The notes beneath the pieces are model-generated. The model saw only the letters and a program-made list of their open reading frames with translations. It was not told where the DNA came from and did not search any database. Shown here piece by piece: positions 1 through 64,000 of a stretch of 64,000 nt of DNA. The stretch lies in NCBI GenBank assembly GCA_032595685.2, contig CP159373.1:4627821-4691820 (forward strand), in the 5' to 3' direction. The position numbers and the translations under genes were made by a program. Position 1 is the stretch's first letter; each line of letters opens with the position of its first letter. The DNA is from Candidatus Electrothrix aestuarii (GTDB lineage: Bacteria; Desulfobacterota; Desulfobulbia; Desulfobulbales; Desulfobulbaceae).

Positions 1-521
1 TGTCAATATCTCACTCTGACCCGGTTGTTTTTCATCAGCCTTTTGCAGAAGAATTATTACGGAAAACCGGTAATATTTGCCCGGTCATTTTTAATAGAAA
101 AAGATACAGCGCTTCTGCATGAAAAAGTTTTGACAAACAGCATCAAAAAAACAGCAAATATAGACTTGCGAAGAAAAGGAACTGCGTCAAGAAGTAGCGC
201 ATGAACACTACTCAAAAAACCAAGAGATCGAGTTTTAAATGGCTGCTTAGCCTAAAAACGAACAGCACAGGTCGAATAATTTCTAAACAAACGAGCGAGA
301 AAGACCTCACTCCAATAAAATACCTTCCATTTTAACATATTACCGTGCTAATCTTACGGTATGAAAGATTGAAAAAATCTCTAAAAATCATTCCAGGAGC
401 ATAGCAATGGAGAAAAGGAAGGGGATACTCCACTGAATGTCTTACATTCCGAATAGACGGGAATATGTCGAGGCATTCAGGGAAGATTCCACTTGTATTC
501 ACAAAAAAAAGGAGGACGGTC
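1..521. other. no gene recognised
   Basis: I see no convincing coding region, RNA gene or repeat in this AT-rich stretch. It probably holds the upstream region of the DUF1161 gene that starts at 522. A short minus-strand open frame at 332-553 has no Shine-Dalgarno sequence and overlaps that gene antisense. Confidence 0.5.
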
Positions 522-827
522 ATGAGGTGGTTATTTTTATTCGCATTACTCACGTGTTATTCTGCACAGGTTGATGCTGCTATAAAACCCTGCGAGGAAC
601 TGAAAGAAGAAATTGCGACAAAAATAGAAGCAAAGGGCGTAACATCCTATGAGCTGAAGATTGTAAAAAGCGAGGAGGCAGAAAACGGCACGGCGCGTGA
701 GGGAGAAGTCGTCGGGAGCTGCGAGGGTGGAACCAAAAAAATTCTTTACACAAAGGCCCATAAGCCGACTGATCCGCATACGGCCAGCAAAGCGCTCAGC
801 AATCATTCACAGACTGGAGGAGTTTAA
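522..827 (+). CDS. DUF1161 family secreted protein
   Basis: A 101-residue exported protein of the DUF1161 family (E. coli YnfD belongs to it). The start at 522 is preceded by an AGGAGG Shine-Dalgarno at 510-515; an in-frame ATG at 465 lacks one. Residues 1-18 form a signal peptide ending at VDA. The mature part carries the family pattern CEELKEEI, then KIEAKGVTSYEL, and GSCEGGTKKI, with one Cys at each end of the domain that could form a disulphide in the periplasm. No biochemical role is known for the family. The gene stands alone and is followed by a hairpin at 887-910. Confidence 0.8.
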   Translation: MRWLFLFALLTCYSAQVDAAIKPCEELKEEIATKIEAKGVTSYELKIVKSEEAENGTAREGEVVGSCEGGTKKILYTKAHKPTDPHTASKALSNHSQTGGV

Positions 828-1162
828 AAAAGAAAAAAGTACCACTCAAGTAGTGCAATGAGTCCTGCGAGTACATTCTGTACAGAGAGGAGGGACTATC
901 CCCTCCTCTTCCAGAGGAGAGAGGGCTCCTATGCAAAGATACACTCCCTCACCTAACTCTTCATTTTTCCGCCTCACCTTCTCTCCAACAGGCAAGCTCC
1001 CAGCCTTCAGAGGATTTTTTTCTCGCCTCGAAAGTAAATCAAAAACGAATCAGAAAAGAATTTGGTACAAATCATCCTATGGGGCTCTTATCAAAGGTAA
1101 GAGTAATTATCAATACCGCATTCGACTTTCTTAATAAGGAAACGTTAAAAGGAGGAAAGCCC
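828..1162. other. intergenic region with weak ORF
   Basis: Holds the hairpin at 887-910 and an open frame at 931-1134 (67 codons, Ser/Lys/Arg-rich) that follows a purine-rich stretch but resembles no family I know. I do not call it a gene. The SD of the next short frame (GGAGG) lies at 1151-1155. Confidence 0.4.
887..910 (+). terminator. hairpin after DUF1161 gene
   Basis: GAGGAGGG and CCCTCCTC pair as an 8-bp stem around a 6-base loop, followed by only two T. It sits 60 bases after the DUF1161 stop and could end its transcript, but the missing U-tract makes this tentative. Confidence 0.45.
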
Positions 1163-1234
1163 ATGCACAAATTAGTTTTCGCCACTCTTACTGCCCTTTT
1201 TCTCTTCACAGCAACCTCAGCAGCTGTACCATGA
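1163..1234 (+). pseudogene. orphan signal peptide, gene remnant
   Basis: A 23-codon frame with a strong Shine-Dalgarno (AAAGGAGG, spacing 7) and a textbook signal peptide: MHK, then a hydrophobic stretch of about 13 residues, then ATSAA before a stop. No mature protein follows. The frame ends 22 bases before the 3' end of the convergent HEAT-repeat gene. The simplest reading is that an exported-protein gene lost its body when the neighbouring cassette arrived or rearranged here. A genuine micropeptide is the alternative. Confidence 0.5.
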
Positions 1235-1255
1235 ATTCATGAGATGCAGCAGAGA

Positions 1256-3958
1256 TCAAAGCTGTTTTTCCTCTCCACCTTTCTGCTTTCCTTGATTGGC
1301 CGCAGCCAGTTCCGCATTTTTGGCGAGATTCTCCCCCAGGCGCTCGATTGTCCATTCCAGGCGTTCTTTAATGGCCCCTTCCTGTCCCGGTACTTGGCAG
1401 GGTTTCAGGTTGGCGAGGACATCTTTGAGCTTGGCAACGTCGTCCTTGGTGCCGGTGTATTCCAGGTTCCATAGGGCGAGGTCGATAGCGCGGAAGGCGG
1501 CGTAGGGAAAAGGGGATGGGAGGTCGGCGGGGTCAAAGGCCTGGTGGGCTTGGATGATTGTGCCGATCAGGGGGGCATCGGCCTTGGCAGCCAACGCGCG
1601 GATAGCTCCTTGGCGGACTTGGTAGAGGGGGTGATTAAGAAGATTGACACCTTTCTTTGGTGGAGATATGCGAGCTAAGGTGTGACCTAGCAAATGCTCT
1701 ATCTGTTCCTTATGCCATCGCTCATTTACTCTCTCCTTTCCTTCCGCTATCGTTTCTTCAGAAGAACGCAATTCATCATTACTGTCCCTCTTCTTTCGCC
1801 AATCTGCTTTCTCAGCTGTTAATTGCTTTAGCTCTTCCGTTAATTTCTTTTGCAGGGCGCTACCTGATGAGTTGTCCGTTTCAAGGCGTTTCTTCCAGTA
1901 TAAACAACGAAAGTAAAGAGAGTCGCTCTCCTCTAACTTATTGAGCACTTGCCCAAAGTCCCGTGCGCATTCTGGTCGTCCAGTTGCGCCGAGGGCCTCT
2001 ACAGCAACTCTTCGCCGGAAGCTGTTTTTGGGATTCTGATCATGAATGAAGGCCTGTAATGTTGAGCGAATCTTCTGATCCATCTCAGAAAGATCCGTCG
2101 TCTTTGCTTCTCCTCTGAAGGAGATAAAGCGTCCAAGGGCACTGACCGCAGTATCTTGTAATTCCAGATTAGTATGATTAGTCAAGGCAAGTAGCTTTGG
2201 CACCTGTTGCTGCACTAACTCTGGTGCATACTCACCGATTATCCCTAACGATTCGAGTGCCGGTATAACTACAGACCACTCGGCATCGTCTATAAGTTTG
2301 TCAAGTAATGCTACAGACTGTTCTGTAAAGATGCTGGAAAGTTTTTGGGCAGCTTCCTTCCTTTCATCAGAGTATATCGAGGAAGTTTTTTCAGTTAGTA
2401 TATCAAGCTGTTTTCGTTGCCATACAAAAAGCTCGGGTGAAGAATGATTGAGTCGCGCTAACGCCTGTGACGTTGCACATTGAACTTCCAGATATCTGTC
2501 ATCAAGGCGTTTATTTATTACAGGGATTGAGTGAATGTCTTGCAGTTCTCCAAGAGCCCGTATTGCCGCCTCCTGAACTCCACTATCACCCTGATTAATC
2601 AGGCGTCTTATTACAGGAATAGCCTTATCGTCACGCAACGTTCCAAGCACTTTGACTGCCGCCATCTGCACATATGGTGTCCCATTGTCAAAAAATCTTC
2701 TGATTTCGGAAATTGTCTCTTTCTCATGCAGTGCTCCAAAGGCCTCAATCGTTGCTGATTGTACAGAAGCAACTTCATTCAAAATGAGCTTCCTAATTTT
2801 AGGGATCGATTCCGTGTCATGCAATGTCGCAAGAGCCTTTATTGCGCTTGATTGTATCCACGAATAATCAAAGTCAAGACATACTCTTATGGCAGGTATT
2901 GAGCCTTGGTCACGAAATACGGCAAGACTCTCAACTATTTCTGATGTTGCACCTATTTCATAAATACGCTTTCTAAACTTAGGAATCGATCCGTTGTCAT
3001 GAAGTCTTGTGAGTGCCTCAATTACGTACCCCAGTTCCCACGAATCATTATTACTAAAAAGCTTTCTAATATCAGGAATTACCTCCTTAATATGCAACAC
3101 TGCAAATGCTCTAACGGCTGCCCTTTTGATAGACCAATCTCTGTTCCAAATAAATTCTTCCATTACAGACAGTTCTTCCTTATCACGGAATAACGCCAAA
3201 TAGCTGATGGCAGCCGCACTGACATTTGCATTCCTATCCTGGATGAGCTTCCTAATTACCGGAAGCATATCTTTGTCATGCAGTGTTCCAAGAGCTTCAA
3301 TTGCTGCGACCTGAGTATATGGTTCTCTATCTTGAATGAGTTTTCTTATTTCTGGAATTGCCTCTTCATTGTTGAGTGATTCTAAAAAATTAATTGCAGC
3401 TTCCCGCACATAGGGATCCTTATCCTCCAGCAAGACTATCACCTCAGAAGTCAATTCGTCAGCACGGAGTGTTATAAGCATGTTAAGTGCCGCTGTTCGT
3501 ATATTAGGATTCTTATCTTTTATAAGTTTTCTAATGTTCGGAAGCACCTCTGCTGCTTGCAGAGTTGAGACAACTTGATTTCCTATAAATTGAAGGTGCT
3601 TGGTCTCCTTATCAAGTTGCCTAAGGAAGTTAACAAGATAAAAAATAATATTCTTATCGTGAAGAATTGCAAGTGCCTTGATCGCCTCTGCCTGTATGTA
3701 AAAATTATTTTCTTTAAGAAGTTCTCTGAGCTCAGGAATAGCTTCATTGACATGGAGCGTAGCGAGAATTTGTATCGCCATTTTCCGCACCTCGACCGCA
3801 TTGTTTTGACAAAGCAACGAAATAAGCAATTGCTTAATCTTCCTTGTCCGCACAATTGAAAACTGCGCAACCTGTTTTGCTGCCCCCTCCATATCACTAA
3901 TATACAAAATCTTTTCAGAAAAATTATACCCTGTTTTATAAAACCCATCTCTCATCAA
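1256..3958 (-). CDS. HEAT-repeat protein (C-terminal half of broken nSTAND1-HEAT protein)
   Basis: About 900 residues made almost wholly of HEAT/PBS-lyase-type helical repeats of about 31 residues (recurrent pattern AIPEIRKLIQD...V..AAI.AL..L.D), with a charged segment near residues 700-740 and a C-terminal block (YQVRQGAIRALA, FDPADLPSPFPY, ALWNLEYTGTKDD) shared with the protein at 18157-22152. The apparent start is a TTG without SD. The same frame stays open upstream past the stop of the ATPase gene, and its translation there (DKVSTRQELISRLSI) aligns with the uninterrupted paralogue (DRKNAQANLTGRLSI). I infer that this is the 3' half of one gene separated by a one-base frameshift near 4012-4030. 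HEAT arrays in STAND proteins usually recognise the trigger molecule. Confidence 0.8.
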   Translation of the reverse strand: MMRDGFYKTGYNFSEKILYISDMEGAAKQVAQFSIVRTRKIKQLLISLLCQNNAVEVRKMAIQILATLHVNEAIPELRELLKENNFYIQAEAIKALAILHDKNIIFYLVNFLRQLDKETKHLQFIGNQVVSTLQAAEVLPNIRKLIKDKNPNIRTAALNMLITLRADELTSEVIVLLEDKDPYVREAAINFLESLNNEEAIPEIRKLIQDREPYTQVAAIEALGTLHDKDMLPVIRKLIQDRNANVSAAAISYLALFRDKEELSVMEEFIWNRDWSIKRAAVRAFAVLHIKEVIPDIRKLFSNNDSWELGYVIEALTRLHDNGSIPKFRKRIYEIGATSEIVESLAVFRDQGSIPAIRVCLDFDYSWIQSSAIKALATLHDTESIPKIRKLILNEVASVQSATIEAFGALHEKETISEIRRFFDNGTPYVQMAAVKVLGTLRDDKAIPVIRRLINQGDSGVQEAAIRALGELQDIHSIPVINKRLDDRYLEVQCATSQALARLNHSSPELFVWQRKQLDILTEKTSSIYSDERKEAAQKLSSIFTEQSVALLDKLIDDAEWSVVIPALESLGIIGEYAPELVQQQVPKLLALTNHTNLELQDTAVSALGRFISFRGEAKTTDLSEMDQKIRSTLQAFIHDQNPKNSFRRRVAVEALGATGRPECARDFGQVLNKLEESDSLYFRCLYWKKRLETDNSSGSALQKKLTEELKQLTAEKADWRKKRDSNDELRSSEETIAEGKERVNERWHKEQIEHLLGHTLARISPPKKGVNLLNHPLYQVRQGAIRALAAKADAPLIGTIIQAHQAFDPADLPSPFPYAAFRAIDLALWNLEYTGTKDDVAKLKDVLANLKPCQVPGQEGAIKERLEWTIERLGENLAKNAELAAANQGKQKGGEEKQL

Positions 3959-4011
3959 TTCAGAAAAACAATCGGAAATAGACAGGCGACTGATTAATTC
4001 CTGCCGTGTGC

Positions 4012-5505
4012 TTACTTTATCTCCAATAGCGATTTGATAGAACTGTCTGCCTCTATATCTTGATGAAGAAAAGGAGTTTCATAGAGAAATTTTCGCTGGT
4101 GAAAAAAATCCCACCCCCTCAACCTTCCCTGATGAACTTCTATTCGGTCAGAAATATTTTTTTTCTGACTGAGTTGTAAATAACGGTCATAATAATTTTC
4201 TCGGAAATTATTCACTGCAAAAAGAAAGCCTCCAAAAATTAGAACAGTAAAAGATCTCCAAGCAAAACGTTTTATTTGCTGCCGTGACTTAAACTCCCTA
4301 TTCCAATGGTCAATAGATCCCGAAAAAATATCATGATACAACTCATACCAAAACTGATCCCCCCGCATCTGCCGCCGCAGAATCGCGTAATCCTGCAACC
4401 TATCCAAAACTGGCTGCAATTCCTTCTCATCAGCCCGAGCCAACTCTGCCAAGCGCTCCAAAGGATGGGCAATCTTGATGGCCCGCGTTCCTACCAGATG
4501 ATCAAAGGCGGCTGAAGCAAGGGCCTGCTCTTTTTTACCGAACAAATCTATCTTGCCAAGAAAATACGAGTTCAGTATCCCGGCTGTTCTCCCCGCCTTT
4601 TCATAGGCGGCATGGGTGATCTGCTTGGCCTTATCATCCCGATGCCTCTGCCAAAGTTCCCGGCAGACAATCTGCAAATGCGGAGGCTCCACCAGCAGGG
4701 GCAACTCTTTCAGGCGCATCACATCCTGCACCCCGAACTGCCGTTCCTGCTCCCGCTTGGCCAAATCATCCAACACCTGATCCAGCAGGGCCTCCTTATT
4801 TTCCGTCTTCGGAGCAAAACAATACCCGGTTGCCTTCAGCGGTTCCTCAATGGCCAAACGAGCCTGATCCCGAGTTAACTTCTCCAGGCGGAAATAATTA
4901 TCAAAGATACCGGGCAGAGTTTTCTTAAAGCTGTTCAGCTCCAGAGCGAAATCCTCACGCATGGAAAAGACAAAGGATGCTGCCAGACTTCGATCAAGGA
5001 CCGCTGCACTGAGCTCCTGAATAAAGGGCTGAAACTCAGGCTGGAACCGCTGGTAGTTGAAAAACTCCTCGAATTGATCCAGGATCAGAATCTGCTGACC
5101 AGTACTGAAGATGGTGCAGGCTCGCAGGACATCCTTGATTGAGAGCGGATTGAGACGGTCACCAAGATCAGCAAGGTGATATTTCCTGCTGAAATGCTCG
5201 CTGATGCGTTGTTTGAGGGCTTGTCCCGGCAAGACAGCCCAGTCACGGTGATAAATGAGCTCGGCCCCTTCGTCATTGCCAAGGACCGGGATAATTCCGG
5301 CTCGGAGCAGAGAACTTTTTCCCACCCCGCTGCCCGCCAATAGCAAGGTGAGGCGATTCGCACGAATTTTATCCAACAGAATGCTGATCTCGCTATCTCG
5401 ACCGAAAAAACGATCTTGTTCATTTTCCCGAAAAGGTCGCAACCCGATATAGGGTTCAGCATCGGCAGGGTTGATCGCAGAAGCTTGAGATTGAGAAGAA
5501 GTCAT
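4012..5505 (-). CDS. nSTAND1-type ATPase with membrane segment (N-terminal half)
   Basis: 497 residues. The N-terminus has the EPYIGLRPF...FFGRD lead-in of the novel STAND NTPase 1 family, a Walker A AGSGVGKS at 57-64 and a Walker B LILDQFEEFF around 138-147. A winged-helix-like segment (LASAAFDHLVGTRAIKI ... ILRRQ) follows, then one predicted membrane helix at about 414-434. It ends 63 residues later at a stop where the paralogue at 18157-22152 reads on into HEAT repeats. STAND ATPases act as NTP-switched sensors, often in antiphage immunity. The start codon overlaps the stop of the SIR2-like gene (TAATG), so the two are translationally coupled. Confidence 0.85.
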   Translation of the reverse strand: MTSSQSQASAINPADAEPYIGLRPFRENEQDRFFGRDSEISILLDKIRANRLTLLLAGSGVGKSSLLRAGIIPVLGNDEGAELIYHRDWAVLPGQALKQRISEHFSRKYHLADLGDRLNPLSIKDVLRACTIFSTGQQILILDQFEEFFNYQRFQPEFQPFIQELSAAVLDRSLAASFVFSMREDFALELNSFKKTLPGIFDNYFRLEKLTRDQARLAIEEPLKATGYCFAPKTENKEALLDQVLDDLAKREQERQFGVQDVMRLKELPLLVEPPHLQIVCRELWQRHRDDKAKQITHAAYEKAGRTAGILNSYFLGKIDLFGKKEQALASAAFDHLVGTRAIKIAHPLERLAELARADEKELQPVLDRLQDYAILRRQMRGDQFWYELYHDIFSGSIDHWNREFKSRQQIKRFAWRSFTVLIFGGFLFAVNNFRENYYDRYLQLSQKKNISDRIEVHQGRLRGWDFFHQRKFLYETPFLHQDIEADSSIKSLLEIK

Positions 5506-6806
5506 TATGCTGCCTCCCTAACAAGTTCCCGGACAAAGTCGGAGAGATTGAGGTCAAAACAATGCACGTTGTTATCCTTCCAAAAGCTGCGGGAAAAGTC
5601 AGAGAGTTTCTGTTGAATAACCAGGGCTAAAGAACGACTATCCCGCAATTCCTGGAGTGATTTGACCAACAGGCGTTCCTCCCAGCTCTCTGGGTGATGA
5701 CCAAGAAACCAGAGGGCGCATTTGTCCAGTTTATTGCCAAGGTAATCAGGAAAAACCTGCTCAATAAGCTTGGTGAAGCTGAAGTAGTCTCGTTCCGAAA
5801 GGAGCAGGGTTTCCCGGTCGTCGTCGATAATTCCGCCCCGCAGGCGATAGATCAGGGTATAGCCGTGCTCAAGCGGTTTGTGGGTGGAGATTTCCTCTGG
5901 AGTACAGACGATTAGTTCCCGCTGATCGGAATAACGAAGTAGGCAGGTCTTCTCCCGCATATTTGGATAAATCACAGCGAATTTCCTGCGGCCCTGCAAA
6001 CTCTGTTCTAACAGGTCGTCGTAGGCCGTAGAGATGATAAGCAGAGGCGTTTCCAACTGGGCCAATAAGTCGTAGAGTGGTGGTGGCGTGGTGTTTTTCG
6101 GCCTGAACAGGCTGCGGATTCTGTCCACCAGTTCTGTTCGCCCACTGCTCAGCGAGATTTCTTCCTGCTCACAGAGCTGAGATAACGGTCCTTGAAAGTC
6201 CTGCTCCCCTACTAAATGTTTGATGATCTGCTCAGTAGACGGCAGAGAGGCCCCGAGGAGATGGGACAGTTCCTGCCCCAGACAGAGAGCCACACGCCCC
6301 CGTTGCAAACGGTCAGCAAGAGCGGCATATTCCGGGCCGGTTTTGGGTCTGCGCTCCTCGCTGACCAGCTTCTTAAAGGCGCGGACAAAGTCAGTGGTGG
6401 AGAGACGCTGTTCGTCAAGGTCGCGAATCGTTTGCAGAATGACCTCGTCTTCAGGAGCAATCCCTTCCTGCTCCATCCGATGCAGTTCAATACCGATCCG
6501 TTGGGCCACCTCACCAACGACTGGATCAAAGGCATAGACCATCAGCTGTGTTTTGGCCTGCTGAACCCGCTCGCTGGAATTAACCACATCGCGGCCTTTG
6601 GCCTGCGCCTCCAGCTTCAGCATCTCCTTTTCCAAGCACTTCCGCTCTTCCTTCAGCTGTGTGATGGTCCTCTCCAACCGTAGGCGTTCTTCGCCCCGAG
6701 TTTCCAAAGTTCTTTCTTCTTCCAGAGAAGTAATCCTTTTGCAGAGCAAATCCCATTGCTTTTTCAATTCTTCCAACTCGGCAGCAAGAAATTGTTTACG
6801 GAGCAT
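5505..6806 (-). CDS. SIR2-like protein with N-terminal coiled coil
   Basis: 433 residues. Residues 1-70 are a long charged coiled coil; 80-150 look helical; 160-360 follow the layout of SIR2-like NAD-binding domains: a beta strand with CLGQEL (175-180), LLIISTAYDDLLEQ (255-268) in the place of the usual TTNYDxLLE, and YRLRGGIIDD...LLSERDYFSF in the place of LHGsid...lTeeDY. The catalytic Asn (TNYD) is Ala and the LHG His is Arg, so NADase activity is doubtful. First gene of a two-gene unit with the nSTAND1 ATPase. The paralogue at 22149-23444 has the same layout and substitutions. The family assignment rests on motif order only. Confidence 0.65.
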   Translation of the reverse strand: MLRKQFLAAELEELKKQWDLLCKRITSLEEERTLETRGEERLRLERTITQLKEERKCLEKEMLKLEAQAKGRDVVNSSERVQQAKTQLMVYAFDPVVGEVAQRIGIELHRMEQEGIAPEDEVILQTIRDLDEQRLSTTDFVRAFKKLVSEERRPKTGPEYAALADRLQRGRVALCLGQELSHLLGASLPSTEQIIKHLVGEQDFQGPLSQLCEQEEISLSSGRTELVDRIRSLFRPKNTTPPPLYDLLAQLETPLLIISTAYDDLLEQSLQGRRKFAVIYPNMREKTCLLRYSDQRELIVCTPEEISTHKPLEHGYTLIYRLRGGIIDDDRETLLLSERDYFSFTKLIEQVFPDYLGNKLDKCALWFLGHHPESWEERLLVKSLQELRDSRSLALVIQQKLSDFSRSFWKDNNVHCFDLNLSDFVRELVREAA

Positions 6807-6862
6807 AAGCGACTATCAGGACATTCTGTTGAAGATTGAGGTTAGGAGTGAAAACTGAAATG

Positions 6863-6922
6863 GAGAAAAAAAGAAGCGCGTCTCAACGCCAGAACCCGCC
6901 TTCTGACGCACTGAAACGCGCT
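6863..6922 (-). terminator. terminator of the deaminase gene
   Basis: A long imperfect inverted repeat (arms 6875-6894 and 6901-6922, outermost AGCGCGT/ACGCGCT, loop CCCGCC) is followed on the minus strand by CTTCTTTTTTTC. It ends the transcript of the gene at 6970-8280 and insulates the cassette downstream. Confidence 0.8.
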
Positions 6923-6969
6923 AATGATTTATCTTGCAGGAACCGAGAACAATAAATTTCACATCACCA

Positions 6970-8280
6970 TCACAGGCCCACTTTCACCTGCTCCGCTAAG
7001 CCACGGACCTGGGCAAGTGTCTCAGCAAGATCAAAACTAAGGATCTGACGATCCTGCATCACGACCTTGCCATTAATCAGCACGGTCTGTACGTCTGAGC
7101 CCTGGGCAGCATAAAGTGGCAGGTCTGCGCCATGCATAGGTTGCAAATGAGGTGCATCAAGATTCATGAGGATGATATCTGCCAGCTTGCCCTCCTCTAA
7201 CACCCCGATCTTCTCCTCAAGGCCCAACACCGCAGCCCCTCCACTGGTGGCCATTTTCACGACCTGAGCAGCCGGAACCGCCACAGGGTCAAGGGCGGGC
7301 AGTTTGTGTATTTTGGCGCAGACATCCATTTCACGGATCAAATCGAGCCTATTATTACTCGCCACGCCGTCCGTGCCTATCCCTACCCGAATACCGCGTG
7401 TCAACATTGCCTGAAGCTGTGCTATGCCGGAGGCCAGTTTGAGATTACTCTGCGGGCACACCACAACCCCAGCACCGGTTTCTGCCAGGACATCCATATC
7501 CTCCTCATCCAACCAGACCGTATGGATACAGATCGTTCCTGCATCCAGAATGCCCAACTTATGCAGATGTCGTACAGGAGAATCAGCCTGTTTTCCTATA
7601 ATCAGGGAGCTTTCCTGCGCAGTTTCTGCGGTATGGATAAACAACAGAGTCCCTTCAGAGCGGGCCAGCTCCTTTGCTGCCACTAAGGTCTCAGGAGAAC
7701 AAGTATAGGGTGCATGGGCAAAAATCGCTGGTTTGACAAGCGAATGTCTCTGCCACTGAGCAAGAAAATCAGCAACATGTTCGATCTTTTTTTCAGGATT
7801 CGGGACTCCAGGGGCAGGAAAATCAATCACTCCCTGGGCCGCAACAGCGCGCAGTCCTGCATCGGCAAAAGCCCTAGCCGCATGGTGCTCATAAAAATAG
7901 CCATCAGCAACCGTGGTTGTACCGGACAATATCATCTCAGCCGCAGCAAGTTTACTGCACCAATAGACCATATCCGGCTGTACATACTTAGCTTCAGCGG
8001 GAAAGATATGCTTGGTGAGCCAATCCGCGAGCTGAAGATCATCTGCCAGACCCCGAAAAAGGGTCATAGCAGCATGACAATGCCCGTTAATTAAACCTGG
8101 CAGGGCTAGCTGTCCGCGACCATGAATGACCGTTTTGGCCTCAGCAGGATTAAAGTCATGTGCTGGCCCAATAGAACAAATTCGCTCCCCCTGGATTGCT
8201 ATGCAAAAATTATTGCGTAGTGGTGCGCTTCCAGAGGGATCAGGCAGACAAACATCGGTTAATAAAATATCCGCTGTCAT
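6970..8280 (-). CDS. mtaD: 5-methylthioadenosine/S-adenosylhomocysteine deaminase-like amidohydrolase
   Basis: 436 residues of the amidohydrolase superfamily, MTA/SAH deaminase group. Metal-binding GHCHAAM (HxH), GTTTVADGYF, the FAHAPYTCSPETL histidine, HTAE, and the GIGTDGVASNN aspartate all appear in the expected order. Family members deaminate S-adenosylhomocysteine or methylthioadenosine to the inosyl forms and feed purine and methyl salvage in the cytoplasm. I prefer the ATG at 8280, preceded by GGGGCGGAG, to an ATG 24 bases upstream that lacks an SD. A strong terminator follows. The substrate could also be adenosine or guanine; the family is broad. Confidence 0.85.
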   Translation of the reverse strand: MTADILLTDVCLPDPSGSAPLRNNFCIAIQGERICSIGPAHDFNPAEAKTVIHGRGQLALPGLINGHCHAAMTLFRGLADDLQLADWLTKHIFPAEAKYVQPDMVYWCSKLAAAEMILSGTTTVADGYFYEHHAARAFADAGLRAVAAQGVIDFPAPGVPNPEKKIEHVADFLAQWQRHSLVKPAIFAHAPYTCSPETLVAAKELARSEGTLLFIHTAETAQESSLIIGKQADSPVRHLHKLGILDAGTICIHTVWLDEEDMDVLAETGAGVVVCPQSNLKLASGIAQLQAMLTRGIRVGIGTDGVASNNRLDLIREMDVCAKIHKLPALDPVAVPAAQVVKMATSGGAAVLGLEEKIGVLEEGKLADIILMNLDAPHLQPMHGADLPLYAAQGSDVQTVLINGKVVMQDRQILSFDLAETLAQVRGLAEQVKVGL

Positions 8281-8364
8281 GCTCCGCCCCAAACAGTCCA
8301 CCATATAAAAATATACTGTCTTTGTTTCATTATCTTACATATCTCTTTGATGGCAAAAAGGAAA

Positions 8365-8559
8365 TCAAAGCAGATGATCGATATTTTCTCCGATAAATTC
8401 TGCTGCTGCCATTTTAAATTTCCGGATATTTTCCTCACTGTCTTTTATTTTGAGCGCCTTATTCTTCGAGACCCCTGTTTTTTGTGCAAATTGCATTCTC
8501 CCTTCATATCCTTTTTTTTGCGTCACGATATCGTATATTTTTGCAATGGTTGCGCCCAT
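8365..8559 (-). CDS. small hypothetical protein
   Basis: 64 residues, Lys-rich and helical (TGVSKNKALKIKDSEENIRKF). The ATG at 8559 follows GAGGGGAG with good spacing, which is the main support. I do not recognise the family. The pattern QFAQKTGVSKNKA is faintly like a helix-turn-helix segment, but I would not assign DNA binding. It lies downstream of the response-regulator gene on the same strand. Confidence 0.45.
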   Translation of the reverse strand: MGATIAKIYDIVTQKKGYEGRMQFAQKTGVSKNKALKIKDSEENIRKFKMAAAEFIGENIDHLL

Positions 8560-8708
8560 ATTCTCCCCTCTTCAAGAGCCTGCTCGTATACATTCCAGAG
8601 ATTTTCACAGGCCCTTACTTGCTCCCTGTAGCTCTTTATCTTGTGACAAAAGAAAGTATCTCCCCTCTCCTCACCCCATATCCAGCCATTTCTCAAGAAG
8701 AGAATCAA
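8523..8708 (-). CDS. possible small protein
   Basis: A 61-codon frame whose TTG start overlaps the stop of the response regulator (gTTGAtt) and whose end overlaps the next small gene by 37 bases. The stretch CENLWNVYEQALEEGR looks like an amphipathic helix. There is no SD and no family match that I can name, so it may be non-coding. Confidence 0.25.
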   Translation of the reverse strand: MILFLRNGWIWGEERGDTFFCHKIKSYREQVRACENLWNVYEQALEEGRIWAQPLQKYTIS

Positions 8709-9949
8709 CTCGTCATGGCTTCTTCAAAGGCATCAATAATCCTGGGGACAATAATATTCAGCAGCAATCCAAGCTGAACCTTGGAGCTATCAACCAGAAC
8801 TCCCCATCGGTACTCGCCCATAGGTAATATAATAACCAATTTATTATCCAACAGATCAAGCATATAATACCGTCCTAATCCTGGAAAACCGCTCCCTTCC
8901 AACGTGTCATTCAAATAAGTGGTCAACTGATTAAAGAGAGCAGTTGCCTTAGGTTGTGGGTTGTGTCCGGCAATGGAAAAACCATCGGCAACGGTCCAGA
9001 TATCTGTTGCCAACAGCCCCTGCCCCAGATCTTTTGTCATTGACTCAATAATACTGTTTAATTTCTGAACATCCATCTTCGACTCCTTTTTCACATGATC
9101 GGTGATAGTAGTTTGGGACATCTTCCCTTCTGAAGCATCAGGTTCAATCTTCCAGCTATCTTTTTCTTCCTGTCTCTGGTGATCTGCCTGCGGTATCCTT
9201 GCGGATTCCGCGTTGCTTGTTACAATTTCTTTGGGTTGAGTGTATATTGACGCAGCCTCATCCTCATCTTTCTGATGCATGGAGGTAAGCAGCAGGGTCA
9301 TCAGCGGGATTCTGATTCGCCGCTCCGGGCTGTCTCCTGAATTTTCGTGAAAGGTAATTGTAATCTCAACGTCATCCCAACCAATAATTTTTTGCGCTGC
9401 TGGAGCCCCTCTGATATCACCATAACTGGCATCAAAAAGAATTCCATGTTCAAAATGGAACCGACCAGTTGCCAGATTTTCCTTATTCAATACCTTAACC
9501 TGGCAACTTTTCCCTTCCATCTCAATAAGCTGCAGGAAACCACCTACAGAGATATTTTTGATAACCCCGCCCAGTTCAGTTTTATTCAGCAACTCTCTGA
9601 TCGCTTTTGCCAATTGGACAACATGAACCGGCTTGGAAAGGAGCTTGAGGCACCCGAGCTTTCGCAGTCTCTCTTCAATGCCATCACTGGAATAACTGCT
9701 CAGGACAACAACAGGAATGGAAGAATAATTGGAATGGAGATGGGCAAGGAGTTGGAGACCATTCATCACCGGCATTCTCAGGTCGGTAACAACAAAGTCT
9801 ATCCGATTGGATTCTAAAATTTGGAGGGCTTCCTGACCGTTTGAGGCGCTGAAAAAAGAATAGTCTTTGGGGCCTAAAAGATTTTTCAGGCCCGAAATCA
9901 CCATACTGGTGAGATGGATTTCATCATCAACCAATAAAAGATTTTTCAT
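8705..9949 (-). CDS. response regulator with DUF4388 and roadblock-like domains
   Basis: 414 residues. Residues 1-120 are a receiver domain (VDDE acidic pocket, DLRMPVMNG phospho-acceptor Asp near 56, conserved SKP lysine near 105). Residues about 130-225 match DUF4388/PATAN (ISVGGFLQLIEMEGKS, GRFHFEHGILFDAS). After a charged linker, residues about 295-414 (LNSIIESMTKDL, ATDIWTVADGFSI) resemble roadblock/LC7 small-GTPase regulators. It probably relays a phosphorylation signal to a GTPase or motility target in the cytoplasm. No cognate kinase is adjacent. The start codon is the only ATG near the receiver N-terminus. Confidence 0.8.
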   Translation of the reverse strand: MKNLLLVDDEIHLTSMVISGLKNLLGPKDYSFFSASNGQEALQILESNRIDFVVTDLRMPVMNGLQLLAHLHSNYSSIPVVVLSSYSSDGIEERLRKLGCLKLLSKPVHVVQLAKAIRELLNKTELGGVIKNISVGGFLQLIEMEGKSCQVKVLNKENLATGRFHFEHGILFDASYGDIRGAPAAQKIIGWDDVEITITFHENSGDSPERRIRIPLMTLLLTSMHQKDEDEAASIYTQPKEIVTSNAESARIPQADHQRQEEKDSWKIEPDASEGKMSQTTITDHVKKESKMDVQKLNSIIESMTKDLGQGLLATDIWTVADGFSIAGHNPQPKATALFNQLTTYLNDTLEGSGFPGLGRYYMLDLLDNKLVIILPMGEYRWGVLVDSSKVQLGLLLNIIVPRIIDAFEEAMTS

Positions 9950-10067
9950 CGAAAACTTCTAAGTAAATATCCATATCCCTAGGACAAAAAATTATTTCCA
10001 TACAAAAAACAAAAGAGATCTAGATGACCCCATAAGGGCAATGCGAACCAATACCAACTAATACCAA

Positions 10068-11180
10068 CTAATACCCCTTGCGAATCATGATACTGACACG
10101 ACGGTTGAGTCTGCGACCAGCTGCGGTTTTATTTGTGGCCACCGGATGACCGTAGCCATACCAATAGAGAAGAATGCGTTCTTTGCTTAGTGCGGGAAAA
10201 TGATTCAGCAAATATTTCTGCGCACTTTCAGCCCTGCGCTGGGATAAACGCATATTGTATTTTTCTGTACCAATAATATCGCAGAAGCCTGAAAGCACCG
10301 CATAATGGGTGGGGTTATCCAGGAGGTAATTCCCGAGACGATCCAGGGTGTTCCGATATTTCTTGCGGATAGAGGCCTTATCAAAGGCAAAGAGGACATT
10401 ATCAAAAAGCCCATCCGGAGTCATATAAAGTCGTCCGAACAGGTATTCTGGATGTGCCGCAACCGTATCAAAATCAACGACCTGAGAGCAATCATTGACT
10501 GCTGCTATCCTATGGAGCAAGGCATCTGCCCTCGGGGTGGTAGCACTACTGACGATGGTAAAGCAGACGTCATACTTCTTTGCCAGCATCTCAGCCTGGG
10601 TGAGCGGAGCAGGCTCATCTACTCCCTGAAAACGGGCATCTTCACCATTGGTAAAGAGAAAAATCTCTGTACGTCCCGGAAGCCCAAGTAAGTACTCCAT
10701 TTTCATCAGGGACATTTGCAACATGGGCGGCCCTGAGCTGATCACCGGCAATTTTTCCAAGGCCGTAGCAAACTCTTTTTTCTCGTAATTCTGCAAGACA
10801 TAATAGGGATGAAAACTGCCCGGCGAGGCAGGAAGCCACATCACATTTTTCCAATGAGGATAAAGGCCTGTCTGCCAACGCAGATCCGGCATGGCTTCAT
10901 TGCTTTTCAAAAGGATCTGTTTAGACATCTCCAGGCGTGTCATGCCAGTATCCTTATAGGGCACAGTCATGGCAGTGGAGGGATCGTAGAACACAAAGAA
11001 ATTATCCGCCATTCTGATGTATTTTGGCGGAGCTTCTTCCACGCTATCTGCACGCAGAATCGGTTTTTTCTTGGCCCGTTGCGCTTTTCGGCCTCCAGCT
11101 ACTGCCCAGACGGAAAGCATTGAGAGCGTTAGCAAAGAGAGAAGAACTATGGTCACTATCCGGGAAGGTCTGGATCTCAT
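10068..11180 (-). CDS. OmpA-family peptidoglycan-binding protein
   Basis: 370 residues. An N-terminal signal or anchor segment (IVTIVLLSLLTLSMLSVWAVAGG) is followed by a von Willebrand A-like region (FVFYDPSTAM, EIFLFTNGED) and a C-terminal OmpA domain from about 265 (LFAFDKASIRKKYRNTLDRLG, LSGFCDIIGTEKYNMRLSQRRAESAQKYL split over two lines of the fold, ending LNRRVSIMI). The domain binds diaminopimelate in peptidoglycan and would tether the protein to the wall. The VWA-like part lacks a complete MIDAS that I can recognise. A 10-bp tandem repeat (ATACCAACTA) overlaps the stop codon at 10051-10074. No partner is adjacent. Confidence 0.75.
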   Translation of the reverse strand: MRSRPSRIVTIVLLSLLTLSMLSVWAVAGGRKAQRAKKKPILRADSVEEAPPKYIRMADNFFVFYDPSTAMTVPYKDTGMTRLEMSKQILLKSNEAMPDLRWQTGLYPHWKNVMWLPASPGSFHPYYVLQNYEKKEFATALEKLPVISSGPPMLQMSLMKMEYLLGLPGRTEIFLFTNGEDARFQGVDEPAPLTQAEMLAKKYDVCFTIVSSATTPRADALLHRIAAVNDCSQVVDFDTVAAHPEYLFGRLYMTPDGLFDNVLFAFDKASIRKKYRNTLDRLGNYLLDNPTHYAVLSGFCDIIGTEKYNMRLSQRRAESAQKYLLNHFPALSKERILLYWYGYGHPVATNKTAAGRRLNRRVSIMIRKGY

Positions 11181-11247
11181 ATGTATACTATTCCTGTACC
11201 AAATTTACAGAGGAGATAAGGAGCGCAAAGCCGAATGACTGGCGGAT

Positions 11248-11997
11248 TTAGAAATTCAGGCGGTCACCGGCCACCGGTAACAGGGTGTTCGGCCTGTCCT
11301 GCACCATGCGTTTGATGGTATCAATCTCGTTCTTTCGCAGACTGTGTTCCAGATGTACGAGAGCAATCTGACCGATATCCATCTCATCAGCTAATTTCAG
11401 GGTGCTGGTGATGGAACCATGATAGGGGTACGTGTCAACCATATTAAAGGACTCATGGATGGCAAAATCGCAGTCTTGCACTAGGCGACGAACCCGGGTA
11501 TTGGCCCGTCCGTCACCGCTGTAATAGAGTTTTTTGTTCCCGTCTTTGAGCAGCAAGCCGAGATTATACTGGGTATGCTGGGTCAATGCCGTTGACCACT
11601 CCATGCCAGCGATATGCGCGGTTGCCCTGGGCGAGATAACATGAAATTCAAAAGAAAAGCCGATCTTTTTGCTAAAGGTGGGATAGGCCATTTCCAGCAG
11701 CTTCATGACCCATTCTTCAATGCCCTTTTGCCCGACTATAGCAAGAGGTTTGGTGCGGCCCATCTGCCAGAGGCGAAGGAAAAGCAGGGGCAGACCGAGA
11801 TAATGATCGCCGTGAAAATGGGATATCCAGATATAATCCAACCGGGTGGGATCTTCAACAATCCGGAAATATTGATGCGGCACCGTGAACCCACAATCCA
11901 ATAAAATTCTGGTACCGTTACTTGTTGTTATGATAGAGGAGCTATTACCATGCGCTGTATCACAGGTCTCTCCGACACCGAGAAAAAAAATTTCCAC
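11248..11997 (-). CDS. metallo-beta-lactamase fold hydrolase, RNase Z-like
   Basis: 249 residues with the zinc-binding SHFHGDHYLGLPLL motif near 58-71, an upstream Asp strand (LLDCGF), YYSGDGRAN and the C-terminal LVHLEHS. This order is that of the RNase Z / arylsulfatase-like branch of metallo-beta-lactamases. It lacks the extended exosite arm of true RNase Z, as far as can be seen, so tRNA 3' processing is possible but not assured. Cytoplasmic; there is no signal peptide. The neighbour downstream at 10068-11180 is on the same strand with a 67-base gap. Confidence 0.75.
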   Translation of the reverse strand: MEIFFLGVGETCDTAHGNSSSIITTSNGTRILLDCGFTVPHQYFRIVEDPTRLDYIWISHFHGDHYLGLPLLFLRLWQMGRTKPLAIVGQKGIEEWVMKLLEMAYPTFSKKIGFSFEFHVISPRATAHIAGMEWSTALTQHTQYNLGLLLKDGNKKLYYSGDGRANTRVRRLVQDCDFAIHESFNMVDTYPYHGSITSTLKLADEMDIGQIALVHLEHSLRKNEIDTIKRMVQDRPNTLLPVAGDRLNF

Positions 11998-12266
11998 AGT
12001 TTATTACTCCGTTATTATCTGCTCGTTATCTCGCGAGGCATGTTAATATGGTGTCGGCGCACTTGCCGAGAGCTTTATCATGATATCCTGGGATGGTGCT
12101 GGAGTATTTTTCCTACTCCTTTTGTAATATACGTATTTTTTCAAAGTGAGGCAAGCCGGTTCAGAAAAAAATGTCAAGATATTGTAGAGAAAAAACGTTC
12201 TGTTCAGATATTCTGCATTATAATCTCAGATAATCTCAGGTCAGGAAAGCCCCGGCTCTTCTCTTC

Positions 12267-12914
12267 TTAGGCCGCATTCGTATCAGATAAATCTGCGGAA
12301 TCCGCATCATCTAGAGGAAAGCCAGATAGACAACTCTGCCCCGTATATTTATCTACCTCATGGAGTAACTGTTCAGGAGAAAAATCAAGAAAGCTGAAAA
12401 GAGCATCTTCCAATTGCCCACATCTCCTGAAATTTTTCCGTATCCCTTGCTGAACCCGCTCGTTATCTCCCCCATAATTTTCTAAAATATATTCCTGTCG
12501 TTCAACTAGACTGACAATGGCATCATGCCGGACCCGTTTATCTGCATAGTAAACAATCTCCCGAGCAGGAAAAAGGCCTTTTTTGTATTTTTCCAGAGAA
12601 AACTCCTGAAGAATTATATGGCCCGCTACAATTTCGGCTATCTCAGGAAACCCATGTTTTCGGCAGATCTCCGCCCCGGTAGCCGCATGATCACAGCCCT
12701 CCTTCAGACAGGGAGTTTTGGCGATATCATGGAGCAAGGCCCCGTTCACGCAGAAATCCAGCTCAGGTGCCTGTCCTGCTGGCAATATTTCCTGAAGGTG
12801 ATGCGCAAGCAGCTCGGCTATGCGGGCAACAAGCAGAGAGTGACGGCGGATGTTGGGCAGCATTGCATACTGTTCCATCAAAGCGACACAAGTATCAACC
12901 CCTGGTATCTGCAT
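12267..12914 (-). CDS. HD-domain phosphohydrolase
   Basis: 215 residues. The HD metal site is visible as RHSLLVARIAELL, then GALLHDIAKTPCL, then HIILQEF, which fits the HDIG subgroup. Members hydrolyse phosphate esters of nucleotides; the substrate cannot be read from the sequence. It lies 34 bases downstream of hemE on the same strand, so the two are probably co-transcribed. That position is a context clue only, since no haem role is known for such proteins. Confidence 0.75.
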   Translation of the reverse strand: MQIPGVDTCVALMEQYAMLPNIRRHSLLVARIAELLAHHLQEILPAGQAPELDFCVNGALLHDIAKTPCLKEGCDHAATGAEICRKHGFPEIAEIVAGHIILQEFSLEKYKKGLFPAREIVYYADKRVRHDAIVSLVERQEYILENYGGDNERVQQGIRKNFRRCGQLEDALFSFLDFSPEQLLHEVDKYTGQSCLSGFPLDDADSADLSDTNAA

Positions 12915-12948
12915 GAAAATTTCCTTAATATTCCCAGGTTACGTCAAG

Positions 12949-13971
12949 CTACCGGCCACTGAAACGATGAATAGCCTCAACAGCGATTCTCGCCTTTTCT
13001 GGTTCTGTCTGCGGAAGGATCCCGTGACCTAAATTAAAGATATGCCCTTTGGCATCCCGTGCATCCTCAAGAATAGTTTTAATCTGCGCTTCCAATTCTT
13101 TTTGCGGCAGGAACAGAGCAACCGGATCAAGATTCCCCTGTAAGGCATGGTCACCCACCATCTGCACAGCATCACCGATATTAATGCGCCAATCCAGGCC
13201 AAGCACATCAGCACCAGCTGTTTTTGTATGGTTGATCAAGGTAGACCCGTTATTGGCAAAATAGATAATAGGCACATCAGTCATCTTACGCAAATCCGCA
13301 ATAATGGACTGCACATAGGGCAGGGCAAAGCGTGCGTAATCATGGGGTGCCCAAATACCTGCCCAGGAATCAAAAATCTGTAAAGCCTGGGCACCGGCTC
13401 GCGCCTGGGCCTGAAGATAGAGGCTGGTGCATTCGGTAATTTTTTGCAACAGGGCATGGTACATCTCCGGCTCCTGGAAGGCCATCTTCTTGGTTTCCAG
13501 GAAGACCTTGGAGGAACCACCCTCAATCAGGTAGGTTGCCAAAGTAAAGGGTGCCCCGGAAAACCCGATCAGGGGGACTTTGAGTTCTTTGCGCAGGAGC
13601 CTGATGGTCTCCATAACAAAAGGCATGGTTTCTTCCGGGTCAGGGATGATCAGCTTATCCACAGCAGCCTGGGAACGCACCGGATCCGGGAAGACCGGGC
13701 CTCGTCCCTCGTGGAATTCCAGAGTCAGCCCCATTGCCTCCATAGCAATGAGGATATCTGAAAAAAGGATTGCGGCATCAAAACCAAAAATATCAATAGG
13801 CTGAAGGGTTACCTCAGTACAGAGTTCCGGGGTCTTGCAGAGTTCCAGAAAGGTTAGTTTACTACGGACAGCCTGATATTCAGGAAGATAGCGCCCTGCC
13901 TGGCGCATGAACCAGACCGGGGTGTATTCGGTTTTTTCGCCGCGACAGGCTTTGAGAAAGGTATCGTTCAT
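12949..13971 (-). CDS. hemE: uroporphyrinogen decarboxylase
   Basis: 340 residues, full length for HemE. The N-terminal WFMRQAGRYLPEY signature, the ILFSDIL aspartate, QIFDSWAG, GNLDP and the C-terminal LGHGILPQT are all intact. It converts uroporphyrinogen III to coproporphyrinogen III in the cytoplasm by removing four carboxyl groups. It lies between ahbD and the HD gene on the same strand. Its partnership with ahbD suggests a route through Fe-coproporphyrin III rather than only through sirohaem. Confidence 0.95.
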   Translation of the reverse strand: MNDTFLKACRGEKTEYTPVWFMRQAGRYLPEYQAVRSKLTFLELCKTPELCTEVTLQPIDIFGFDAAILFSDILIAMEAMGLTLEFHEGRGPVFPDPVRSQAAVDKLIIPDPEETMPFVMETIRLLRKELKVPLIGFSGAPFTLATYLIEGGSSKVFLETKKMAFQEPEMYHALLQKITECTSLYLQAQARAGAQALQIFDSWAGIWAPHDYARFALPYVQSIIADLRKMTDVPIIYFANNGSTLINHTKTAGADVLGLDWRINIGDAVQMVGDHALQGNLDPVALFLPQKELEAQIKTILEDARDAKGHIFNLGHGILPQTEPEKARIAVEAIHRFSGR

Positions 13972-14021
13972 TCTAATCTATGGTATATATCAAGGGGAAT
14001 ATTTAATTCTATAGGGGCAAG

Positions 14022-14050
14022 GTAGGGACAGGGCATGCCGTGCCCCCTAC
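14022..14050. repeat. REP-like palindrome
   Basis: GTAGGG and CCCCCTAC flank a GC-rich core GGCATGCC in an imperfect palindrome. Relatives occur at 49571-49594, 51650-51674 and 50365-50392. The flanking TAC/GTA here supplies the TAG stop codon of ahbD. Confidence 0.6.
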
Positions 14051-15111
14051 GCTTCTGTTACGTTTCTTGGTTGATAGGTACAAAAGGGTTCCTGAGCCAG
14101 ATAATCGCCGTTCATGGCATAGGCTCGGGCCCGACAGCCGCCACAGACGTTGACGTATTCGCAACGCCCACAGTTACCTTTATACCCCTTGAAGTCACGA
14201 AGCTCCAGGAAAAGCTCAGATTTTTCCCAAATATCCTTAAAAGACTGCTCCCGAATATTTCCGCCGGACTTGGGAAAATAACTGCATGGCAGGACATTAC
14301 CATCAACATCGATAAGACAGATCAGCTGACCAGCCAAGCAGCCTTTAGATCCACCCGTGGAGAATTTTAAAGAGCGCCGTTTAAATTTCTCCCCCTCAGC
14401 CTTGGCACGCTGCAGGACGATCCGGTAATACTGAGGCGCACAGGTTGGCCGAACCAACAGCTCATCCTCCTCTTTTTCCATATCATAATGCCAGTTCAGG
14501 ATATCCTCGTATTCTGACTCTGGAATCAACTCTTCCATGATATCCTCGCCCCGCCCAGTGGGAACAATCATGAAAAGATACCATGCTGTCGCGCCGAGTT
14601 CCTTGACCAGCTCATAAATTTTCGGTGCCTCTGTCTTATTCCTTTTGGTGAAGGAAGAGTTGACAAGAAATTGGATCCCATGCTCGTTAAACAGCCGGAT
14701 AGCGTTCATGGTCCCTGCAAAGGCTCCGGGCTGATTACGGAAATCATCATGCACTTCCGCTGTGGAGCCATCCAGGCTCAGGGAAACCATTTTTATGCCG
14801 GATTCTTTAATATGGCGACAGGTTTCCTCAGTAACAAGGGTGCCATTGGTTGCCAAACACATCCGCAAACCCAAGCTCGTTCCATAGGAGGCGATATCAA
14901 AGACATCAGGACGCAGAAGAGGCTCTCCGCCGGAGAGCACCATAACCGGATCAGCGTAGGACTTAATATCATCCAAAACCCGTTTTGCTTCCTCAAAAGA
15001 ACAATCAGGATGGCCAGCTATTTTAAGTTCTGATGAAGACCGGCAATGCACACAGTTAAGGTTGCAACGACGGGTAATTTCCCAGGCTATCCACTTCGGT
15101 TCAAAATCCAT
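14047..15111 (-). CDS. ahbD: radical SAM haem b synthase AhbD
   Basis: 354 residues. The radical SAM cluster motif CNLNCVHC is at about 16-23, the GGEP motif follows, and the C-terminal SPASM/twitch cysteines are present ([38 protein letters not shown]). This layout and the [13 protein letters not shown] opening match AhbD, which turns the two propionates of Fe-coproporphyrin III into vinyl groups under anaerobic conditions. AhbC and NirJ-type enzymes are close relatives and remain possible. First gene of a probable ahbD-hemE-HD transcription unit; its stop codon lies inside a REP-like palindrome. Confidence 0.8.
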
Positions 15112-15362
15112 GTATCCGACACTCTTTATCTGTATATTTTAAATGGCTACTTTCTTACTGCTAGAGAATATTGAAGTATATTATTCTAATCCACAGGGGT
15201 CAACTGCTTTATTCACTCGCCTCATTTGAGGCCCCCTTCCGACAAAAAAAATGTACAAAAATTTTAATTTTCTTCTATGAGTCATCAACCCGATGTTTTA
15301 TACTCCTCTATATGAAGCCTGAAATGGGCTATACAGTTATAATAAGTTATCGCGAGGGCGAA

Positions 15363-17024
15363 ATGAGAAAAGCATTTTCAATAGTCACATTAGCTGGAAT
15401 GATCATTCTACCAACAACCGCTATGGCAGGGGGCGAAAAAAAGCCGTCTGACATGTCAGACGGCAGGATAGAAGAGTTATCCCAACAGGTTGATCAGCTT
15501 CAGGCAGAGCTTGCCCAAAAGGATGAGGTAGCAAGTGAAAACGATGCCAAAATTAAGACCATGAGCGACGAACTTGAAGAGATGGCGGACAGACTGGAAG
15601 ACATGGATGACCTGCTTGAAGAGCAGGAAGAACGCGCAGAGGCCTGGGACCTTGCTGCACGCTTTCATTTGAGTGGCGATTTCCGTTCCCGGCTGGACTA
15701 TTTCAACGCCACTGGTGCTGATTATATCAATCCCATCACAGGGGCCCTGGAAAGCGGACGCGAATACAGCAATGAGACCATGTTCACCAACCGTTTCCGC
15801 CTCAACATGCAGGTCAGAGCTACTGAGAATGTGAAATTCAAAGGCCGGCTGGGTATGTACAAGATCTGGGGCATGGAAGGCTATGCCAGAAACGATATGA
15901 ATAGCTGGTGGCCCCAGTTTGATGGTAACTCAACCCGCACTCCTTCTGACAACGCCTTACGGGTTGATCGGGCCTATGTCAACTGGACCAATATCGGTGG
16001 TGAGCCTGTGTGGTTTTCTATAGGACGCCGTCCAACCACAGACGGTTCACCAAGCCAGATTCGTCTTGGTGTTGACAAACGTATGGCAACCCCTGCTGCA
16101 CAGATGGAATATGCCTTTGACGGTATTTCTCTGGGATACCAGTATGATTGGGGCAACGACAGCCTGGGGAATGGCCGTGTTCGCTTCTGCTACGGGCGAG
16201 GATTTGAAAACGGCGTCCAGTGGGATGCTGCCACCTATTACGATGCCACAGATCTTTACCCTTTGGATGACACCGATCTTGCCGGTTTCAGCTGGGATAT
16301 TATAGACTCAGAAGACCGCTTCCTCTATTTTCAAACCTTTATGGCAATGAATATGTTCATGCGTCCCTCCTTTCAGGATGACATCGTGAATGCCATGATG
16401 GATGAGCAGCAGTCTAATTATACCGAAGGAAATCTGTACCATAGTGCTGCTGTCTACCAAGCAAAAGCTGGCGATATAACCTACTTTATTTCCGGGGGAT
16501 TCAGTAAAACAGATCCGGGTGGTCATGGTATGTTCAATGACTACGCCACCTCTATGATCATGCAGGCAGATGGGACTATGGTTGCAAATCCCGATTGGCA
16601 ACCAAACACGGACAGCGAGACAGGTTACTCAATCTACGCAGGCCTCCGCTACGACTTGCCGGAGATGGGCCTAAAACTGGGTCTGGAATACAACTACGGT
16701 TCCGAGTACTGGCTTGCCTTCAACCCTGGACATGATGACCTGTACATGGCCAAGCTGGCAGCCCGTGGTCATGTTGGCGAGGTGTACATGATTTACGATC
16801 TCCCAACAGGGGAAGCTGTATCCGAATATGCCAAGACCTTTATCCGATTGGGATACCAGCATTACGAGTATGATTACACCGGTAACGACTGGAACACCAA
16901 ACCCTATGACACCGACGATGCCGCTATGATGACCGCATCGCTGAACATGGCAACAGAATCCGGGACTATGGTACCGGTGGATAGCGCTGATCAGGTGTAT
17001 CTCACTCTGGATGTTTTCTTTTAA
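15363..17024 (+). CDS. DUF3373 family outer-membrane protein
   Basis: 553 residues from the ATG at 15363, which follows GCGAGGG; an upstream in-frame extension to 15171 has no SD and precedes the signal peptide. Residues 1-22 are a signal peptide (MRKAFSIV...TTAMAGG). Residues about 28-90 form an acidic coiled coil (ELSQQVDQLQAEL, MDDLLEEQEE). From about 100 on the sequence is aromatic-rich beta barrel (FHLSGDFRSRLDYF, VWFSIGRRPTTDG) and ends in VYLTLDVFF with the terminal Phe typical of outer-membrane proteins. DUF3373 members are porin-like proteins of Desulfobacterota and relatives with no fixed substrate. A strong terminator follows. Confidence 0.85.
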   Translation: MRKAFSIVTLAGMIILPTTAMAGGEKKPSDMSDGRIEELSQQVDQLQAELAQKDEVASENDAKIKTMSDELEEMADRLEDMDDLLEEQEERAEAWDLAARFHLSGDFRSRLDYFNATGADYINPITGALESGREYSNETMFTNRFRLNMQVRATENVKFKGRLGMYKIWGMEGYARNDMNSWWPQFDGNSTRTPSDNALRVDRAYVNWTNIGGEPVWFSIGRRPTTDGSPSQIRLGVDKRMATPAAQMEYAFDGISLGYQYDWGNDSLGNGRVRFCYGRGFENGVQWDAATYYDATDLYPLDDTDLAGFSWDIIDSEDRFLYFQTFMAMNMFMRPSFQDDIVNAMMDEQQSNYTEGNLYHSAAVYQAKAGDITYFISGGFSKTDPGGHGMFNDYATSMIMQADGTMVANPDWQPNTDSETGYSIYAGLRYDLPEMGLKLGLEYNYGSEYWLAFNPGHDDLYMAKLAARGHVGEVYMIYDLPTGEAVSEYAKTFIRLGYQHYEYDYTGNDWNTKPYDTDDAAMMTASLNMATESGTMVPVDSADQVYLTLDVFF

Positions 17025-17090
17025 AGAAGCTTAAATATATGAGTTAAGTATATGAGCTGCTTTAACTGAGAACACCAGCTGTTCTCCCAA

Positions 17091-17122
17091 GGGGGGGAGG
17101 TCGTAAGACCTCCCCCTTTTTT
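17091..17122 (+). terminator. rho-independent terminator
   Basis: GGGGGAGGTC, loop GTAA, GACCTCCCCC, then six T. It ends the DUF3373 transcript. Confidence 0.95.
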
Positions 17123-17356
17123 GTTCTTCTTCCCTATGTGATCAAGCTCCAGGCAAAAAAGTTCCTTTTCAGCAAATAATTCACTCTTGATCATTGACAG
17201 TAAGACAGGATTATCGCAACATATTGAACTAGGGAAAAACCTTTCCGGTTGGAGATTCTTTCCCTCCCACGACTATATTGTGATCGTACAGGAGAACACT
17301 GTAGGGAGCTACGCCTTACCCCCTCTCCCTGCCCAACGCTGAACCCAGAGGACATA

Positions 17357-18145
17357 ATGGAAGATACATCCTTGCAGGCGCACACTGCTGGACAAACAGA
17401 TCTGCTCTTTTACACCATAGCTCACCTCGCTATCCCGCACGCCATGTTTACGCGCCAAGGTGGTGTCAGCCAGTCGCCTTTTAGCGGCCTGAATCTCAGT
17501 TTGGGGGTGGGTGATGAGCCTACTGCTGTACAGGTAAACAGGGAAAAGGTGAAAAAGGAGCTGAATATCCAGCTTCTGGCCTCAGCCGTCCAGGTGCATG
17601 GGGATCAGATTGTCCTGGTGGAAGACCTGAGCAGTGATCATGAGTACCAAGGTGCCGATGCCCTGATCAGCGCGCAGGCAGGCGTGGGCCTGATGATCCA
17701 GCAGGCGGATTGCCAGGCTGTCCTGCTGCATGATCCGCAGCGCAAGGCCATTGCTGCGATCCATAACGGCTGGCGGGGCAGTGTGGCAAATATCATCGCC
17801 AAGACCGTCCAGGCGATGGAGGAACATTTCGGGACCTCACCGCAGGACCTGCAAGCGGTGATCAGCCCTTCTCTGGGACCTTGCTGTGCAGAATTTATTC
17901 AGTACAGGCAAGAGCTCCCGGAGACCTTCCAGCAATGGCAGGAGCCAGAAACCTATTTTGATTTCTGGGAGATCAGTCGTTGGCAGCTGAGAGAAGCCGG
18001 ACTGGATAATGAACAGATCAAGGCGGCTGAACTTTGTACTATGTGTAACAAGGACTTTTTTTCCTATCGCAGGGCCTCGAAGAAGCTGAGGCAAAACGGG
18101 GTAACAGGGAGGAATGGGTCTGTTATCGTCCTACCAGCGGAGTAG
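17357..18145 (+). CDS. pgeF: PgeF/YfiH laccase-domain protein
   Basis: 262 residues from the ATG at 17357, preceded by AGAGGA. The family landmarks are present: TRQGGVS near the N-terminus, VHGD, the ADC metal/active-site triad (QQADCQAV), HNGWRG, and SLGPCC. YfiH proteins carry a Cys-His metal site; E. coli PgeF corrects peptidoglycan stem peptides (L-Ser for L-Ala) and others act as purine nucleoside phosphorylases. It faces the convergent STAND gene, with a hairpin between the two stops. An in-frame upstream ATG at 17249 lies in non-conserved sequence. Confidence 0.88.
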   Translation: MEDTSLQAHTAGQTDLLFYTIAHLAIPHAMFTRQGGVSQSPFSGLNLSLGVGDEPTAVQVNREKVKKELNIQLLASAVQVHGDQIVLVEDLSSDHEYQGADALISAQAGVGLMIQQADCQAVLLHDPQRKAIAAIHNGWRGSVANIIAKTVQAMEEHFGTSPQDLQAVISPSLGPCCAEFIQYRQELPETFQQWQEPETYFDFWEISRWQLREAGLDNEQIKAAELCTMCNKDFFSYRRASKKLRQNGVTGRNGSVIVLPAE

Positions 18146-18151
18146 AAGGCG

Positions 18152-18172
18152 AGGCGCTACTCGGTAGCGCCT
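18152..18172. terminator. bidirectional hairpin between convergent genes
   Basis: AGGCGCTAC, loop TCG, GTAGCGCCT. It overlaps the last codons of the STAND-HEAT gene and lies just after the pgeF stop. T-tracts are weak on both sides, so termination is probable rather than certain. Confidence 0.5.
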
Positions 18173-21100
18173 TGCTCAGCATTCTTCGCAAGATTTTCTT
18201 CCAGCCGCTTGATAGTCCACTCCAGGCGTTCTTCAATGGCGCCTTCCTGGCCGGGTATATTACTTGTCCATTCAAGACATTTTTCAATCTCTCCTTCCCG
18301 GCTCGTTTTTTTGCAGTTCTTCCCTTTAAGATCTTTGAAAATATTGCTCAACGTTTTCAGATCATCTTTTGTGCCAGCATATTCCAGGTTCCACAAGGCA
18401 AGATCGATGATCTGGAAGGCGGTGTAGGGAAAGGGGGAAGGAAGATCGTCCGGGTCAAAGACTTGGTGTGCCTGAATGATTTTGCCGATTAATGTGGCAT
18501 CGGCTGCGCCGTCGGCTATTCTGCTTGCCAGAGCACGGATGGCTCCTTGGCGGACTTGGTAAAGGGGGTTGTCAAGCAGCTCAATGCCGGTGCTTTCCGG
18601 TTTGATACGGGCCAGCGCATTGCCAAGCATGTATTCCCAATGTTCTTTTTTCCAGGTTTTGCCTTTCTTTTCAAGATCAGTTGAGGTGAATTCCTGCTCT
18701 TCTTTCTCCCGATCTTTACGCCAAGCCGCTTTTTCTTCTTCCAGTTTTTTCAGCTCGTTTTCGATGTCATTATATGCTGGGGCGTATGCCGTTCGGCCAA
18801 GCCACATGACAGAGCGATAGCGCAATGAATCAGATTCATTCTTTTCTTGATCTGATTTATCCAGCACCTTTTCCAGATCTAATTTGAGCAGCAGTTCGTA
18901 GATTTCTGCGGCGCAGTCCGGGCGGCCCGTTGCGCCAAGGGCATCAAGGGCGGAAAGGCGGATGGTGAAACTTTGTTGCGAATCTAAGAGGAGAGTTCGC
19001 AGAGCTGAGTGAACCTTGTTTTCCAGCTCCTTCAGATCAACAGGCGGTTCTTTGCCTTGGAAGGAAATGAGCTGGCCAAGGGCCTTGATTACGCTTCGCT
19101 GAATATTGAAGTTGTGATGTTTAGTCCGTTCGAGCAAATTTTCCGTTTGGCTTTGCACCAAGCTGGGGTGATATTCACCGATATTGCCAAGGGATTCGAC
19201 TGCTGTTTTGACCACGTTCTGATTTGCATCCGCCAGCAGACTGCTAAGGATCGAAACAGATTCCTTTGTAAAAACAAAACCGAGCGCAACAGAAGCCTCT
19301 TGTTTTTTGTTTTTTTCCAGTTTTTTCTGCGCTGTTTTGAACTTTTCTTCCTGCCAAGCGTGAAGTTCAGACGAAGAAATATTCATACTGATCAACGTGT
19401 TGGCCGCCGTATCTTTCAGTTTTGGGATTTTCAAATACCTGCTGAGGATGGGTACAGCAACCGCTGATTTCAGCCCCCCCAGTGCTTTCACAGCAGACTG
19501 CCGCACCTCCATACTTGCATCTGGAAGGAGCATGACCAATGCAGGGGTTGCAGAACTATCACCCAGTTTCCCAAGGGCTTCCACAGCAGGCTGCTTCACA
19601 TTTATATCCACCTCACCGAGTAGTTTGATAAGTTCCGAAACGGCAAAAGGCTCATCCAGTTCCCCTAGGGCTTTTACCGCAGACCGCCGAGCAAACACAT
19701 CTTTGAGCAGCTTGACCAGTTCTGAGGTGCCCAGTTTTCCCGAGGCCTCCGCTGCAGACAGTCGCGCTGCATCCTCATCCTCCTTAGGAAAATTGACCAC
19801 AGCAGGGGCTAACGAACGATCCTCCAGTCTCCCAAGGGCTTCCGCTACAGCCAGTCGTACATTCTCATCCTCATCCGTGAGGAACTTTTTCAACTCAGAC
19901 GCAACCGATCTGTCGCCGATTTTCCCCAAAGTTTCTGCTGCAAACTGTCGTACATCCGCATTCGCTTCCTTATCTTCAAGGAGCTTGAACAGTTCAGGGA
20001 CTACAGAGCGATCACCTAGCCACCCAAGGACTTCCGCTGCAGACTGTCGTACTACTAGCTCCTCATTGTTGAGGAACAACTTAACTAATATGGATATGTC
20101 ACCTAACTGTGCAATGGCGGAGACAGCTTCTAAGTCCATCTGCTGTTTAGCGATCTGCTGCAATAGGGCAACACTCTTTGCTGTTCGGATAGAAGCGAGC
20201 TGGGCTGGAAGGTAAGCGATCTGGTTCTCACTCATGTTCTTCAGAGTGTCTTCAGCAAGCATATTAGATTTATTATACAATCCATTCTCCGCATAGCGGA
20301 GCACCCGCTCCAAAATCGACAACCTGCCTGTCAGATTTGCCTGCGCATTTTTCCTGTCCTCAACAATGCTGCGCATAACGAGCTTATCCGCCTCCAGATC
20401 TTGGCGGAGAAAAGAACTCTCATAGAGAAAAATACGTAAAGCAAATAAATCTATTCCCCCCTCAGTTCCTTTATAAACTTCAATTCGGTCAGAAATACCT
20501 ACTTTTGAAGAGAGCTGCAAAAAACGACTATAATTATTCGCCCACCAGTTATTGCCTGCAAATAACAAACATACAGAAATTATGATCGCGCTGATGAGCA
20601 GAATGCGACGTCTCCTCCGTGAGGTTTCATTGAAGCTATAGTTCCATTTGGAAACATCTTCGAGTAAATTATCATTATAAATCTCATAGGAAAGAACATG
20701 GTCATTTTTTTGGCGGCGGAGTATTGAATACTCATGCAACTTGTTTAATACCTCTTGAAGTTCCTTTTCATCAGCATTTGTCAATTCAACAAGCTTCTCC
20801 AGTGGCCTCCTGATTTTTGCATTACGCTTTGCGGAGAGCACATTGAAGGCGGCAGACGCAAGCTTTTGTTGGCTTCTGTTCAGTTTGCCAATTTTTCGTG
20901 TTAATTCCTCGTAACTTGGTTTTCTTTCCTGCTGATTGATTTTAAATTCTGCATTCCATTTTTGGATATATTTTGAAAAAATATCATGATAGAGTTCATA
21001 TTCAAAAACACCGTTTCTGTTCTTACGGCGGAGAATTGCATTGTCCTGTAATATATCCAACACTGACTGCAAATCGTTCTTATCAAGAAATGTCAGGTCG

Positions 21101-22152
21101 GCCAGTTGATCAAGTGGTTGGGCAATTTTTACACCGCGTGAGCCGATAAGATAATCAAAGGCCATAGAAGCGATGTATTGCTGATTTTCATCAAGTTTTT
21201 TGACTATTTTTATAAAATAATTTTCCAGTATTCCCCCTGCCCTCCCCGCCTTCTCATAGTCGACATGGGTAATCTGCTTCACCTGCTCATCCCGATGATG
21301 CAACCACAGCTCTCGACAGACAATCTGCAAATGGGGAGGTTCCACCAACAGGGGCAATTCCTTGAGCTTGAGCAATTCCTGCACCCCAAGCTGCCGCTCC
21401 TGCTCCCGCTTGGCAAGGTCATCCAAAACCTGATCAAGCAAGGACTCATGCTCTCCCTGCTGCGGAGCGAAACTATAGCCGGTTCGTTCCAAGGGTTTTT
21501 CTATGGACAACCGAGCCTGCGCGCGGGTCAGCTTTTCCAGGCGAAAGTAGTTATCAAACACACCGGGTAGAAACTCCTTGAAGGCATTCAGCTCCAGGGC
21601 AAAATCTTCACGCATGGAAAAAACAAAGGAGGCCGGAAGACCGCGATCACGCACGGCTGCACTCAGTTCCTCAACAAAATCGCCGAAACCTTCTCGAAAC
21701 CGCTGATAATTAAAAAACTCCTCGAACTGATCCAGGAGCAAAATCTGCTGCCCAGTACTGAACATGGTGCAGGTCCGCAGCATATCTTTGAGTGGAAGCC
21801 GGACAAACTGTTCTTCAAAAGGCGCAAGCTTATATTTTTTCCTGAAATGCTCCGCGATAGCTTGTTTCAGCTCTTTGGCAAGCTCGCCACTCCAGACATT
21901 ATGATAGAGAAGTTCGGTATCCGAATCTCCCCTCAAGACCGGCATCACCCCGGCTCGCAGCAGGGAACTCTTGCCCACCCCGCTGCCTGCCAGCAACAGG
22001 GTCAGACGATTAAAACGGATATTATCCAGCAGGATATTGATCTCGCGGTCACGACCAAAAAAACTATCCCGTTCGCTTTCCTCAAAGGGTCGCAGACCGA
22101 TATAGGGCTCGTAGGCTGCGTCAGTGCGAGCAAGTGCATCAGATGAACTCAT
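18157..22152 (-). CDS. nSTAND1-TM-HEAT protein (cassette B)
   Basis: 1331 residues. Lead-in EPYIGLRPFEESERDSFFGRD, Walker A AGSGVGKS at 55-62, Walker B LLLDQFEEFF at about 138-147, then two successive winged-helix-like modules (about 325-400 and 425-505, each of the form LASAAF..L...R..KI..PL..L..L and ILRR), one membrane helix at about 517-533 after SRRRRR, a linker, and HEAT/PBS-lyase repeats from about 660 to the end. It is the intact counterpart of 4012-5505 plus 1256-3958. I expect a membrane-anchored NTP-driven sensor whose HEAT array binds a trigger. Its start overlaps the upstream SIR2-like stop by 4 bases (ATGA). Confidence 0.85.
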   Translation of the reverse strand: MSSSDALARTDAAYEPYIGLRPFEESERDSFFGRDREINILLDNIRFNRLTLLLAGSGVGKSSLLRAGVMPVLRGDSDTELLYHNVWSGELAKELKQAIAEHFRKKYKLAPFEEQFVRLPLKDMLRTCTMFSTGQQILLLDQFEEFFNYQRFREGFGDFVEELSAAVRDRGLPASFVFSMREDFALELNAFKEFLPGVFDNYFRLEKLTRAQARLSIEKPLERTGYSFAPQQGEHESLLDQVLDDLAKREQERQLGVQELLKLKELPLLVEPPHLQIVCRELWLHHRDEQVKQITHVDYEKAGRAGGILENYFIKIVKKLDENQQYIASMAFDYLIGSRGVKIAQPLDQLADLTFLDKNDLQSVLDILQDNAILRRKNRNGVFEYELYHDIFSKYIQKWNAEFKINQQERKPSYEELTRKIGKLNRSQQKLASAAFNVLSAKRNAKIRRPLEKLVELTNADEKELQEVLNKLHEYSILRRQKNDHVLSYEIYNDNLLEDVSKWNYSFNETSRRRRRILLISAIIISVCLLFAGNNWWANNYSRFLQLSSKVGISDRIEVYKGTEGGIDLFALRIFLYESSFLRQDLEADKLVMRSIVEDRKNAQANLTGRLSILERVLRYAENGLYNKSNMLAEDTLKNMSENQIAYLPAQLASIRTAKSVALLQQIAKQQMDLEAVSAIAQLGDISILVKLFLNNEELVVRQSAAEVLGWLGDRSVVPELFKLLEDKEANADVRQFAAETLGKIGDRSVASELKKFLTDEDENVRLAVAEALGRLEDRSLAPAVVNFPKEDEDAARLSAAEASGKLGTSELVKLLKDVFARRSAVKALGELDEPFAVSELIKLLGEVDINVKQPAVEALGKLGDSSATPALVMLLPDASMEVRQSAVKALGGLKSAVAVPILSRYLKIPKLKDTAANTLISMNISSSELHAWQEEKFKTAQKKLEKNKKQEASVALGFVFTKESVSILSSLLADANQNVVKTAVESLGNIGEYHPSLVQSQTENLLERTKHHNFNIQRSVIKALGQLISFQGKEPPVDLKELENKVHSALRTLLLDSQQSFTIRLSALDALGATGRPDCAAEIYELLLKLDLEKVLDKSDQEKNESDSLRYRSVMWLGRTAYAPAYNDIENELKKLEEEKAAWRKDREKEEQEFTSTDLEKKGKTWKKEHWEYMLGNALARIKPESTGIELLDNPLYQVRQGAIRALASRIADGAADATLIGKIIQAHQVFDPDDLPSPFPYTAFQIIDLALWNLEYAGTKDDLKTLSNIFKDLKGKNCKKTSREGEIEKCLEWTSNIPGQEGAIEERLEWTIKRLEENLAKNAEQGATE

Positions 22153-23444
22153 GAGACAGCCTCCTTTTTCAGACCAAGGACAAAATCCTCCACCTTCAGA
22201 TCATAGGCATCCACCTTGTTATCCTTCCAGAAATCACGGGAAAAATCAGACACGCCCTCCTGTACAGCCAGGGCCGAGGCCCTGCTGTCCCGCAAACTTT
22301 GCAGGGCTTTCACCACCAACCGTTCTTCCCAGCTCTGCAAATTATGGCCGATGAACCAGAGTGCATACTTATTCAGCTTATTGCCCAGATAGGCAGGAAA
22401 CTGTTTCTTTTCCATAAACTTGGTAAAGGTAAAATAATCTCGCTCAGACAGGAGCAGGGTTTCCCGTTCCTCATCAATAAAGCCACCGCGCAGCTTATAG
22501 ATAACCGTATAGCCCTCTTCCAGCGGCTTTTTATCCGAAAGCTCCAGGGGCAGACAAGAGGTCACCCCCTGTTGACCGGAATAGCGAAGCAGGCATTTCT
22601 TTTCCTGAAGGTTAGGGTAAATCACGACATATTTTCGTCGTTCTTTGAGGGCCTGCTCCAGTAAATCATCATAGGCCGCAGAGATAATAAGCAGGGGCGT
22701 ATCAAGCTGCGCTAGGACTTCGTAGATTTCTATCTGATGAGTCACCTGCGGGCTGAGTACCGCACGGATTTTCTCCACCAAATCGTTCCGACCGCTGTCC
22801 GGGGCGATCTCCTGTCGTTCGCAAAGCTCAGACAAGGAGCCCTGAAAACCCTCCTGCCCAACCAGGCATTCCATGATCTGCTCTGTGGAAGGAACGGGGA
22901 TGCCGACATCCTGCCCCAGACAGAGGATTACCTTGCCTTCCTGGAGGCGACTGGCAAGCTTTGCATAGTCCGGCCCGGCTGCTCCGGTGTCTGTCGCGCC
23001 ATCCAGCTCTTTGAAAAAACGAATAAAGGCTTCTGGAGCCAAGGTGTTTTCAATAAAGGCGGCAATAGCCTCAAAGATTCGCTCATCTTCCGGGCGAATG
23101 CCTTCCTTTTTTAGCCGCTCGAACTCCGCCCCGATTGCCGGAAAGACCTCGGAAATCTCAAAAGCACGGGTGGAAAGCTGCCCCATCGCCTGTTGGATCC
23201 GTTCCGCACAGTCCACCACCTCTGTGCCATCGGCCTGGGCTTCCTTTTCCAGGCGCAGCATCTCCTGCTCCAGTTTTTGCCGCTCCTCTTTTGCTAGATC
23301 AATGAGGGGTTCCAGGCGCAAGCGCTCCTCCACTCGAGTCTCGTTGATTTTCTGCTCGGATAAAGAGGAAATTCTTTCAGAAAGCGCCTCCCATTCCTTG
23401 TGTAATCTTTCCATTTCAGAGGCGATAAATTTCTTACGGAGCAT
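22149..23444 (-). CDS. SIR2-like protein with N-terminal coiled coil (cassette B)
   Basis: 431 residues, paralogue of 5505-6806. The coiled coil covers residues 1-75; the SIR2-like part shows LCLGQDV, LLIISAAYDDLLEQ, YKLRGGFIDEE and LLSERDYFTFTKF. As in cassette A, the Asn of TNYD is Ala and the His of LHG is Arg. Conservation of the fold landmarks together with the same two substitutions argues for selection on a non-catalytic or altered role. It is first in a two-gene unit and overlaps the STAND gene by four bases. Confidence 0.65.
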   Translation of the reverse strand: MLRKKFIASEMERLHKEWEALSERISSLSEQKINETRVEERLRLEPLIDLAKEERQKLEQEMLRLEKEAQADGTEVVDCAERIQQAMGQLSTRAFEISEVFPAIGAEFERLKKEGIRPEDERIFEAIAAFIENTLAPEAFIRFFKELDGATDTGAAGPDYAKLASRLQEGKVILCLGQDVGIPVPSTEQIMECLVGQEGFQGSLSELCERQEIAPDSGRNDLVEKIRAVLSPQVTHQIEIYEVLAQLDTPLLIISAAYDDLLEQALKERRKYVVIYPNLQEKKCLLRYSGQQGVTSCLPLELSDKKPLEEGYTVIYKLRGGFIDEERETLLLSERDYFTFTKFMEKKQFPAYLGNKLNKYALWFIGHNLQSWEERLVVKALQSLRDSRASALAVQEGVSDFSRDFWKDNKVDAYDLKVEDFVLGLKKEAVS

Positions 23445-23586
23445 AATGAACGGATGGGAAGTAGAATGATTGAGGTAAAGAGAAAGCAGGCGTTGATATG
23501 CTCTGCGGCTGTTATGGACAGATTATCAGAAAAAACACGAGCGTGTCAATCTTTGACAAAAAGGAAAGGACAAGCCAAGAAAGAAC

Positions 23587-23609
23587 GCTCAGGGGAAGAT
23601 CCCCTGAGC
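23587..23609 (-). terminator. terminator of carbonic anhydrase gene
   Basis: GCTCAGGGG, loop, CCCCTGAGC; on the minus strand it is followed by GTTCTTTCTT. It sits 40 bases past the stop of the gene at 23649-24314. Confidence 0.7.
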
Positions 23610-23648
23610 TTTAAGAAACAGATGAGTGGGCAAAAACGTATCAGGCCA

Positions 23649-24314
23649 CTACACAATCTTTGTCGCAGCGTACCGGGAAAAGCACAGACCATCCTCCAAA
23701 GTATTGGGAATCTCTTCGGTATTCGTGATGCAGATATTCAGGTCTCGCAATATACCATCTTCAATGCTGTAAATCCAGCCATGCACAGCCAGCTGCTGTC
23801 CTGACTTCCAGGCACCTTGAACAATAGTTGTCTGGCAGACATTCACCACCTGCTCAATCACGTTCAGCTCGCAGAGACGGTCTAGCTTTTCTTTTTCGCT
23901 GCCTAAGCTATCCAGCTCTTTCTGGTGAAAACGCTGCACGTCCTTGATATTTCTCAGCCAATTATCAATAAGCCCGTGCTCTTTGTCCTCCCAGGCAGCC
24001 TTAATCCCTCCACAGCCATAATGCCCACAAACGATAATATTTTTTATTTCCAATACCTCAATAGCGTATTGAATCACGGACAGGCAATTCAAATCAGAAT
24101 GGACCACGACATTGGCAATATTCCGATGGACAAAGACCTCTCCTGGCAGGGCATCAATAATCTGATTTGCCGGAACCCGGCTGTCTGCACAGCCGATCCA
24201 GAGATATTCTGGATTCTGCTGTTCTGAAAGCTTTTTAAAAAAGCTCGGATCAGACTCCCGGACCCCATCTGCCCATCGTTTATTTTGCTCGAAAATTTCT
24301 TTTAACGTGCGCAT
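23649..24314 (-). CDS. can: beta-carbonic anhydrase
   Basis: 221 residues, the length of E. coli Can. Zinc ligands fall at the same numbers as in E. coli: Cys42 and Asp44 in CADSR, His98 and Cys101 in GHYGCGG. It interconverts CO2 and bicarbonate in the cytoplasm, which feeds carboxylations and pH control. Monocistronic: a terminator follows and an AT-rich promoter region (TATACTATATAAG) lies upstream. Confidence 0.95.
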   Translation of the reverse strand: MRTLKEIFEQNKRWADGVRESDPSFFKKLSEQQNPEYLWIGCADSRVPANQIIDALPGEVFVHRNIANVVVHSDLNCLSVIQYAIEVLEIKNIIVCGHYGCGGIKAAWEDKEHGLIDNWLRNIKDVQRFHQKELDSLGSEKEKLDRLCELNVIEQVVNVCQTTIVQGAWKSGQQLAVHGWIYSIEDGILRDLNICITNTEEIPNTLEDGLCFSRYAATKIV

Positions 24315-24985
24315 GTTCTACAATCTTATCTTATATAGTATAGAGTAACGTTCCTTTCACGAAAGCTGCCCACAAACAACACTCAGGGAAGCAGTTCGTC
24401 ATCAACCTTTCCCTTTCCAACCTAACCTTCTATCTCGACCCTTCGGGCCGAGACAACAAAACATGAAAGTTATCTGGGCCAGTTTCACCGACCAACTTTC
24501 ATGTAAATGCAACTCTCTTACAGAGTGGGAGTTTACGCAACCAGTGCCGCCTTGTCAACTTGCTTTCCCCTTCCTGTTCCAGGAACAGAACAAGCGAATT
24601 TACCATTGACGAGGCTCGTAATCTGTTTTATAGACTGGCTTCAAAACAAACCACCTTTATTCACCAAGCAATAGGAAAACGTAATGCACTTGCCGACAAG
24701 ATACTGAGGAAATTGTCTGACAAGGCCGCCCAGGTTGGGTGTGCTGACGGCATGCGCATTTCTTTTCTGCTTTTCTGAAGCTGCCCTTTTTTCTTAAGAC
24801 TCTCTTTTAAGACCTGGGCGTTATCCTTTCATGATGCGGAAATGAAGGCCTGCCGATTCAGGCTGTGGCTCACAACATGACCGAATGATGCAAAGATGAA
24901 GTCGTCCAAGCTGTTGAATACCCTTGCCCCGCCGCTGAGAATACGCCCTTTCTTGCCCACTCCGGTTGCATACCTGGAGGAGCCC
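24315..24985. other. 670-base region without a firm gene
   Basis: Holds the can promoter, two hairpins (24433-24453 and 24461-24504), and an open frame at 24560-24778 that has no SD and no family likeness. The Shine-Dalgarno GGAGG for the next gene is at 24976-24980. Confidence 0.5.
24433..24504. other. two adjacent hairpins, possible structured RNA or mobile-element end
   Basis: The first is TCTCGaCCC, loop TTC, GGGcCGAGA. The second has perfect 11-bp arms ACATGAAAGTT (24461-24471) and AACTTTCATGT (24494-24504) around a 22-base loop. Neither is followed by a T-tract. I recognise no RNA family. Confidence 0.35.
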
Positions 24986-25522
24986 ATGCTAACCCATATC
25001 TTCTTTCGATGGGTATATCATGCTATTCGTATCGCAATAAGTGGTCTTTTTCTTTATGCAGCCGGAGGTAAGCTCCTTGACCTGTCCTCCTTTGCCCTGA
25101 CCATAAGCAATTACGGTTTGCTACCAGAAAGTATGATTGGACCGACAGCGATCTTCTTGGTCATTGCCGAGCTTGCGGCAGCACTTGCCCTGCTCCTGGA
25201 CCTGCGCGGCGGACTGACCGGGATTACCCTGCTCCTACTCCTCTTTATCGCAGTGCTCATGTACGGTATTCAGCTCGGCATTGATGTGGACTGCGGCTGC
25301 TTCGGTTCCGGGGAACCAGGGCATAAGAGCAGCCAAGGACTCTATCAAGCCCTATACAGGGATCTCCTGATGCTGGGCGGCTGCTTCTTTCTCTATTGGT
25401 ATAGATTTTTCATCGGCATAGGTCCACGCAGCCTGAAGACTTTTCCTTTTATGCAAAGATATAGCTCCCAGGACACCGGGAAAACAATAAATTCCTCAAG
25501 AAAAGGAGAACACAATGGCTAA
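24986..25522 (+). CDS. MauE/DoxX-like membrane protein
   Basis: 178 residues from the ATG at 24986, which follows GGAGG with 5-base spacing; the longer frame from 24896 lacks an SD. Four membrane helices can be seen (about 10-30, 50-72, 77-97, 120-140) in the arrangement of MauE/DoxX proteins, with the hallmark DVDCGCFGSGEPG loop between helices 3 and 4, whose Cys pair is typical of MauE-like redox partners. It probably supports disulphide or sulfur-redox chemistry at the membrane. It overlaps the rhodanese gene by 8 bases (ATGGCTAA), so the two are translationally coupled. Confidence 0.8.
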   Translation: MLTHIFFRWVYHAIRIAISGLFLYAAGGKLLDLSSFALTISNYGLLPESMIGPTAIFLVIAELAAALALLLDLRGGLTGITLLLLLFIAVLMYGIQLGIDVDCGCFGSGEPGHKSSQGLYQALYRDLLMLGGCFFLYWYRFFIGIGPRSLKTFPFMQRYSSQDTGKTINSSRKGEHNG

Positions 25523-26060
25523 GATGAAAAAATTTCTCACCTGTGCATTGCTTGGCGCGACACTCACTCTGGGCGCTGTCAGCTCAGCCTCAGCATTCGG
25601 ATTTGGTACAAACAAATTTGAGAAGGAAGTGGAAAAGGAGGAGGGCGCGGTAAAATTGGCTCGTGAAACAGTACAGGGTGGTTATGGGCTGATCACTACG
25701 GAAGAGCTGAAAAAACTCATTGATTCAGGCAAGGACATCCTGATTATTGACACCATGCCCTATGAGAACAGCTACAAAAAGAACCACATCCCTGGGGCTA
25801 AACAATTCCTTTTCCCTATACCAACGATGGAGACCTGGGACAGCAAAGAAACAGATGGCAAGGGCCAAGATGATTATGCGGCCCTGTTAGGAGCAGATAA
25901 AAACAAAACTATCGTGGTTTATTGCGGATTTGTTAAATGTACCCGTAGCCATAACGGCGCCCTGTGGGCAAAGAAGCTGGGCTACACCAATGTTCTTCGC
26001 CATCCCGGTGGCATCTTTGCCTGGAAGGGCGCAAAATATCCTACCGAGAGCGTACAATAG
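25515..26060 (+). CDS. exported rhodanese-like sulfurtransferase
   Basis: 181 residues with a signal peptide (residues 1-28, ending ASA-FG). The rhodanese fold is seen as LIIDTMPYENSYKKNHIPGA, VVYCGFVKCTRSHNGA and NVLRHPGGIFAWKGA. The active-site loop begins at the YCG cysteine and holds a second Cys (KCTRS), as in several periplasmic rhodaneses that handle persulfide. Partner of the MauE-like protein upstream, with which it shares an 8-base overlap; together they suggest periplasmic sulfur transfer or thiol redox. An inverted repeat (ACTTGCCC / GGGCAAGT, 26083-26128) may end the transcript. Confidence 0.85.
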   Translation: MAKMKKFLTCALLGATLTLGAVSSASAFGFGTNKFEKEVEKEEGAVKLARETVQGGYGLITTEELKKLIDSGKDILIIDTMPYENSYKKNHIPGAKQFLFPIPTMETWDSKETDGKGQDDYAALLGADKNKTIVVYCGFVKCTRSHNGALWAKKLGYTNVLRHPGGIFAWKGAKYPTESVQ

Positions 26061-26232
26061 AAGCGCTCGCTAACATTGGAAAAAACTTGCCCTTCAGCTC
26101 TTCCTCAGCTCTCGGCTGTTGGGCAAGTAAGTATCCACCGGAAAACCGCTCCCTTTAGCGGAAGCAGCCTTTTTCCTGTGCGCCTCTGTCAGACAAGAGA
26201 CGACCTATGGCGTACGGCGTACGCGAAATAAA

Positions 26233-26484
26233 CTATTTTTTCACCAAGCCTACGACAAAGAGGAGAATGATTGCCCCCACCACAGAAGTAACCAAAGCGC
26301 CAACCAGGTCATTGCCAACGGATATCCCCAGTTTGCCAAAAGTCCAACCACCGATGACAGAGCCGATGATACCGACAATCATATTAACGATCAGGCCGGA
26401 GCCACCACCCTTTATGATTTTACCTGCCAGCCAACCAGCTAAGGCTCCCAGGCCGAGCATAATCAACAACTGTGTGAGATCCAT
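26233..26484 (-). CDS. GlsB/YeaQ/YmgE family membrane protein
   Basis: 83 residues, three short hydrophobic helices rich in Gly (GLGALAGWLAGKIIKGGG, VGIIGSVIGGWTFG, LVTSVVGAIILLFVV). This is the transglycosylase-associated/GlsB stress family of small inner-membrane proteins with no known activity. The ATG at 26484 follows AAGGAGG, which overlaps the end region of the lipoprotein gene 12 bases upstream, so both probably share an mRNA. Confidence 0.88.
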   Translation of the reverse strand: MDLTQLLIMLGLGALAGWLAGKIIKGGGSGLIVNMIVGIIGSVIGGWTFGKLGISVGNDLVGALVTSVVGAIILLFVVGLVKK

Positions 26485-26496
26485 CTGGTGGCCTCC

Positions 26497-26676
26497 TTAT
26501 TTAATGATGCAATGCTTGGCAAAATCAACAGCCTCACCCGCACTCCAGTCAGACTTAGGTTTATCCCGCATGTTCTGACACCATCGCTCACTGCCCACCT
26601 GGGCCGGACAACCTGACAGCATGATAGCCACTCCAGCCAATACCACACCACCTACGACTCTCTTCATCAACTTCAT
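26497..26676 (-). CDS. small DUF3012-type lipoprotein
   Basis: 59 residues. Start at 26676 after AGGAG. The lipobox is LSGC (mature N-terminal Cys at residue 23). The mature part GSERWCQNMRDKPKSDW followed by EAVDFAKHC is the DUF3012 signature with its two conserved cysteines. Role unknown; lipid-anchored, probably in the outer membrane. First gene of a pair with the GlsB-like protein. It is short, and a same-strand frame at 26463-26651 overlaps it; that frame is the shadow. Confidence 0.8.
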   Translation of the reverse strand: MKLMKRVVGGVVLAGVAIMLSGCPAQVGSERWCQNMRDKPKSDWSAGEAVDFAKHCIIK

Positions 26677-26709
26677 CTTTTCTTTCTCCTGTTGCTGTTC
26701 AAGTAAATA

Positions 26710-28239
26710 TTACCGCCTTCTTGGCCGAGGCTTACGCCTATCACCATGACCGGGACTCTTCTCGCTCCCCTTGGGTGGTTTCACCAGCAGCTCTTCTTTC
26801 GGCAAAGTGCAGGACAAGGACTTCCCGACATATTCTTCTATATCAGGCAGCTGAAAAGCCCCTTCTTCGCAGGCAAAGCTGATGGCGATACCGCTTTCCC
26901 CGGCCCGGCCGGTTCTGCCGATCCGATGCACGTAATCTTCCGGCTCATAGGGTAAGGCATAGTTCACCACATGACTGATACCGTCAATATGGATACCACG
27001 CCCGGCCACATCAGTGGCTATCATTACCCCATGCTCGCTGCCACGAAAATTCTCCAGCCGGCTCATCCGTTTTTTTTGGGGAACATCTCCGGTGAGTAGA
27101 ATAGCATTGATCCCATTCCGTCGCAACCGATCATTCAGGCGGGCTGCCTCGGTTTTCATGTTAGTAAAAACCATGATCCGCTCATGATCCTGGTTTTTGA
27201 TCAGGTTATAGAGCACTGAATACTTCTCATCACTGGTCACTGTATAGACCACCTGGCGCACCGTATCCACAGCCACCTGTTCAGGGGCACTCTCAATGGA
27301 GATCGGTTTCACGCACCATTGCGAGGCCAGATGCTTGACCTCTTCGGTCAGGGTTGCAGAAAAGAGCATGGTCTGACGTTGCTCTTTGGGTGGCGTCTTA
27401 TAGATAATCCTCCGGACATCCGGGATAAATCCCATGTCCAGCATCCTGTCCGCCTCATCAATAACCATGATTTGGGTCTGACGAAGATCAATAATGCTTT
27501 TTGAGGCATAATCCAGCAGACGACCCGGTGTAGCCACCATAACGTCAATAGGACGCTCGCCCAGTTTCTGTTCCTGCTTTTGGTAATCCGTTCCGCCATA
27601 CACCGCCATGATGCGCAAGGGAGTGTACTTACCCAAGGCATTCCCGTCCTTAGCGATCTGCATGACCAGCTCTCTGGTCGGCGCGATAATCAAAGCACGG
27701 GGACATCCAGGCTTCCGTCGAGGCATTTTCTCTCCTGACTGGCGAGCCTGTCTGTTTTCACTGAGCAGCCGGGCAAAAACAGCAATCAAAAAAACCGCAC
27801 TCTTGCCGGTTCCGGTCCCTGCCCTGCCGATAATATCCTTGCCTGCCATCGCATCAGGTAAGGCTTTTTCCTGGATCGGGGTGCAGTACTTAAAATCAAG
27901 ATCTGCAATGGCATGCATCAGGCCAAGAGGCAAAGAGAAATCATGAAAACGAATCTTCCCTTCCACCGGATCCACAGGAAACTGTTCCAAGTTCCAGCGC
28001 GGCTTTTTGGGTCGAGGTTTTCGGGGAGGCCGAGTCTGATCGCCTCGCCTTTTGCCTCCTTGCAGCCCCCCTGCTTTATCAGGTCCTTTGCCGGATTCTT
28101 TGCCTGGAGACTGAGCGTGCTGCTCTGTTTTTTGCAGCGCATCCAGCTCGGAGCGGGAACTTTCTTGTTTCTTCTTCGCGCCTGATCCTGCCAACCGCTT
28201 CAGTTTGCGACCAGCCTTTATAAGGAATTGTTTTATCAT
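26710..28239 (-). CDS. DEAD-box RNA helicase (RhlB/RhlE-like)
   Basis: 509 residues. A basic, Lys/Arg/Pro-rich N-terminal extension (1-85) precedes the Q motif (FKYCTPIQEKALP), motif I AGTGTGKS, Ia PTRELVMQ, GG, TPGRLLD, II DEADRM (VIDEADRMLDMGF), III SAT, IV VFTNMK, V ATDVAGRGIHI, VI HRIGRTGRAG. The C-terminus is again basic (RRKPRPRRR). It unwinds RNA in ribosome assembly or mRNA decay. Motif I has Ala-Gly where AQTG is usual, which is tolerated in relatives. It lies 38 bases downstream of the ABC-F gene and may share its mRNA. Confidence 0.92.
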   Translation of the reverse strand: MIKQFLIKAGRKLKRLAGSGAKKKQESSRSELDALQKTEQHAQSPGKESGKGPDKAGGLQGGKRRGDQTRPPRKPRPKKPRWNLEQFPVDPVEGKIRFHDFSLPLGLMHAIADLDFKYCTPIQEKALPDAMAGKDIIGRAGTGTGKSAVFLIAVFARLLSENRQARQSGEKMPRRKPGCPRALIIAPTRELVMQIAKDGNALGKYTPLRIMAVYGGTDYQKQEQKLGERPIDVMVATPGRLLDYASKSIIDLRQTQIMVIDEADRMLDMGFIPDVRRIIYKTPPKEQRQTMLFSATLTEEVKHLASQWCVKPISIESAPEQVAVDTVRQVVYTVTSDEKYSVLYNLIKNQDHERIMVFTNMKTEAARLNDRLRRNGINAILLTGDVPQKKRMSRLENFRGSEHGVMIATDVAGRGIHIDGISHVVNYALPYEPEDYVHRIGRTGRAGESGIAISFACEEGAFQLPDIEEYVGKSLSCTLPKEELLVKPPKGSEKSPGHGDRRKPRPRRR

Positions 28240-28277
28240 ATGTTCTCTTGTGGCTATCTCTCGGTATCATCCCGAAC

Positions 28278-29906
28278 TCAGGCGGCCTTTTGCTCGGAAT
28301 AATCAGCTGACAGATCGCCATCGCGGGCAGCCAGATAATCGTCAAAATCCATCATCTCATCAACAATACGATCAGGGAAAAATTCAATAATCCTGTTCGC
28401 GACAGTGGAGACAAGCTGATGATCATGCGAGGCAAAAAGCACCACCTCAGAATAGGATTGCAGGGCATTATTGAGCGAGGTAATGGATTCCAGATCCAGA
28501 TGGTTGGTTGGTTCGTCCAGTACCAGCGCATTGGCCCCAGAAAGCATCATCCGGGAAAGCATGCAACGTACCCGCTCACCACCAGAAAGAACAGAGGTAT
28601 TTTTCAAAGCCTCCTCACCGGAAAAAAGCATCCTGCCAAGAAATCCCCGAACAAAACTCTCGTCTTCCTTGGCGGAGGCAAACTGTCGCAGCCAAGTAAC
28701 CAGATCCAAGCTATCATCTTCAAAATAGGATGCATTCTCTTTGGGAAAATAGGTAGGTGTAATGGTCACGCCCCAGCGAAAAGAACCGCTATCCGGCTCC
28801 AGCTCTCCGGCCAGAATCTGAAACAAGGTACTCTTTGCCAAAGAGTTCGGTCCAACAAAGGCAATCTTATCACCCTTATTCACGGTCAAATCAAAGTCCT
28901 TGAACATGGTGACCCCGTCCACCTCTTTGCTCAACCCCTCAATCTCCAGAATCACATCACCACAAGGGCGCTCCGGCTTAAACTCGATATAGGGATATTT
29001 TCGGGAAGAAACCGGCATATCTTCGACGGTAAGCTTTTCCAAGAGTTTCTTGCGGGAGGTGGCCTGTTTCGCCTTCGAGGCATTAGAACTAAAACGCTGA
29101 ATAAATGATTTAAGCTCCTGTTCTTTGGCCTTGGCCTTTTTACTCTCGCTCTCTTTCTGGCGAAAATTCAGCTCACTGGCCTGCTGCCAGAAATCGTAGT
29201 TGCCCACATAGACCTTGATCATACCGAAATCAATATCCGCCATATGGGTACAAACCTGATTAAGAAAATGCCGATCATGGGAAACAATGATAACGGTATT
29301 CTGAAAGCGTGAAAGGAAGTTTTCCAGCCAGGTAATAGTGCGAATATCCAGATGGTTGGTAGGCTCATCCAAGAGGAGGATGTCTGGGGAACCGAACAGT
29401 GCCTGAGCCAGTAAGACCCGAACCTTTTCTGTCCCTTCCAGCTCTTTCATCTTTTTCTGGAGCAGATCCTCGTCAACACCAAGGCCTTTAAGCAGGACTG
29501 CTGCCTCAGACTCAGCCTCATAACCGTTCATTTCCCCAAATTGTATCTCCAACTCGCCAGAACGAATACCGTCTTCCTCGGTAAAATCTGTCTTAGCGTA
29601 GATTGCATCACGCTCAGCCATGATCTCATAGAGCTCCTGATGCCCCATGATCACGGTATTCATAACTGTATGCTCATCAAAGGCAAAATGGTCCTGACGC
29701 AAGACAGCAATCCGCTGGCCTGGGGTAATAGAGACATCTCCCTGATCCGGGTCAATTTCTCCAGACAAGATCTTGAGAAAAGTGGATTTACCCGCACCAT
29801 TGGCACCGATCAGACCGTAGCAATTTCCCGGAGTGAACTTGATATTGACTTCTTTAAAAATAACTCTCTTGCCATAGGAGAGCCCTATATTATTTGTTGT
29901 GATCAT
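28278..29906 (-). CDS. YbiT-like ABC-F ATPase
   Basis: 542 residues with two ABC domains and no membrane part, closely following YbiT in length and in landmarks (YGLIGANGAGKSTF, LRQDHFAFDEHTV, VIMGHQELYE, RFSSNASKAKQATSRKK). First domain: good Walker A and DEPTNHLD, signature replaced by LEGTEK as is common in YbiT. Second domain: LSGGERVR and DEPTNHLD are intact but Walker A reads GPNSLAKST, with Gly to Ser and Gly to Ala changes in the P-loop. ABC-F proteins act on the ribosomal E site in translation control. The odd second P-loop suggests weakened ATP hydrolysis there. Confidence 0.9.
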   Translation of the reverse strand: MITTNNIGLSYGKRVIFKEVNIKFTPGNCYGLIGANGAGKSTFLKILSGEIDPDQGDVSITPGQRIAVLRQDHFAFDEHTVMNTVIMGHQELYEIMAERDAIYAKTDFTEEDGIRSGELEIQFGEMNGYEAESEAAVLLKGLGVDEDLLQKKMKELEGTEKVRVLLAQALFGSPDILLLDEPTNHLDIRTITWLENFLSRFQNTVIIVSHDRHFLNQVCTHMADIDFGMIKVYVGNYDFWQQASELNFRQKESESKKAKAKEQELKSFIQRFSSNASKAKQATSRKKLLEKLTVEDMPVSSRKYPYIEFKPERPCGDVILEIEGLSKEVDGVTMFKDFDLTVNKGDKIAFVGPNSLAKSTLFQILAGELEPDSGSFRWGVTITPTYFPKENASYFEDDSLDLVTWLRQFASAKEDESFVRGFLGRMLFSGEEALKNTSVLSGGERVRCMLSRMMLSGANALVLDEPTNHLDLESITSLNNALQSYSEVVLFASHDHQLVSTVANRIIEFFPDRIVDEMMDFDDYLAARDGDLSADYSEQKAA

Positions 29907-30204
29907 AGCGTACTCGCTGAACGATTAGTTAATGTGAGATTTTCTGGTAACGATGAATAAGGACAGAAAAAGAGGTGGGAGAACTGCATTAACCCTGCCT
30001 GATTAATGGAGGCAAGGGGCGCGATGTACAGACGATGTACAGGTATAGGGATTTAATCCATGCAACAATGCTTCAGGAGGAACATTTCCGACCCTGGAGC
30101 TTCTTATTCTTTTTTCAATAATTCCTTTTAATTACGCGACCTGTCACTTCTTTTTTCCCCGTGATTGACAGCACTATAACAGGAACAGGCCAGTGGCGTA
30201 AATA
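29907..30204. other. intergenic region upstream of the ABC-F gene
   Basis: Promoter region of the minus-strand ABC-F gene; no gene, repeat or RNA structure that I can support. Confidence 0.5.
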
Positions 30205-30242
30205 TAAAAAAACCCCGCAATGCGCAACACATTGCGGGGTTT
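30205..30242 (-). terminator. terminator of cold-shock gene
   Basis: AACCCCGCAATG, 7-base loop, CATTGCGGGGTT. On the minus strand it is followed by a run of seven T. The plus strand also has a short T run, so it may act both ways. Confidence 0.9.
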
Positions 30243-30265
30243 CCTGCAACAAATTCAATCAACCC

Positions 30266-30466
30266 TTACTGCTGAACAACATTCTCGGCAGCCAGTCCTT
30301 TTTGTCCGTCAACGACATCAAAACTCACCCGAGCTCCTTCCTGCAAGGATTTGAACCCTTCAGCCTGAATTGCGGAATGATGAACAAAGACATCAGGACC
30401 TCCATCCTGCTCAATGAACCCGAATCCTTTGGCATCGTTAAACCATTTTACTGTACCTTCTGCCAT
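30266..30466 (-). CDS. cold-shock-domain protein (CspA family)
   Basis: 66 residues, one cold-shock domain. RNP1 KGFGFIEQ and RNP2 DVFVHHSAI are intact, with the [14 protein letters not shown] opening. It binds single-stranded RNA and DNA and melts RNA structure. The ATG at 30466 follows AAGGAG. The gene has a long AT-rich upstream leader with its own hairpin and T-tract at 30572-30610, which could regulate transcript elongation. Confidence 0.97.
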
Positions 30467-30571
30467 TTCCAGCTACTCCTTACTGTACGCAATTCATAAT
30501 CTCTTTTATGAATCACTTAAATCATTTAAAACATCAGGAAAATATTCCCGACCGCAGTCACCATGTTCAAA

Positions 30572-30610
30572 TAAAAAAAACCGCAGCCTCTCCGAAGGAG
30601 ATTGTGCGGT
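30572..30610 (-). promoter_or_regulatory. candidate attenuator hairpin in csp leader
   Basis: On the minus strand ACCGCA...TCTCC, loop TTC, GGAGA...TGCGGT is followed by eight T. It lies 106 bases upstream of the csp start. A possible promoter lies further upstream (TTGCTT at 30690-30695, TATTAC at 30668-30673, spacer 16). The arrangement gives either a leader with attenuation or a separate small RNA of about 95 bases. Confidence 0.5.
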
Positions 30611-30612
30611 AT

Positions 30613-31001
30613 GCTTTTCGTAATTCATGAACTACAAATAGTGACTACACAAACATTACTTTTCATAGTAATACCCGATCCTAAAAGATAAGCAAGTCTT
30701 TTTTTTCATAACCCCCCAAAAAAATTTTTGTTAATATGAATAAAAGAGGTCTTTTTTAAAAAAAAAAAATAACTTTTTTCCTTCTCTCTCAATGAAAAAA
30801 CTGTACCACAGAACGATCCTTAGCCCCTCTGGAATTATGCTTTGCTTCTTTCATTTTCATAGCCAGCCAGCGATATATTCATGTTCCGTTAAGGCAGCTT
30901 TTGGTACGGTGCCAGATAATACTGTTTGCCCCCGGGTGTCTCCAGCTACGAAAAGGAGAGCTTCAACGGCATACAAAAACTCAGGAATCGAGGCCAACGA
31001 T
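30613..31001. other. AT-rich intergenic region
   Basis: Holds the proposed csp leader promoter and long A/T homopolymer runs near 30715-30780. A plus-strand frame extends from 30792 to the membrane-protein start at 31002, but its first 70 codons lack an SD and hydrophobic character, so I leave them out. Confidence 0.45.
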
Positions 31002-31358
31002 ATGAAAGTACTAACAAAACAAGTTATTGACATAGGATTACTCGTCCTGACCAGCCTCACCACCTCTACCCTTATCATGCATTTCGGCCTTATCTCTTCC
31101 AGGTTTAGCCTTCCCCCAATTATTATCGCAGCACTCACAGGAGGATTTCTCAGTAGCTGCTTGGTAAGTTGTTTCTGCAGGAAGGAGTTTTCCTTACACG
31201 CTTCATGGCACATGCTTTTAACCGGAACAATGACAGCATTTATTCCGATTCTTTTCATAGTCTGTGCTATGAGCCTGCACGATGCGCTTCCTCAAGACTC
31301 TTGTTTAAACAAATTACTTGAGCGATATGATGATAAGATCAGCCCGCTTCACGAATAA
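31002..31358 (+). CDS. small membrane protein, unknown
   Basis: 118 residues from the ATG at 31002 (GAGG 8 bases upstream). Three predicted membrane helices: about 8-28, 35-58 and 75-97. Four Cys lie near the second helix end (SSCLVSCFC). I do not recognise the family. An alternative start at 30792 would add 70 poorly conserved-looking residues. A clear terminator follows, which supports a real transcript. Confidence 0.6.
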   Translation: MKVLTKQVIDIGLLVLTSLTTSTLIMHFGLISSRFSLPPIIIAALTGGFLSSCLVSCFCRKEFSLHASWHMLLTGTMTAFIPILFIVCAMSLHDALPQDSCLNKLLERYDDKISPLHE

Positions 31359-31390
31359 AAAGAATCAGGCAGAAAAAGAAAGGCTGAGGG

Positions 31391-31425
31391 AAAGGCGCAC
31401 GCAGAAGCATGCGCCTTTTCTGTTC
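31391..31425 (+). terminator. rho-independent terminator
   Basis: AAAGGCGCA, loop of about 10 bases, TGCGCCTTTT followed by CTGTTCTT. It lies 33 bases after the stop of the small membrane protein. Confidence 0.8.
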
Positions 31426-31447
31426 TTCTGGAAAGAAAAGGAAGGGG

Positions 31448-31693
31448 TTATGCGGTTCGTTTAAAGAAGATAATAATACCGGTTATAGTCACCGTGAGCA
31501 GACCCAGCCCTCCGATTATACCGATATAGGGAGCGATGATTTCCCATGTGTGAATAGACTCTATAACCTTCTTTACCTCCTTGCTATAAATCCCTGTTTT
31601 TCTAAACAGCATAGTACTGCCAGAGAGAGCAAACAGGATAAGGAACGGGGAAAAGGTGATAGCGGTCAAACGATGCAACTTCCTGATTTTCAT
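31448..31693 (-). CDS. PepSY-type small membrane protein
   Basis: 81 residues from the ATG at 31693, after AAAGGAG. Two membrane helices: about 8-28 (RLTAITFSPFLILFALSGSTMLF) and 52-75. The opening KIRKLHRLTAI and the spacing fit PepSY-associated transmembrane proteins, here without the PepSY domain itself. It follows the histidine kinase gene on the same strand by 77 bases, so it may belong to the two-component operon or its regulon. Confidence 0.6.
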   Translation of the reverse strand: MKIRKLHRLTAITFSPFLILFALSGSTMLFRKTGIYSKEVKKVIESIHTWEIIAPYIGIIGGLGLLTVTITGIIIFFKRTA

Positions 31694-31770
31694 TGGATCT
31701 CCTTTTTTTATTCTTTGTAAAAAATCACCCACAGAGAGGCGACCTGTTGACTAGCGATATTTCCCTATCT

Positions 31771-33234
31771 TCAATATGTTTTTTGTTTTTCTGCACCCAG
31801 ATGATCAAACTTCTGCCCAGGTCTCTGCTCGGATGCGTACAGAGGCAGGCTTATGGTGAAACAGACCCCTCCGGTTTCTACATTGCGAACCTGGATATCG
31901 CCCTGATGCCCCAGAACGATTGCCCTGGTAATACTTAAACCAAGCCCAGTCCCTTTAATCGTTTGTACGTTTTCTGAGCGATAGAATTTCTGAAAAACCT
32001 GTTCAAGCTCCTCTTCAGGAATACCTATGCCGGTATCCTCAATACTGAGCATGACCTGCTTTCCCTCTCCCTGAAGCTGTAGAAGGACAGATATAGAGCC
32101 CTCCGGGCGATTATAGTACACCGCGTTTTCAAGCAGGTTGGACAACGCCTCTGTCAGGGCCTCCTTATCTCCCAGGACCGTAACCTCTGCCTCCTCTTCG
32201 CGACGGATCCCTACCTGGTGTTCCTTAGCCAGAGGAGCAACAAGCCGCACCGCATTATCAAGGCAATGATTAATGGTAATCGGCTGAAAGCTAGTGGACA
32301 ATATCCCCGCATCAAGCCGGGCCAGGGTCAGCATACCATTCACCTGCCGTAGCATGGTGTCTGAAACAGTCTTAACCTCTCGCAGACTCTCGGCATATTC
32401 CTCCACTGACCGCTCCTTCATCAGGGTTATATCACATTCTGCCCGAATAACGGCCAGCGGCGTTTTGAGCTCATGGGCAGCATTGGCGATCAGCTCTTTT
32501 TCCGCCTCAAAGGCGGTTTGCAGACGCTCCAGCAGGGAATTAAAACGTTCAGCAAAAATATGCAGCTCACTGGCAAATCCGTTAGGCCCGATCCGCTCGT
32601 TCAGGTTTTTGTGGGTTATCTGCTCCAGGGCATCACCGAAGGTAGTTAAGGGACGCAGGGCATGTGATGATACAAAGTACCCGACAACGCCAGTCAGAAA
32701 AAAGAAAAATGGTGTAAGCACGCAAAAAAAACGTTCCACGCTGGAAAGCATGTTCAGGGTTTCAACCAGGGACTCCGCAATCCGCACAGAAACCACCTTC
32801 CCCTTGATGTCAAAATCATTTCTCAGAACAAGCAAGGGTTCATTATTGGGGCCGCTTGTTCGGTACACCCACTCCCCAGCTTCCTCATTATGGGATTCCG
32901 GTCTATCAGATATCAGATTGAACTGGCGAGGTTGCAGCGAGGGCGAGCTCATGTACAGCTCATCCTGGATAAAAACCTGATAATAATGACCTGAATTGGG
33001 CAAGGAGTATTCTCCTCGGGCAACTTCAGCAAGTTCGACCTCAACATAATCCCCATGCGCATGGATGAGCCCCTTCATGAGCTGCAACTTGGAGTGCAGT
33101 ATATTATCAATCGACTGAAAAGCACCCTCCTGAACCCTATGCAGCAGGACAAAATCAAGCAGGAGAACCATGCATGAACCTGCAAGAAAAATCCAGAGCA
33201 GCAACCTCCCCCGTATTGAACCACTCAGACTCAC
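31771..33234 (-). CDS. sensor histidine kinase
   Basis: 487 residues. Membrane helices at about 9-28 and 167-188 enclose a periplasmic sensor region of about 140 residues. A HAMP segment follows (SSHALRPLTTFGDALEQI), then HisKA with NAAHELKTPLAVIRAE (phospho-acceptor His near 255), then HATPase_c with the N box LLENAVYYN, G1 DTGIGIP, F box FQKFYR and G2 GTGLGLSI. It autophosphorylates and passes the phosphate to the response regulator two bases upstream. The signal is unknown; the adjacent secreted low-complexity proteins are likely targets. Confidence 0.93.
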   Translation of the reverse strand: MSLSGSIRGRLLLWIFLAGSCMVLLLDFVLLHRVQEGAFQSIDNILHSKLQLMKGLIHAHGDYVEVELAEVARGEYSLPNSGHYYQVFIQDELYMSSPSLQPRQFNLISDRPESHNEEAGEWVYRTSGPNNEPLLVLRNDFDIKGKVVSVRIAESLVETLNMLSSVERFFCVLTPFFFFLTGVVGYFVSSHALRPLTTFGDALEQITHKNLNERIGPNGFASELHIFAERFNSLLERLQTAFEAEKELIANAAHELKTPLAVIRAECDITLMKERSVEEYAESLREVKTVSDTMLRQVNGMLTLARLDAGILSTSFQPITINHCLDNAVRLVAPLAKEHQVGIRREEEAEVTVLGDKEALTEALSNLLENAVYYNRPEGSISVLLQLQGEGKQVMLSIEDTGIGIPEEELEQVFQKFYRSENVQTIKGTGLGLSITRAIVLGHQGDIQVRNVETGGVCFTISLPLYASEQRPGQKFDHLGAEKQKTY

Positions 33235-33236
33235 TC

Positions 33237-33911
33237 CTACTCCTCCTTTGGAATATAATACCCTACGCCCCGCTTGGTCAGGATTAACTTCTGCTCAAAA
33301 CCCTTATCCACCTTGTTGCGGAGCTTATTGATGTAGACATCGATAATATTGCTGTCCAGATCAAAGTCCCCGTCATAGACATGCTCGGAAAACTCGGTCC
33401 TGCTGATAACCCGGCCCTTATTCAGCACCAGATATTCCAGCACCGCATATTCCTTAGCAGAAAGCGTTATTTCCTTTCCAGCTCTGGAGGCTGTTTTGGC
33501 ATTCAGATCAAGGCAAAGATCCGCCACCTGCACAGTGGAAGCGGGCTGGCCCTTATTTCTTCTGATGACTGCGGTTAATCGGGCCAGGAGCTCGGCAAAA
33601 TCAAAGGGTTTAGGGATATAATCATCCGCCCCCCGATTAAGCCCCTTCACCCGACTCTCCACCTCGGAGCGGGCCGTGAGCATGAGCACAGGCACATCAA
33701 TCCCCTGCGTGCGCAAGGTCTCAAGCACTGTAAAGCCATCCATTTTTGGCAGCATGACATCAAGCAGCACTGCGTCATAAGGGTAGGTCTCAGCCATATA
33801 CAATCCCTCTTCGCCGTCAAAACAGAGGTCAACCGCATAGGCATGCTCTTCAAGCCCTTTTTTCAACAGTGTTGCCAGTCGCTTTTCATCCTCAACAATA
33901 AGAACTTTCAT
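33237..33911 (-). CDS. OmpR/PhoB-family response regulator
   Basis: 224 residues. Receiver domain 1-115 with DEKR acidic pocket, LLDVMLPKMDG phospho-acceptor Asp near 51 and the KPF lysine near 101; winged-helix DNA-binding domain about 127-224 (LSAKEYAVLEYLVLNKGRVISRTEF, ILTKRGVGYYI). It precedes the kinase gene by two bases. Direct repeats with an 11-bp period upstream of three neighbouring genes fit the tandem half-sites of this family and are candidate operators. Confidence 0.95.
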   Translation of the reverse strand: MKVLIVEDEKRLATLLKKGLEEHAYAVDLCFDGEEGLYMAETYPYDAVLLDVMLPKMDGFTVLETLRTQGIDVPVLMLTARSEVESRVKGLNRGADDYIPKPFDFAELLARLTAVIRRNKGQPASTVQVADLCLDLNAKTASRAGKEITLSAKEYAVLEYLVLNKGRVISRTEFSEHVYDGDFDLDSNIIDVYINKLRNKVDKGFEQKLILTKRGVGYYIPKEE

Positions 33912-33994
33912 GCTCTCCCCTCATGACACCCTGCCCTGATCAGACAGGATGTCCGGCCTCGCATTGGTTAGAAAGTTAAGAGAGTAAACAGGTT

Positions 33995-34303
33995 CTAATC
34001 CCGGTCTTCTCCCCGTTCCCGGTACTCACCACGCTCACCTTCGCGTTCGTAGCGTTCTCCACGCTCATAGCGATCATCATCCCGATCATCTCTCCGCTCA
34101 TAGCGTTCTTCACGACGCTCTTCATGACGGTCATCATCGCGCTCATAGCGTTCACCGCGTTCCTCGTAACGCTCATTTTCCCGTTCGTAGCGTTCTCCAC
34201 GCTCGTAACGGTCATCATCTCTATCACCACTTGCCATTCCTGCGCCAGCAAAAGTGACTACCAAAAACAGAGCTCCGAACAATGCGCTCATACCCTTTTT
34301 CAT
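33995..34303 (-). CDS. secreted Arg/Glu/Tyr/Asp repeat protein
   Basis: 102 residues from the ATG at 34303 (GGAAGGAG upstream). Residues 1-26 are a signal peptide (MKKGMSALFGALFLVV...GMASG). The mature 75 residues consist almost only of Arg, Glu, Asp, Tyr and Gly, with motifs such as RYERGERYE and DRDDDRYER, and two copies of DRDDDRYERGERYERE. It should be highly charged and disordered, or a long single helix, and could bind metal ions or polyanions in the periplasm. It lies 83 bases upstream of the response-regulator gene on the same strand. No family recognised. The function is not known. Confidence 0.8.
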   Translation of the reverse strand: MKKGMSALFGALFLVVTFAGAGMASGDRDDDRYERGERYERENERYEERGERYERDDDRHEERREERYERRDDRDDDRYERGERYEREGERGEYRERGEDRD

Positions 34304-34385
34304 GACATTTCTCCTTCCCTTTGCGTCTGTGTCGTTCAGCAATATTGCTGTCTATCATCCTTACTTTCACAGTACCAAAGGGAAT

Positions 34386-34401
34386 ATGAACAGAAGATGA
34401 A
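34386..34401 (-). promoter_or_regulatory. candidate response-regulator site
   Basis: On the minus strand two TTCAT half-sites with an 11-base period (TTCATCTTCTGTTCAT), about 80 bases upstream of the charged-repeat protein start. The same core CATCTTCTGTTCAT occurs at 35198-35211. Confidence 0.5.
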
Positions 34402-34481
34402 GGGGTATATCTTTTTTTGCAGGGAAATTTTGTTGCCACCGGATACCAGAGACAAAGGGCATTCTCTGCCAGTAGCCTTAT

Positions 34482-34519
34482 TTAATGTTCCGGTAATGTT
34501 CTGTTCATCTTGTATTAAC
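34482..34519 (+). promoter_or_regulatory. candidate response-regulator site
   Basis: Four half-sites with an 11-base period: TTAAT (34482), GTAAT (34493), TTCAT (34504), TTAAC (34515). It lies upstream of the Cys-rich protein gene at 34632. Confidence 0.45.
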
Positions 34520-34631
34520 CTGTTACTTGTTACCGTACAATTTAAGAGATAACAAGAAAGGATGGCAAGCAACTCCCTTTATTCCCCTTATTCAATCTAT
34601 TCAATCTATTCAATCCATAGGAGCCAGTACA

Positions 34632-34886
34632 ATGCGCAGAAAACAACAGCATCTCCGGCCTGTAAACAGCAAGGAATACGACTGTCCCCTGACCAAAAAG
34701 CACGTATTTGTTCAGCTTAATGGAAACAGGCATACTGTTCACCGCGAGCCTGTGGTCTGCTCAAACATCGGTCAATGCGGCTGCAATGTTGTCGAGCTTA
34801 TCTACGGCATGAGCTACATTGTGGATTGGAATAAGTGCTGCCTTTATTCGCTCATCAAGGGACAGGACTGTGGCCGGGAAAATTAA
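34632..34886 (+). CDS. small cysteine-rich protein
   Basis: 84 residues from the ATG at 34632 after TAGGAG; the frame is open further upstream through a TATTCAATC tandem repeat (34589-34615) that is unlikely to be coded. Seven Cys occur (YDCPLT, VVCSN, GQCGC, KCC, QDC), in an arrangement that could bind a metal or form disulphides. There is no signal peptide. No family recognised. It sits between two candidate operators of the OmpR-type regulator. Confidence 0.6.
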   Translation: MRRKQQHLRPVNSKEYDCPLTKKHVFVQLNGNRHTVHREPVVCSNIGQCGCNVVELIYGMSYIVDWNKCCLYSLIKGQDCGREN

Positions 34887-35300
34887 GTAGACCGGGTGCC
34901 TCGTCCCTTCTGATAAACTTTCTGATATATATAGCCGATGGAACGGATCAGGCAAGATCCATTTTATCTTCAGCGTGTTCTTTGCGGCGGTTGCACCTCC
35001 CTATCCTGTCAGCCGCCGCTCTTTTTCCTTCCGGCAGTATCATCTTTTCTAACAGACCGGTAAAGCCCCTCTGCCCTCCCTTTACCATCTCTCTTATCCC
35101 CAGTGCTCACAGACTCATCCCCTCCCTATCTCCCCAGAAGTGAGTACTTTTTCCACAGCATTTTTTCAGAATAAAAAGCCTTATTTCATGTTCCACTCAT
35201 CTTCTGTTCATCCTCCATTAATCCCGCATGAGCTATTGTAAGGCATAACAAAAATAAAAAGGAGGATTCCCCCCTTACCTTAAACATAGGAGCAAGCAAA
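34887..35300. other. intergenic region with regulatory repeats
   Basis: No gene with a credible start. Holds the tandem half-sites at 35185-35222 and the AAGGAGG-like leader before 35301. Confidence 0.5.
35185..35222 (+). promoter_or_regulatory. candidate response-regulator site
   Basis: Four half-sites with an 11-base period: TTCAT (35185), CTCAT (35196), TTCAT (35207), TTAAT (35218). It lies about 80 bases upstream of the secreted protein gene at 35301. Confidence 0.5.
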
Positions 35301-35957
35301 ATGAAGAACATGAAGAACATGAAGAACAACACAGGACGTCTTTTTGTAACAGCAGTATTAACCGTTATCTTTCTTACAGGTTCTGCAAGAGCAGCAGACT
35401 TCGGCTCAGAGACACAAAACCTGATGACAGAGACCATTACCAGAGCGCTTGAAGCAAACATCAACAATATGGCGAACAATGCGACAGCAGGGAATGTGTC
35501 CAGTCAACCAGTGCTCCAAGAAATACAGAACCGGATGATGACCCAAATAAGTGGTGCTATCAAAGAGAACACCGCTGTAAGAAAGCGGGAAACTGTCGTT
35601 GCAACCTGTTTGGAATGTCGGGCCTTGCAGCCCATAGAGGTGGTTGTTTCCGGGGAGAGCCCCTTCCTTGACGCAGATATCCAGGAGCGTATCAACCAGG
35701 CAATGGCGAAGAGGATTGAAGAAACCATTCGGGTGATATCTTCCGACCCAGCAGTGGCAAGTATGGTGCAGGAAAGGATGATGGCACAGCGGATGGCTAC
35801 CAGCCCGCTTCAGCAGGATATGCAGCCTTTCATCATGAGCGGCTTACTCTCTGATCCAGGGGCGATCAATGTGGCCAACAACACTACCGAGGGCGCAAAC
35901 AATCCATTGACTAAGGCAACGTGCTCCACCACTGACAGCAGATATCCGAACTGCTGA
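35301..35957 (+). CDS. secreted helical protein, unknown
   Basis: 218 residues. Start at 35301 after TAGGAGC; the first codons repeat AAG AAC ATG three times, so the exact start among 35301, 35310 and 35319 is open. Signal peptide to about residue 32 (LFVTAVLTVIFLTGSARAA). The mature part is helical with Met-rich stretches (NRMMTQISGAI, ERMMAQRMA) and one Cys pair (ATCLECRA) plus two Cys near the end. It resembles in style the disrupted gene at 36128. No known family. It probably belongs to the regulon of the nearby two-component system. Confidence 0.65.
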   Translation: MKNMKNMKNNTGRLFVTAVLTVIFLTGSARAADFGSETQNLMTETITRALEANINNMANNATAGNVSSQPVLQEIQNRMMTQISGAIKENTAVRKRETVVATCLECRALQPIEVVVSGESPFLDADIQERINQAMAKRIEETIRVISSDPAVASMVQERMMAQRMATSPLQQDMQPFIMSGLLSDPGAINVANNTTEGANNPLTKATCSTTDSRYPNC

Positions 35958-35964
35958 TAACACG

Positions 35965-36087
35965 ATGGAACTCTTCATCGTCCTTGTCAACACCGTCGTC
36001 ATTCTGTCACTTGCAATCTATATTTATCTGCTTTGCCGGAAAAAGGACAACCAAGACGAAAGCCCTGATCCGCAACGAGATGAATAA
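35965..36087 (+). CDS. possible 40-residue membrane peptide
   Basis: Codes MELFIVLVNTVVIL then more hydrophobic residues to about 24, and a charged tail KKDNQDESPDPQRDE: the layout of a single-span small membrane protein. It starts 7 bases after the preceding stop, so coupling is possible, but no SD is visible. The clear hydrophobic/charged partition is the main support. Confidence 0.45.
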   Translation: MELFIVLVNTVVILSLAIYIYLLCRKKDNQDESPDPQRDE

Positions 36088-36241
36088 TATTATTCCACAG
36101 AATTATCCCTTAAACAGAGGAAGAAAGATGAAAAACTTAATGCTCAAACTGTGTGTCGTACTGACAGCCGCAGCAATATTCTCCAGCCCTGCCGCAGCCG
36201 CAGCACAGATAAACACTGCGAGCATTCAGGCAAAGGTTGAT

Positions 36242-37680
36242 CAGTAATTTTAAATTTTAATATTATCAGGTCGATAGATTTTTAATTTCAAGCTGTTTAA
36301 ACATAAAGTCTATCAGCTGAGACCAACTGTTAAAAAATAAATATCTGGTTAATGCTTTCAGGTCATTAAAAAAGGTCTTTCGGACAGACAAGACCGATCT
36401 GACGGCTTTGTATTTTGTATCAACAAGCTCCAGGAATGTGTGAGCTAAAAATGCGACCAGATTGAGAGTCAGTAAGGTGTTCGAGAGAAATTTATTGCCA
36501 TGCCCGAAATTATGCTCTAAATGGTAGCCTTTTGTTTTCAGGATATTATTATTTTCATTTTCCACCTTCCATCGAGTTCTTCCGGCTTGTACTATAGATT
36601 GAACATTGGTTCTGTCTATTTTAAAATCAGTGATAAAAGAATTTTTATACAGAACCTCTTGTGTTTTGGTGTTAATGACGGTCAACTCAACCCAATTGAC
36701 AGAAGGAGCGTCATCCCCCTGCTTGAGGGGTAAGTCATTAGCATAACGATAAGTATGAAGCTCGTGAAATTTTCCGTTCCATTTTCTTTGAGAACTTACT
36801 GTAATACCATCTTTCTTTTCAAGTTCGGCAACATACTGATAAAGGGTCGTATGTGAGGAGGGTTTGCAAATCAGGATAAAACGAAAACTGTGTGCCGATA
36901 ATAAGTTGCAAAACGGCCCTCTGGAAAACAAATCGTCTCCCAGGATGATAACTTTTCGAGCCGATAAAGAAGAGTTCCGTTCAATCCAGCGCTTAGCAGC
37001 ATTCAACTCGCAATCCTGTTTTGCTGAACCATCCTGAGGGGTGACGAATTCTGGTTCCAGAGCGATGACCTTGTTGTTGTCCGGTGCAGCTACCACCGGG
37101 GTAAGAACCTTATGGGAATAACTTACCGTTCCGTTGGAGTTACGAGCAACGGAACAGTTTTCACAATGTATTTTGGAGGAACGAAAAAATTCTGTACCAT
37201 CTATCGGAACCAACAAATATTCATCCAGCACTCTATAACGATCCAAGTGTCCAGCACTTTCAAGCCGATCAAAAGTTTCTGAAAAAATTGGATAAAAATT
37301 ATCAGAAGTAAGGGTGTCAAGAAGATTGCGGGTCTGATTGTCCGACATGATCTGTGTTATTCCGAACAAACTTTGAGCATTATTATGCCCGTGAGCCTGC
37401 TGCATTGCCCGCTGATGAGATAAGAATGATGGGGATTGGTTGAAAAACATGGAAAACGCACCTAACGCCGCATCCTTCATTGAATATGTGAGGTTTGGGC
37501 TGAATTTCCGGTAATCCGGGAGTTCATCAAATATGCTATGGATCTGATTGACAAACGTATCGAATGTTAATTCTTTGGTATTTGAAGGCATAAGCAGAGG
37601 ACTCGTGTGATATTGATCATGCCTTTCAATAACACATATTCGTTAAATAAAATAGTACGTTGTCAAATTTATAATTGCTG
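36242..37680 (-). mobile_element. IS4-like insertion sequence
   Basis: 1439 bp. Terminal inverted repeats CAGTAATTTTAAATTT (36242-36257) and, reversed, CAGCAATTATAAATTT (37665-37680) with two mismatches. A 9-bp target duplication AAGGTTGAT flanks it (36233-36241, 37681-37689). One transposase gene on the minus strand. Confidence 0.92.
36266..37591 (-). CDS. DDE transposase, IS4-like
   Basis: 441 residues. Acidic residues of a DDE nuclease are suggested by VPIDGTEFF, IILGDDLF and the C-terminal RTRWKVENENNNILKTKGYHLEH, which resembles the R-E-K part of the IS4 signature, with seven rather than six residues between E and K. A small Cys pair (CENC) lies after the first Asp. It catalyses cut-and-paste movement of the element. 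The reading frame is intact, so the element may be active. The exact IS subfamily cannot be named without a database search. Confidence 0.85.
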   Translation of the reverse strand: MPSNTKELTFDTFVNQIHSIFDELPDYRKFSPNLTYSMKDAALGAFSMFFNQSPSFLSHQRAMQQAHGHNNAQSLFGITQIMSDNQTRNLLDTLTSDNFYPIFSETFDRLESAGHLDRYRVLDEYLLVPIDGTEFFRSSKIHCENCSVARNSNGTVSYSHKVLTPVVAAPDNNKVIALEPEFVTPQDGSAKQDCELNAAKRWIERNSSLSARKVIILGDDLFSRGPFCNLLSAHSFRFILICKPSSHTTLYQYVAELEKKDGITVSSQRKWNGKFHELHTYRYANDLPLKQGDDAPSVNWVELTVINTKTQEVLYKNSFITDFKIDRTNVQSIVQAGRTRWKVENENNNILKTKGYHLEHNFGHGNKFLSNTLLTLNLVAFLAHTFLELVDTKYKAVRSVLSVRKTFFNDLKALTRYLFFNSWSQLIDFMFKQLEIKNLST

Positions 37681-37899
37681 AAGGTTGATGAATTAATCAC
37701 CAAGATGCAGCAGGAAACAATCAAGAAAAATTTCGCAGCCAGGATACTGCAAAACGAAATGCGTGCCAAGATGATGGCCGAGCGTGTTCCGCAAAAATTT
37801 ATGCAAACCGACATTCTGCCTATTGTCCAACCGGCTATGATAGAAAAGGTACGGAAGCTGATGCAGGCGCAAATGATGGAGACCTTAAAAGTCCGTTAG

Positions 37900-38238
37900 T
37901 TCAGCCCATCAGTCCCAATTGCTCCCAATTAATTTCAATCAATCCCCATCTGATCCGACCTGCGCACCAAGGCCGTCGGATCAGATACAAGGTCTCCACT
38001 AACCTACCTGACAGCCCCCTCGAACGCATATAAAAATGAATACTTACACCACAATGTCGGATTACTATTTACTTTATTAGGATATTATGATTATTCTGTT
38101 TAATTAATATAATACGCTGCCCAAGGAAAATCGATGCTCAATTATCTGTAGTTATGTACAACCTTTCATGTACCTTTTACGGACAGGGATTCCTTGCGGC
38201 GTATATGACGATATCTTTTGTTTCTTCCAGGAGTGAAC
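37900..38238. other. intergenic region with a stem-loop
   Basis: Perfect 11-bp arms TCTGATCCGAC (37949-37959) and GTCGGATCAGA (37975-37985) lie about 50 bases after the stop of the disrupted gene. No T-tract follows. The rest, AT-rich, is the upstream region of the CZB gene with its SD CAGGAG just before 38239. Confidence 0.5.
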
Positions 38239-38700
38239 ATGAACAAGAATGAAGTTGTTGCAACACTGAAGGGCGCAGTTCTGAGTCATAAAAAATGGGT
38301 TGCTGATGCCCGTGCTTTAATCGAGGGTGTTCCTCTTGAAAAGGACAAGGTACCTGTTAATCCGACAGAATGTGCCTTCGGACAATGGTATTATTCATTT
38401 GGACAGAACCTACGTGAAGTACCCGGTTTTAATGCTATTGAGGAGTCGCACAATAATCTGCACAAGACCTATATGGAGATATTCGCAATCCTCTTTGGCG
38501 AGGGAAGTGAACCGTCCTTTTTCAGCAGGTTAATCGGTCGTTCCCATAAAGTCATTGCGGCGAATCGTGAAGAAGCTATGAAAAAATTCAACACCCTGGA
38601 GCAACAATCCAAGCAGATAACAACCCAGCTGGCCCAGCTGGAAAAAATAATTACAGCTCTGAGTGAAAAGCAGTTTGAAAAATACTCTTCTCAGGACTAG
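38239..38700 (+). CDS. CZB-domain zinc-binding protein
   Basis: 153 residues from the ATG at 38239 (AGGAG, spacing about 7). Residues about 10-85 match the chemoreceptor zinc-binding domain: SHKKWV (His), ECAFGQWYY (Cys), then IEESHNNLH with two His, the 3His/1Cys zinc set. A C-terminal coiled coil (about 110-150) may mediate dimerisation. It is a stand-alone cytoplasmic form without chemoreceptor or cyclase domain. It may sense zinc or hypochlorous acid through the Cys-Zn redox switch known in the family. Confidence 0.88.
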   Translation: MNKNEVVATLKGAVLSHKKWVADARALIEGVPLEKDKVPVNPTECAFGQWYYSFGQNLREVPGFNAIEESHNNLHKTYMEIFAILFGEGSEPSFFSRLIGRSHKVIAANREEAMKKFNTLEQQSKQITTQLAQLEKIITALSEKQFEKYSSQD

Positions 38701-38734
38701 CCCTGTACCAGATTCATACTTGCTCTGATACTTC

Positions 38735-38772
38735 ACCGGGTACATGCCAAAAGGCATGACCCGGTTTTTTTT
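38735..38772 (+). terminator. rho-independent terminator
   Basis: ACCGGGT...CATGCC, loop AAAA, GGCATG...ACCCGGT followed by a run of eight T including the last stem base. It ends the CZB transcript. Confidence 0.95.
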
Positions 38773-38892
38773 CCCTCCTCCTCTCCACTCCTCCTACCTG
38801 ATAATCTACCTTATTACCCAGGCAGCAGCATTTTCTGTTTACTTCCCGCATGCTGTATGTTTTTCTGCGTTATTGTTCTTTTCGTTTTTTCA

Positions 38893-40228
38893 TTGTATAG
38901 GAAATTATAAAATTTTCCTTTCAACATGTTGTAATTGCGAATAGAGTATTAGCTTAATGAAAAATAAGCTGATAAAATTAATCTTTCGTGATTTTTGGTA
39001 TGTAGTCTGCGTTGAATTGGCAAGCAGGTACTCAAGCCTTCACTGGGAGTCAATCGTTGAAAATGTAGAAAAAATGATCAACTGTGGAGAGTCTACCAAT
39101 GGCTATGTCGAGTATATTTGTCCGAATTGTTTTGAAAAAAGAGAGTAGGGTTCACCTGTAAGTGTCGATTCTGTACGTCTTGCGGTAAGCGATACGTCGA
39201 TGAATGGGTTGAAAAGACAGTGAAAAGTATATTCGACGTAGTTCATCGACATTTAGTGTTTACCATTCCACAAGAACTCCGAAAGATAATTTTTAGTGAT
39301 CGTATGCTGATCAAGATTATGATGGATTGTGCTTCAAAAGCGGCTGTGGAAGTACTTCAAAGTAAAGGAGTTGATGCTGTTCCGGGAATTCTATTAGTTG
39401 TCCATACGTTTGGAAGAGATCTTAAGTTTAATCCGCATGTCCATATGTTAATGACAGAAGGAGGATTAACATCTTCCAATCAGTGGGTTGATATTCCATT
39501 TTTGCCATATGGTCTGCTTAGAAAAAATGGCAATATTATTTGCTGACTGAAATAAAGGCTAGCTTGCCGCAAACAAAAGAAAATGTAAGATTCATAGATT
39601 ACCTGTTTAAAAGCCAACGTAATGGTTTTTATGTAAATGGTAAAAGCAAGATGACATCAGCAAGACATGCAGCTCGATATATTGGTCGCTATATGGCTCG
39701 TCCAGCATTGGCAGAGCACAAGATAACGAATTACGATGGTGAGGAAGTAACATTTTGGTATATTGATCATAAAACAGAAGTTAAAGTTACCGAAGCGATT
39801 CCAGCCAAAGAGTTCATACAACGATTAATTGACCATATCCCGCTAAAGGGATTCAAGATGGTCCGCCATTATGGGTTATATTCTCGACGTACAAAAACAA
39901 TCGCGATAGAGATTTTGATGGACTGTAAACGTTTTATCCAGAAGACTTTTGAATTCATGAAAAGTGATTCAAGGTCATTGAGCTGGAGAGAGCGTCTAGT
40001 ACAGAGTTTCGGGAAAGATCCGTTAACATGTCCAAACTGTAAAGAAAAAATGTTTTTATGGCGGATTTGGCATCCTGACTATGGAGATATCTTTGATCTG
40101 AGCAGAGACGGACCTTTTGTGGAAAGCAAGAGTAAACAAGAATGCAACAAGAGAAACTCTTCGGGTCGGCAGGTTAAGTGGATACCGCAATTGCTTCCGT
40201 TTTAATCCGCCCGTAGGGCGTTTTGTTC
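38893..40228 (+). mobile_element. IS91-like element, copy 1
   Basis: 1336 bp, same length as copies 2 and 3. 5' end TTGTATAGG with a hairpin GGAAATT...AATTTTCC; 3' end a GCCC-GTA-GGGC hairpin followed by TTTTGTTC. There are no inverted terminal repeats or target duplication, as expected for HUH rolling-circle elements. Confidence 0.85.
38957..40205 (+). pseudogene. IS91-like HUH transposase, frameshifted
   Basis: Three open pieces (38957-39148, 39220-39546, 39540-40205) together code an IS91-family transposase: N-terminal zinc ribbon (CPNC, then CKCRFCTSCGKRY in another frame), HUH region FNPHVHMLMTEGG, catalytic-Tyr region ARYIGRYMARPAL, and a C-terminal CPNCKEKM zinc knuckle. First break: a -1 shift at a run of six A (39135-39140), shared by all copies. 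Second break: six A instead of seven at LRKKW (about 39523-39528), shared with copy 4 only. It cannot make a full protein without frameshifting. Confidence 0.85.
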
Positions 40229-40272
40229 TTACTGAGCAGCCTCAATTCACCCCAAACACAGGAGACGCGCAC

Positions 40273-41073
40273 GTGGAAGCGCAAGAAAGCCAAAGCACAG
40301 AACCTGAAGATCTCCCCCAAGCCCAGCCACCCTCCCCTCGCCTTAAGGCCGGGCCAGTCCTTGCTGTTTTTGCCTTGTATTTCACAATACAGGTCCTGAC
40401 AGGTTTCGTTGTTGGGGTTGTAGCTGCTCTCATCGCAGCCACACAGGGCGCAAATCTGAAAGACCCGCAGACCGTCGCCCAAATCACGCAGCAGGCTACC
40501 CCTCTGTCCGTCCTCACAGCTGTTCTCTTTGCTGGTATCATCACCCTCTTCCTCTCAGCCCGCTACTTCTCCCAAGCAATAAAGGACAGAAGCCTGACTG
40601 GTGCAGCCTGGGTCATCGGGCCGCCGAGATCCATCCTCATGGCCTTTGGGGCTGGCATACTCATCGCACTTGCCTGCCTCTTTATCTCCCCACTCATGTG
40701 TCCACCACCGGATAAAGATGCTATTGGCCCATTTACAAAGATGGCGACAACGCCGGGCTTCCAACGCATTATCGTGCTTATTATTGCTCTGCTTTTAGCC
40801 CCTCCAATTGAAGAACTCCTTTTTCGAGGCCTGATCTTTGGCGGATTCTCTCGTTCCTTTGGTCCAACCAGCTCAGTCATTATAACCACTGTGCTTTTTG
40901 CAGGCTCCCATGTCACGGAGGCAATCTATTTTTGGCCCGCCTTTGTCTTTATTGCCCTTATGGCATTAGCAGCCCTCTGGTTTAGGGTCAAAACAAGATC
41001 AATTGGACCCTCCATAGCACTCCATTTTTCTTATAATTTTATCCTCATAGGAACCACTTTTCTTACGTCTTAA
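40273..41073 (+). CDS. CPBP-family intramembrane glutamic protease
   Basis: 266 residues from a GTG at 40273 with GGAG 8 bases upstream. About seven hydrophobic helices. The CPBP motifs are present: EELLFRG (EExxxR), the LFAGSHV His, and the ALHFSYN His/Asn. Such enzymes cleave membrane proteins or process bacteriocins and prenylated substrates. The frame stays open upstream into the IS91-like element (40117), so a longer chimeric product starting inside the IS is possible, but the SD favours 40273. The gene is enclosed by inverted IS copies and has probably been carried or separated from its old context. Confidence 0.88.
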   Translation: MEAQESQSTEPEDLPQAQPPSPRLKAGPVLAVFALYFTIQVLTGFVVGVVAALIAATQGANLKDPQTVAQITQQATPLSVLTAVLFAGIITLFLSARYFSQAIKDRSLTGAAWVIGPPRSILMAFGAGILIALACLFISPLMCPPPDKDAIGPFTKMATTPGFQRIIVLIIALLLAPPIEELLFRGLIFGGFSRSFGPTSSVIITTVLFAGSHVTEAIYFWPAFVFIALMALAALWFRVKTRSIGPSIALHFSYNFILIGTTFLTS

Positions 41074-41160
41074 ATCGGCGGGCTGCTTATGGTGATTGCA
41101 AACGGTCCCGGCTTGATGAGTTTTGATACGAAGCAAGGCAAAAAAACAACCGAAGTATCA

Positions 41161-42496
41161 GAACAAAACGCCCTACGGGCGGATTAAAACGGAAGCAATT
41201 GCGGTATCCACTTAACCTGCCGACCCGAAGAGTTTCTCTTGTTGCATTCTTGTTTACTCTTGCTTTCCACAAAAGGTCCGTCTCTGCTCAGATCAAAGAT
41301 ATCTCCATAGTCAGGATGCCAAATCCGCCATAAAAACATTTTTTCTTTACAGTTTGGACATGTTAACGGATCTTTCCCGAAACTCTGTACTAGACGCTCT
41401 CTCCAGCTCAATGACCTTGAATCACTTTTCATGAATTCAAAAGTCTTCTGGATAAAACGTTTACAGTCCATCAAAATCTCTATCGCGATTGTTTTTGTAC
41501 GTCGAGAATATAACCCATAATGGCGACCATCTTGAATCCCTTTAGCGGGATATGGTCAATTAATCGTTGTATGAACTCTTTGGCTGGAATCGCTTCGGTA
41601 ACTTTAACTTCTGTTTTATGATCAATATACCAAAATGTTACTTCCTCACCATCGTAATTCGTTATCTTGTGCTCTGCCAATGCTGGACGAGCCATATAGC
41701 GACCAATATATCGAGCTGCATGTCTTGCTGATGTCATCTTGCTTTTACCATTTACATAAAAACCATTACGTTGGCTTTTAAACAGGTAATCTATGAATCT
41801 TACATTTTCTTTTGTTTGCGGCAAGCTAGCCTTTATTTCAGTCAGCAAATAATATTGCCATTTTTTTCTAAGCAGACCATATGGCAAAAATGGAATATCA
41901 ACCCACTGATTGGAAGATGTTAATCCTCCTTCTGTCATTAACATATGGACATGCGGATTAAACTTAAGATCTCTTCCAAACGTATGGACAACTAATAGAA
42001 TTCCCGGAACAGCATCAACTCCTTTACTTTGAAGTACTTCCACAGCCGCTTTTGAAGCACAATCCATCATAATCTTGATCAGCATACGATCACTAAAAAT
42101 TATCTTTCGGAGTTCTTGTGGAATGGTAAACACTAAATGTCGATGAACTACGTCGAATATACTTTTCACTGTCTTTTCAACCCATTCATCGACGTATCGC
42201 TTACCGCAAGACGTACAGAATCGACACTTACAGGTGAACCCTACTCTCTTTTTTCAAAACAATTCGGACAAATATACTCGACATAGCCATTGGTAGACTC
42301 TCCACAGTTGATCATTTTTTCTACATTTTCAACGATTGACTCCCAGTGAAGGCTTGAGTACCTGCTTGCCAATTCAACGCAGACTACATACCAAAAATCA
42401 CGAAAGATTAATTTTATCAGCTTATTTTTCATTAAGCTAATACTCTATTCGCAATTACAACATGTTGAAAGGAAAATTTTATAATTTCCTATACAA
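41161..42496 (-). mobile_element. IS91-like element, copy 2
   Basis: 1336 bp, inverted relative to copy 1. It directly abuts copy 3 with no base between them (CCTATACAA then GAACAAAAC), a tandem arrangement typical of one-ended rolling-circle transposition. Confidence 0.9.
41184..42432 (-). pseudogene. IS91-like HUH transposase, frameshifted (copy 2)
   Basis: Pieces 42241-42432, 41480-42169 and 41184-41474. It shares the first -1 shift with copy 1 and has seven A at LLRKKW, so the central frame is intact there. It lost one C at GTCCGCC (now GTCGCC, near 41525), which ends the frame after FKMVAIMGY. The lesion therefore differs from that of copies 1 and 4. Confidence 0.85.
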
Positions 42497-43832
42497 GAAC
42501 AAAACGCCCTACGGGCGGATTAAAACGGAAGCAATTGCGGTATCCACTTAACCTGCCGACCCGAAGAGTTTCTCTTGTTGCATTCTTGTTTACTCTTGCT
42601 TTCCACAAAAGGTCCGTCTCTGCTCAGATCAAAGATATCTCCATAGTCAGGATGCCAAATCCGCCATAAAAACATTTTTTCTTTACAGTTTGGACATGTT
42701 AACGGATCTTTCCCGAAACTCTGTACTAGACGCTCTCTCCAGCTCAATGACCTTGAATCACTTTTCATGAATTCAAAAGTCTTCTGGATAAAACGTTTAC
42801 AGTCCATCAAAATCTCTATCGCGATTGTTTTTGTACGTCGAGAATATAACCCATAATGGCGACCATCTTGAATCCCTTTAGCGGGATATGGTCAATTAAT
42901 CGTTGTATGAACTCTTTGGCTGGAATCGCTTCGGTAACTTTAACTTCTGTTTTATGATCAATATACCAAAATGTTACTTCCTCACCATCGTAATTCGTTA
43001 TCTTGTGCTCTGCCAATGCTGGACGAGCCATATAGCGACCAATATATCGAGCTGCATGTCTTGCTGATGTCATCTTGCTTTTACCATTTACATAAAAACC
43101 ATTACGTTGGCTTTTAAACAGGTAATCTATGAATCTTACATTTTCTTTTGTTTGCGGCAAGCTAGCCTTTATTTCAGTCAGCAAATAATATTGCCATTTT
43201 TTTCTAAGCAGACCATATGGCAAAAATGGAATATCAACCCACTGATTGGAAGATGTTAATCCTCCTTCTGTCATTAACATATGGACATGCGGATTAAACT
43301 TAAGATCTCTTCCAAACGTATGGACAACTAATAGAATTCCCGGAACAGCATCAACTCCTTTACTTTGAAGTACTTCCACAGCCGCTTTTGAAGCACAATC
43401 CATCATAATCTTGATCAGCATACGATCACTAAAAATTATCTTTCGGAGTTCTTGTGGAATGGTAAACACTAAATGTCGATGAACTACGTCGAATATACTT
43501 TTCACTGTCTTTTCAACCCATTCATCGACGTATCGCTTACCGCAAGACGTACAGAATCGACACTTACAGGTGAACCCTACTCTCTTTTTTCAAAACAATT
43601 CGGACAAATATACTCGACATAGCCATTGGTAGACTCTCCACAGTTGATCATTTTTTCTACATTTTCAACGATTGACTCCCAGTGAAGGCTTGAGTACCTG
43701 CTTGCCAATTCAACGCAGACTACATACCAAAAATCACGAAAGATTAATTTTATCAGCTTATTTTTCATTAAGCTAATACTCTATTCGCAATTACAACATG
43801 TTGAAAGGAAAATTTTATAATTTCCTATACAA
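42497..43832 (-). mobile_element. IS91-like element, copy 3
   Basis: 1336 bp, tandem to copy 2 and apparently the same sequence. Its 5' end (reading CCTATACAA on the plus strand) runs into the first base of the ATG of the glutaredoxin gene at 43832. Confidence 0.9.
42520..43768 (-). pseudogene. IS91-like HUH transposase, frameshifted (copy 3)
   Basis: Pieces 43577-43768, 42816-43505 and 42520-42810. It has the same breaks as copy 2: the -1 shift at the A6 run and the single-C loss at GTCGCC. Copies 2 and 3 thus arose by duplication of an already damaged element, or transpose with help in trans. Confidence 0.85.
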
Positions 43833-44533
43833 TGAAAAAAATAGCATTTCTCTCTCTGGTGATAACAATTCTTTTCTTCTCTTTCACCAGAGCCGACATC
43901 CGCCAATGGTTTGCGAAAAAATTTACGGAAAGTAGTGCCGTTGTCCTCAAGCAACTCAAGACCACAGACACAACAGACAGACAATCTGACGAGATCATCT
44001 ATCAGTGGGTTGATGAAAGAGGCGGCCGCCATTTCAGCAATAGTAAGCCGCCTGGGGTGGAAGGTGTCAAGGCGGTACCTGCAACAAACTACACGGTACC
44101 CAGCATCACCTTGCAGGACAGACAGGAAAGGCAGGAAAGAAAAGCTGCGCCAGCAGTCACCAAGCAGGCTCCTCGAAGAATTACCAAGCAACCCAAACGC
44201 AAGAAGACGAGCAGGCAAGCAGCGACAAAAGACAAGGTGGTGATCTTCACCGCAAGCTCATGTCCGTATTGCAAGCAGGCCCTCTCCTTTCTCCGCGCCC
44301 ATCGCATTGCCTTTACAGAGTATAATATCGAGAGAGACAGCACGGCCAAGAAGAAGATGCGGGCGGCAGGCGGAGTGCAGCATGTCCCCTTTGCCGTGAT
44401 TAACGGTAAAAAGCTCTTTGGTTTTTCTGAAGGAAACTATCGCAGGGCGTTAAATCTGCCGGAAAGCAGCGGGAGCAGCACGAGTAGCGCGCAAAGTTTT
44501 AGAAAGCGGTTTCGCTCCACCGGGAGAACTTGA
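43832..44533 (+). CDS. exported DUF4124-glutaredoxin protein
   Basis: 233 residues. Signal peptide 1-21 (MKKIAFLSLVITILFFSFTRA). DUF4124 at about 55-80 (IIYQWVDERGGRHFSNSKPP), a Lys/Arg/Gln linker, then a glutaredoxin domain from about 134 with the CPYC active site at 144-147, the cis-Pro loop HVPFAVI and INGKKLFGFSEG. It probably reduces disulphides or mixed thiols in the periplasm. The IS91-like copy 3 ends at the A of its start codon, so the native SD and promoter are gone; the nearest SD-like AAGGA is about 27 bases away. Confidence 0.85.
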   Translation: MKKIAFLSLVITILFFSFTRADIRQWFAKKFTESSAVVLKQLKTTDTTDRQSDEIIYQWVDERGGRHFSNSKPPGVEGVKAVPATNYTVPSITLQDRQERQERKAAPAVTKQAPRRITKQPKRKKTSRQAATKDKVVIFTASSCPYCKQALSFLRAHRIAFTEYNIERDSTAKKKMRAAGGVQHVPFAVINGKKLFGFSEGNYRRALNLPESSGSSTSSAQSFRKRFRSTGRT

Positions 44534-44595
44534 CGGAGACGACGCTAGAGTAAGTTTACTCTCCATCATCCCCGTTTGTTCAATCTACCGTTCAC

Positions 44596-45777
44596 CTAGG
44601 CACAGCGCCGGAGGATATCCTCGATTATCTCCTGGCTGTACTGATTCAAACGCCAGACCTTAGCAAGCCCGAGGGCATTCTCGGCAATGCGGGGAATATC
44701 CTCTGCCGGGATATCTAACTCAGCCAGGGAGACAGGGCTCTTCACCTTGCTGAACCAGGTGCGGAGAAAGGTGATGGTCCGCTCCGCCATAACAGTATCC
44801 CCCTGCCCTGCCAGCTCCTGTTGTTCCGCAGGTGGGAGGATTCCCCGGCCCAATCGGGCAATACGAGCAGGATCCTGCCCTAAGTACCATTGCAACCAGC
44901 CTGGTATAACCACGGAAAGACCAGCCCCGTGCGGCACATCGTAGAGGGCACTCAGGGAATGCTCGATCATGTGCATGGGAAAGCCCACCCGTCCAAGTCC
45001 AGCTGCTGTCAGGCCGTTCAGAGCCAGAGTCGCGGTCCACATCAGATTGGCCCGTCCGTCATAATCACTGGGGTCTGCAAGGCAACGGTCACAGGACTCC
45101 ATAGCATCCAGGATCAACCCTTCGATAAAACGAGCCTGCACCGGGGTGTACTGATCCTCAGTGGTCATATAGAATTCCAGGACATGGGCGATGGCATCCA
45201 CAGCGCCATAGGCCGTGTAATCCGGTGGCACGGTAAAGGTGACTTCCGGGTCCAGGATGGAGACCTTGGGATAGAGCAGGCGATGGCCGAAGCCGAACTT
45301 TTCCTGGGTGTCCTGATTGGTAATCACCATGCCGGAGTTCATCTCTGAGCCAGCTGCGGCTAAGGTGAGCACGGTAAGCACGGGCAGGGCCGCCTTGATG
45401 GATTTCTTACCGGTGAAGAACTTCCAGACATCGTGCTCCACCACAGTTCCCGCAGCTATGGCCTTGGCCGTATCAATGACCGAGCCGCCACCCACCGCGA
45501 TAATGACCTCGACCCCTTCCTGCTTGGCCTTGGCAATCCCTGCCCGGACATGATCCAGGAGAGGGTTGGAACGGGTACCGCCATGTTCAATCACTGTGAC
45601 ACCGGCATCGGCAAGGGAGCTCATGACCTGATCATAGAGGCCACTTTTTTTTATGCTACTCTGTCCGTAGACCAGCAGGGCCTTTTGTCCGAAATAGGCG
45701 GTCTCTGCACCAACAGAGGGGACGGTTTTGCGACCAAAGATAATCTTGGTGGGATTTTGAAAGACAAAATTCTGCAT
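44596..45777 (-). CDS. iron-containing alcohol dehydrogenase (YqhD/BdhA-like)
   Basis: 393 residues, group III alcohol dehydrogenase. The Rossmann-type GGGSVIDTAKAIA, the D-x3-H metal site (AVDAIAHVLEFY), HMIEHSLSALYDVPHGAGLS with two His, and FQNPTKIIFG opening are present. It uses NAD(P)H to reduce aldehydes such as butyraldehyde to alcohols in the cytoplasm. It resembles BdhA/YqhD more than AdhE or glycerol dehydrogenase. Monocistronic, on the opposite strand to the glutaredoxin gene. Confidence 0.92.
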   Translation of the reverse strand: MQNFVFQNPTKIIFGRKTVPSVGAETAYFGQKALLVYGQSSIKKSGLYDQVMSSLADAGVTVIEHGGTRSNPLLDHVRAGIAKAKQEGVEVIIAVGGGSVIDTAKAIAAGTVVEHDVWKFFTGKKSIKAALPVLTVLTLAAAGSEMNSGMVITNQDTQEKFGFGHRLLYPKVSILDPEVTFTVPPDYTAYGAVDAIAHVLEFYMTTEDQYTPVQARFIEGLILDAMESCDRCLADPSDYDGRANLMWTATLALNGLTAAGLGRVGFPMHMIEHSLSALYDVPHGAGLSVVIPGWLQWYLGQDPARIARLGRGILPPAEQQELAGQGDTVMAERTITFLRTWFSKVKSPVSLAELDIPAEDIPRIAENALGLAKVWRLNQYSQEIIEDILRRCA

Positions 45778-45850
45778 AGCAATTGATTCCTGATAATTTT
45801 ATAAAAGACAACCGTTCTCACGTTGTCTCTCCCAAAGAGAGGCTTGGAAC

Positions 45851-46639
45851 TTATAACGACTGCAACCTGTTTCTTGCACGCTCCTTTACAGCATGATCCC
45901 GATGATCAGTGTTAGGGAAACCGAGTGCCTTCAGGTAGGCCTGTTTTGCCTTTTCCGGTTCGTCCATAGACTCATAGGTATGACCGATGAGAAAATAGGC
46001 GTAGACCAGCCGTGTTGTTTTCAGCGCGATGGCCTTGTGAAAAGCCTTGAGCGCATCCTCGAAAGTTCCCTCGGGCAGGTCACCGAAAAAGACTCGGGCA
46101 AAGGCCTTTAAAAAGCCGTTCAGGCTGGCCACTTCTTTATAATAGATCCCCAAAACCACATAGGCGTCTGCATAGTCTGGGTTCATGGCAATGGCCTTAC
46201 GGACATTCTTCTCCACAGAGCCGGAGAGTTTCACCTTTTCCTTGCTTCCCCGCAGGAGGGCAAGATTGCCATAGCTGACAGCGAGTTGGTAATAACTTTG
46301 CGCCTTATCTGGAAACATTTTTTGTAATTGTTCAGCGTACTGAACAGCTTGTTCGTAATACGGTTCTGACTCATCTGAAGACAGGTCTTCACCAACATCG
46401 TTATATGCTCTGACGACCTTGCTCAGACAGTCAAAGTTCTTCGGTTGTGTCTCCAAAGCTTTTTTATAAGAAGCCAAGGCGTTGCGGTTGTTGAATTGCC
46501 GATAAAAGATATCACCTTGTTTCATATGGAGCTCGCTTGTCTGGGCGGAAGCAGGCATTGCGGTGAAGGTGATGAGGAGGAAAAGACAGGCAAGGTGATA
46601 CAGCGTTCCTTTGCTCTTGGGACGTTCAAATACAGACAT
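45851..46639 (-). CDS. exported TPR protein
   Basis: 262 residues. A signal peptide ends near residue 32 (FLLITFTAMPASA). At least four TPR-like units follow (HMKQGDIFYRQFNNRNALASYKKALETQP begins the first, in part; AIAMNPDYADAYVVLG; AFHKAIAL; AKQAYLKALGFP). TPRs form protein-binding superhelices, here in the periplasm. The partner is unknown. The gene stands 73 bases upstream of nothing on its strand except the dehydrogenase, which it precedes, so co-transcription is possible. Confidence 0.8.
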   Translation of the reverse strand: MSVFERPKSKGTLYHLACLFLLITFTAMPASAQTSELHMKQGDIFYRQFNNRNALASYKKALETQPKNFDCLSKVVRAYNDVGEDLSSDESEPYYEQAVQYAEQLQKMFPDKAQSYYQLAVSYGNLALLRGSKEKVKLSGSVEKNVRKAIAMNPDYADAYVVLGIYYKEVASLNGFLKAFARVFFGDLPEGTFEDALKAFHKAIALKTTRLVYAYFLIGHTYESMDEPEKAKQAYLKALGFPNTDHRDHAVKERARNRLQSL

Positions 46640-46681
46640 ATTCGATCCTTGTTACTTTTTTAACGGGACGAAGCCCATCTC

Positions 46682-46825
46682 CTCGGGGTGTTACCCCGAG
46701 CTGGTTACATATTCGCCCTTCAGGCGATGGAGGACGATCATAGAATGACGATTACACAAAATACCTCATCACTCCAAGATACCCCAACGGGGTTATATTT
46801 ATTGAGCCCAGGGTAACACCCTGGG
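46682..46825. repeat. pair of short palindromes
   Basis: CTCGGGG-TGTTA-CCCCGAG at 46682-46700 and CCCAGGG-TAACA-CCCTGGG at 46807-46825 have reverse-complementary loops (TGTTA / TAACA) and lie 107 bases apart in the gap before the ROCO gene 3' end. They look like members of a dispersed intergenic repeat. Confidence 0.5.
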
Positions 46826-46884
46826 TATTGAGGCTGCCCTCCCTCTTTACTCGGGGTTGGCTTACACTCTTGCCCTCTGACCAA

Positions 46885-49545
46885 TCAGGTAGCTTTTAAT
46901 AAAGTAAGAATGCTTTTCACCGTGGTTGTAACCGGCGCAGCCATTCCTGCACAGGCTTTTGCCGCTTCGATCAATCCTTCCGCGCTCAATTCATACCATT
47001 TTCTTCGTGGCGATTCCTTTGTCGCTTCTTTCACTAAACTATCCAGATCTTGAGCAGCCTCTTCTCTCTTCTCTTCCGGCAGTTGGGGAAGCATCTGCTC
47101 AACCTGCTGACAAAGTTCCTCCAGCTTCGCTTTCAAGGCAGGTTCAGCAGCAGACTGGGCAATGGCGTAAAAACTGTCCTTAATTTCATTTGAGCCTACA
47201 ACTACATTGGAGCCGTCACCAATATTACCAACAGTGTAGTTGCTACCATTCTTCTTTGCTTCTCCAGACATAATATCGCCCTCCATCTTACCAATATGGT
47301 ATATTGTTTTTCCGCTATTTTCATTTTGATATGCCGGTCTCGCCTCCCTGGGCATGATCTGAAGGATCTTACCCAGATCAAATTTACCTGCCTTACAGAT
47401 GTACTCCGTGCCGTTGTTTTCTTCCAAGGCAAGAAGATCCTGGAAGTCGGCACGGACCACCTGCTCTGAGCGGCGGAAGGAGAGCGGCGGCTCGCCGATT
47501 CTGCTGGCCTCCGGCACGATGACAAATTCTTCAAAGCGGAGTTCCGGCATTCGTTCCAGGATTCTACAGAGATCATCATAAAGTATCTTGAAATAGTCAT
47601 TGGCCTTGGGGCCGCGCAGCCAGAGGGCCAGCTTGCGGTCGTGGTAATCCACTTGGACCAGGGCCTCTGCGCTTTCGTCCTTGCGCTGGAGGACCACCCC
47701 GTTTTGCCAGACCAACTCGCCCTTGATTTCATCATGGCGGCCAACAATGAAGTTAGGCATGATATGGCGGGGCAGGAAGCCGGTAAAATCAAATTCAAAG
47801 GCAAGGCTGTCTTTTTTGGCGAAACCGTGTTCAGGCCGGTCGGAGTTGAGCAGGGCCGGGATAATGATCATGTCCGGTTCGTGACGGCAGGGAAAACAGA
47901 GCTTAAACTGCTCCATCGCCTGAATAACAATAGCTGCTTTTTCTGCGGGATAACTAAGCACATTGCCCAGATTATCCTCCACCCTGGCTGCACTGAGGAG
48001 ACGGACAATCTCATCCCTGTCCAGTCTGCCCTGCTTTTCCTTAGCTGCTGGCGAATAGAGCAGGGTATAGACACCATAGGTCAGCCAGCGCGGATTGAGG
48101 ATGTAGCTGTCCAGGGCTGCTAATTTGGGGAAATGGACAATCACGCCGAGTTTGTCAAAGAGGTCCAGGAGCCAGGCCTGATTCAGGTCGCCCTGCTCGG
48201 CAAGCCCTTTGTCTGCGCAGAGATCCAGCCAGTCGGTTTTCGGGAGAAAGGATTCCGTGCCGGAGCGTTCGGTCAGCTCGTCCAGGACGGCCAGATGGGC
48301 CTTGCCGAAGCGGATCTGATGGACACCGAGTTCCGCGACCTCCTTGCTCAGGTCTTTTTGAAATCGCTGAAACTCCGGGGCATATTCATTCTGCCATTTT
48401 GTACAGGAGAGCGGGTAAAAACCGAGCACGTTGGGGTGTTTTTCCTTGAGCCGGGCCATGTCAAGATTGACCGCGCAGAGATCGGCCTTGTTGCCGACCA
48501 GCATAACCGGGGCTTTATTGCCGAACGCCCGCACATGCTCCAGCCAGTATTCAGCCTGCTCATTGGCGTTGATCTCGGTTCTGCCGTCCAGGAGGAGGAC
48601 ATAGAGGCAGCGGGAGCGGAGAAAGAACTGGTGGGTGGCATGGGCCACGACCTGCCCGCCGAAGTCCCAGAAATGGGCGGTGATTTCTGTGTCCGGCACT
48701 TTCCAGGTGGAGATGTCTATACCCGGTGTCATTTTTTCTTTGCCCTCATCTACTTCGAGGCCGTTCAGGGCACGGATAAGAGAGGTCTTGCCTGCTTCGC
48801 CATAGCCGAGAAATATTACACGGACGCGGTTGAGGGGACGTTCTGTTTGGCAAAGGTTTTTCAGGTAGGCGTTGATTTGGGCAGGTTCCTGGTCAAGAAT
48901 TTCGTCTGGGAGATTAACAACCGCTTCGAGAAATTCTTTATTTGTCGGCACTCCATCAATGCGGCCTTGGAACCAGTCAGCCCAGATGTCAAAGCCTGAA
49001 CCGTAACCACGGAGACTCTGAACCAATTTTTGACCGAGCTGAAGCCATTCAAGATTTTGAAAAATGTAGAGCGACTGGTAAAGATAGTCGACTATTTTTT
49101 TGCCGGAATTGAGATACGTTTTGAGAGAGGTAAGTTCGTTTGTAATGTCGATATCTACGGATTGGGCAAGCCGGATTAGTTCGAAGGTATGACCTGAGTA
49201 TTTATAAAAAAAACAAATGTCACTGATAAGGCTATAACTTGCCTGTATAAAATATTTCCTTTCAGGCCCTAAAAAGAATCTGATGTTAACAGGGTGGTGG
49301 AATCTTTTTCTGAGCGAATTTTTGTATTTTTCTTCATAAAGATATTCGATCTTTGCGGTCACCCATAGAATTTCCAATAACTCCCGCTGCCCCTGCCTTT
49401 GTCGAGGATTTGCAAAAGGTTGAACTATATTTGTTTTATTTATCAGAAGTTTTGGTATAAATTGCGCAACAATACGAGCCGTAAAGACAGTTACCCATTT
49501 ACTGGAAAGCTGCTCCAGTTCTTTTTCTATTTCTTCTTGATTCAT
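46885..49545 (-). CDS. ROCO (Roc-COR) GTPase without LRR
   Basis: 886 residues. N-terminal region 1-235 is helical and unassigned. The Roc GTPase follows: P-loop GYGEAGKT at 247-254, switch-II DFGGQ at 294-298, NKAD at about 352-355. COR runs from about 430 to 720 (LNPRWLTYGVYTLL, PNFIVGRHDEI). The C-terminus has a Gly/Asn-rich segment (GSNYTVGNIGDGSNVVVG), an acidic helix pair (QMLPQLPEEKREEAAQDL) and a hydrophobic tail (KACAGMAAPVTTTVKSILTLL) that I have seen attached to effector-type proteins in other bacteria and that could insert in a membrane. ROCO proteins are dimeric switch GTPases. A duplicated sequence block lies upstream of the start. Confidence 0.85.
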   Translation of the reverse strand: MNQEEIEKELEQLSSKWVTVFTARIVAQFIPKLLINKTNIVQPFANPRQRQGQRELLEILWVTAKIEYLYEEKYKNSLRKRFHHPVNIRFFLGPERKYFIQASYSLISDICFFYKYSGHTFELIRLAQSVDIDITNELTSLKTYLNSGKKIVDYLYQSLYIFQNLEWLQLGQKLVQSLRGYGSGFDIWADWFQGRIDGVPTNKEFLEAVVNLPDEILDQEPAQINAYLKNLCQTERPLNRVRVIFLGYGEAGKTSLIRALNGLEVDEGKEKMTPGIDISTWKVPDTEITAHFWDFGGQVVAHATHQFFLRSRCLYVLLLDGRTEINANEQAEYWLEHVRAFGNKAPVMLVGNKADLCAVNLDMARLKEKHPNVLGFYPLSCTKWQNEYAPEFQRFQKDLSKEVAELGVHQIRFGKAHLAVLDELTERSGTESFLPKTDWLDLCADKGLAEQGDLNQAWLLDLFDKLGVIVHFPKLAALDSYILNPRWLTYGVYTLLYSPAAKEKQGRLDRDEIVRLLSAARVEDNLGNVLSYPAEKAAIVIQAMEQFKLCFPCRHEPDMIIIPALLNSDRPEHGFAKKDSLAFEFDFTGFLPRHIMPNFIVGRHDEIKGELVWQNGVVLQRKDESAEALVQVDYHDRKLALWLRGPKANDYFKILYDDLCRILERMPELRFEEFVIVPEASRIGEPPLSFRRSEQVVRADFQDLLALEENNGTEYICKAGKFDLGKILQIMPREARPAYQNENSGKTIYHIGKMEGDIMSGEAKKNGSNYTVGNIGDGSNVVVGSNEIKDSFYAIAQSAAEPALKAKLEELCQQVEQMLPQLPEEKREEAAQDLDSLVKEATKESPRRKWYELSAEGLIEAAKACAGMAAPVTTTVKSILTLLKAT

Positions 49546-49788
49546 ACGCTTCCTTCGGGCCGGGTTGTAAGGTCACGGCACGCCGTGACCCTACGACGGC
49601 ATCAGCTCATCCACTGCAACCTTGCACAAGCACCCGCCTGCTGCCGATAAATCTATTTTTTCTTTCTGAAGATATATTTTTTATACCTCCAGGTATATTT
49701 CTTCTACTTCGAGATCAAAAAAATACACCTGGAAATACTTTGATTACAACATTTTATATATTTTTTCTTTGAAAAGGCAGGCTGCGAC
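49543..49788. repeat. duplicated upstream block, copy I
   Basis: About 240 bases matching 51623-51862 from the start codon outward, with a nearly identical core (49617-49735). It includes a REP-like palindrome GGTCACGGC-AC-GCCGTGACC and, further out, CCAGGTGTATTT...AAATATACCTGG in inverted orientation plus TATACCT-CC-AGGTATA. Confidence 0.85.
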
Positions 49789-49792
49789 TGTC

Positions 49793-50005
49793 TCAAGAGA
49801 AAATAAATGCATCATCAAAATCCTCGCCTATATCAATTTGTCCTTTAAATTGACCGAATTTCCGTCCGTTCGGTATCGGTTCATGCTGTTTCGCCTGTTC
49901 ATAGAGGATAATCACCCGAACTGTACCATGCTGTATGTTATGAGGAAGTTTCAGGCGTATCTCACGACCTTTCGTTACCTCTGCCTGAAGTTCTAATGCC
50001 TGCAT
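49793..50005 (-). CDS. small antitoxin-like protein
   Basis: 70 residues. The pattern MQALELQAEVTKGREIRLKLP then VRVIILYE and GRKFGQFKGQIDIGEDFDD fits AbrB/DUF2281-like antitoxins that pair with PIN-type toxins: a beta-rich N-terminal half and a C-terminal toxin-wrapping tail. No PIN or RelE toxin is next to it. It lies 24 bases downstream of the coiled-coil gene at 50030-50299. It could be an orphan antitoxin or pair with that gene. Confidence 0.6.
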   Translation of the reverse strand: MQALELQAEVTKGREIRLKLPHNIQHGTVRVIILYEQAKQHEPIPNGRKFGQFKGQIDIGEDFDDAFIFS

Positions 50006-50029
50006 ATTTTGTCCTTCCCGTATATTTTT

Positions 50030-50299
50030 TTAATACGCCGCATCTTCTTCCAGTCGGGTTAGTTTACTGCGCAGACGTTCCAATGTCTCAAGCTCCCCTT
50101 CCCATTCAATCAGTTCCATATCATCAATCTGTCCGTACATTGCCTCTCTGTCGAGCTTGCCGTACCGGTCTTCAAAACCTGTTATTTTATTCTGAATACC
50201 GCTGATCTGTTTTTTCAGGAGATCGGCTTCCAAACCGACAAGAGCCTGTATCTTTCTCAGTGTCCAGAGATCACTGTTCTGTGCAATTACTTTGATCAT
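50030..50299 (-). CDS. small coiled-coil protein
   Basis: 89 residues, charged and helical (LLKKQISGIQNKITGFEDRYGKLD, ELIEWEGELETLERLRSKLTRLEED). The ATG at 50299 follows GGAGGA. I do not recognise a named family. Its close spacing to the antitoxin-like gene suggests a two-gene unit whose functions are not visible from the sequence. Confidence 0.6.
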   Translation of the reverse strand: MIKVIAQNSDLWTLRKIQALVGLEADLLKKQISGIQNKITGFEDRYGKLDREAMYGQIDDMELIEWEGELETLERLRSKLTRLEEDAAY

Positions 50300-50542
50300 G
50301 TTTCCTCCTTGTTCATATATTATGGACTAAGCTATATAATTCCAAAATATTATTTCAGAATCCAGTAGGGTCATTTCACAAAACGCCCCTACGATGGGTA
50401 TCGGATAATCCATTATAATTTCGAAATGATAATTGCTGAAAAACTTTTTACCTTTACGAGGTTTTCCTGAACAGCTAGCCGATGCCCGGTCTCCTCTCCA
50501 GGAGACAGAAAGAGATCCACCCGGCATTGCCGAATAGACCTG

Positions 50543-51625
50543 TCACGGCTGCACTTCAGTCTGTCTGATCTGCACCGTATTGCTGATATATTCCTGAATA
50601 ACGTCCGCAGCCAGCTGATTGCCGGCAATGTTCCAATGCGAATCCCTTGGCCTGTACAAACGCTCTGTCTGGGCCTTTTCCGCAAAAAACGGCAACAGGT
50701 CAAGAAAGGCAACCCCCATGTCCTTCAGCCTAGCGGCAAGCCGCTCATTGGGCAGCACAGTGTTCCAGTCGCTGTCCTGCACAGCAAGTGCTGCGCGGAC
50801 TTTTTGCTGCAACCCCTTGTTAATCTGGACTTCATCAGGGATAATCACGACTGCAAAGGGAATGCCCAGCTCCTTGCAGATATTCCGCATATCCTCCACA
50901 GGGGCGAGTACCTGGTCAATCAGCGGCAGCACATCCGTCCGCTCAGTCAGATAAAGCACGCTGCGCTCCTTTTCCACGTTCAGATAAGCAGACTCGTCAA
51001 ACGATGGGCAGTTGTCGCAGTAGGTACCTGTGCCATGCACAACCTGGCCCTCATATTTAGGGCGAATAACGAACAAATACCGGATCAGAGAGGCTGCATA
51101 GGAATACTCATACCATTTCTTCTTTCTGATGCCTTCGATTATATCATTACCGATAAAGAAGGAGACCAGCACCATATCCGGCTCAAGCTGCAGAGCTTCC
51201 TGCCGCAGGATGGCAAGGTAGTCTCCAGGTCCGGTGCTGGGAATACCCAGATTGCAGACCTCTGCGTCAAACCCTTTGTCCTGGAGTTGAGATTCCAGCA
51301 GGGTGAGATAGTTGTGCTTGTACGGGACAACACCAAAGGCAAAGGAGTCGCCAATCGCTGCGATACGAAAATTTCCCTTTTTTTTCTCAGAAAATTCCGT
51401 ATCCTTGAATCCCTGCGAGTTCAGCTTGAAATCAAAATCCGGGGAAAAGGGCCTGCCACGGAAACGGTTGTACGAATCATCATAAAAGATGAAGAGCGGG
51501 TGGAAAAAATGAAAGATACGGACAGTCAGTTCTCCTGCTGACAGGGAGAGCAGCAGCACAAAGAGTATGGAGGCTGTGGTTCGGAAGGCACGCCGGTTCA
51601 TTGTTCTTCTGTTTTTTTCATTCAT
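50543..51625 (-). CDS. SGNH/GDSL-type hydrolase, membrane-anchored
   Basis: 360 residues. An N-terminal membrane helix (about 14-32) suggests a periplasmic location. The SGNH blocks are in order: GDSFAFG (Ser nucleophile), LGIPSTG (Gly), FFIGND (Asn), and DSHWN (Asp-x-x-His). The layout resembles acyl-carbohydrate esterases and AlgX/DltD-like O-acetyl handling proteins, so a role in modifying a cell-surface polysaccharide is possible. Its upstream region is a duplicate of that of the ROCO gene. Confidence 0.85.
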   Translation of the reverse strand: MNEKNRRTMNRRAFRTTASILFVLLLSLSAGELTVRIFHFFHPLFIFYDDSYNRFRGRPFSPDFDFKLNSQGFKDTEFSEKKKGNFRIAAIGDSFAFGVVPYKHNYLTLLESQLQDKGFDAEVCNLGIPSTGPGDYLAILRQEALQLEPDMVLVSFFIGNDIIEGIRKKKWYEYSYAASLIRYLFVIRPKYEGQVVHGTGTYCDNCPSFDESAYLNVEKERSVLYLTERTDVLPLIDQVLAPVEDMRNICKELGIPFAVVIIPDEVQINKGLQQKVRAALAVQDSDWNTVLPNERLAARLKDMGVAFLDLLPFFAEKAQTERLYRPRDSHWNIAGNQLAADVIQEYISNTVQIRQTEVQP

Positions 51626-51862
51626 GCGTTTTTTTCAGGCCAGGCTGCAGGTTCACGGCGTGCAGTGACCCTGCGATGATATCAACTTATCCTCGGCAAC
51701 CTTGACCAAGCACCCGCCTGCTGCCGATAAGTCTATTTTTTCTTTCTGGAGATATATTTTTTATACCTCCAGGTATATTTCTTCTACTTCGAGATCAAAA
51801 GAATATACCTGGAAATACTTTGATTATACCTTTTGATCCATTTTTTCTGTGAAAAGGTAGAA
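51623..51862. repeat. duplicated upstream block, copy II
   Basis: Matches 49543-49788. The core from CCTTG (51699) to ACTTTGATTA (about 51825) differs at only a few positions. The REP-like palindrome is more worn here (CACGGCGTGCAGTG). Confidence 0.85.
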
Positions 51863-52096
51863 CGAATGCCCCACTCCATACCAGACCGAGCTAATACACC
51901 TCACTTCTTCAATGCAAACAGGCTATCGCAAAACCTCCCCTCACTCAACCATAATTCCCTCTTCCATGCTTGCAATTTCCTGATAAGTGCTCTAATAATT
52001 TACGTTCAAGGAACAATTATTTCCCCCTGGAAAACCATCACCCCAGAACAGCAAACCGGCATTATTGCCCTGCGCAACACGAGATAATACACCGGA
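51863..52096. other. intergenic region upstream of the AlbA_2 gene
   Basis: No convincing gene. A plus-strand frame crosses it (51833-52087) and ends SPWKTITPEQQTGIIALRNTR, which has a protein-like look, but it starts inside the repeat block without an SD. Confidence 0.4.
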
Positions 52097-53437
52097 ATGG
52101 TCAACATTAAGACATTACAGGACATCAGCACCCTCTCGGAAAGCGTTGAGCTTGAATGCAAACTGGCTGCTGGCCGCGACGGCAAAGGGCAGCTACCCAA
52201 AAATTTCTGGCCCACCTACAGCAGTTTTGCCAACACCCGAGGCGGAGTGATCCTGCTGGGTGTGAAAGAAAAGAAAGGAAACTTCTTCCTACAAGGGGTT
52301 GTAGAACCGCAACGACTGGTTACCAGCCTGTTCAATCACCTCAATAATCCGCAAAAGGTCAGCGTTAATCTACTGACAGATGAGGATGTTCAGGTCATCA
52401 CCATTGAAGATCGCCAACTGGTTCTGATTCAGGTTCCAGCAGCCTCACGCCAAAACAAGCCGATCTTTCTCAACGGCAATCCTTTGCAAGGCAACACCTT
52501 CCGCCGCCTCCATGAAGGGGATCGCCCCTGTGACGATGCCACTGTCAAAAGAATGTTGGCAGAACAGGTGGAAGACAGTCGGGACAGAAAAATACTGTCC
52601 GGCTTTGACCTGCATGACATAGATATTGAGAGCCTGCACAGGTACCGCCAAATGTTCTCCTCTCTTCGCCCGGACCATCCCTGGAATGCCCTGCCTGACC
52701 AGGAGTTTCTCCGCGTCCAGGGTGGGTTTCGTCAGGACCGGCAATCAGGAGAAAAAGGGCTGACCTTGGCTGGTCTGCTCATGTTCGGGCAATGGCCCTC
52801 CATTCAGGAGGCTGTTCCTGATTATTTTGTCGATTATCAGGAACAGGGGGAGGACAAAGGCTCGCATACCCGTTGGCTCGACAGAGTCATCCCAGACGGC
52901 ACCTGGTCCGGTAATATTTTTGATTTCTTCCTGAGAATATCCCGCAAGCTGACAGCGGACCTTAAAGTACCCTTTCTGCTCAAGGGCCATGTTCGTCAAG
53001 ACGACACCCTGCTCCATCGTGCGTTACGAGAGGCCTTGGTCAACACCCTTGTCCATGCTGATTACAGCGACCGGGCATCTATCCTCATCAAAAAAGACCC
53101 TGAAGGTTTTCTCTTCCGCAATCCCGGCCTGATGCGGGTGCCAACAGAGCAGGCCCTGCGAGGCGGAGAAAGCGATTGCCGCAACCAAACCCTCCATCAA
53201 CTTTTTCTCATGATCAATCTCGGAGAACGGGCTGGTTCCGGTCTACCAAAAATTCGCCAAGGATGGGAAAGTAATGGTGGAACCCTTTGTCTTTTCGATA
53301 CATTCACCCCCTACGACCAAACCAGACTGGAAATGCTCTGGAGTAAAAGTGAAGAGGAAAAAGGCAAAACGCCGGGGAAACGCTGGGAAAAACAGCCGAA
53401 GAGATCCTCCAGTTTCTCACAGCAACACCTACCATGA
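52097..53437 (+). CDS. AlbA_2/Schlafen-type ATP-binding protein (frameshifted near end)
   Basis: 446 residues as read. Residues about 10-130 are an AlbA_2 (Schlafen AAA_4) domain (ESVELECKLA, FANTRGGVILLGVKEKKG). Residues about 300-420 match the HATPase_c_4-type C-terminal part (LREALVNTLVHADYSDRASI, GERAGSGLPKIRQGW). Family members are putative transcription regulators or defence-linked proteins. The family usually ends in a winged helix; here that segment is in the -1 frame (53362-53568), and the in-frame end is an Arg/Lys/Gln/Ser-rich false tail. The start ATG has only a weak CCGGA before it. Confidence 0.85.
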   Translation: MVNIKTLQDISTLSESVELECKLAAGRDGKGQLPKNFWPTYSSFANTRGGVILLGVKEKKGNFFLQGVVEPQRLVTSLFNHLNNPQKVSVNLLTDEDVQVITIEDRQLVLIQVPAASRQNKPIFLNGNPLQGNTFRRLHEGDRPCDDATVKRMLAEQVEDSRDRKILSGFDLHDIDIESLHRYRQMFSSLRPDHPWNALPDQEFLRVQGGFRQDRQSGEKGLTLAGLLMFGQWPSIQEAVPDYFVDYQEQGEDKGSHTRWLDRVIPDGTWSGNIFDFFLRISRKLTADLKVPFLLKGHVRQDDTLLHRALREALVNTLVHADYSDRASILIKKDPEGFLFRNPGLMRVPTEQALRGGESDCRNQTLHQLFLMINLGERAGSGLPKIRQGWESNGGTLCLFDTFTPYDQTRLEMLWSKSEEEKGKTPGKRWEKQPKRSSSFSQQHLP

Positions 53438-53568
53438 CCATTCCAGAGTTGGCAGCCCTTTTGAACCGATCAGAAAGCGCTATTGAACGAGCCATCCGCA
53501 AATTACGTCAGGCGGAAAAACTGAAAAGGATTGGCCCTGCCAAAGGAGGCTTTTGGCAAGTTCCTTAA
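53362..53568 (+). pseudogene. winged-helix tail of the AlbA_2 protein, out of frame
   Basis: The -1 frame reads EILQFLTATPTMTIPELAAL, then LNRSESAIERAIRKLRQ and LKRIGPAKGGFWQVP, the expected C-terminal winged helix of AlbA_2 proteins. One extra A in the AAAAA run at 53358-53362 would join both frames into one protein of about 490 residues. Confidence 0.8.
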
Positions 53569-53633
53569 CTTCAGCTCTACATAGCTCAGCGATCCATATC
53601 AATTTTTTCCCAATCTTCAACCACAGAAAAACT

Positions 53634-55412
53634 ATGTCAACAGAACGTAATAATGAACTCGGCACCACCGAGGTGCTATGGAATCTCACCGACCTCTATG
53701 CATCCCTGGACGACGAGATGATCCAGGAGGACCTGGATTTCTGCAACCAGGAAGCAGATCTTCTCCAGGAAACCCAGGGTAAGCTGGCCGAGCTGGAACC
53801 TGCGACTTTCGCCCGTACGGTCCGGCGGCTGGAGCGCATCCAGGCCAACCTGGGCCGGATTGAGACCTATGCCTTTCTCAACTTTGCCACCCAGGTAAAA
53901 AACGCTGAGGCAGGTTCCTTCCTGCAAAAGATTAAGGAAGAAGGGAGCAAGCTCAATAAAAAGCTGGTCTTCTTTAATCTGGAATGGGCCAAGCTGGACC
54001 AGGAAACAGCAGAAACCCTGCTCGCCAACGAGGAGGTCGCGACCTATGGTCATTTCCTCCACAACCTCCGCCGCTACGCCGACCACCTGCTCTCCGAGGC
54101 CGAAGAAAGCCTGCTGGTGGAATTCGAACCTGTGGGTATAGAAAGCTGGCTCAACCTCTTTGAAAAGGTGCTGGGCTATCTGGAATTCGGGGAAGACAAA
54201 CGCGGTGAGGAAGAAGTGCTCTCTGACCTCTATTCCAATGATCGGGAAGTGCGGCGCAAGGCGGCCCAGGAACTGACTGAGGGTCTGCAAAGCCAGCTCC
54301 ATATCCTTACCCATATCTTTAACACCATCCTGGCGGAAAAAATGATCAGCGACCGCCTGCGCAACTATCCTTCCTGGATCAGGACCCGCAACCTGTCCAA
54401 CGAGCTGGAAGATGTCACCGTGGAGGCCTTGGTCACCGCTTCAGTGGACCGCTACGATCTGGTGCAACGCTATTACCGCCTGAAAAAGGAACTTCTGGGC
54501 CTGGATGAGTTGCAGGATTATGACCGCTACGCCCCCCTGCCCTCCCTGCCGGATCAGCAGATCTCCTGGCAGGAATGTCAGGACATGGTCCTGGAGGGAT
54601 TTCGTGGTTTCTCACCCGAGCTGGCCGATATAGCCGAACTCTTTTTCACGAAAAACTGGATCCATGCCCCCCTGCTCGATGGCAAGCGCGGCGGAGCCTT
54701 TGCCCATCCTGCGGTCCCGGATGCCCACCCCTATGTGCTCGTTAACTATACCGGTAATCTGCGCGATGTCTCCACCGTGGCCCATGAGCTGGGGCACGGG
54801 GTCCACCAGTACCTTGCCAAAGAACAGGGCTATTATAACAGCAACACCACTCTGGTCCTGGCTGAGACAGCCTCGGTCTTTGCCGAGCTGCTCATCTTTC
54901 ATCGCCAGCTGGACATCCTTGAAGATCCGGCCCAGCGCCGCGCTTTTACCTGCCAAAAGCTTGAATCGATCTTTGCCACGGTCTTTCGTCAAATCTCCAT
55001 GAACCAGTTTGAGGAGATGATCCACATTAGTCGCAGAGAACTTGGGGAACTCTCCACTGAGGATCTGTCTGACCTTTGGATGATAAGTCAGGAAACCATG
55101 TTTGATGATTCGGTCAACCTGGGTGAGCAATACCGGATCTGGTGGTCCTATATCCCTCATTTTCTCCACACACCGGGCTATGTTTACTCTTATGCCTTTG
55201 GCGAGCTGTTGGTCCTGGCCCTCTATCGGATCTACCAGACAGAAGGGGCAGATTCCTTTGTGCCTAAATACATCCAGCTGCTCTCCCAGGGCGGCAAACA
55301 GTCCCCCTATGAACTGCTCAAACCCTTTGACATCGATCTGAACGACCCGGCCTTCTGGCAAGGTGGACTGGCCGTGATTGAAGAAATGTTAGTCAGTGTG
55401 GAAAAAGGGTAA
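53634..55412 (+). CDS. M3-family oligoendopeptidase (PepF-like)
   Basis: 592 residues from the ATG at 53634; the open frame begins at 53553 inside poorly conserved sequence. The M3 zinc motif HELGHGVH lies at about 403-410 with the downstream Glu (LAETASVFAE). The N-terminal helical PepF domain covers about 100-200. It is a cytoplasmic zinc peptidase that degrades short peptides. Single gene; no SD is obvious (ACAGAAAAACT). Confidence 0.92.
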   Translation: MSTERNNELGTTEVLWNLTDLYASLDDEMIQEDLDFCNQEADLLQETQGKLAELEPATFARTVRRLERIQANLGRIETYAFLNFATQVKNAEAGSFLQKIKEEGSKLNKKLVFFNLEWAKLDQETAETLLANEEVATYGHFLHNLRRYADHLLSEAEESLLVEFEPVGIESWLNLFEKVLGYLEFGEDKRGEEEVLSDLYSNDREVRRKAAQELTEGLQSQLHILTHIFNTILAEKMISDRLRNYPSWIRTRNLSNELEDVTVEALVTASVDRYDLVQRYYRLKKELLGLDELQDYDRYAPLPSLPDQQISWQECQDMVLEGFRGFSPELADIAELFFTKNWIHAPLLDGKRGGAFAHPAVPDAHPYVLVNYTGNLRDVSTVAHELGHGVHQYLAKEQGYYNSNTTLVLAETASVFAELLIFHRQLDILEDPAQRRAFTCQKLESIFATVFRQISMNQFEEMIHISRRELGELSTEDLSDLWMISQETMFDDSVNLGEQYRIWWSYIPHFLHTPGYVYSYAFGELLVLALYRIYQTEGADSFVPKYIQLLSQGGKQSPYELLKPFDIDLNDPAFWQGGLAVIEEMLVSVEKG

Positions 55413-55708
55413 TTTTTCTCTTCAATAGAATCTCTCTATCATAGTATACTTAAAGAATAAGTTTGATTTTGCCTATTGCAGAGAAAAAATATACTTCTAT
55501 CAGGGAGGGATGCCCCTTGCCATCCCTCCTGATCCCCCTGTAACATGGCAGTTCCCTGTTGACTTTTCCCCTGCCATGCTTCTACAAAAAAGAGGGTAAA
55601 GGTTTTGACAAAACCTCGTGCCTGTCATCTGTCCTGTGAACAGACAAATCCTCAGGGCGCGAGAAACAGGTGCAAAATACAAAAAACAGCAGGCAGGAAG
55701 GAATCGCG

Positions 55709-58096
55709 ATGAAAAAATACGAAGTGCTCCGCCGTATTCAAGAAGCCGCTGCAACCGGGAAAAAAAACCTTGATCTTCGAGGATGCTGGCTGCGGGAATT
55801 ACCACCGGAAATTGGCCAGCTCACCAATCTGGTCCACCTGGACCTCAGCTTCAACAGTCTAACCCAACTCCCTAAGGAATTCTGCCGCCTGAGCAAACTG
55901 GCTGAGCTTGACCTCAGCGATAATCGTTTAGTTGACCCCTTCCCTATTATCCGCTATCTGCGCAACCTGACCAGTCTTGACCTCAGCAGCAACCAGCTTC
56001 ACAAGCTGCCCCCGGAAACCGGACAACTTACCGGACTCACTCATCTGGACCTACGCGATAATCGCCTTGGCGAACTCCCGGCAGAGATCAGCAAACTGAA
56101 ACGCATCACCATCCTGGGGCTCAGCGGCAACCAACTCACAGAGCTGCCCCTGGAGATCGGTAATCTCCGTGCGCTAACCATCATGGATCTCAGCTTTAAT
56201 CGCCTCCAGCGCCTGCCCTCAACGTTCAGCAATCTGCACACACTTATTCACCTGGATCTCAGTGATAACCGTTTTACCGAACTGCCTGAAGAGCTGCTCC
56301 GCCTCACCGGCCTCAGCAATCTGGACCTACGCGGTAATCGGCTAGTCAAGCTACCCCAGGAGATGACCCAGCTCAGCAAATTAAGCACCCTGGACCTCAG
56401 CGATAACCAACTCAACAGCCTGCCACCCCGCATTGTTGAACTGACTTCGCTGGATAGTCTTTACCTGGAAGATAACCCCCTCACCTCACCGCCCCTGGAA
56501 ATAGCCAGGCTGGGCTTCCCGGCAATACAGCAATACTTTGCCTCCTTGGAAAAGGAGAGCCAGATTCTGGAAGAGGTGCGGGTTATCCTGCTCGGCGAGG
56601 GAGGGTCTGGCAAAACCTCCCTCACCCGCTATCTCCTTGATGAGGCTTTTCAGCAGGACGAAGCGCCTACCAACGGAATCAGCATTAAAGAGCAGCTGAT
56701 TCAGGGAGAGGAAAAACAGGTCAAGATCAATATCTGGGATTTCGGTGGTCAGGAAATCATGAACACGGCCCACCAGCTCTTTCTCTCTCCTCGCAGCCTC
56801 TATATCCTGGTGCTGGACGGGGAACGGGATGAGAACCTGGAGTACTGGCTCCGTCATATCGAGAGTTTTAGTGGGGACTCGCCGATCCTGATTGTCCTCA
56901 ATAAGCAGGACATCAATTCTGGATTTATGGTCAACAAACGATTTTTGCAAAAGAAATACCCACATATTTGCGGATTTTTTCAGACCTCATGCGCTAACGG
57001 ACATGGCATAGAGCAATTCAAATCTGCCCTGATTCAGGAGCTCTTTAGCGAGCATTTTACCGGGACCCGCTGGAGCTGGAATTGGTTTGCAGTAAAGCAG
57101 GCCTTAGAAAACCTCAAAGAACCCTATATCAGCTATACCCAGTTTGAAAGACTCTGCGTTGAGGCCGGGATTACGGAAAAGACCAGCCAGGACATCCTCC
57201 TCGACTTTCTTAATGATCTTGGCTCTATAGTCTATTCAAGAAAATTCAAGGCAAAGGACGGCCAGGTCCTGGATCCCAAATGGGTCACTGCTGCGATCTA
57301 TCAAATTATCAATGCAGAAGACGTGGCTGTTCGCAATGGCATCCTCTCGGTAAGCAGCCTGAAGGTTATTCTGAATCAAAAAGAGCAGAAGCAGGGTGAT
57401 CACGAGTACCAAAATCTTATTGAACTGATGCAGAGCGCTGAACTCTGTTGTCCTCTGGATGAGGAGCATGTGCTCATCCCCCAGCTCCTGGATTCAGTTG
57501 AGCCGGATTTCGCCTTTGATTATGAGGAGTCCCTCCGCTTCATCCTTGATTATGATACCTTTCTGCCCCTATCCATTATGTCTCGCTTTATCGTGAAACG
57601 GCATAGGGACCTGAAAAACGGGCTGTGCTGGCGTACGGGCATTGTCCTGGAAAACAAGGCCTTTCAGGCCACGGCCGTTGTCCTGGCAGATAATGCGGCC
57701 AATCGTATCGATATCTATGTCACCGGAGCCCAACGCAAGGTCTATCTGGCCCTTATCCGCCTTTCTTTTCAGGAAATCAATGAGAGCTTTGAAAAAATCC
57801 GGGTAACAGAACGGGTTTCCATGCCGGATAATCCAGACTGCTCTGTTGCCTATACCACCCTGATCGCCTGCACAGAAAAAGGGATTGAAAATCATCTTCC
57901 CGATGGGGCAAGTAAAGTCTACCGGGTCAGTGACCTACTAAAATCCATTCAGCCGGATGACGGGGATGTGGAGCAGGTGATGCCAAACCTGGAGGATATT
58001 AAGAGCAGGTTGGCTGCGGCGAACGTCTTTGCGGAAGAGAGGAATAAATTGGCGGCCTTACGGCCTGATTTCTTTCGTGGAGGCGGGAAGGACTAA
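55709..58096 (+). CDS. LRR-ROCO GTPase
   Basis: 795 residues from the ATG at 55709, after AGGAAGGA; a GTG at 55670 has no SD. Residues about 15-270 are eleven or so leucine-rich repeats of 23 residues (LTNLVHLDLSFNSLTQLPKEF style). Then the Roc domain: P-loop LLGEGGSGKTSL, switch-II WDFGGQEIM, NKQD, and COR from about 440 (LDPKWVTAAIYQII, SRFIVKRHRDL). The layout matches prokaryotic Roco proteins, whose LRR senses and whose Roc-COR dimerises with the GTP state. There is no kinase or other effector domain. It is the second ROCO gene within 10 kb. Confidence 0.92.
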   Translation: MKKYEVLRRIQEAAATGKKNLDLRGCWLRELPPEIGQLTNLVHLDLSFNSLTQLPKEFCRLSKLAELDLSDNRLVDPFPIIRYLRNLTSLDLSSNQLHKLPPETGQLTGLTHLDLRDNRLGELPAEISKLKRITILGLSGNQLTELPLEIGNLRALTIMDLSFNRLQRLPSTFSNLHTLIHLDLSDNRFTELPEELLRLTGLSNLDLRGNRLVKLPQEMTQLSKLSTLDLSDNQLNSLPPRIVELTSLDSLYLEDNPLTSPPLEIARLGFPAIQQYFASLEKESQILEEVRVILLGEGGSGKTSLTRYLLDEAFQQDEAPTNGISIKEQLIQGEEKQVKINIWDFGGQEIMNTAHQLFLSPRSLYILVLDGERDENLEYWLRHIESFSGDSPILIVLNKQDINSGFMVNKRFLQKKYPHICGFFQTSCANGHGIEQFKSALIQELFSEHFTGTRWSWNWFAVKQALENLKEPYISYTQFERLCVEAGITEKTSQDILLDFLNDLGSIVYSRKFKAKDGQVLDPKWVTAAIYQIINAEDVAVRNGILSVSSLKVILNQKEQKQGDHEYQNLIELMQSAELCCPLDEEHVLIPQLLDSVEPDFAFDYEESLRFILDYDTFLPLSIMSRFIVKRHRDLKNGLCWRTGIVLENKAFQATAVVLADNAANRIDIYVTGAQRKVYLALIRLSFQEINESFEKIRVTERVSMPDNPDCSVAYTTLIACTEKGIENHLPDGASKVYRVSDLLKSIQPDDGDVEQVMPNLEDIKSRLAAANVFAEERNKLAALRPDFFRGGGKD

Positions 58097-58313
58097 AAAC
58101 GAGGACATTCAGGAATCCTTCAGGATCTGATTAATGACAGCCCCAGGCATGCTCAGCTCTCCAACAGATCGCCAGTAGCATTTCCACAAAGATAGATAAA
58201 CATCAAACTACCAGACTGTTATCGCATGGTTTAGCATCAAATCTAGCATATTGGAGCACCACAAATACATCACCATTTCATGTTATTACGGTATATTCTC
58301 CGTTCAAATTTTT

Positions 58314-59537
58314 TCTTTCGTGATTTTTGGTATGTAGTCTGCGTTGAATTGGCAAGCAGGTACTCAAGCCTTCACTGGGAGTCAATCGTTGAAAATGTAG
58401 AAAAAATGATCAACTGTGGAGAGTCTACCAATGGCTATGTCGAGTATATTTGTCCGAATTGTTTTGAAAAAAGAGAGTAGGGTTCACCTGTAAGTGTCGA
58501 TTCTGTACGTCTTGCGGTAAGCGATACGTCGATGAATGGGTTGAAAAGACAGTGAAAAGTATATTCGACGTAGTTCATCGACATTTAGTGTTTACCATTC
58601 CACAAGAACTCCGAAAGATAATTTTTAGTGATCGTATGCTGATCAAGATTATGATGGATTGTGCTTCAAAAGCGGCTGTGGAAGTACTTCAAAGTAAAGG
58701 AGTTGATGCTGTTCCGGGAATTCTATTAGTTGTCCATACGTTTGGAAGAGATCTTAAGTTTAATCCGCATGTCCATATGTTAATGACAGAAGGAGGATTA
58801 ACATCTTCCAATCAGTGGGTTGATATTCCATTTTTGCCATATGGTCTGCTTAGAAAAAATGGCAATATTATTTGCTGACTGAAATAAAGGCTAGCTTGCC
58901 GCAAACAAAAGAAAATGTAAGATTCATAGATTACCTGTTTAAAAGCCAACGTAATGGTTTTTATGTAAATGGTAAAAGCAAGATGACATCAGCAAGACAT
59001 GCAGCTCGATATATTGGTCGCTATATGGCTCGTCCAGCATTGGCAGAGCACAAGATAACGAATTACGATGGTGAGGAAGTAACATTTTGGTATATTGATC
59101 ATAAAACAGAAGTTAAAGTTACCGAAGCGATTCCAGCCAAAGAGTTCATACAACGATTAATTGACCATATCCCGCTAAAGGGATTCAAGATGGTCCGCCA
59201 TTATGGGTTATATTCTCGACGTACAAAAACAATCGCGATAGAGATTTTGATGGACTGTAAACGTTTTATCCAGAAGACTTTTGAATTCATGAAAAGTGAT
59301 TCAAGGTCATTGAGCTGGAGAGAGCGTCTAGTACAGAGTTTCGGGAAAGATCCGTTAACATGTCCAAACTGTAAAGAAAAAATGTTTTTATGGCGGATTT
59401 GGCATCCTGACTATGGAGATATCTTTGATCTGAGCAGAGACAGATCTTTTGTGGAAAGCAAGAGTAAACAAGAATGCAACAAGAGAAACTCTTCGGGTCG
59501 GCAGGTTAAGTGGATACCGCAATTGCTTCCGTTTTAA
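58314..59537 (+). pseudogene. IS91-like HUH transposase, frameshifted (copy 4)
   Basis: Pieces up to 58480, 58552-58878 and 58872-59537. It has the same two breaks as copy 1 (the -1 shift at the A6 run and the lost A at LRKK) and no native start. Non-functional as it stands. Confidence 0.85.
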
Positions 59538-59560
59538 TCCGCCCGTAGGGCGTTTTGTTC
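58314..59560 (+). mobile_element. IS91-like element, copy 4, 5' truncated
   Basis: 1247 bp. Matches copy 1 from base 90 onward with two visible substitutions near 59443 and 59445 (RDRSF for RDGPF). The first 89 bases, including the start codon, are missing; the 3' hairpin and GTTC are kept. Loss of only the 5' end fits one-ended or aborted rolling-circle transfer. Confidence 0.9.
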
Positions 59561-59613
59561 TTATGTGATACCGTTGATGTGTATTTTTTATACACATCTA
59601 CAAGGGTACGAAC

Positions 59614-60153
59614 ATGAAAAAAAAGATTAACTTAAAAAAACTATTCTATCTGCCAAACATCATTCTATTAATTTCCATTTTCAATATCATAGACACTACG
59701 CGTTATGCTCAGTCCAAAATGTATCTTTGGAAAGATGAAAATGGCGTGTTTAATGCTTCTGAGGAAATACCAGGTTGGTGGCCTCCAAAAACTAATTGTA
59801 TCGCATGGGTACCTGGAAAAGAAAATAAAGTTGCCGATTTTGTTAAGACGACACAAAAATCAGCATTGTGCCTTTTACCGGATAACACCAAAGAAAAAGT
59901 AAAAAAACAAGCCCAAAAAGAAACTAAGGAAGAACAAGTTGTTGAAAAAGAAATCCCCGAACCAACAGACAAAGAAATTCAGATATATTGTACTTACCAA
60001 AAGAGTCTTTTGCAATTTCTAGATAGACAGAACACCGAGGAAGCCGCTGCTGAATATATAAGTAAAAAATTTGAAATATCGAAAGAGGAATTACTTGAGA
60101 TACATTCTAAGGTGGTAGATTACAAGGGAGGAGAATACAAATGTACTTACTAA
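59614..60153 (+). CDS. exported DUF4124-like protein
   Basis: 179 residues, start at 59614 after AAGGG. An N-terminal hydrophobic segment (about 10-27) is a signal peptide or anchor. MYLWKDENGVFNASEEIPGWW is DUF4124-like in its first half; the rest is Lys/Glu-rich and helical with four Cys after the signal segment. The gene is markedly more AT-rich than its neighbours and follows the truncated IS copy directly, which suggests acquisition. The function is unknown. Confidence 0.6.
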   Translation: MKKKINLKKLFYLPNIILLISIFNIIDTTRYAQSKMYLWKDENGVFNASEEIPGWWPPKTNCIAWVPGKENKVADFVKTTQKSALCLLPDNTKEKVKKQAQKETKEEQVVEKEIPEPTDKEIQIYCTYQKSLLQFLDRQNTEEAAAEYISKKFEISKEELLEIHSKVVDYKGGEYKCTY

Positions 60154-60315
60154 ATTATGTTAGCTTGCTGACACGTTGAAGCTTCTCACAAGGAGAAGTA
60201 TTTTTTCCAGAAGATCGGAATATTCCCGAAAAGAACATACTCTATTGTCTCACCCCAAGGGAAGGGTGAGATGGATGTTTATCAATTTATCCTGGACAGG
60301 CCATACATGCGCCAG

Positions 60316-61416
60316 TCAATGTTCACACAAATGACAGTCCCTGGTTAAGCGATGTGCTATTGCTTTTGTGACTTCTTCCTGATCATCAAAATATATGGTT
60401 TCTGTTTTAAGTACCTGATACGTTTCATGCCCTTTTCCCGCCAGAATTACGACATCGTTACCATTAGCCTTATTAACAATAAACTCAATAGCTTTTCTCC
60501 TATCCTGAATCAAGACATAATCGTAACAAGCAGGATCAATCCCTTTCACGATTTCATCCATAATGCCTTGGCTCTCCTCTAAACGAGGATTATCATCTGT
60601 AACCACAAAAAAATCAGAAATCCCTCCGGCAATCTTTCCCATTTGACTTCTCTTCCCTTTATCCCGGTTCCCGCCGCAGCCAAAAAGAAGCAAAAGACGG
60701 CCTTGCCGCTGTTCTGCAATCTTTTTCACGGTAAGCAATGCATTTTCAAGGGCATCCGGGGTGTGAGCATAATCAATCAGGACCATAAACTCTTGCCCGG
60801 CTTCAACGTTTTCCAGACGGCCTTTCGGCGGTCGACATGAAGACAAGACTTCGCTGATGTATTTTTCAGAAATACCGATATGTCTCAGGACAGTCACTGC
60901 TGCCTTGATATTCAATACGTTAAAATCGCCAACAAGCTGTGTCGTGAATTCAACAGAAGTTTCAGCGAAATTTTCAGGATAAATTTTATGCGCTCCGCCC
61001 TCAGCCATGAATCGCTGTTTCACAGCCTCATACTTTTGGAATGTTTTATGATAATCAAGATGATCACGCGTAATATTGGTGAGTACTTTCACATCAAAAT
61101 CAACATGCTTAATTCGTTCCTGATCTATCCCCTCGGAAGTTACTTCCATTACGAAATGCGTGCCACCCTGAGCCAGATGATCTTTCATGAATTTAAGAAT
61201 ATCCAATGGTTCCGGGGTGGACAAATCCTTGTTTCCTGAGTTCAGTGTCCCTAAAACAAAAGGTTTATAACCGGCTGTTTTGAGCACTTCTCCAAGCAAA
61301 TGGGCAACTGTTGTTTTCCCATTTGTCCCGGTGATGCCAATGACATAAAGGTTATGAGAGGGGTGCTCGCTATGATTGAGCAGGTGAGAAATGGCTTCTT
61401 TTTGAGGATTATTCAA
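60316..61416 (-). CDS. short MurE-like Mur ligase
   Basis: 366 residues. It has the ATP-binding GITGTNGKTT (27-36), MEVTSEGID, NITRDHLDYH, the carbamoyl-Lys region, GRLENV, IDYAHTPDALENAL, GGNRDKGKR and DDNPR (274-278); the DNPR loop in MurE selects meso-diaminopimelate. It lacks the N-terminal UDP-MurNAc-binding domain of about 90 residues and about 40 residues between DHLDYH and GDFNVLN, compared with about 490 residues in true MurE. It may ligate an amino acid to a different acceptor. No other mur gene is nearby. The SD is not obvious. Confidence 0.8.
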   Translation of the reverse strand: MNNPQKEAISHLLNHSEHPSHNLYVIGITGTNGKTTVAHLLGEVLKTAGYKPFVLGTLNSGNKDLSTPEPLDILKFMKDHLAQGGTHFVMEVTSEGIDQERIKHVDFDVKVLTNITRDHLDYHKTFQKYEAVKQRFMAEGGAHKIYPENFAETSVEFTTQLVGDFNVLNIKAAVTVLRHIGISEKYISEVLSSCRPPKGRLENVEAGQEFMVLIDYAHTPDALENALLTVKKIAEQRQGRLLLLFGCGGNRDKGKRSQMGKIAGGISDFFVVTDDNPRLEESQGIMDEIVKGIDPACYDYVLIQDRRKAIEFIVNKANGNDVVILAGKGHETYQVLKTETIYFDDQEEVTKAIAHRLTRDCHLCEH

Positions 61417-61609
61417 AATAGCTCCCTTGATAGATGTTTATTATCCATTTGTATATATTACAAATAGATTTCCTACAGAGAGCTTCTTTACGCTCAATTA
61501 TTATTCAGCAGTAAATGTATCAAAGGCATTGTCGTTGCATTAACCCGCTACCCATGATAATTTCGTCTGCCTTAAATCGAACTCAACAATATTAGTAGAG
61601 AATATCTTG

Positions 61610-62581
61610 TTATAACAATATGTCGCGGATGACCTCGACAGGTCTTTGTAGTTTACGGGCAATCTGCTCCATATCCATTCCACTCTCATGCAGAGCTTTT
61701 GCTGTTATTGAAAGCATTTTCATTTCTTCAGCCTGAGCCTTTTCTTTCTGCCTGCGTTCCTCTTCCTTCTGTTTACGTTCTTTTTTCGCTTTGGCTTCTG
61801 CTGCTTCTGTTCTTGCGTTAGCCTTTTTTACTTCCCGATCAGCAAGTTCCCTTCCTTCTGCAAGGGCTGTTTTATACACATTCTGCTCAATTCGCTTGGA
61901 ATCAAGATACTTCTCATAGTTTTTCTTTTCGTCTTCGGGCAAATTGTCCACACGTAGCTTGTCTTTGGCTTCCTTCAGTCCTCTGGCCTTGAATTCGTCT
62001 TTGATCTCATTATTTTTCAGAAAATAAATCCATTCATCCAGGCTGTCTTTGGCTAGATCGTCAAATTTATTGACTTTGAGCAGGTAATAGGTGGTAAAGA
62101 TATCAGATACTTTGCTGATGGGGTAGGCCTTTTTCTGGGCTGCATTCAGCTCCAGAACGTCGTCGGTGTGCATGCCGACAAAATTTGTTGAACCGATATA
62201 GACGTAATCTTTGCCCAATCCTAGATCGAAGTAGACGATGTTGATGGAGAAAATCTTTTTGATGTTTTCATAATCCTCGCCTTCAGAAATATGCTCGGTG
62301 AGCAGCTTGGCCTGCCCGAAGTTCATACGGTGGAAGAAATCTCTTTCCCGCTCGTTCTGCACTTCGATCAACATCAGGTCGTCCGCAGTGTTTTTAACGA
62401 GGATATCGATCTTGTTAAACTTGCTGCCTTCCCGTTCCTTATTGCTTTCGCTTTCCAGGATTTCGCTGATTTTTATGTCTTCTTTGAGCAGCTCAGACAG
62501 AAAGCCCTCAAGAATGCCGAAATTGGCTTTCTGGCGCAGAAGTCGCTTGATGGCCCAGTCGAATCGGATGTGTTTTTTCAT
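61610..62581 (-). CDS. Rpn/PDDEXK-type nuclease, transposase_31-like
   Basis: 323 residues. Residues 1-230 follow the PD-(D/E)XK nuclease family transposase (Rpn-like) pattern: RFDWAIKRLL, the Asp of KIDILVKN, and the ELK-like LIEVQNERERDFFHRM. A long Ala/Lys/Glu coiled coil (about 235-290) and a C-terminal helical MEQIARKLQRPVEVIRDIL segment follow. Rpn proteins are Ca-dependent DNases linked to recombination and, in part, to phage defence. Its start overlaps the stop of the upstream copy by 4 bases (ATGA). Intact member of a tandem pair. Confidence 0.85.
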   Translation of the reverse strand: MKKHIRFDWAIKRLLRQKANFGILEGFLSELLKEDIKISEILESESNKEREGSKFNKIDILVKNTADDLMLIEVQNERERDFFHRMNFGQAKLLTEHISEGEDYENIKKIFSINIVYFDLGLGKDYVYIGSTNFVGMHTDDVLELNAAQKKAYPISKVSDIFTTYYLLKVNKFDDLAKDSLDEWIYFLKNNEIKDEFKARGLKEAKDKLRVDNLPEDEKKNYEKYLDSKRIEQNVYKTALAEGRELADREVKKANARTEAAEAKAKKERKQKEEERRQKEKAQAEEMKMLSITAKALHESGMDMEQIARKLQRPVEVIRDILL

Positions 62582-63485
62582 GATAAAATGTCGAGGATAA
62601 ATTCAACGGGTCGTTCCAGCTTTTGCGCAATTTGTTCCGCATCCATTCCATTCTCATGTAAAACCTGTACCGTTATAGAAAGCATTTTCATTTCTTCGGT
62701 TTGGGCCTTTTCTGCCCTCTCCTCGGCCTCTTTCAATTCCTGTTCAACAAGACTTCTCCCTTCTGCAAGGGCTGTTTTATACACATTCTGCTCAATTCGC
62801 TTAGAATCAAGATATTTCTCGTAGCTCTTCTTCTCATCTTCGGGCAGATTGTCTACCCGTAGTTTTTCTTTAGCTTCCTTCAGTCCTCTGGCCTTGAATT
62901 CGTCTTTGATCTCATTATTTTTCAGAAAATAGATCCATTCATCCAGGCTGTCTTTGGCTAGATCGTCAAATTTATTGACTTTGAGCAGGTAATAGGTGGT
63001 AAAGATATCAGATACTTTGCTGATGGGGTAGGCCTTTTTCTGGGCTGCATTGAGCTCCAGAACGTCGTCAGTGTGCATGCCGACAAAATTTGTTGAACCG
63101 ATATAGACGTAATCTTTGCCCAATCCCAGATCGAAGTAGACGATGTTGATGGAGAAAATCTTTTTGATGTTTTCATAATCCTCGCCTTCAGAAATATGCT
63201 CGGTCAACAGCTTGGCCTGGCCGAAGTTCATACGGTGAAAAAATCTCTTTCCCGCTCGTTCTGCACTTCGATCAGCATCAGGTCGTCCGCAGTATTTTTG
63301 ACAAGGATATCGATCTTGTTAAACTTGCTGTCTTCCCGTTCCTTATTGCTTTCGCCTTCCAGGATTTCGCTGATTTTTATGTCTTCTTTGAGCAGCTCAG
63401 AAAGAAAGCCCTCAAGAATGCCGAAATTTGCTTTCTGGCGCAGAAGCCGTTTGATGGCCCAGTCGAATCGGATGTGTTTTTTCAT
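62578..63485 (-). pseudogene. Rpn/PDDEXK-type nuclease, frameshifted tandem copy
   Basis: Two frames, 63228-63485 and 62578-63231, align end to end with the gene at 61610-62581. A single C is missing where the intact copy has TTCTTCCACCG and this one TTTTTTCACCG (about 63232-63242), so the first frame stops after RDFFTV. The C-terminal coiled coil is shorter than in the intact copy. Starts four bases inside the HepT stop. A sequencing error is not excluded. Confidence 0.85.
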
Positions 63486-63832
63486 TGCTTTTCTTTTATT
63501 GATTTCAGCAAGGAAAGTAGCGCAGGAATTTCATCACAGATGATACTCCACAGGATATCGTTATCAATTCCCAAGTATCCATGAATCACTCGGTTGCGGG
63601 TGGCAATAATCATTCGCCAAGGTACTTCTGGATGATCAGCACGAATTTCAGCAGGTATATGTGTCGCCGCTTCTCCAATCAGCTCTATATTGCGTAAGGT
63701 CGCATCGTAGTTTAATCCGCTCTCGACAAAACTGTCCAAGTCTAACCCATCTGTGTACACAAGGACTTTTTCAGCGAAATCTATCATGTCATCAATATAG
63801 AACCGCCACTCACGACCGGAAGTATCAGACAT
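63482..63832 (-). CDS. hepT: HepT-like RNase toxin
   Basis: 116 residues from the ATG at 63832, after AAGGAGGGG; a longer frame to 63853 has a worse start. The HEPN/DUF86 active site RNRVIHGY (R-x4-H-x-Y) is intact near 93-100, and INLIGEAA-like NIELIGEAATHI precedes it. HepT cleaves RNA and is kept inactive by oligo-AMPylation of the motif Tyr by MntA. The MntA-like gene overlaps it by 8 bases upstream, and the frameshifted Rpn gene overlaps it by four bases downstream. Confidence 0.92.
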   Translation of the reverse strand: MSDTSGREWRFYIDDMIDFAEKVLVYTDGLDLDSFVESGLNYDATLRNIELIGEAATHIPAEIRADHPEVPWRMIIATRNRVIHGYLGIDNDILWSIICDEIPALLSLLKSIKEKQ

Positions 63833-64000
63833 AGATCCCCTCCTTTTCAACATAGGGACGAAGCTCAGGCCGAAGTGCTTTGTCTGTCACCAAGTCCACT
63901 GTACATTCAAGTAAATCTTCCAGATAAAACAGGAGTCCGAAATATCGCTTCGAATTCGTCGGACCATCAAAAGCGACCAAAATATCCACATCACTGGCAT
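63825..64000 (-). CDS. mntA: MntA-like nucleotidyltransferase antitoxin, partial
   Basis: C-terminal 57 residues; the start lies outside the window. SDVDILVAFDG gives the DxD part of the minimal nucleotidyltransferase GSx(n)DxD site, followed by LLECTVDLVTDKALRPELRPYVEKEGIYV. It adds AMP to HepT. The 8-base overlap with hepT (ATGTCTGA) is typical of the pair. Confidence 0.92.
   Translation of the reverse strand, partial: ASDVDILVAFDGPTNSKRYFGLLFYLEDLLECTVDLVTDKALRPELRPYVEKEGIYV

Follow-up and report, generated by a model that had tools for sequence, protein, structure and literature searches.

The 64-kb window of the cable bacterium Candidatus Electrothrix aestuarii (the whole stretch of 64,000 nucleotides analysed here) carries short sequences repeated in steps of 11 bases in front of several small genes, close to the genes of a two-component system. 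Which regulator reads these repeats, and does its control extend beyond this locus? The initial annotation had described three arrays of TTCAT-like half-sites with an 11-base period and a shared core. The sequence and an array scan confirmed their coordinates and their exact 11-bp phasing, the half-sites being TTMAT-like, and TTCTGTTCAT is indeed common to arrays 1, 2, and 3. A fourth window site had been overlooked; it was found by a strict regular expression and by an unfiltered profile, for which the next best match in the window has E 0.8. Like all profile E-values in this work, those of the arrays rest on a short calibration.

34386..34401, minus strand: array 1, TTCAT-N6-TTCAT, two half-sites (window profile E 4e-10)
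34482..34519, plus strand: array 2, four half-sites, TTAAT, GTAAT, TTCAT, and TTAAC, at 34482, 34493, 34504, and 34515 (E 4e-12)
35185..35222, plus strand: array 3, four half-sites, TTCAT, CTCAT, TTCAT, and TTAAT, at 35185, 35196, 35207, and 35218 (E 2e-12)
30878..30893, plus strand: array 4, TTCAT-N6-TTAAG, with an extra TTCAT at 30856-30860 (E 4e-9)

Array 4 is weaker, having only one good upstream half-site; it also occurs in the genome G007 and was not seen before its gene in the other relatives. When 18 of 20 matches are required, four TTMAT half-sites at period 11 can be placed twice in the 64-kb window, precisely at arrays 2 and 3, and nowhere at periods 7-10 and 12-16. None of 40 first-order Markov simulations of the window gave a period-11 placement, and only 1 of 2,000 simulations of the 742 nt of local intergenic DNA yielded a four-TTMAT placement. 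These simulations, together with the reversed-profile control given below, rule out a chance origin of the arrays. Array 1, with its two half-sites, is too short for the four-half-site test and its support thus comes from conservation.

Arrays 2 and 3 form one 45-nt repeat family (82% identity), each also pairs with array 1 in the repeat search, and their Shine-Dalgarno regions match as well (19 nt, 84%). Such a likeness could be that of a duplicated promoter segment devoid of present function. This is extremely improbable, because the half-sites and the -10-like element are kept while other letters change in the orthologs of G003, G004, and G006, and because the same core heads unrelated genes.

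The genes around the arrays are the following.

31002..31358, plus strand: small hydrophobic protein of 118 aa behind array 4 (no Pfam match; start placed by comparison with relatives)
31448..31693, minus strand: PepSY_TM-like membrane protein of 81 aa, 3' of the kinase (E 4e-5, below the curated cut-off)
31771..33234, minus strand: sensor histidine kinase (HisKA, HATPase_c; HAMP below cut-off)
33237..33911, minus strand: response regulator of the OmpR/PhoB type (Response_reg and Trans_reg_C)
33995..34303, minus strand: charged-repeat small protein, first gene of the regulator operon (start taken at MKKGMSALFG; signal-like N-terminus by eye)
34632..34886, plus strand: Cys-rich protein of 84 aa behind array 2
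35301..35957, plus strand: Met-rich protein of 218 aa (6.4% Met) behind array 3 (signal-like N-terminus by eye)

The receiver and winged-helix domains of the regulator score above cut-off (PF00072, E 3.5e-29; PF00486, E 8.4e-24). The arrays precede the charged-repeat, Cys-rich, and Met-rich genes, as had been proposed, but this description was incomplete: array 1 also heads the operon of the regulator and its kinase, an arrangement that makes autoregulation likely. The sensor region of the kinase has an E-x-x-E at one place in all nine aligned kinases; those of G004, which is split, and G013 were left out of the alignment. The G004 kinase lies in two open frames (L139:8987-10431), by frameshift or assembly error. 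Downstream of the Met-rich gene, a second Met-rich gene is split by a transposase-like gene (window 36128-36247, 36266-37591, and 37675-37899); it is a 107-aa open frame in G003, G004, and G007.

Seven of the eight Electrothrix genomes, counting the present one, contain the regulator gene at 88-100% identity. It was not found in the eighth, G005, which is 69% complete. All seven carry TTCAT-N6-TTCAT upstream of the regulator or of its preceding small charged gene; these genomes are related, and G000 and G007 are near-duplicates (the G007 regulator is 99.6% identical to the present one). Four half-sites are kept before the Met-rich orthologs of G003, G004, G006, and G007 and before the Cys-rich orthologs of G003 and G007. 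Both proteins were found in the genus only when 57 genomes were searched at E≤0.001, the Met-rich one in 5 genomes and the Cys-rich one in 8. The homology search found no Met-rich gene in G001, where an array at L140:7754, whose fourth half-site is decayed and whose other three are good, lies without it near the 3' end of the PepSY-like gene. In G007 (L020, L025), the match to the Met-rich gene falls into two parts separated by some 1.5 kb, and an insertion has probably split this homolog.

The Cys-rich family is larger than its array-bearing members. The array is absent at 17 of the 20 homologs, and the copy in the window is therefore under its own control. Fifteen of these 17 carry another strongly conserved leader, which L036 and L045 do not have. 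This leader (loci L029-L044, e.g., L035:1330-1491; positions 1432882 and 688308 of the present genome) contains a dyad, AATGAGGC-N4-GCCTTATT, between CCC/GGG arms. It had no Rfam match in the four loci scanned and shows little covariation; it could be an RNA or a DNA element.

Is the regulon local, as had been claimed? We trained a profile (R1) on the four window sites and eleven from relatives. Applied to the single-contig genome of 5,110,699 bp, it gives nine sites with E≤0.01; the following match is at E 2.3. Four are those of the window and five lie far off, so that the claim of a local regulon does not hold. A second profile (R2) was built from 51 sites, all nine of these among them; it recovers these nine and no others at E≤0.0053, its next match being at E 1.5. 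A simpler search for three half-sites with one mismatch matched this genome 18 times and gave 4 matches with the backward control. Of the 18, arrays 2 and 3 overlap with three, the profile later recovered one more (763884), and 14 are others. The initial annotation would have been refuted by arrays as frequent at random sites, and this check did not refute it. Over the eight genus genomes, R1 has 47 matches at E≤0.01 (summed per-genome counts) and the reversed profile none (best 0.026). The distant sites and their targets are given below.

476079: DUF4405 membrane protein
761574 and 762098: two small RYEYRG-repeat proteins with signal-like starts
763875: Monooxy_af470-like protein
3780918: DUF5666 protein, then genes of the NodT (outer membrane) and HlyD types, with no RND pump gene seen adjoining them

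Relatives have similar targets: RYEYR-type proteins (by eye) in G001, G002, G003, G004, and G006, DUF4405 in G002 and G003, DUF5666 in G002, and an outer membrane efflux gene in G001. In other genera, the targets include DUF5666 proteins and Tyr-rich proteins (by eye); G013 has a cytochrome b561 between DUF5666 and the regulator, and one target in G016 is an outer membrane efflux gene whose best NCBIfam model, far below cut-off, is a divalent-metal exporter. We saw no convincing gene behind the sites G006:342259, G004:C96, and G026:C2. Just before the DUF4405 target, a gene without an array (L175:4786-5382) encodes a secreted-looking protein that matches Metal_resist and LTXXQ, the family of CpxP/Spy type, above cut-off. 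A further inverted repeat (TCTTAACA...TGTTAAGA-like) lies behind the sites L176:6871-6932, L184:5700-5761, L189:5712-5773, and L188:1729-1790, and is perhaps the operator of a second regulator.

The position of the half-sites relative to a -10-like element suggests how they could work. In the window, these elements are as follows.

34369..34374, minus strand: TACTGT, array 1, 16 nt from the start of the last half-site
34531..34536, plus strand: TACCGT, array 2
35234..35239, plus strand: TATTGT, array 3
30905-30910, plus strand: TACGGT, array 4

A first set of sites was picked by orthology, before the -10 was noticed (upstream of the regulator in 7 genomes, of the Met-rich gene in 5, and of the Cys-rich gene in 3), and all its members fit TTCAT-N6-TTMA-N12-TAnnGT. 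A larger alignment started from the 60 R1 matches over 57 genomes. We dropped nine of the ten G007 matches (eight judged from place or score to be copies of sites of the present genome, and 2728301, which lies inside an ORF and looks like a repeat), G003:C4:117870 at a contig edge, and G016:C12:47309, which adjoins a better site. Two weaker matches were added (G001:C204, E 0.038; G006:3078493, E 0.044), and gapped profile matches were re-anchored by at most 6 bases on the half-sites. In the resulting 51 sites from 12 genomes, which are not independent proof of the geometry because the selecting profile held those columns, TAnnnT starts at a fixed place, 16 nt after the start of the last half-site, in 49 sites and one base closer in the other two (763875 of the present genome and the DUF5666 site of G002). 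A G stands two bases before TAnnnT in 48 of the 51. The core half-sites TT.AT and TT.A are kept without exception, columns T26, T27, A29, T30, T37, T38, and A40 being invariant. The promoter code is thus TTMAT-N6-TTMA-N12-TAnnnT, and the last half-site covers the -35 position because it starts 16 nt before the -10-like element. Judged from these sequences, the arrays are parts of promoters. Four half-sites are found at the Met-rich and Cys-rich promoters and at a few others.

The same geometry bears on the sign of the regulation. Repressors also act at the -35 region, and boxes lying over it, as the last half-site does, could block RNA polymerase. We judge repression very unlikely. A consensus scan of 34250-35350, a crude test, found no TTGACA/TATAAT pair at the three proposed promoters, and hence no sigma-70 hexamers that could work there without an activator; the one pair it found lies elsewhere in the stretch, where 1.8 are expected. 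Nearly all sites keep one spacing to the -10-like element, and BqsR promoters, which share this layout, are activated. As matches to TATAAT the proposed -10s are poor, which fits activator dependence, and their role rests on conservation.

Near the targets, direct-repeat half-sites at one-turn spacing occur at period 11 only. The best reading of the arrays is that they are tandem sites of an OmpR/PhoB-family regulator, as the initial annotation had proposed; conservation, phasing, geometry, linkage, and co-occurrence all argue for sites of this kind, and only the scope given to them was too narrow. Which member of the family would bind them? An ortholog of the neighbouring regulator at least 73% identical is present in 11 of the 57 genomes (the seven of the genus, G013, G016, G026, and G034). 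R1 sites at E≤0.01 occur in 12, namely these 11 and G005. The other 45, including 18 that have only a relative of the regulator at 42-65% identity (E≤1e-50), have no R1 site at this threshold; this means no strong site, because the 57-genome run used stricter filters that lose weak matches. The co-occurrence of ortholog and site has a Fisher p of 6.5e-11 over the 57 genomes, a value that takes no account of relatedness. The regulator gene has at least one site within 4 kb in each of G013, G016, G026, and G034, and all nine aligned regulators share one recognition region, FDLDSNIIDV[YF]IN.

Another OmpR-family regulator could nevertheless bind the arrays, the neighbouring one being merely one of its targets. 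The genome encodes other regulators of this type, such as a 45% identical one at 2877055, and a target gene of a different regulator would likewise carry and adjoin a site. This is quite unlikely given that the sites track the ortholog in every genome that has it, are not found (threshold E≤0.01) in the 18 genomes whose only relatives of the regulator are distant, and lie upstream of the regulator or close to it in all 11. R1 was run on 26 of the 80 named loci, which lie around more distant relatives of the regulator, and gave no match there up to E 5; we therefore do not claim the motif beyond close orthologs. The regular expression has a single match among the 80 named loci (870,849 bases), in L113 (Cohnella), which we took as chance. 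The arrays are very probably, on these comparisons of sequences, activator boxes of the neighbouring two-component system and belong to a genome-wide regulon, with binding by its regulator being putative.

Direct-repeat half-sites with an 11-bp period are known for PmrA/BasR and QseB, which are OmpR/PhoB-type regulators like the present one. The latter scores far below the corresponding NCBIfam cut-offs (PmrA, 184.5 vs 330; QseB, 179.8 vs 345), and phmmer matched it to DrrD (1kgs, 3.5e-72), the mycobacterial PhoP (8e-48), and BasR (6e-34). Its best NCBIfam match is TIGR01387, of the heavy-metal regulators CusR/CopR/CzcR, at 251 bits, below the cut-off of 279.2. The partner family TIGR01386 is the best match of the kinase, also below cut-off (210 vs 292.55). 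Efflux-type targets are found here too (the NodT/HlyD genes and the outer membrane efflux gene of G016), but the known CusR box is palindromic, whereas the cable-bacterium repeat is direct.

The closest layout is that of BqsR/BqsS (CarR/CarS), the Fe(II)-responsive system of Pseudomonas aeruginosa, where the last half-site also lies over the -35. In the accessible text of PMC4682146, BqsR is an activator whose promoters have clusters of repeated pentamers separated by 6 bp. Four stand in the native PA14_04180 promoter; the fourth overlaps the -35, the third and fourth are critical, and the first and second are additive (PMC4682146, same text). The spacing of the BqsR pentamers, TTAAG-N6-TTAAG, agrees with the arrays, but the letters do not. 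Because the half-site letters here are TTMAT, we do not file the system as BqsR and say only that it would work alike; its targets differ as well. The BqsS kinase carries a periplasmic ExxE, according to the accessible part of PMC12666569. The E-x-x-E of the nine kinases aligned here is a putative counterpart of it.

We propose the following mechanism. The phosphorylated regulator would bind as a dimer to two direct-repeat half-sites (TTMAT, in 11-bp steps), the second of which would stand in for the -35 element, with an extended -10 (G-N-TAnnnT) downstream. From these boxes, the regulator would recruit RNA polymerase, as in class II activation. Two half-sites would constitute the basic promoter, used by the regulator's own operon, with positive feedback, and by most distant targets. 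The four half-sites of the Cys-rich and Met-rich genes would add a second dimer and give a higher output. The resulting regulon would produce small envelope and secreted proteins together with efflux proteins, products that by analogy would be those of cation- or envelope-stress regulons. The sequences themselves show the geometry, conservation, and specificity of the sites, their linkage to the regulator, and their co-occurrence with it; we infer that the regulator binds, that it activates rather than represses, and that the outer half-sites are additive.

The signal may be a metal or another cation, a tentative suggestion that is the weakest part of the proposal and that we hold to be somewhat doubtful. 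The sub-threshold matches to heavy-metal families, the ExxE of the kinase, the efflux genes, and the Metal_resist/LTXXQ gene hint at it; that no function of the DUF target families was found in the literature counts against it, as do the regulator and kinase scores, which fall short of the heavy-metal cut-offs. Going further, the system could control an envelope programme of cable bacteria, in which the sensing of metals or cations leads to small proteins rich in Tyr/Arg/Asp, Cys, or Met that form a coat about the periplasm with its nickel-based conductive fibres, coupling metal or redox conditions of the sediment to the state of the conducting envelope. This is a speculative and rather unlikely scenario.

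The promoter system is of a known kind, and the regulon is new as far as we searched: the open-access literature, which leaves subscription papers outside the search, gave no paper on a response-regulator regulon in cable bacteria, and the term 'two-component' is absent from the main text of the open cable-bacteria papers searched. Cable bacteria are described as unculturable in the accessible part of PMC10926707. The natural two- and four-box promoters could be used for additivity tests. The promoter code names nine target units and would place lineage-limited proteins of unknown function under shared control, which makes the function of these proteins testable by expression.
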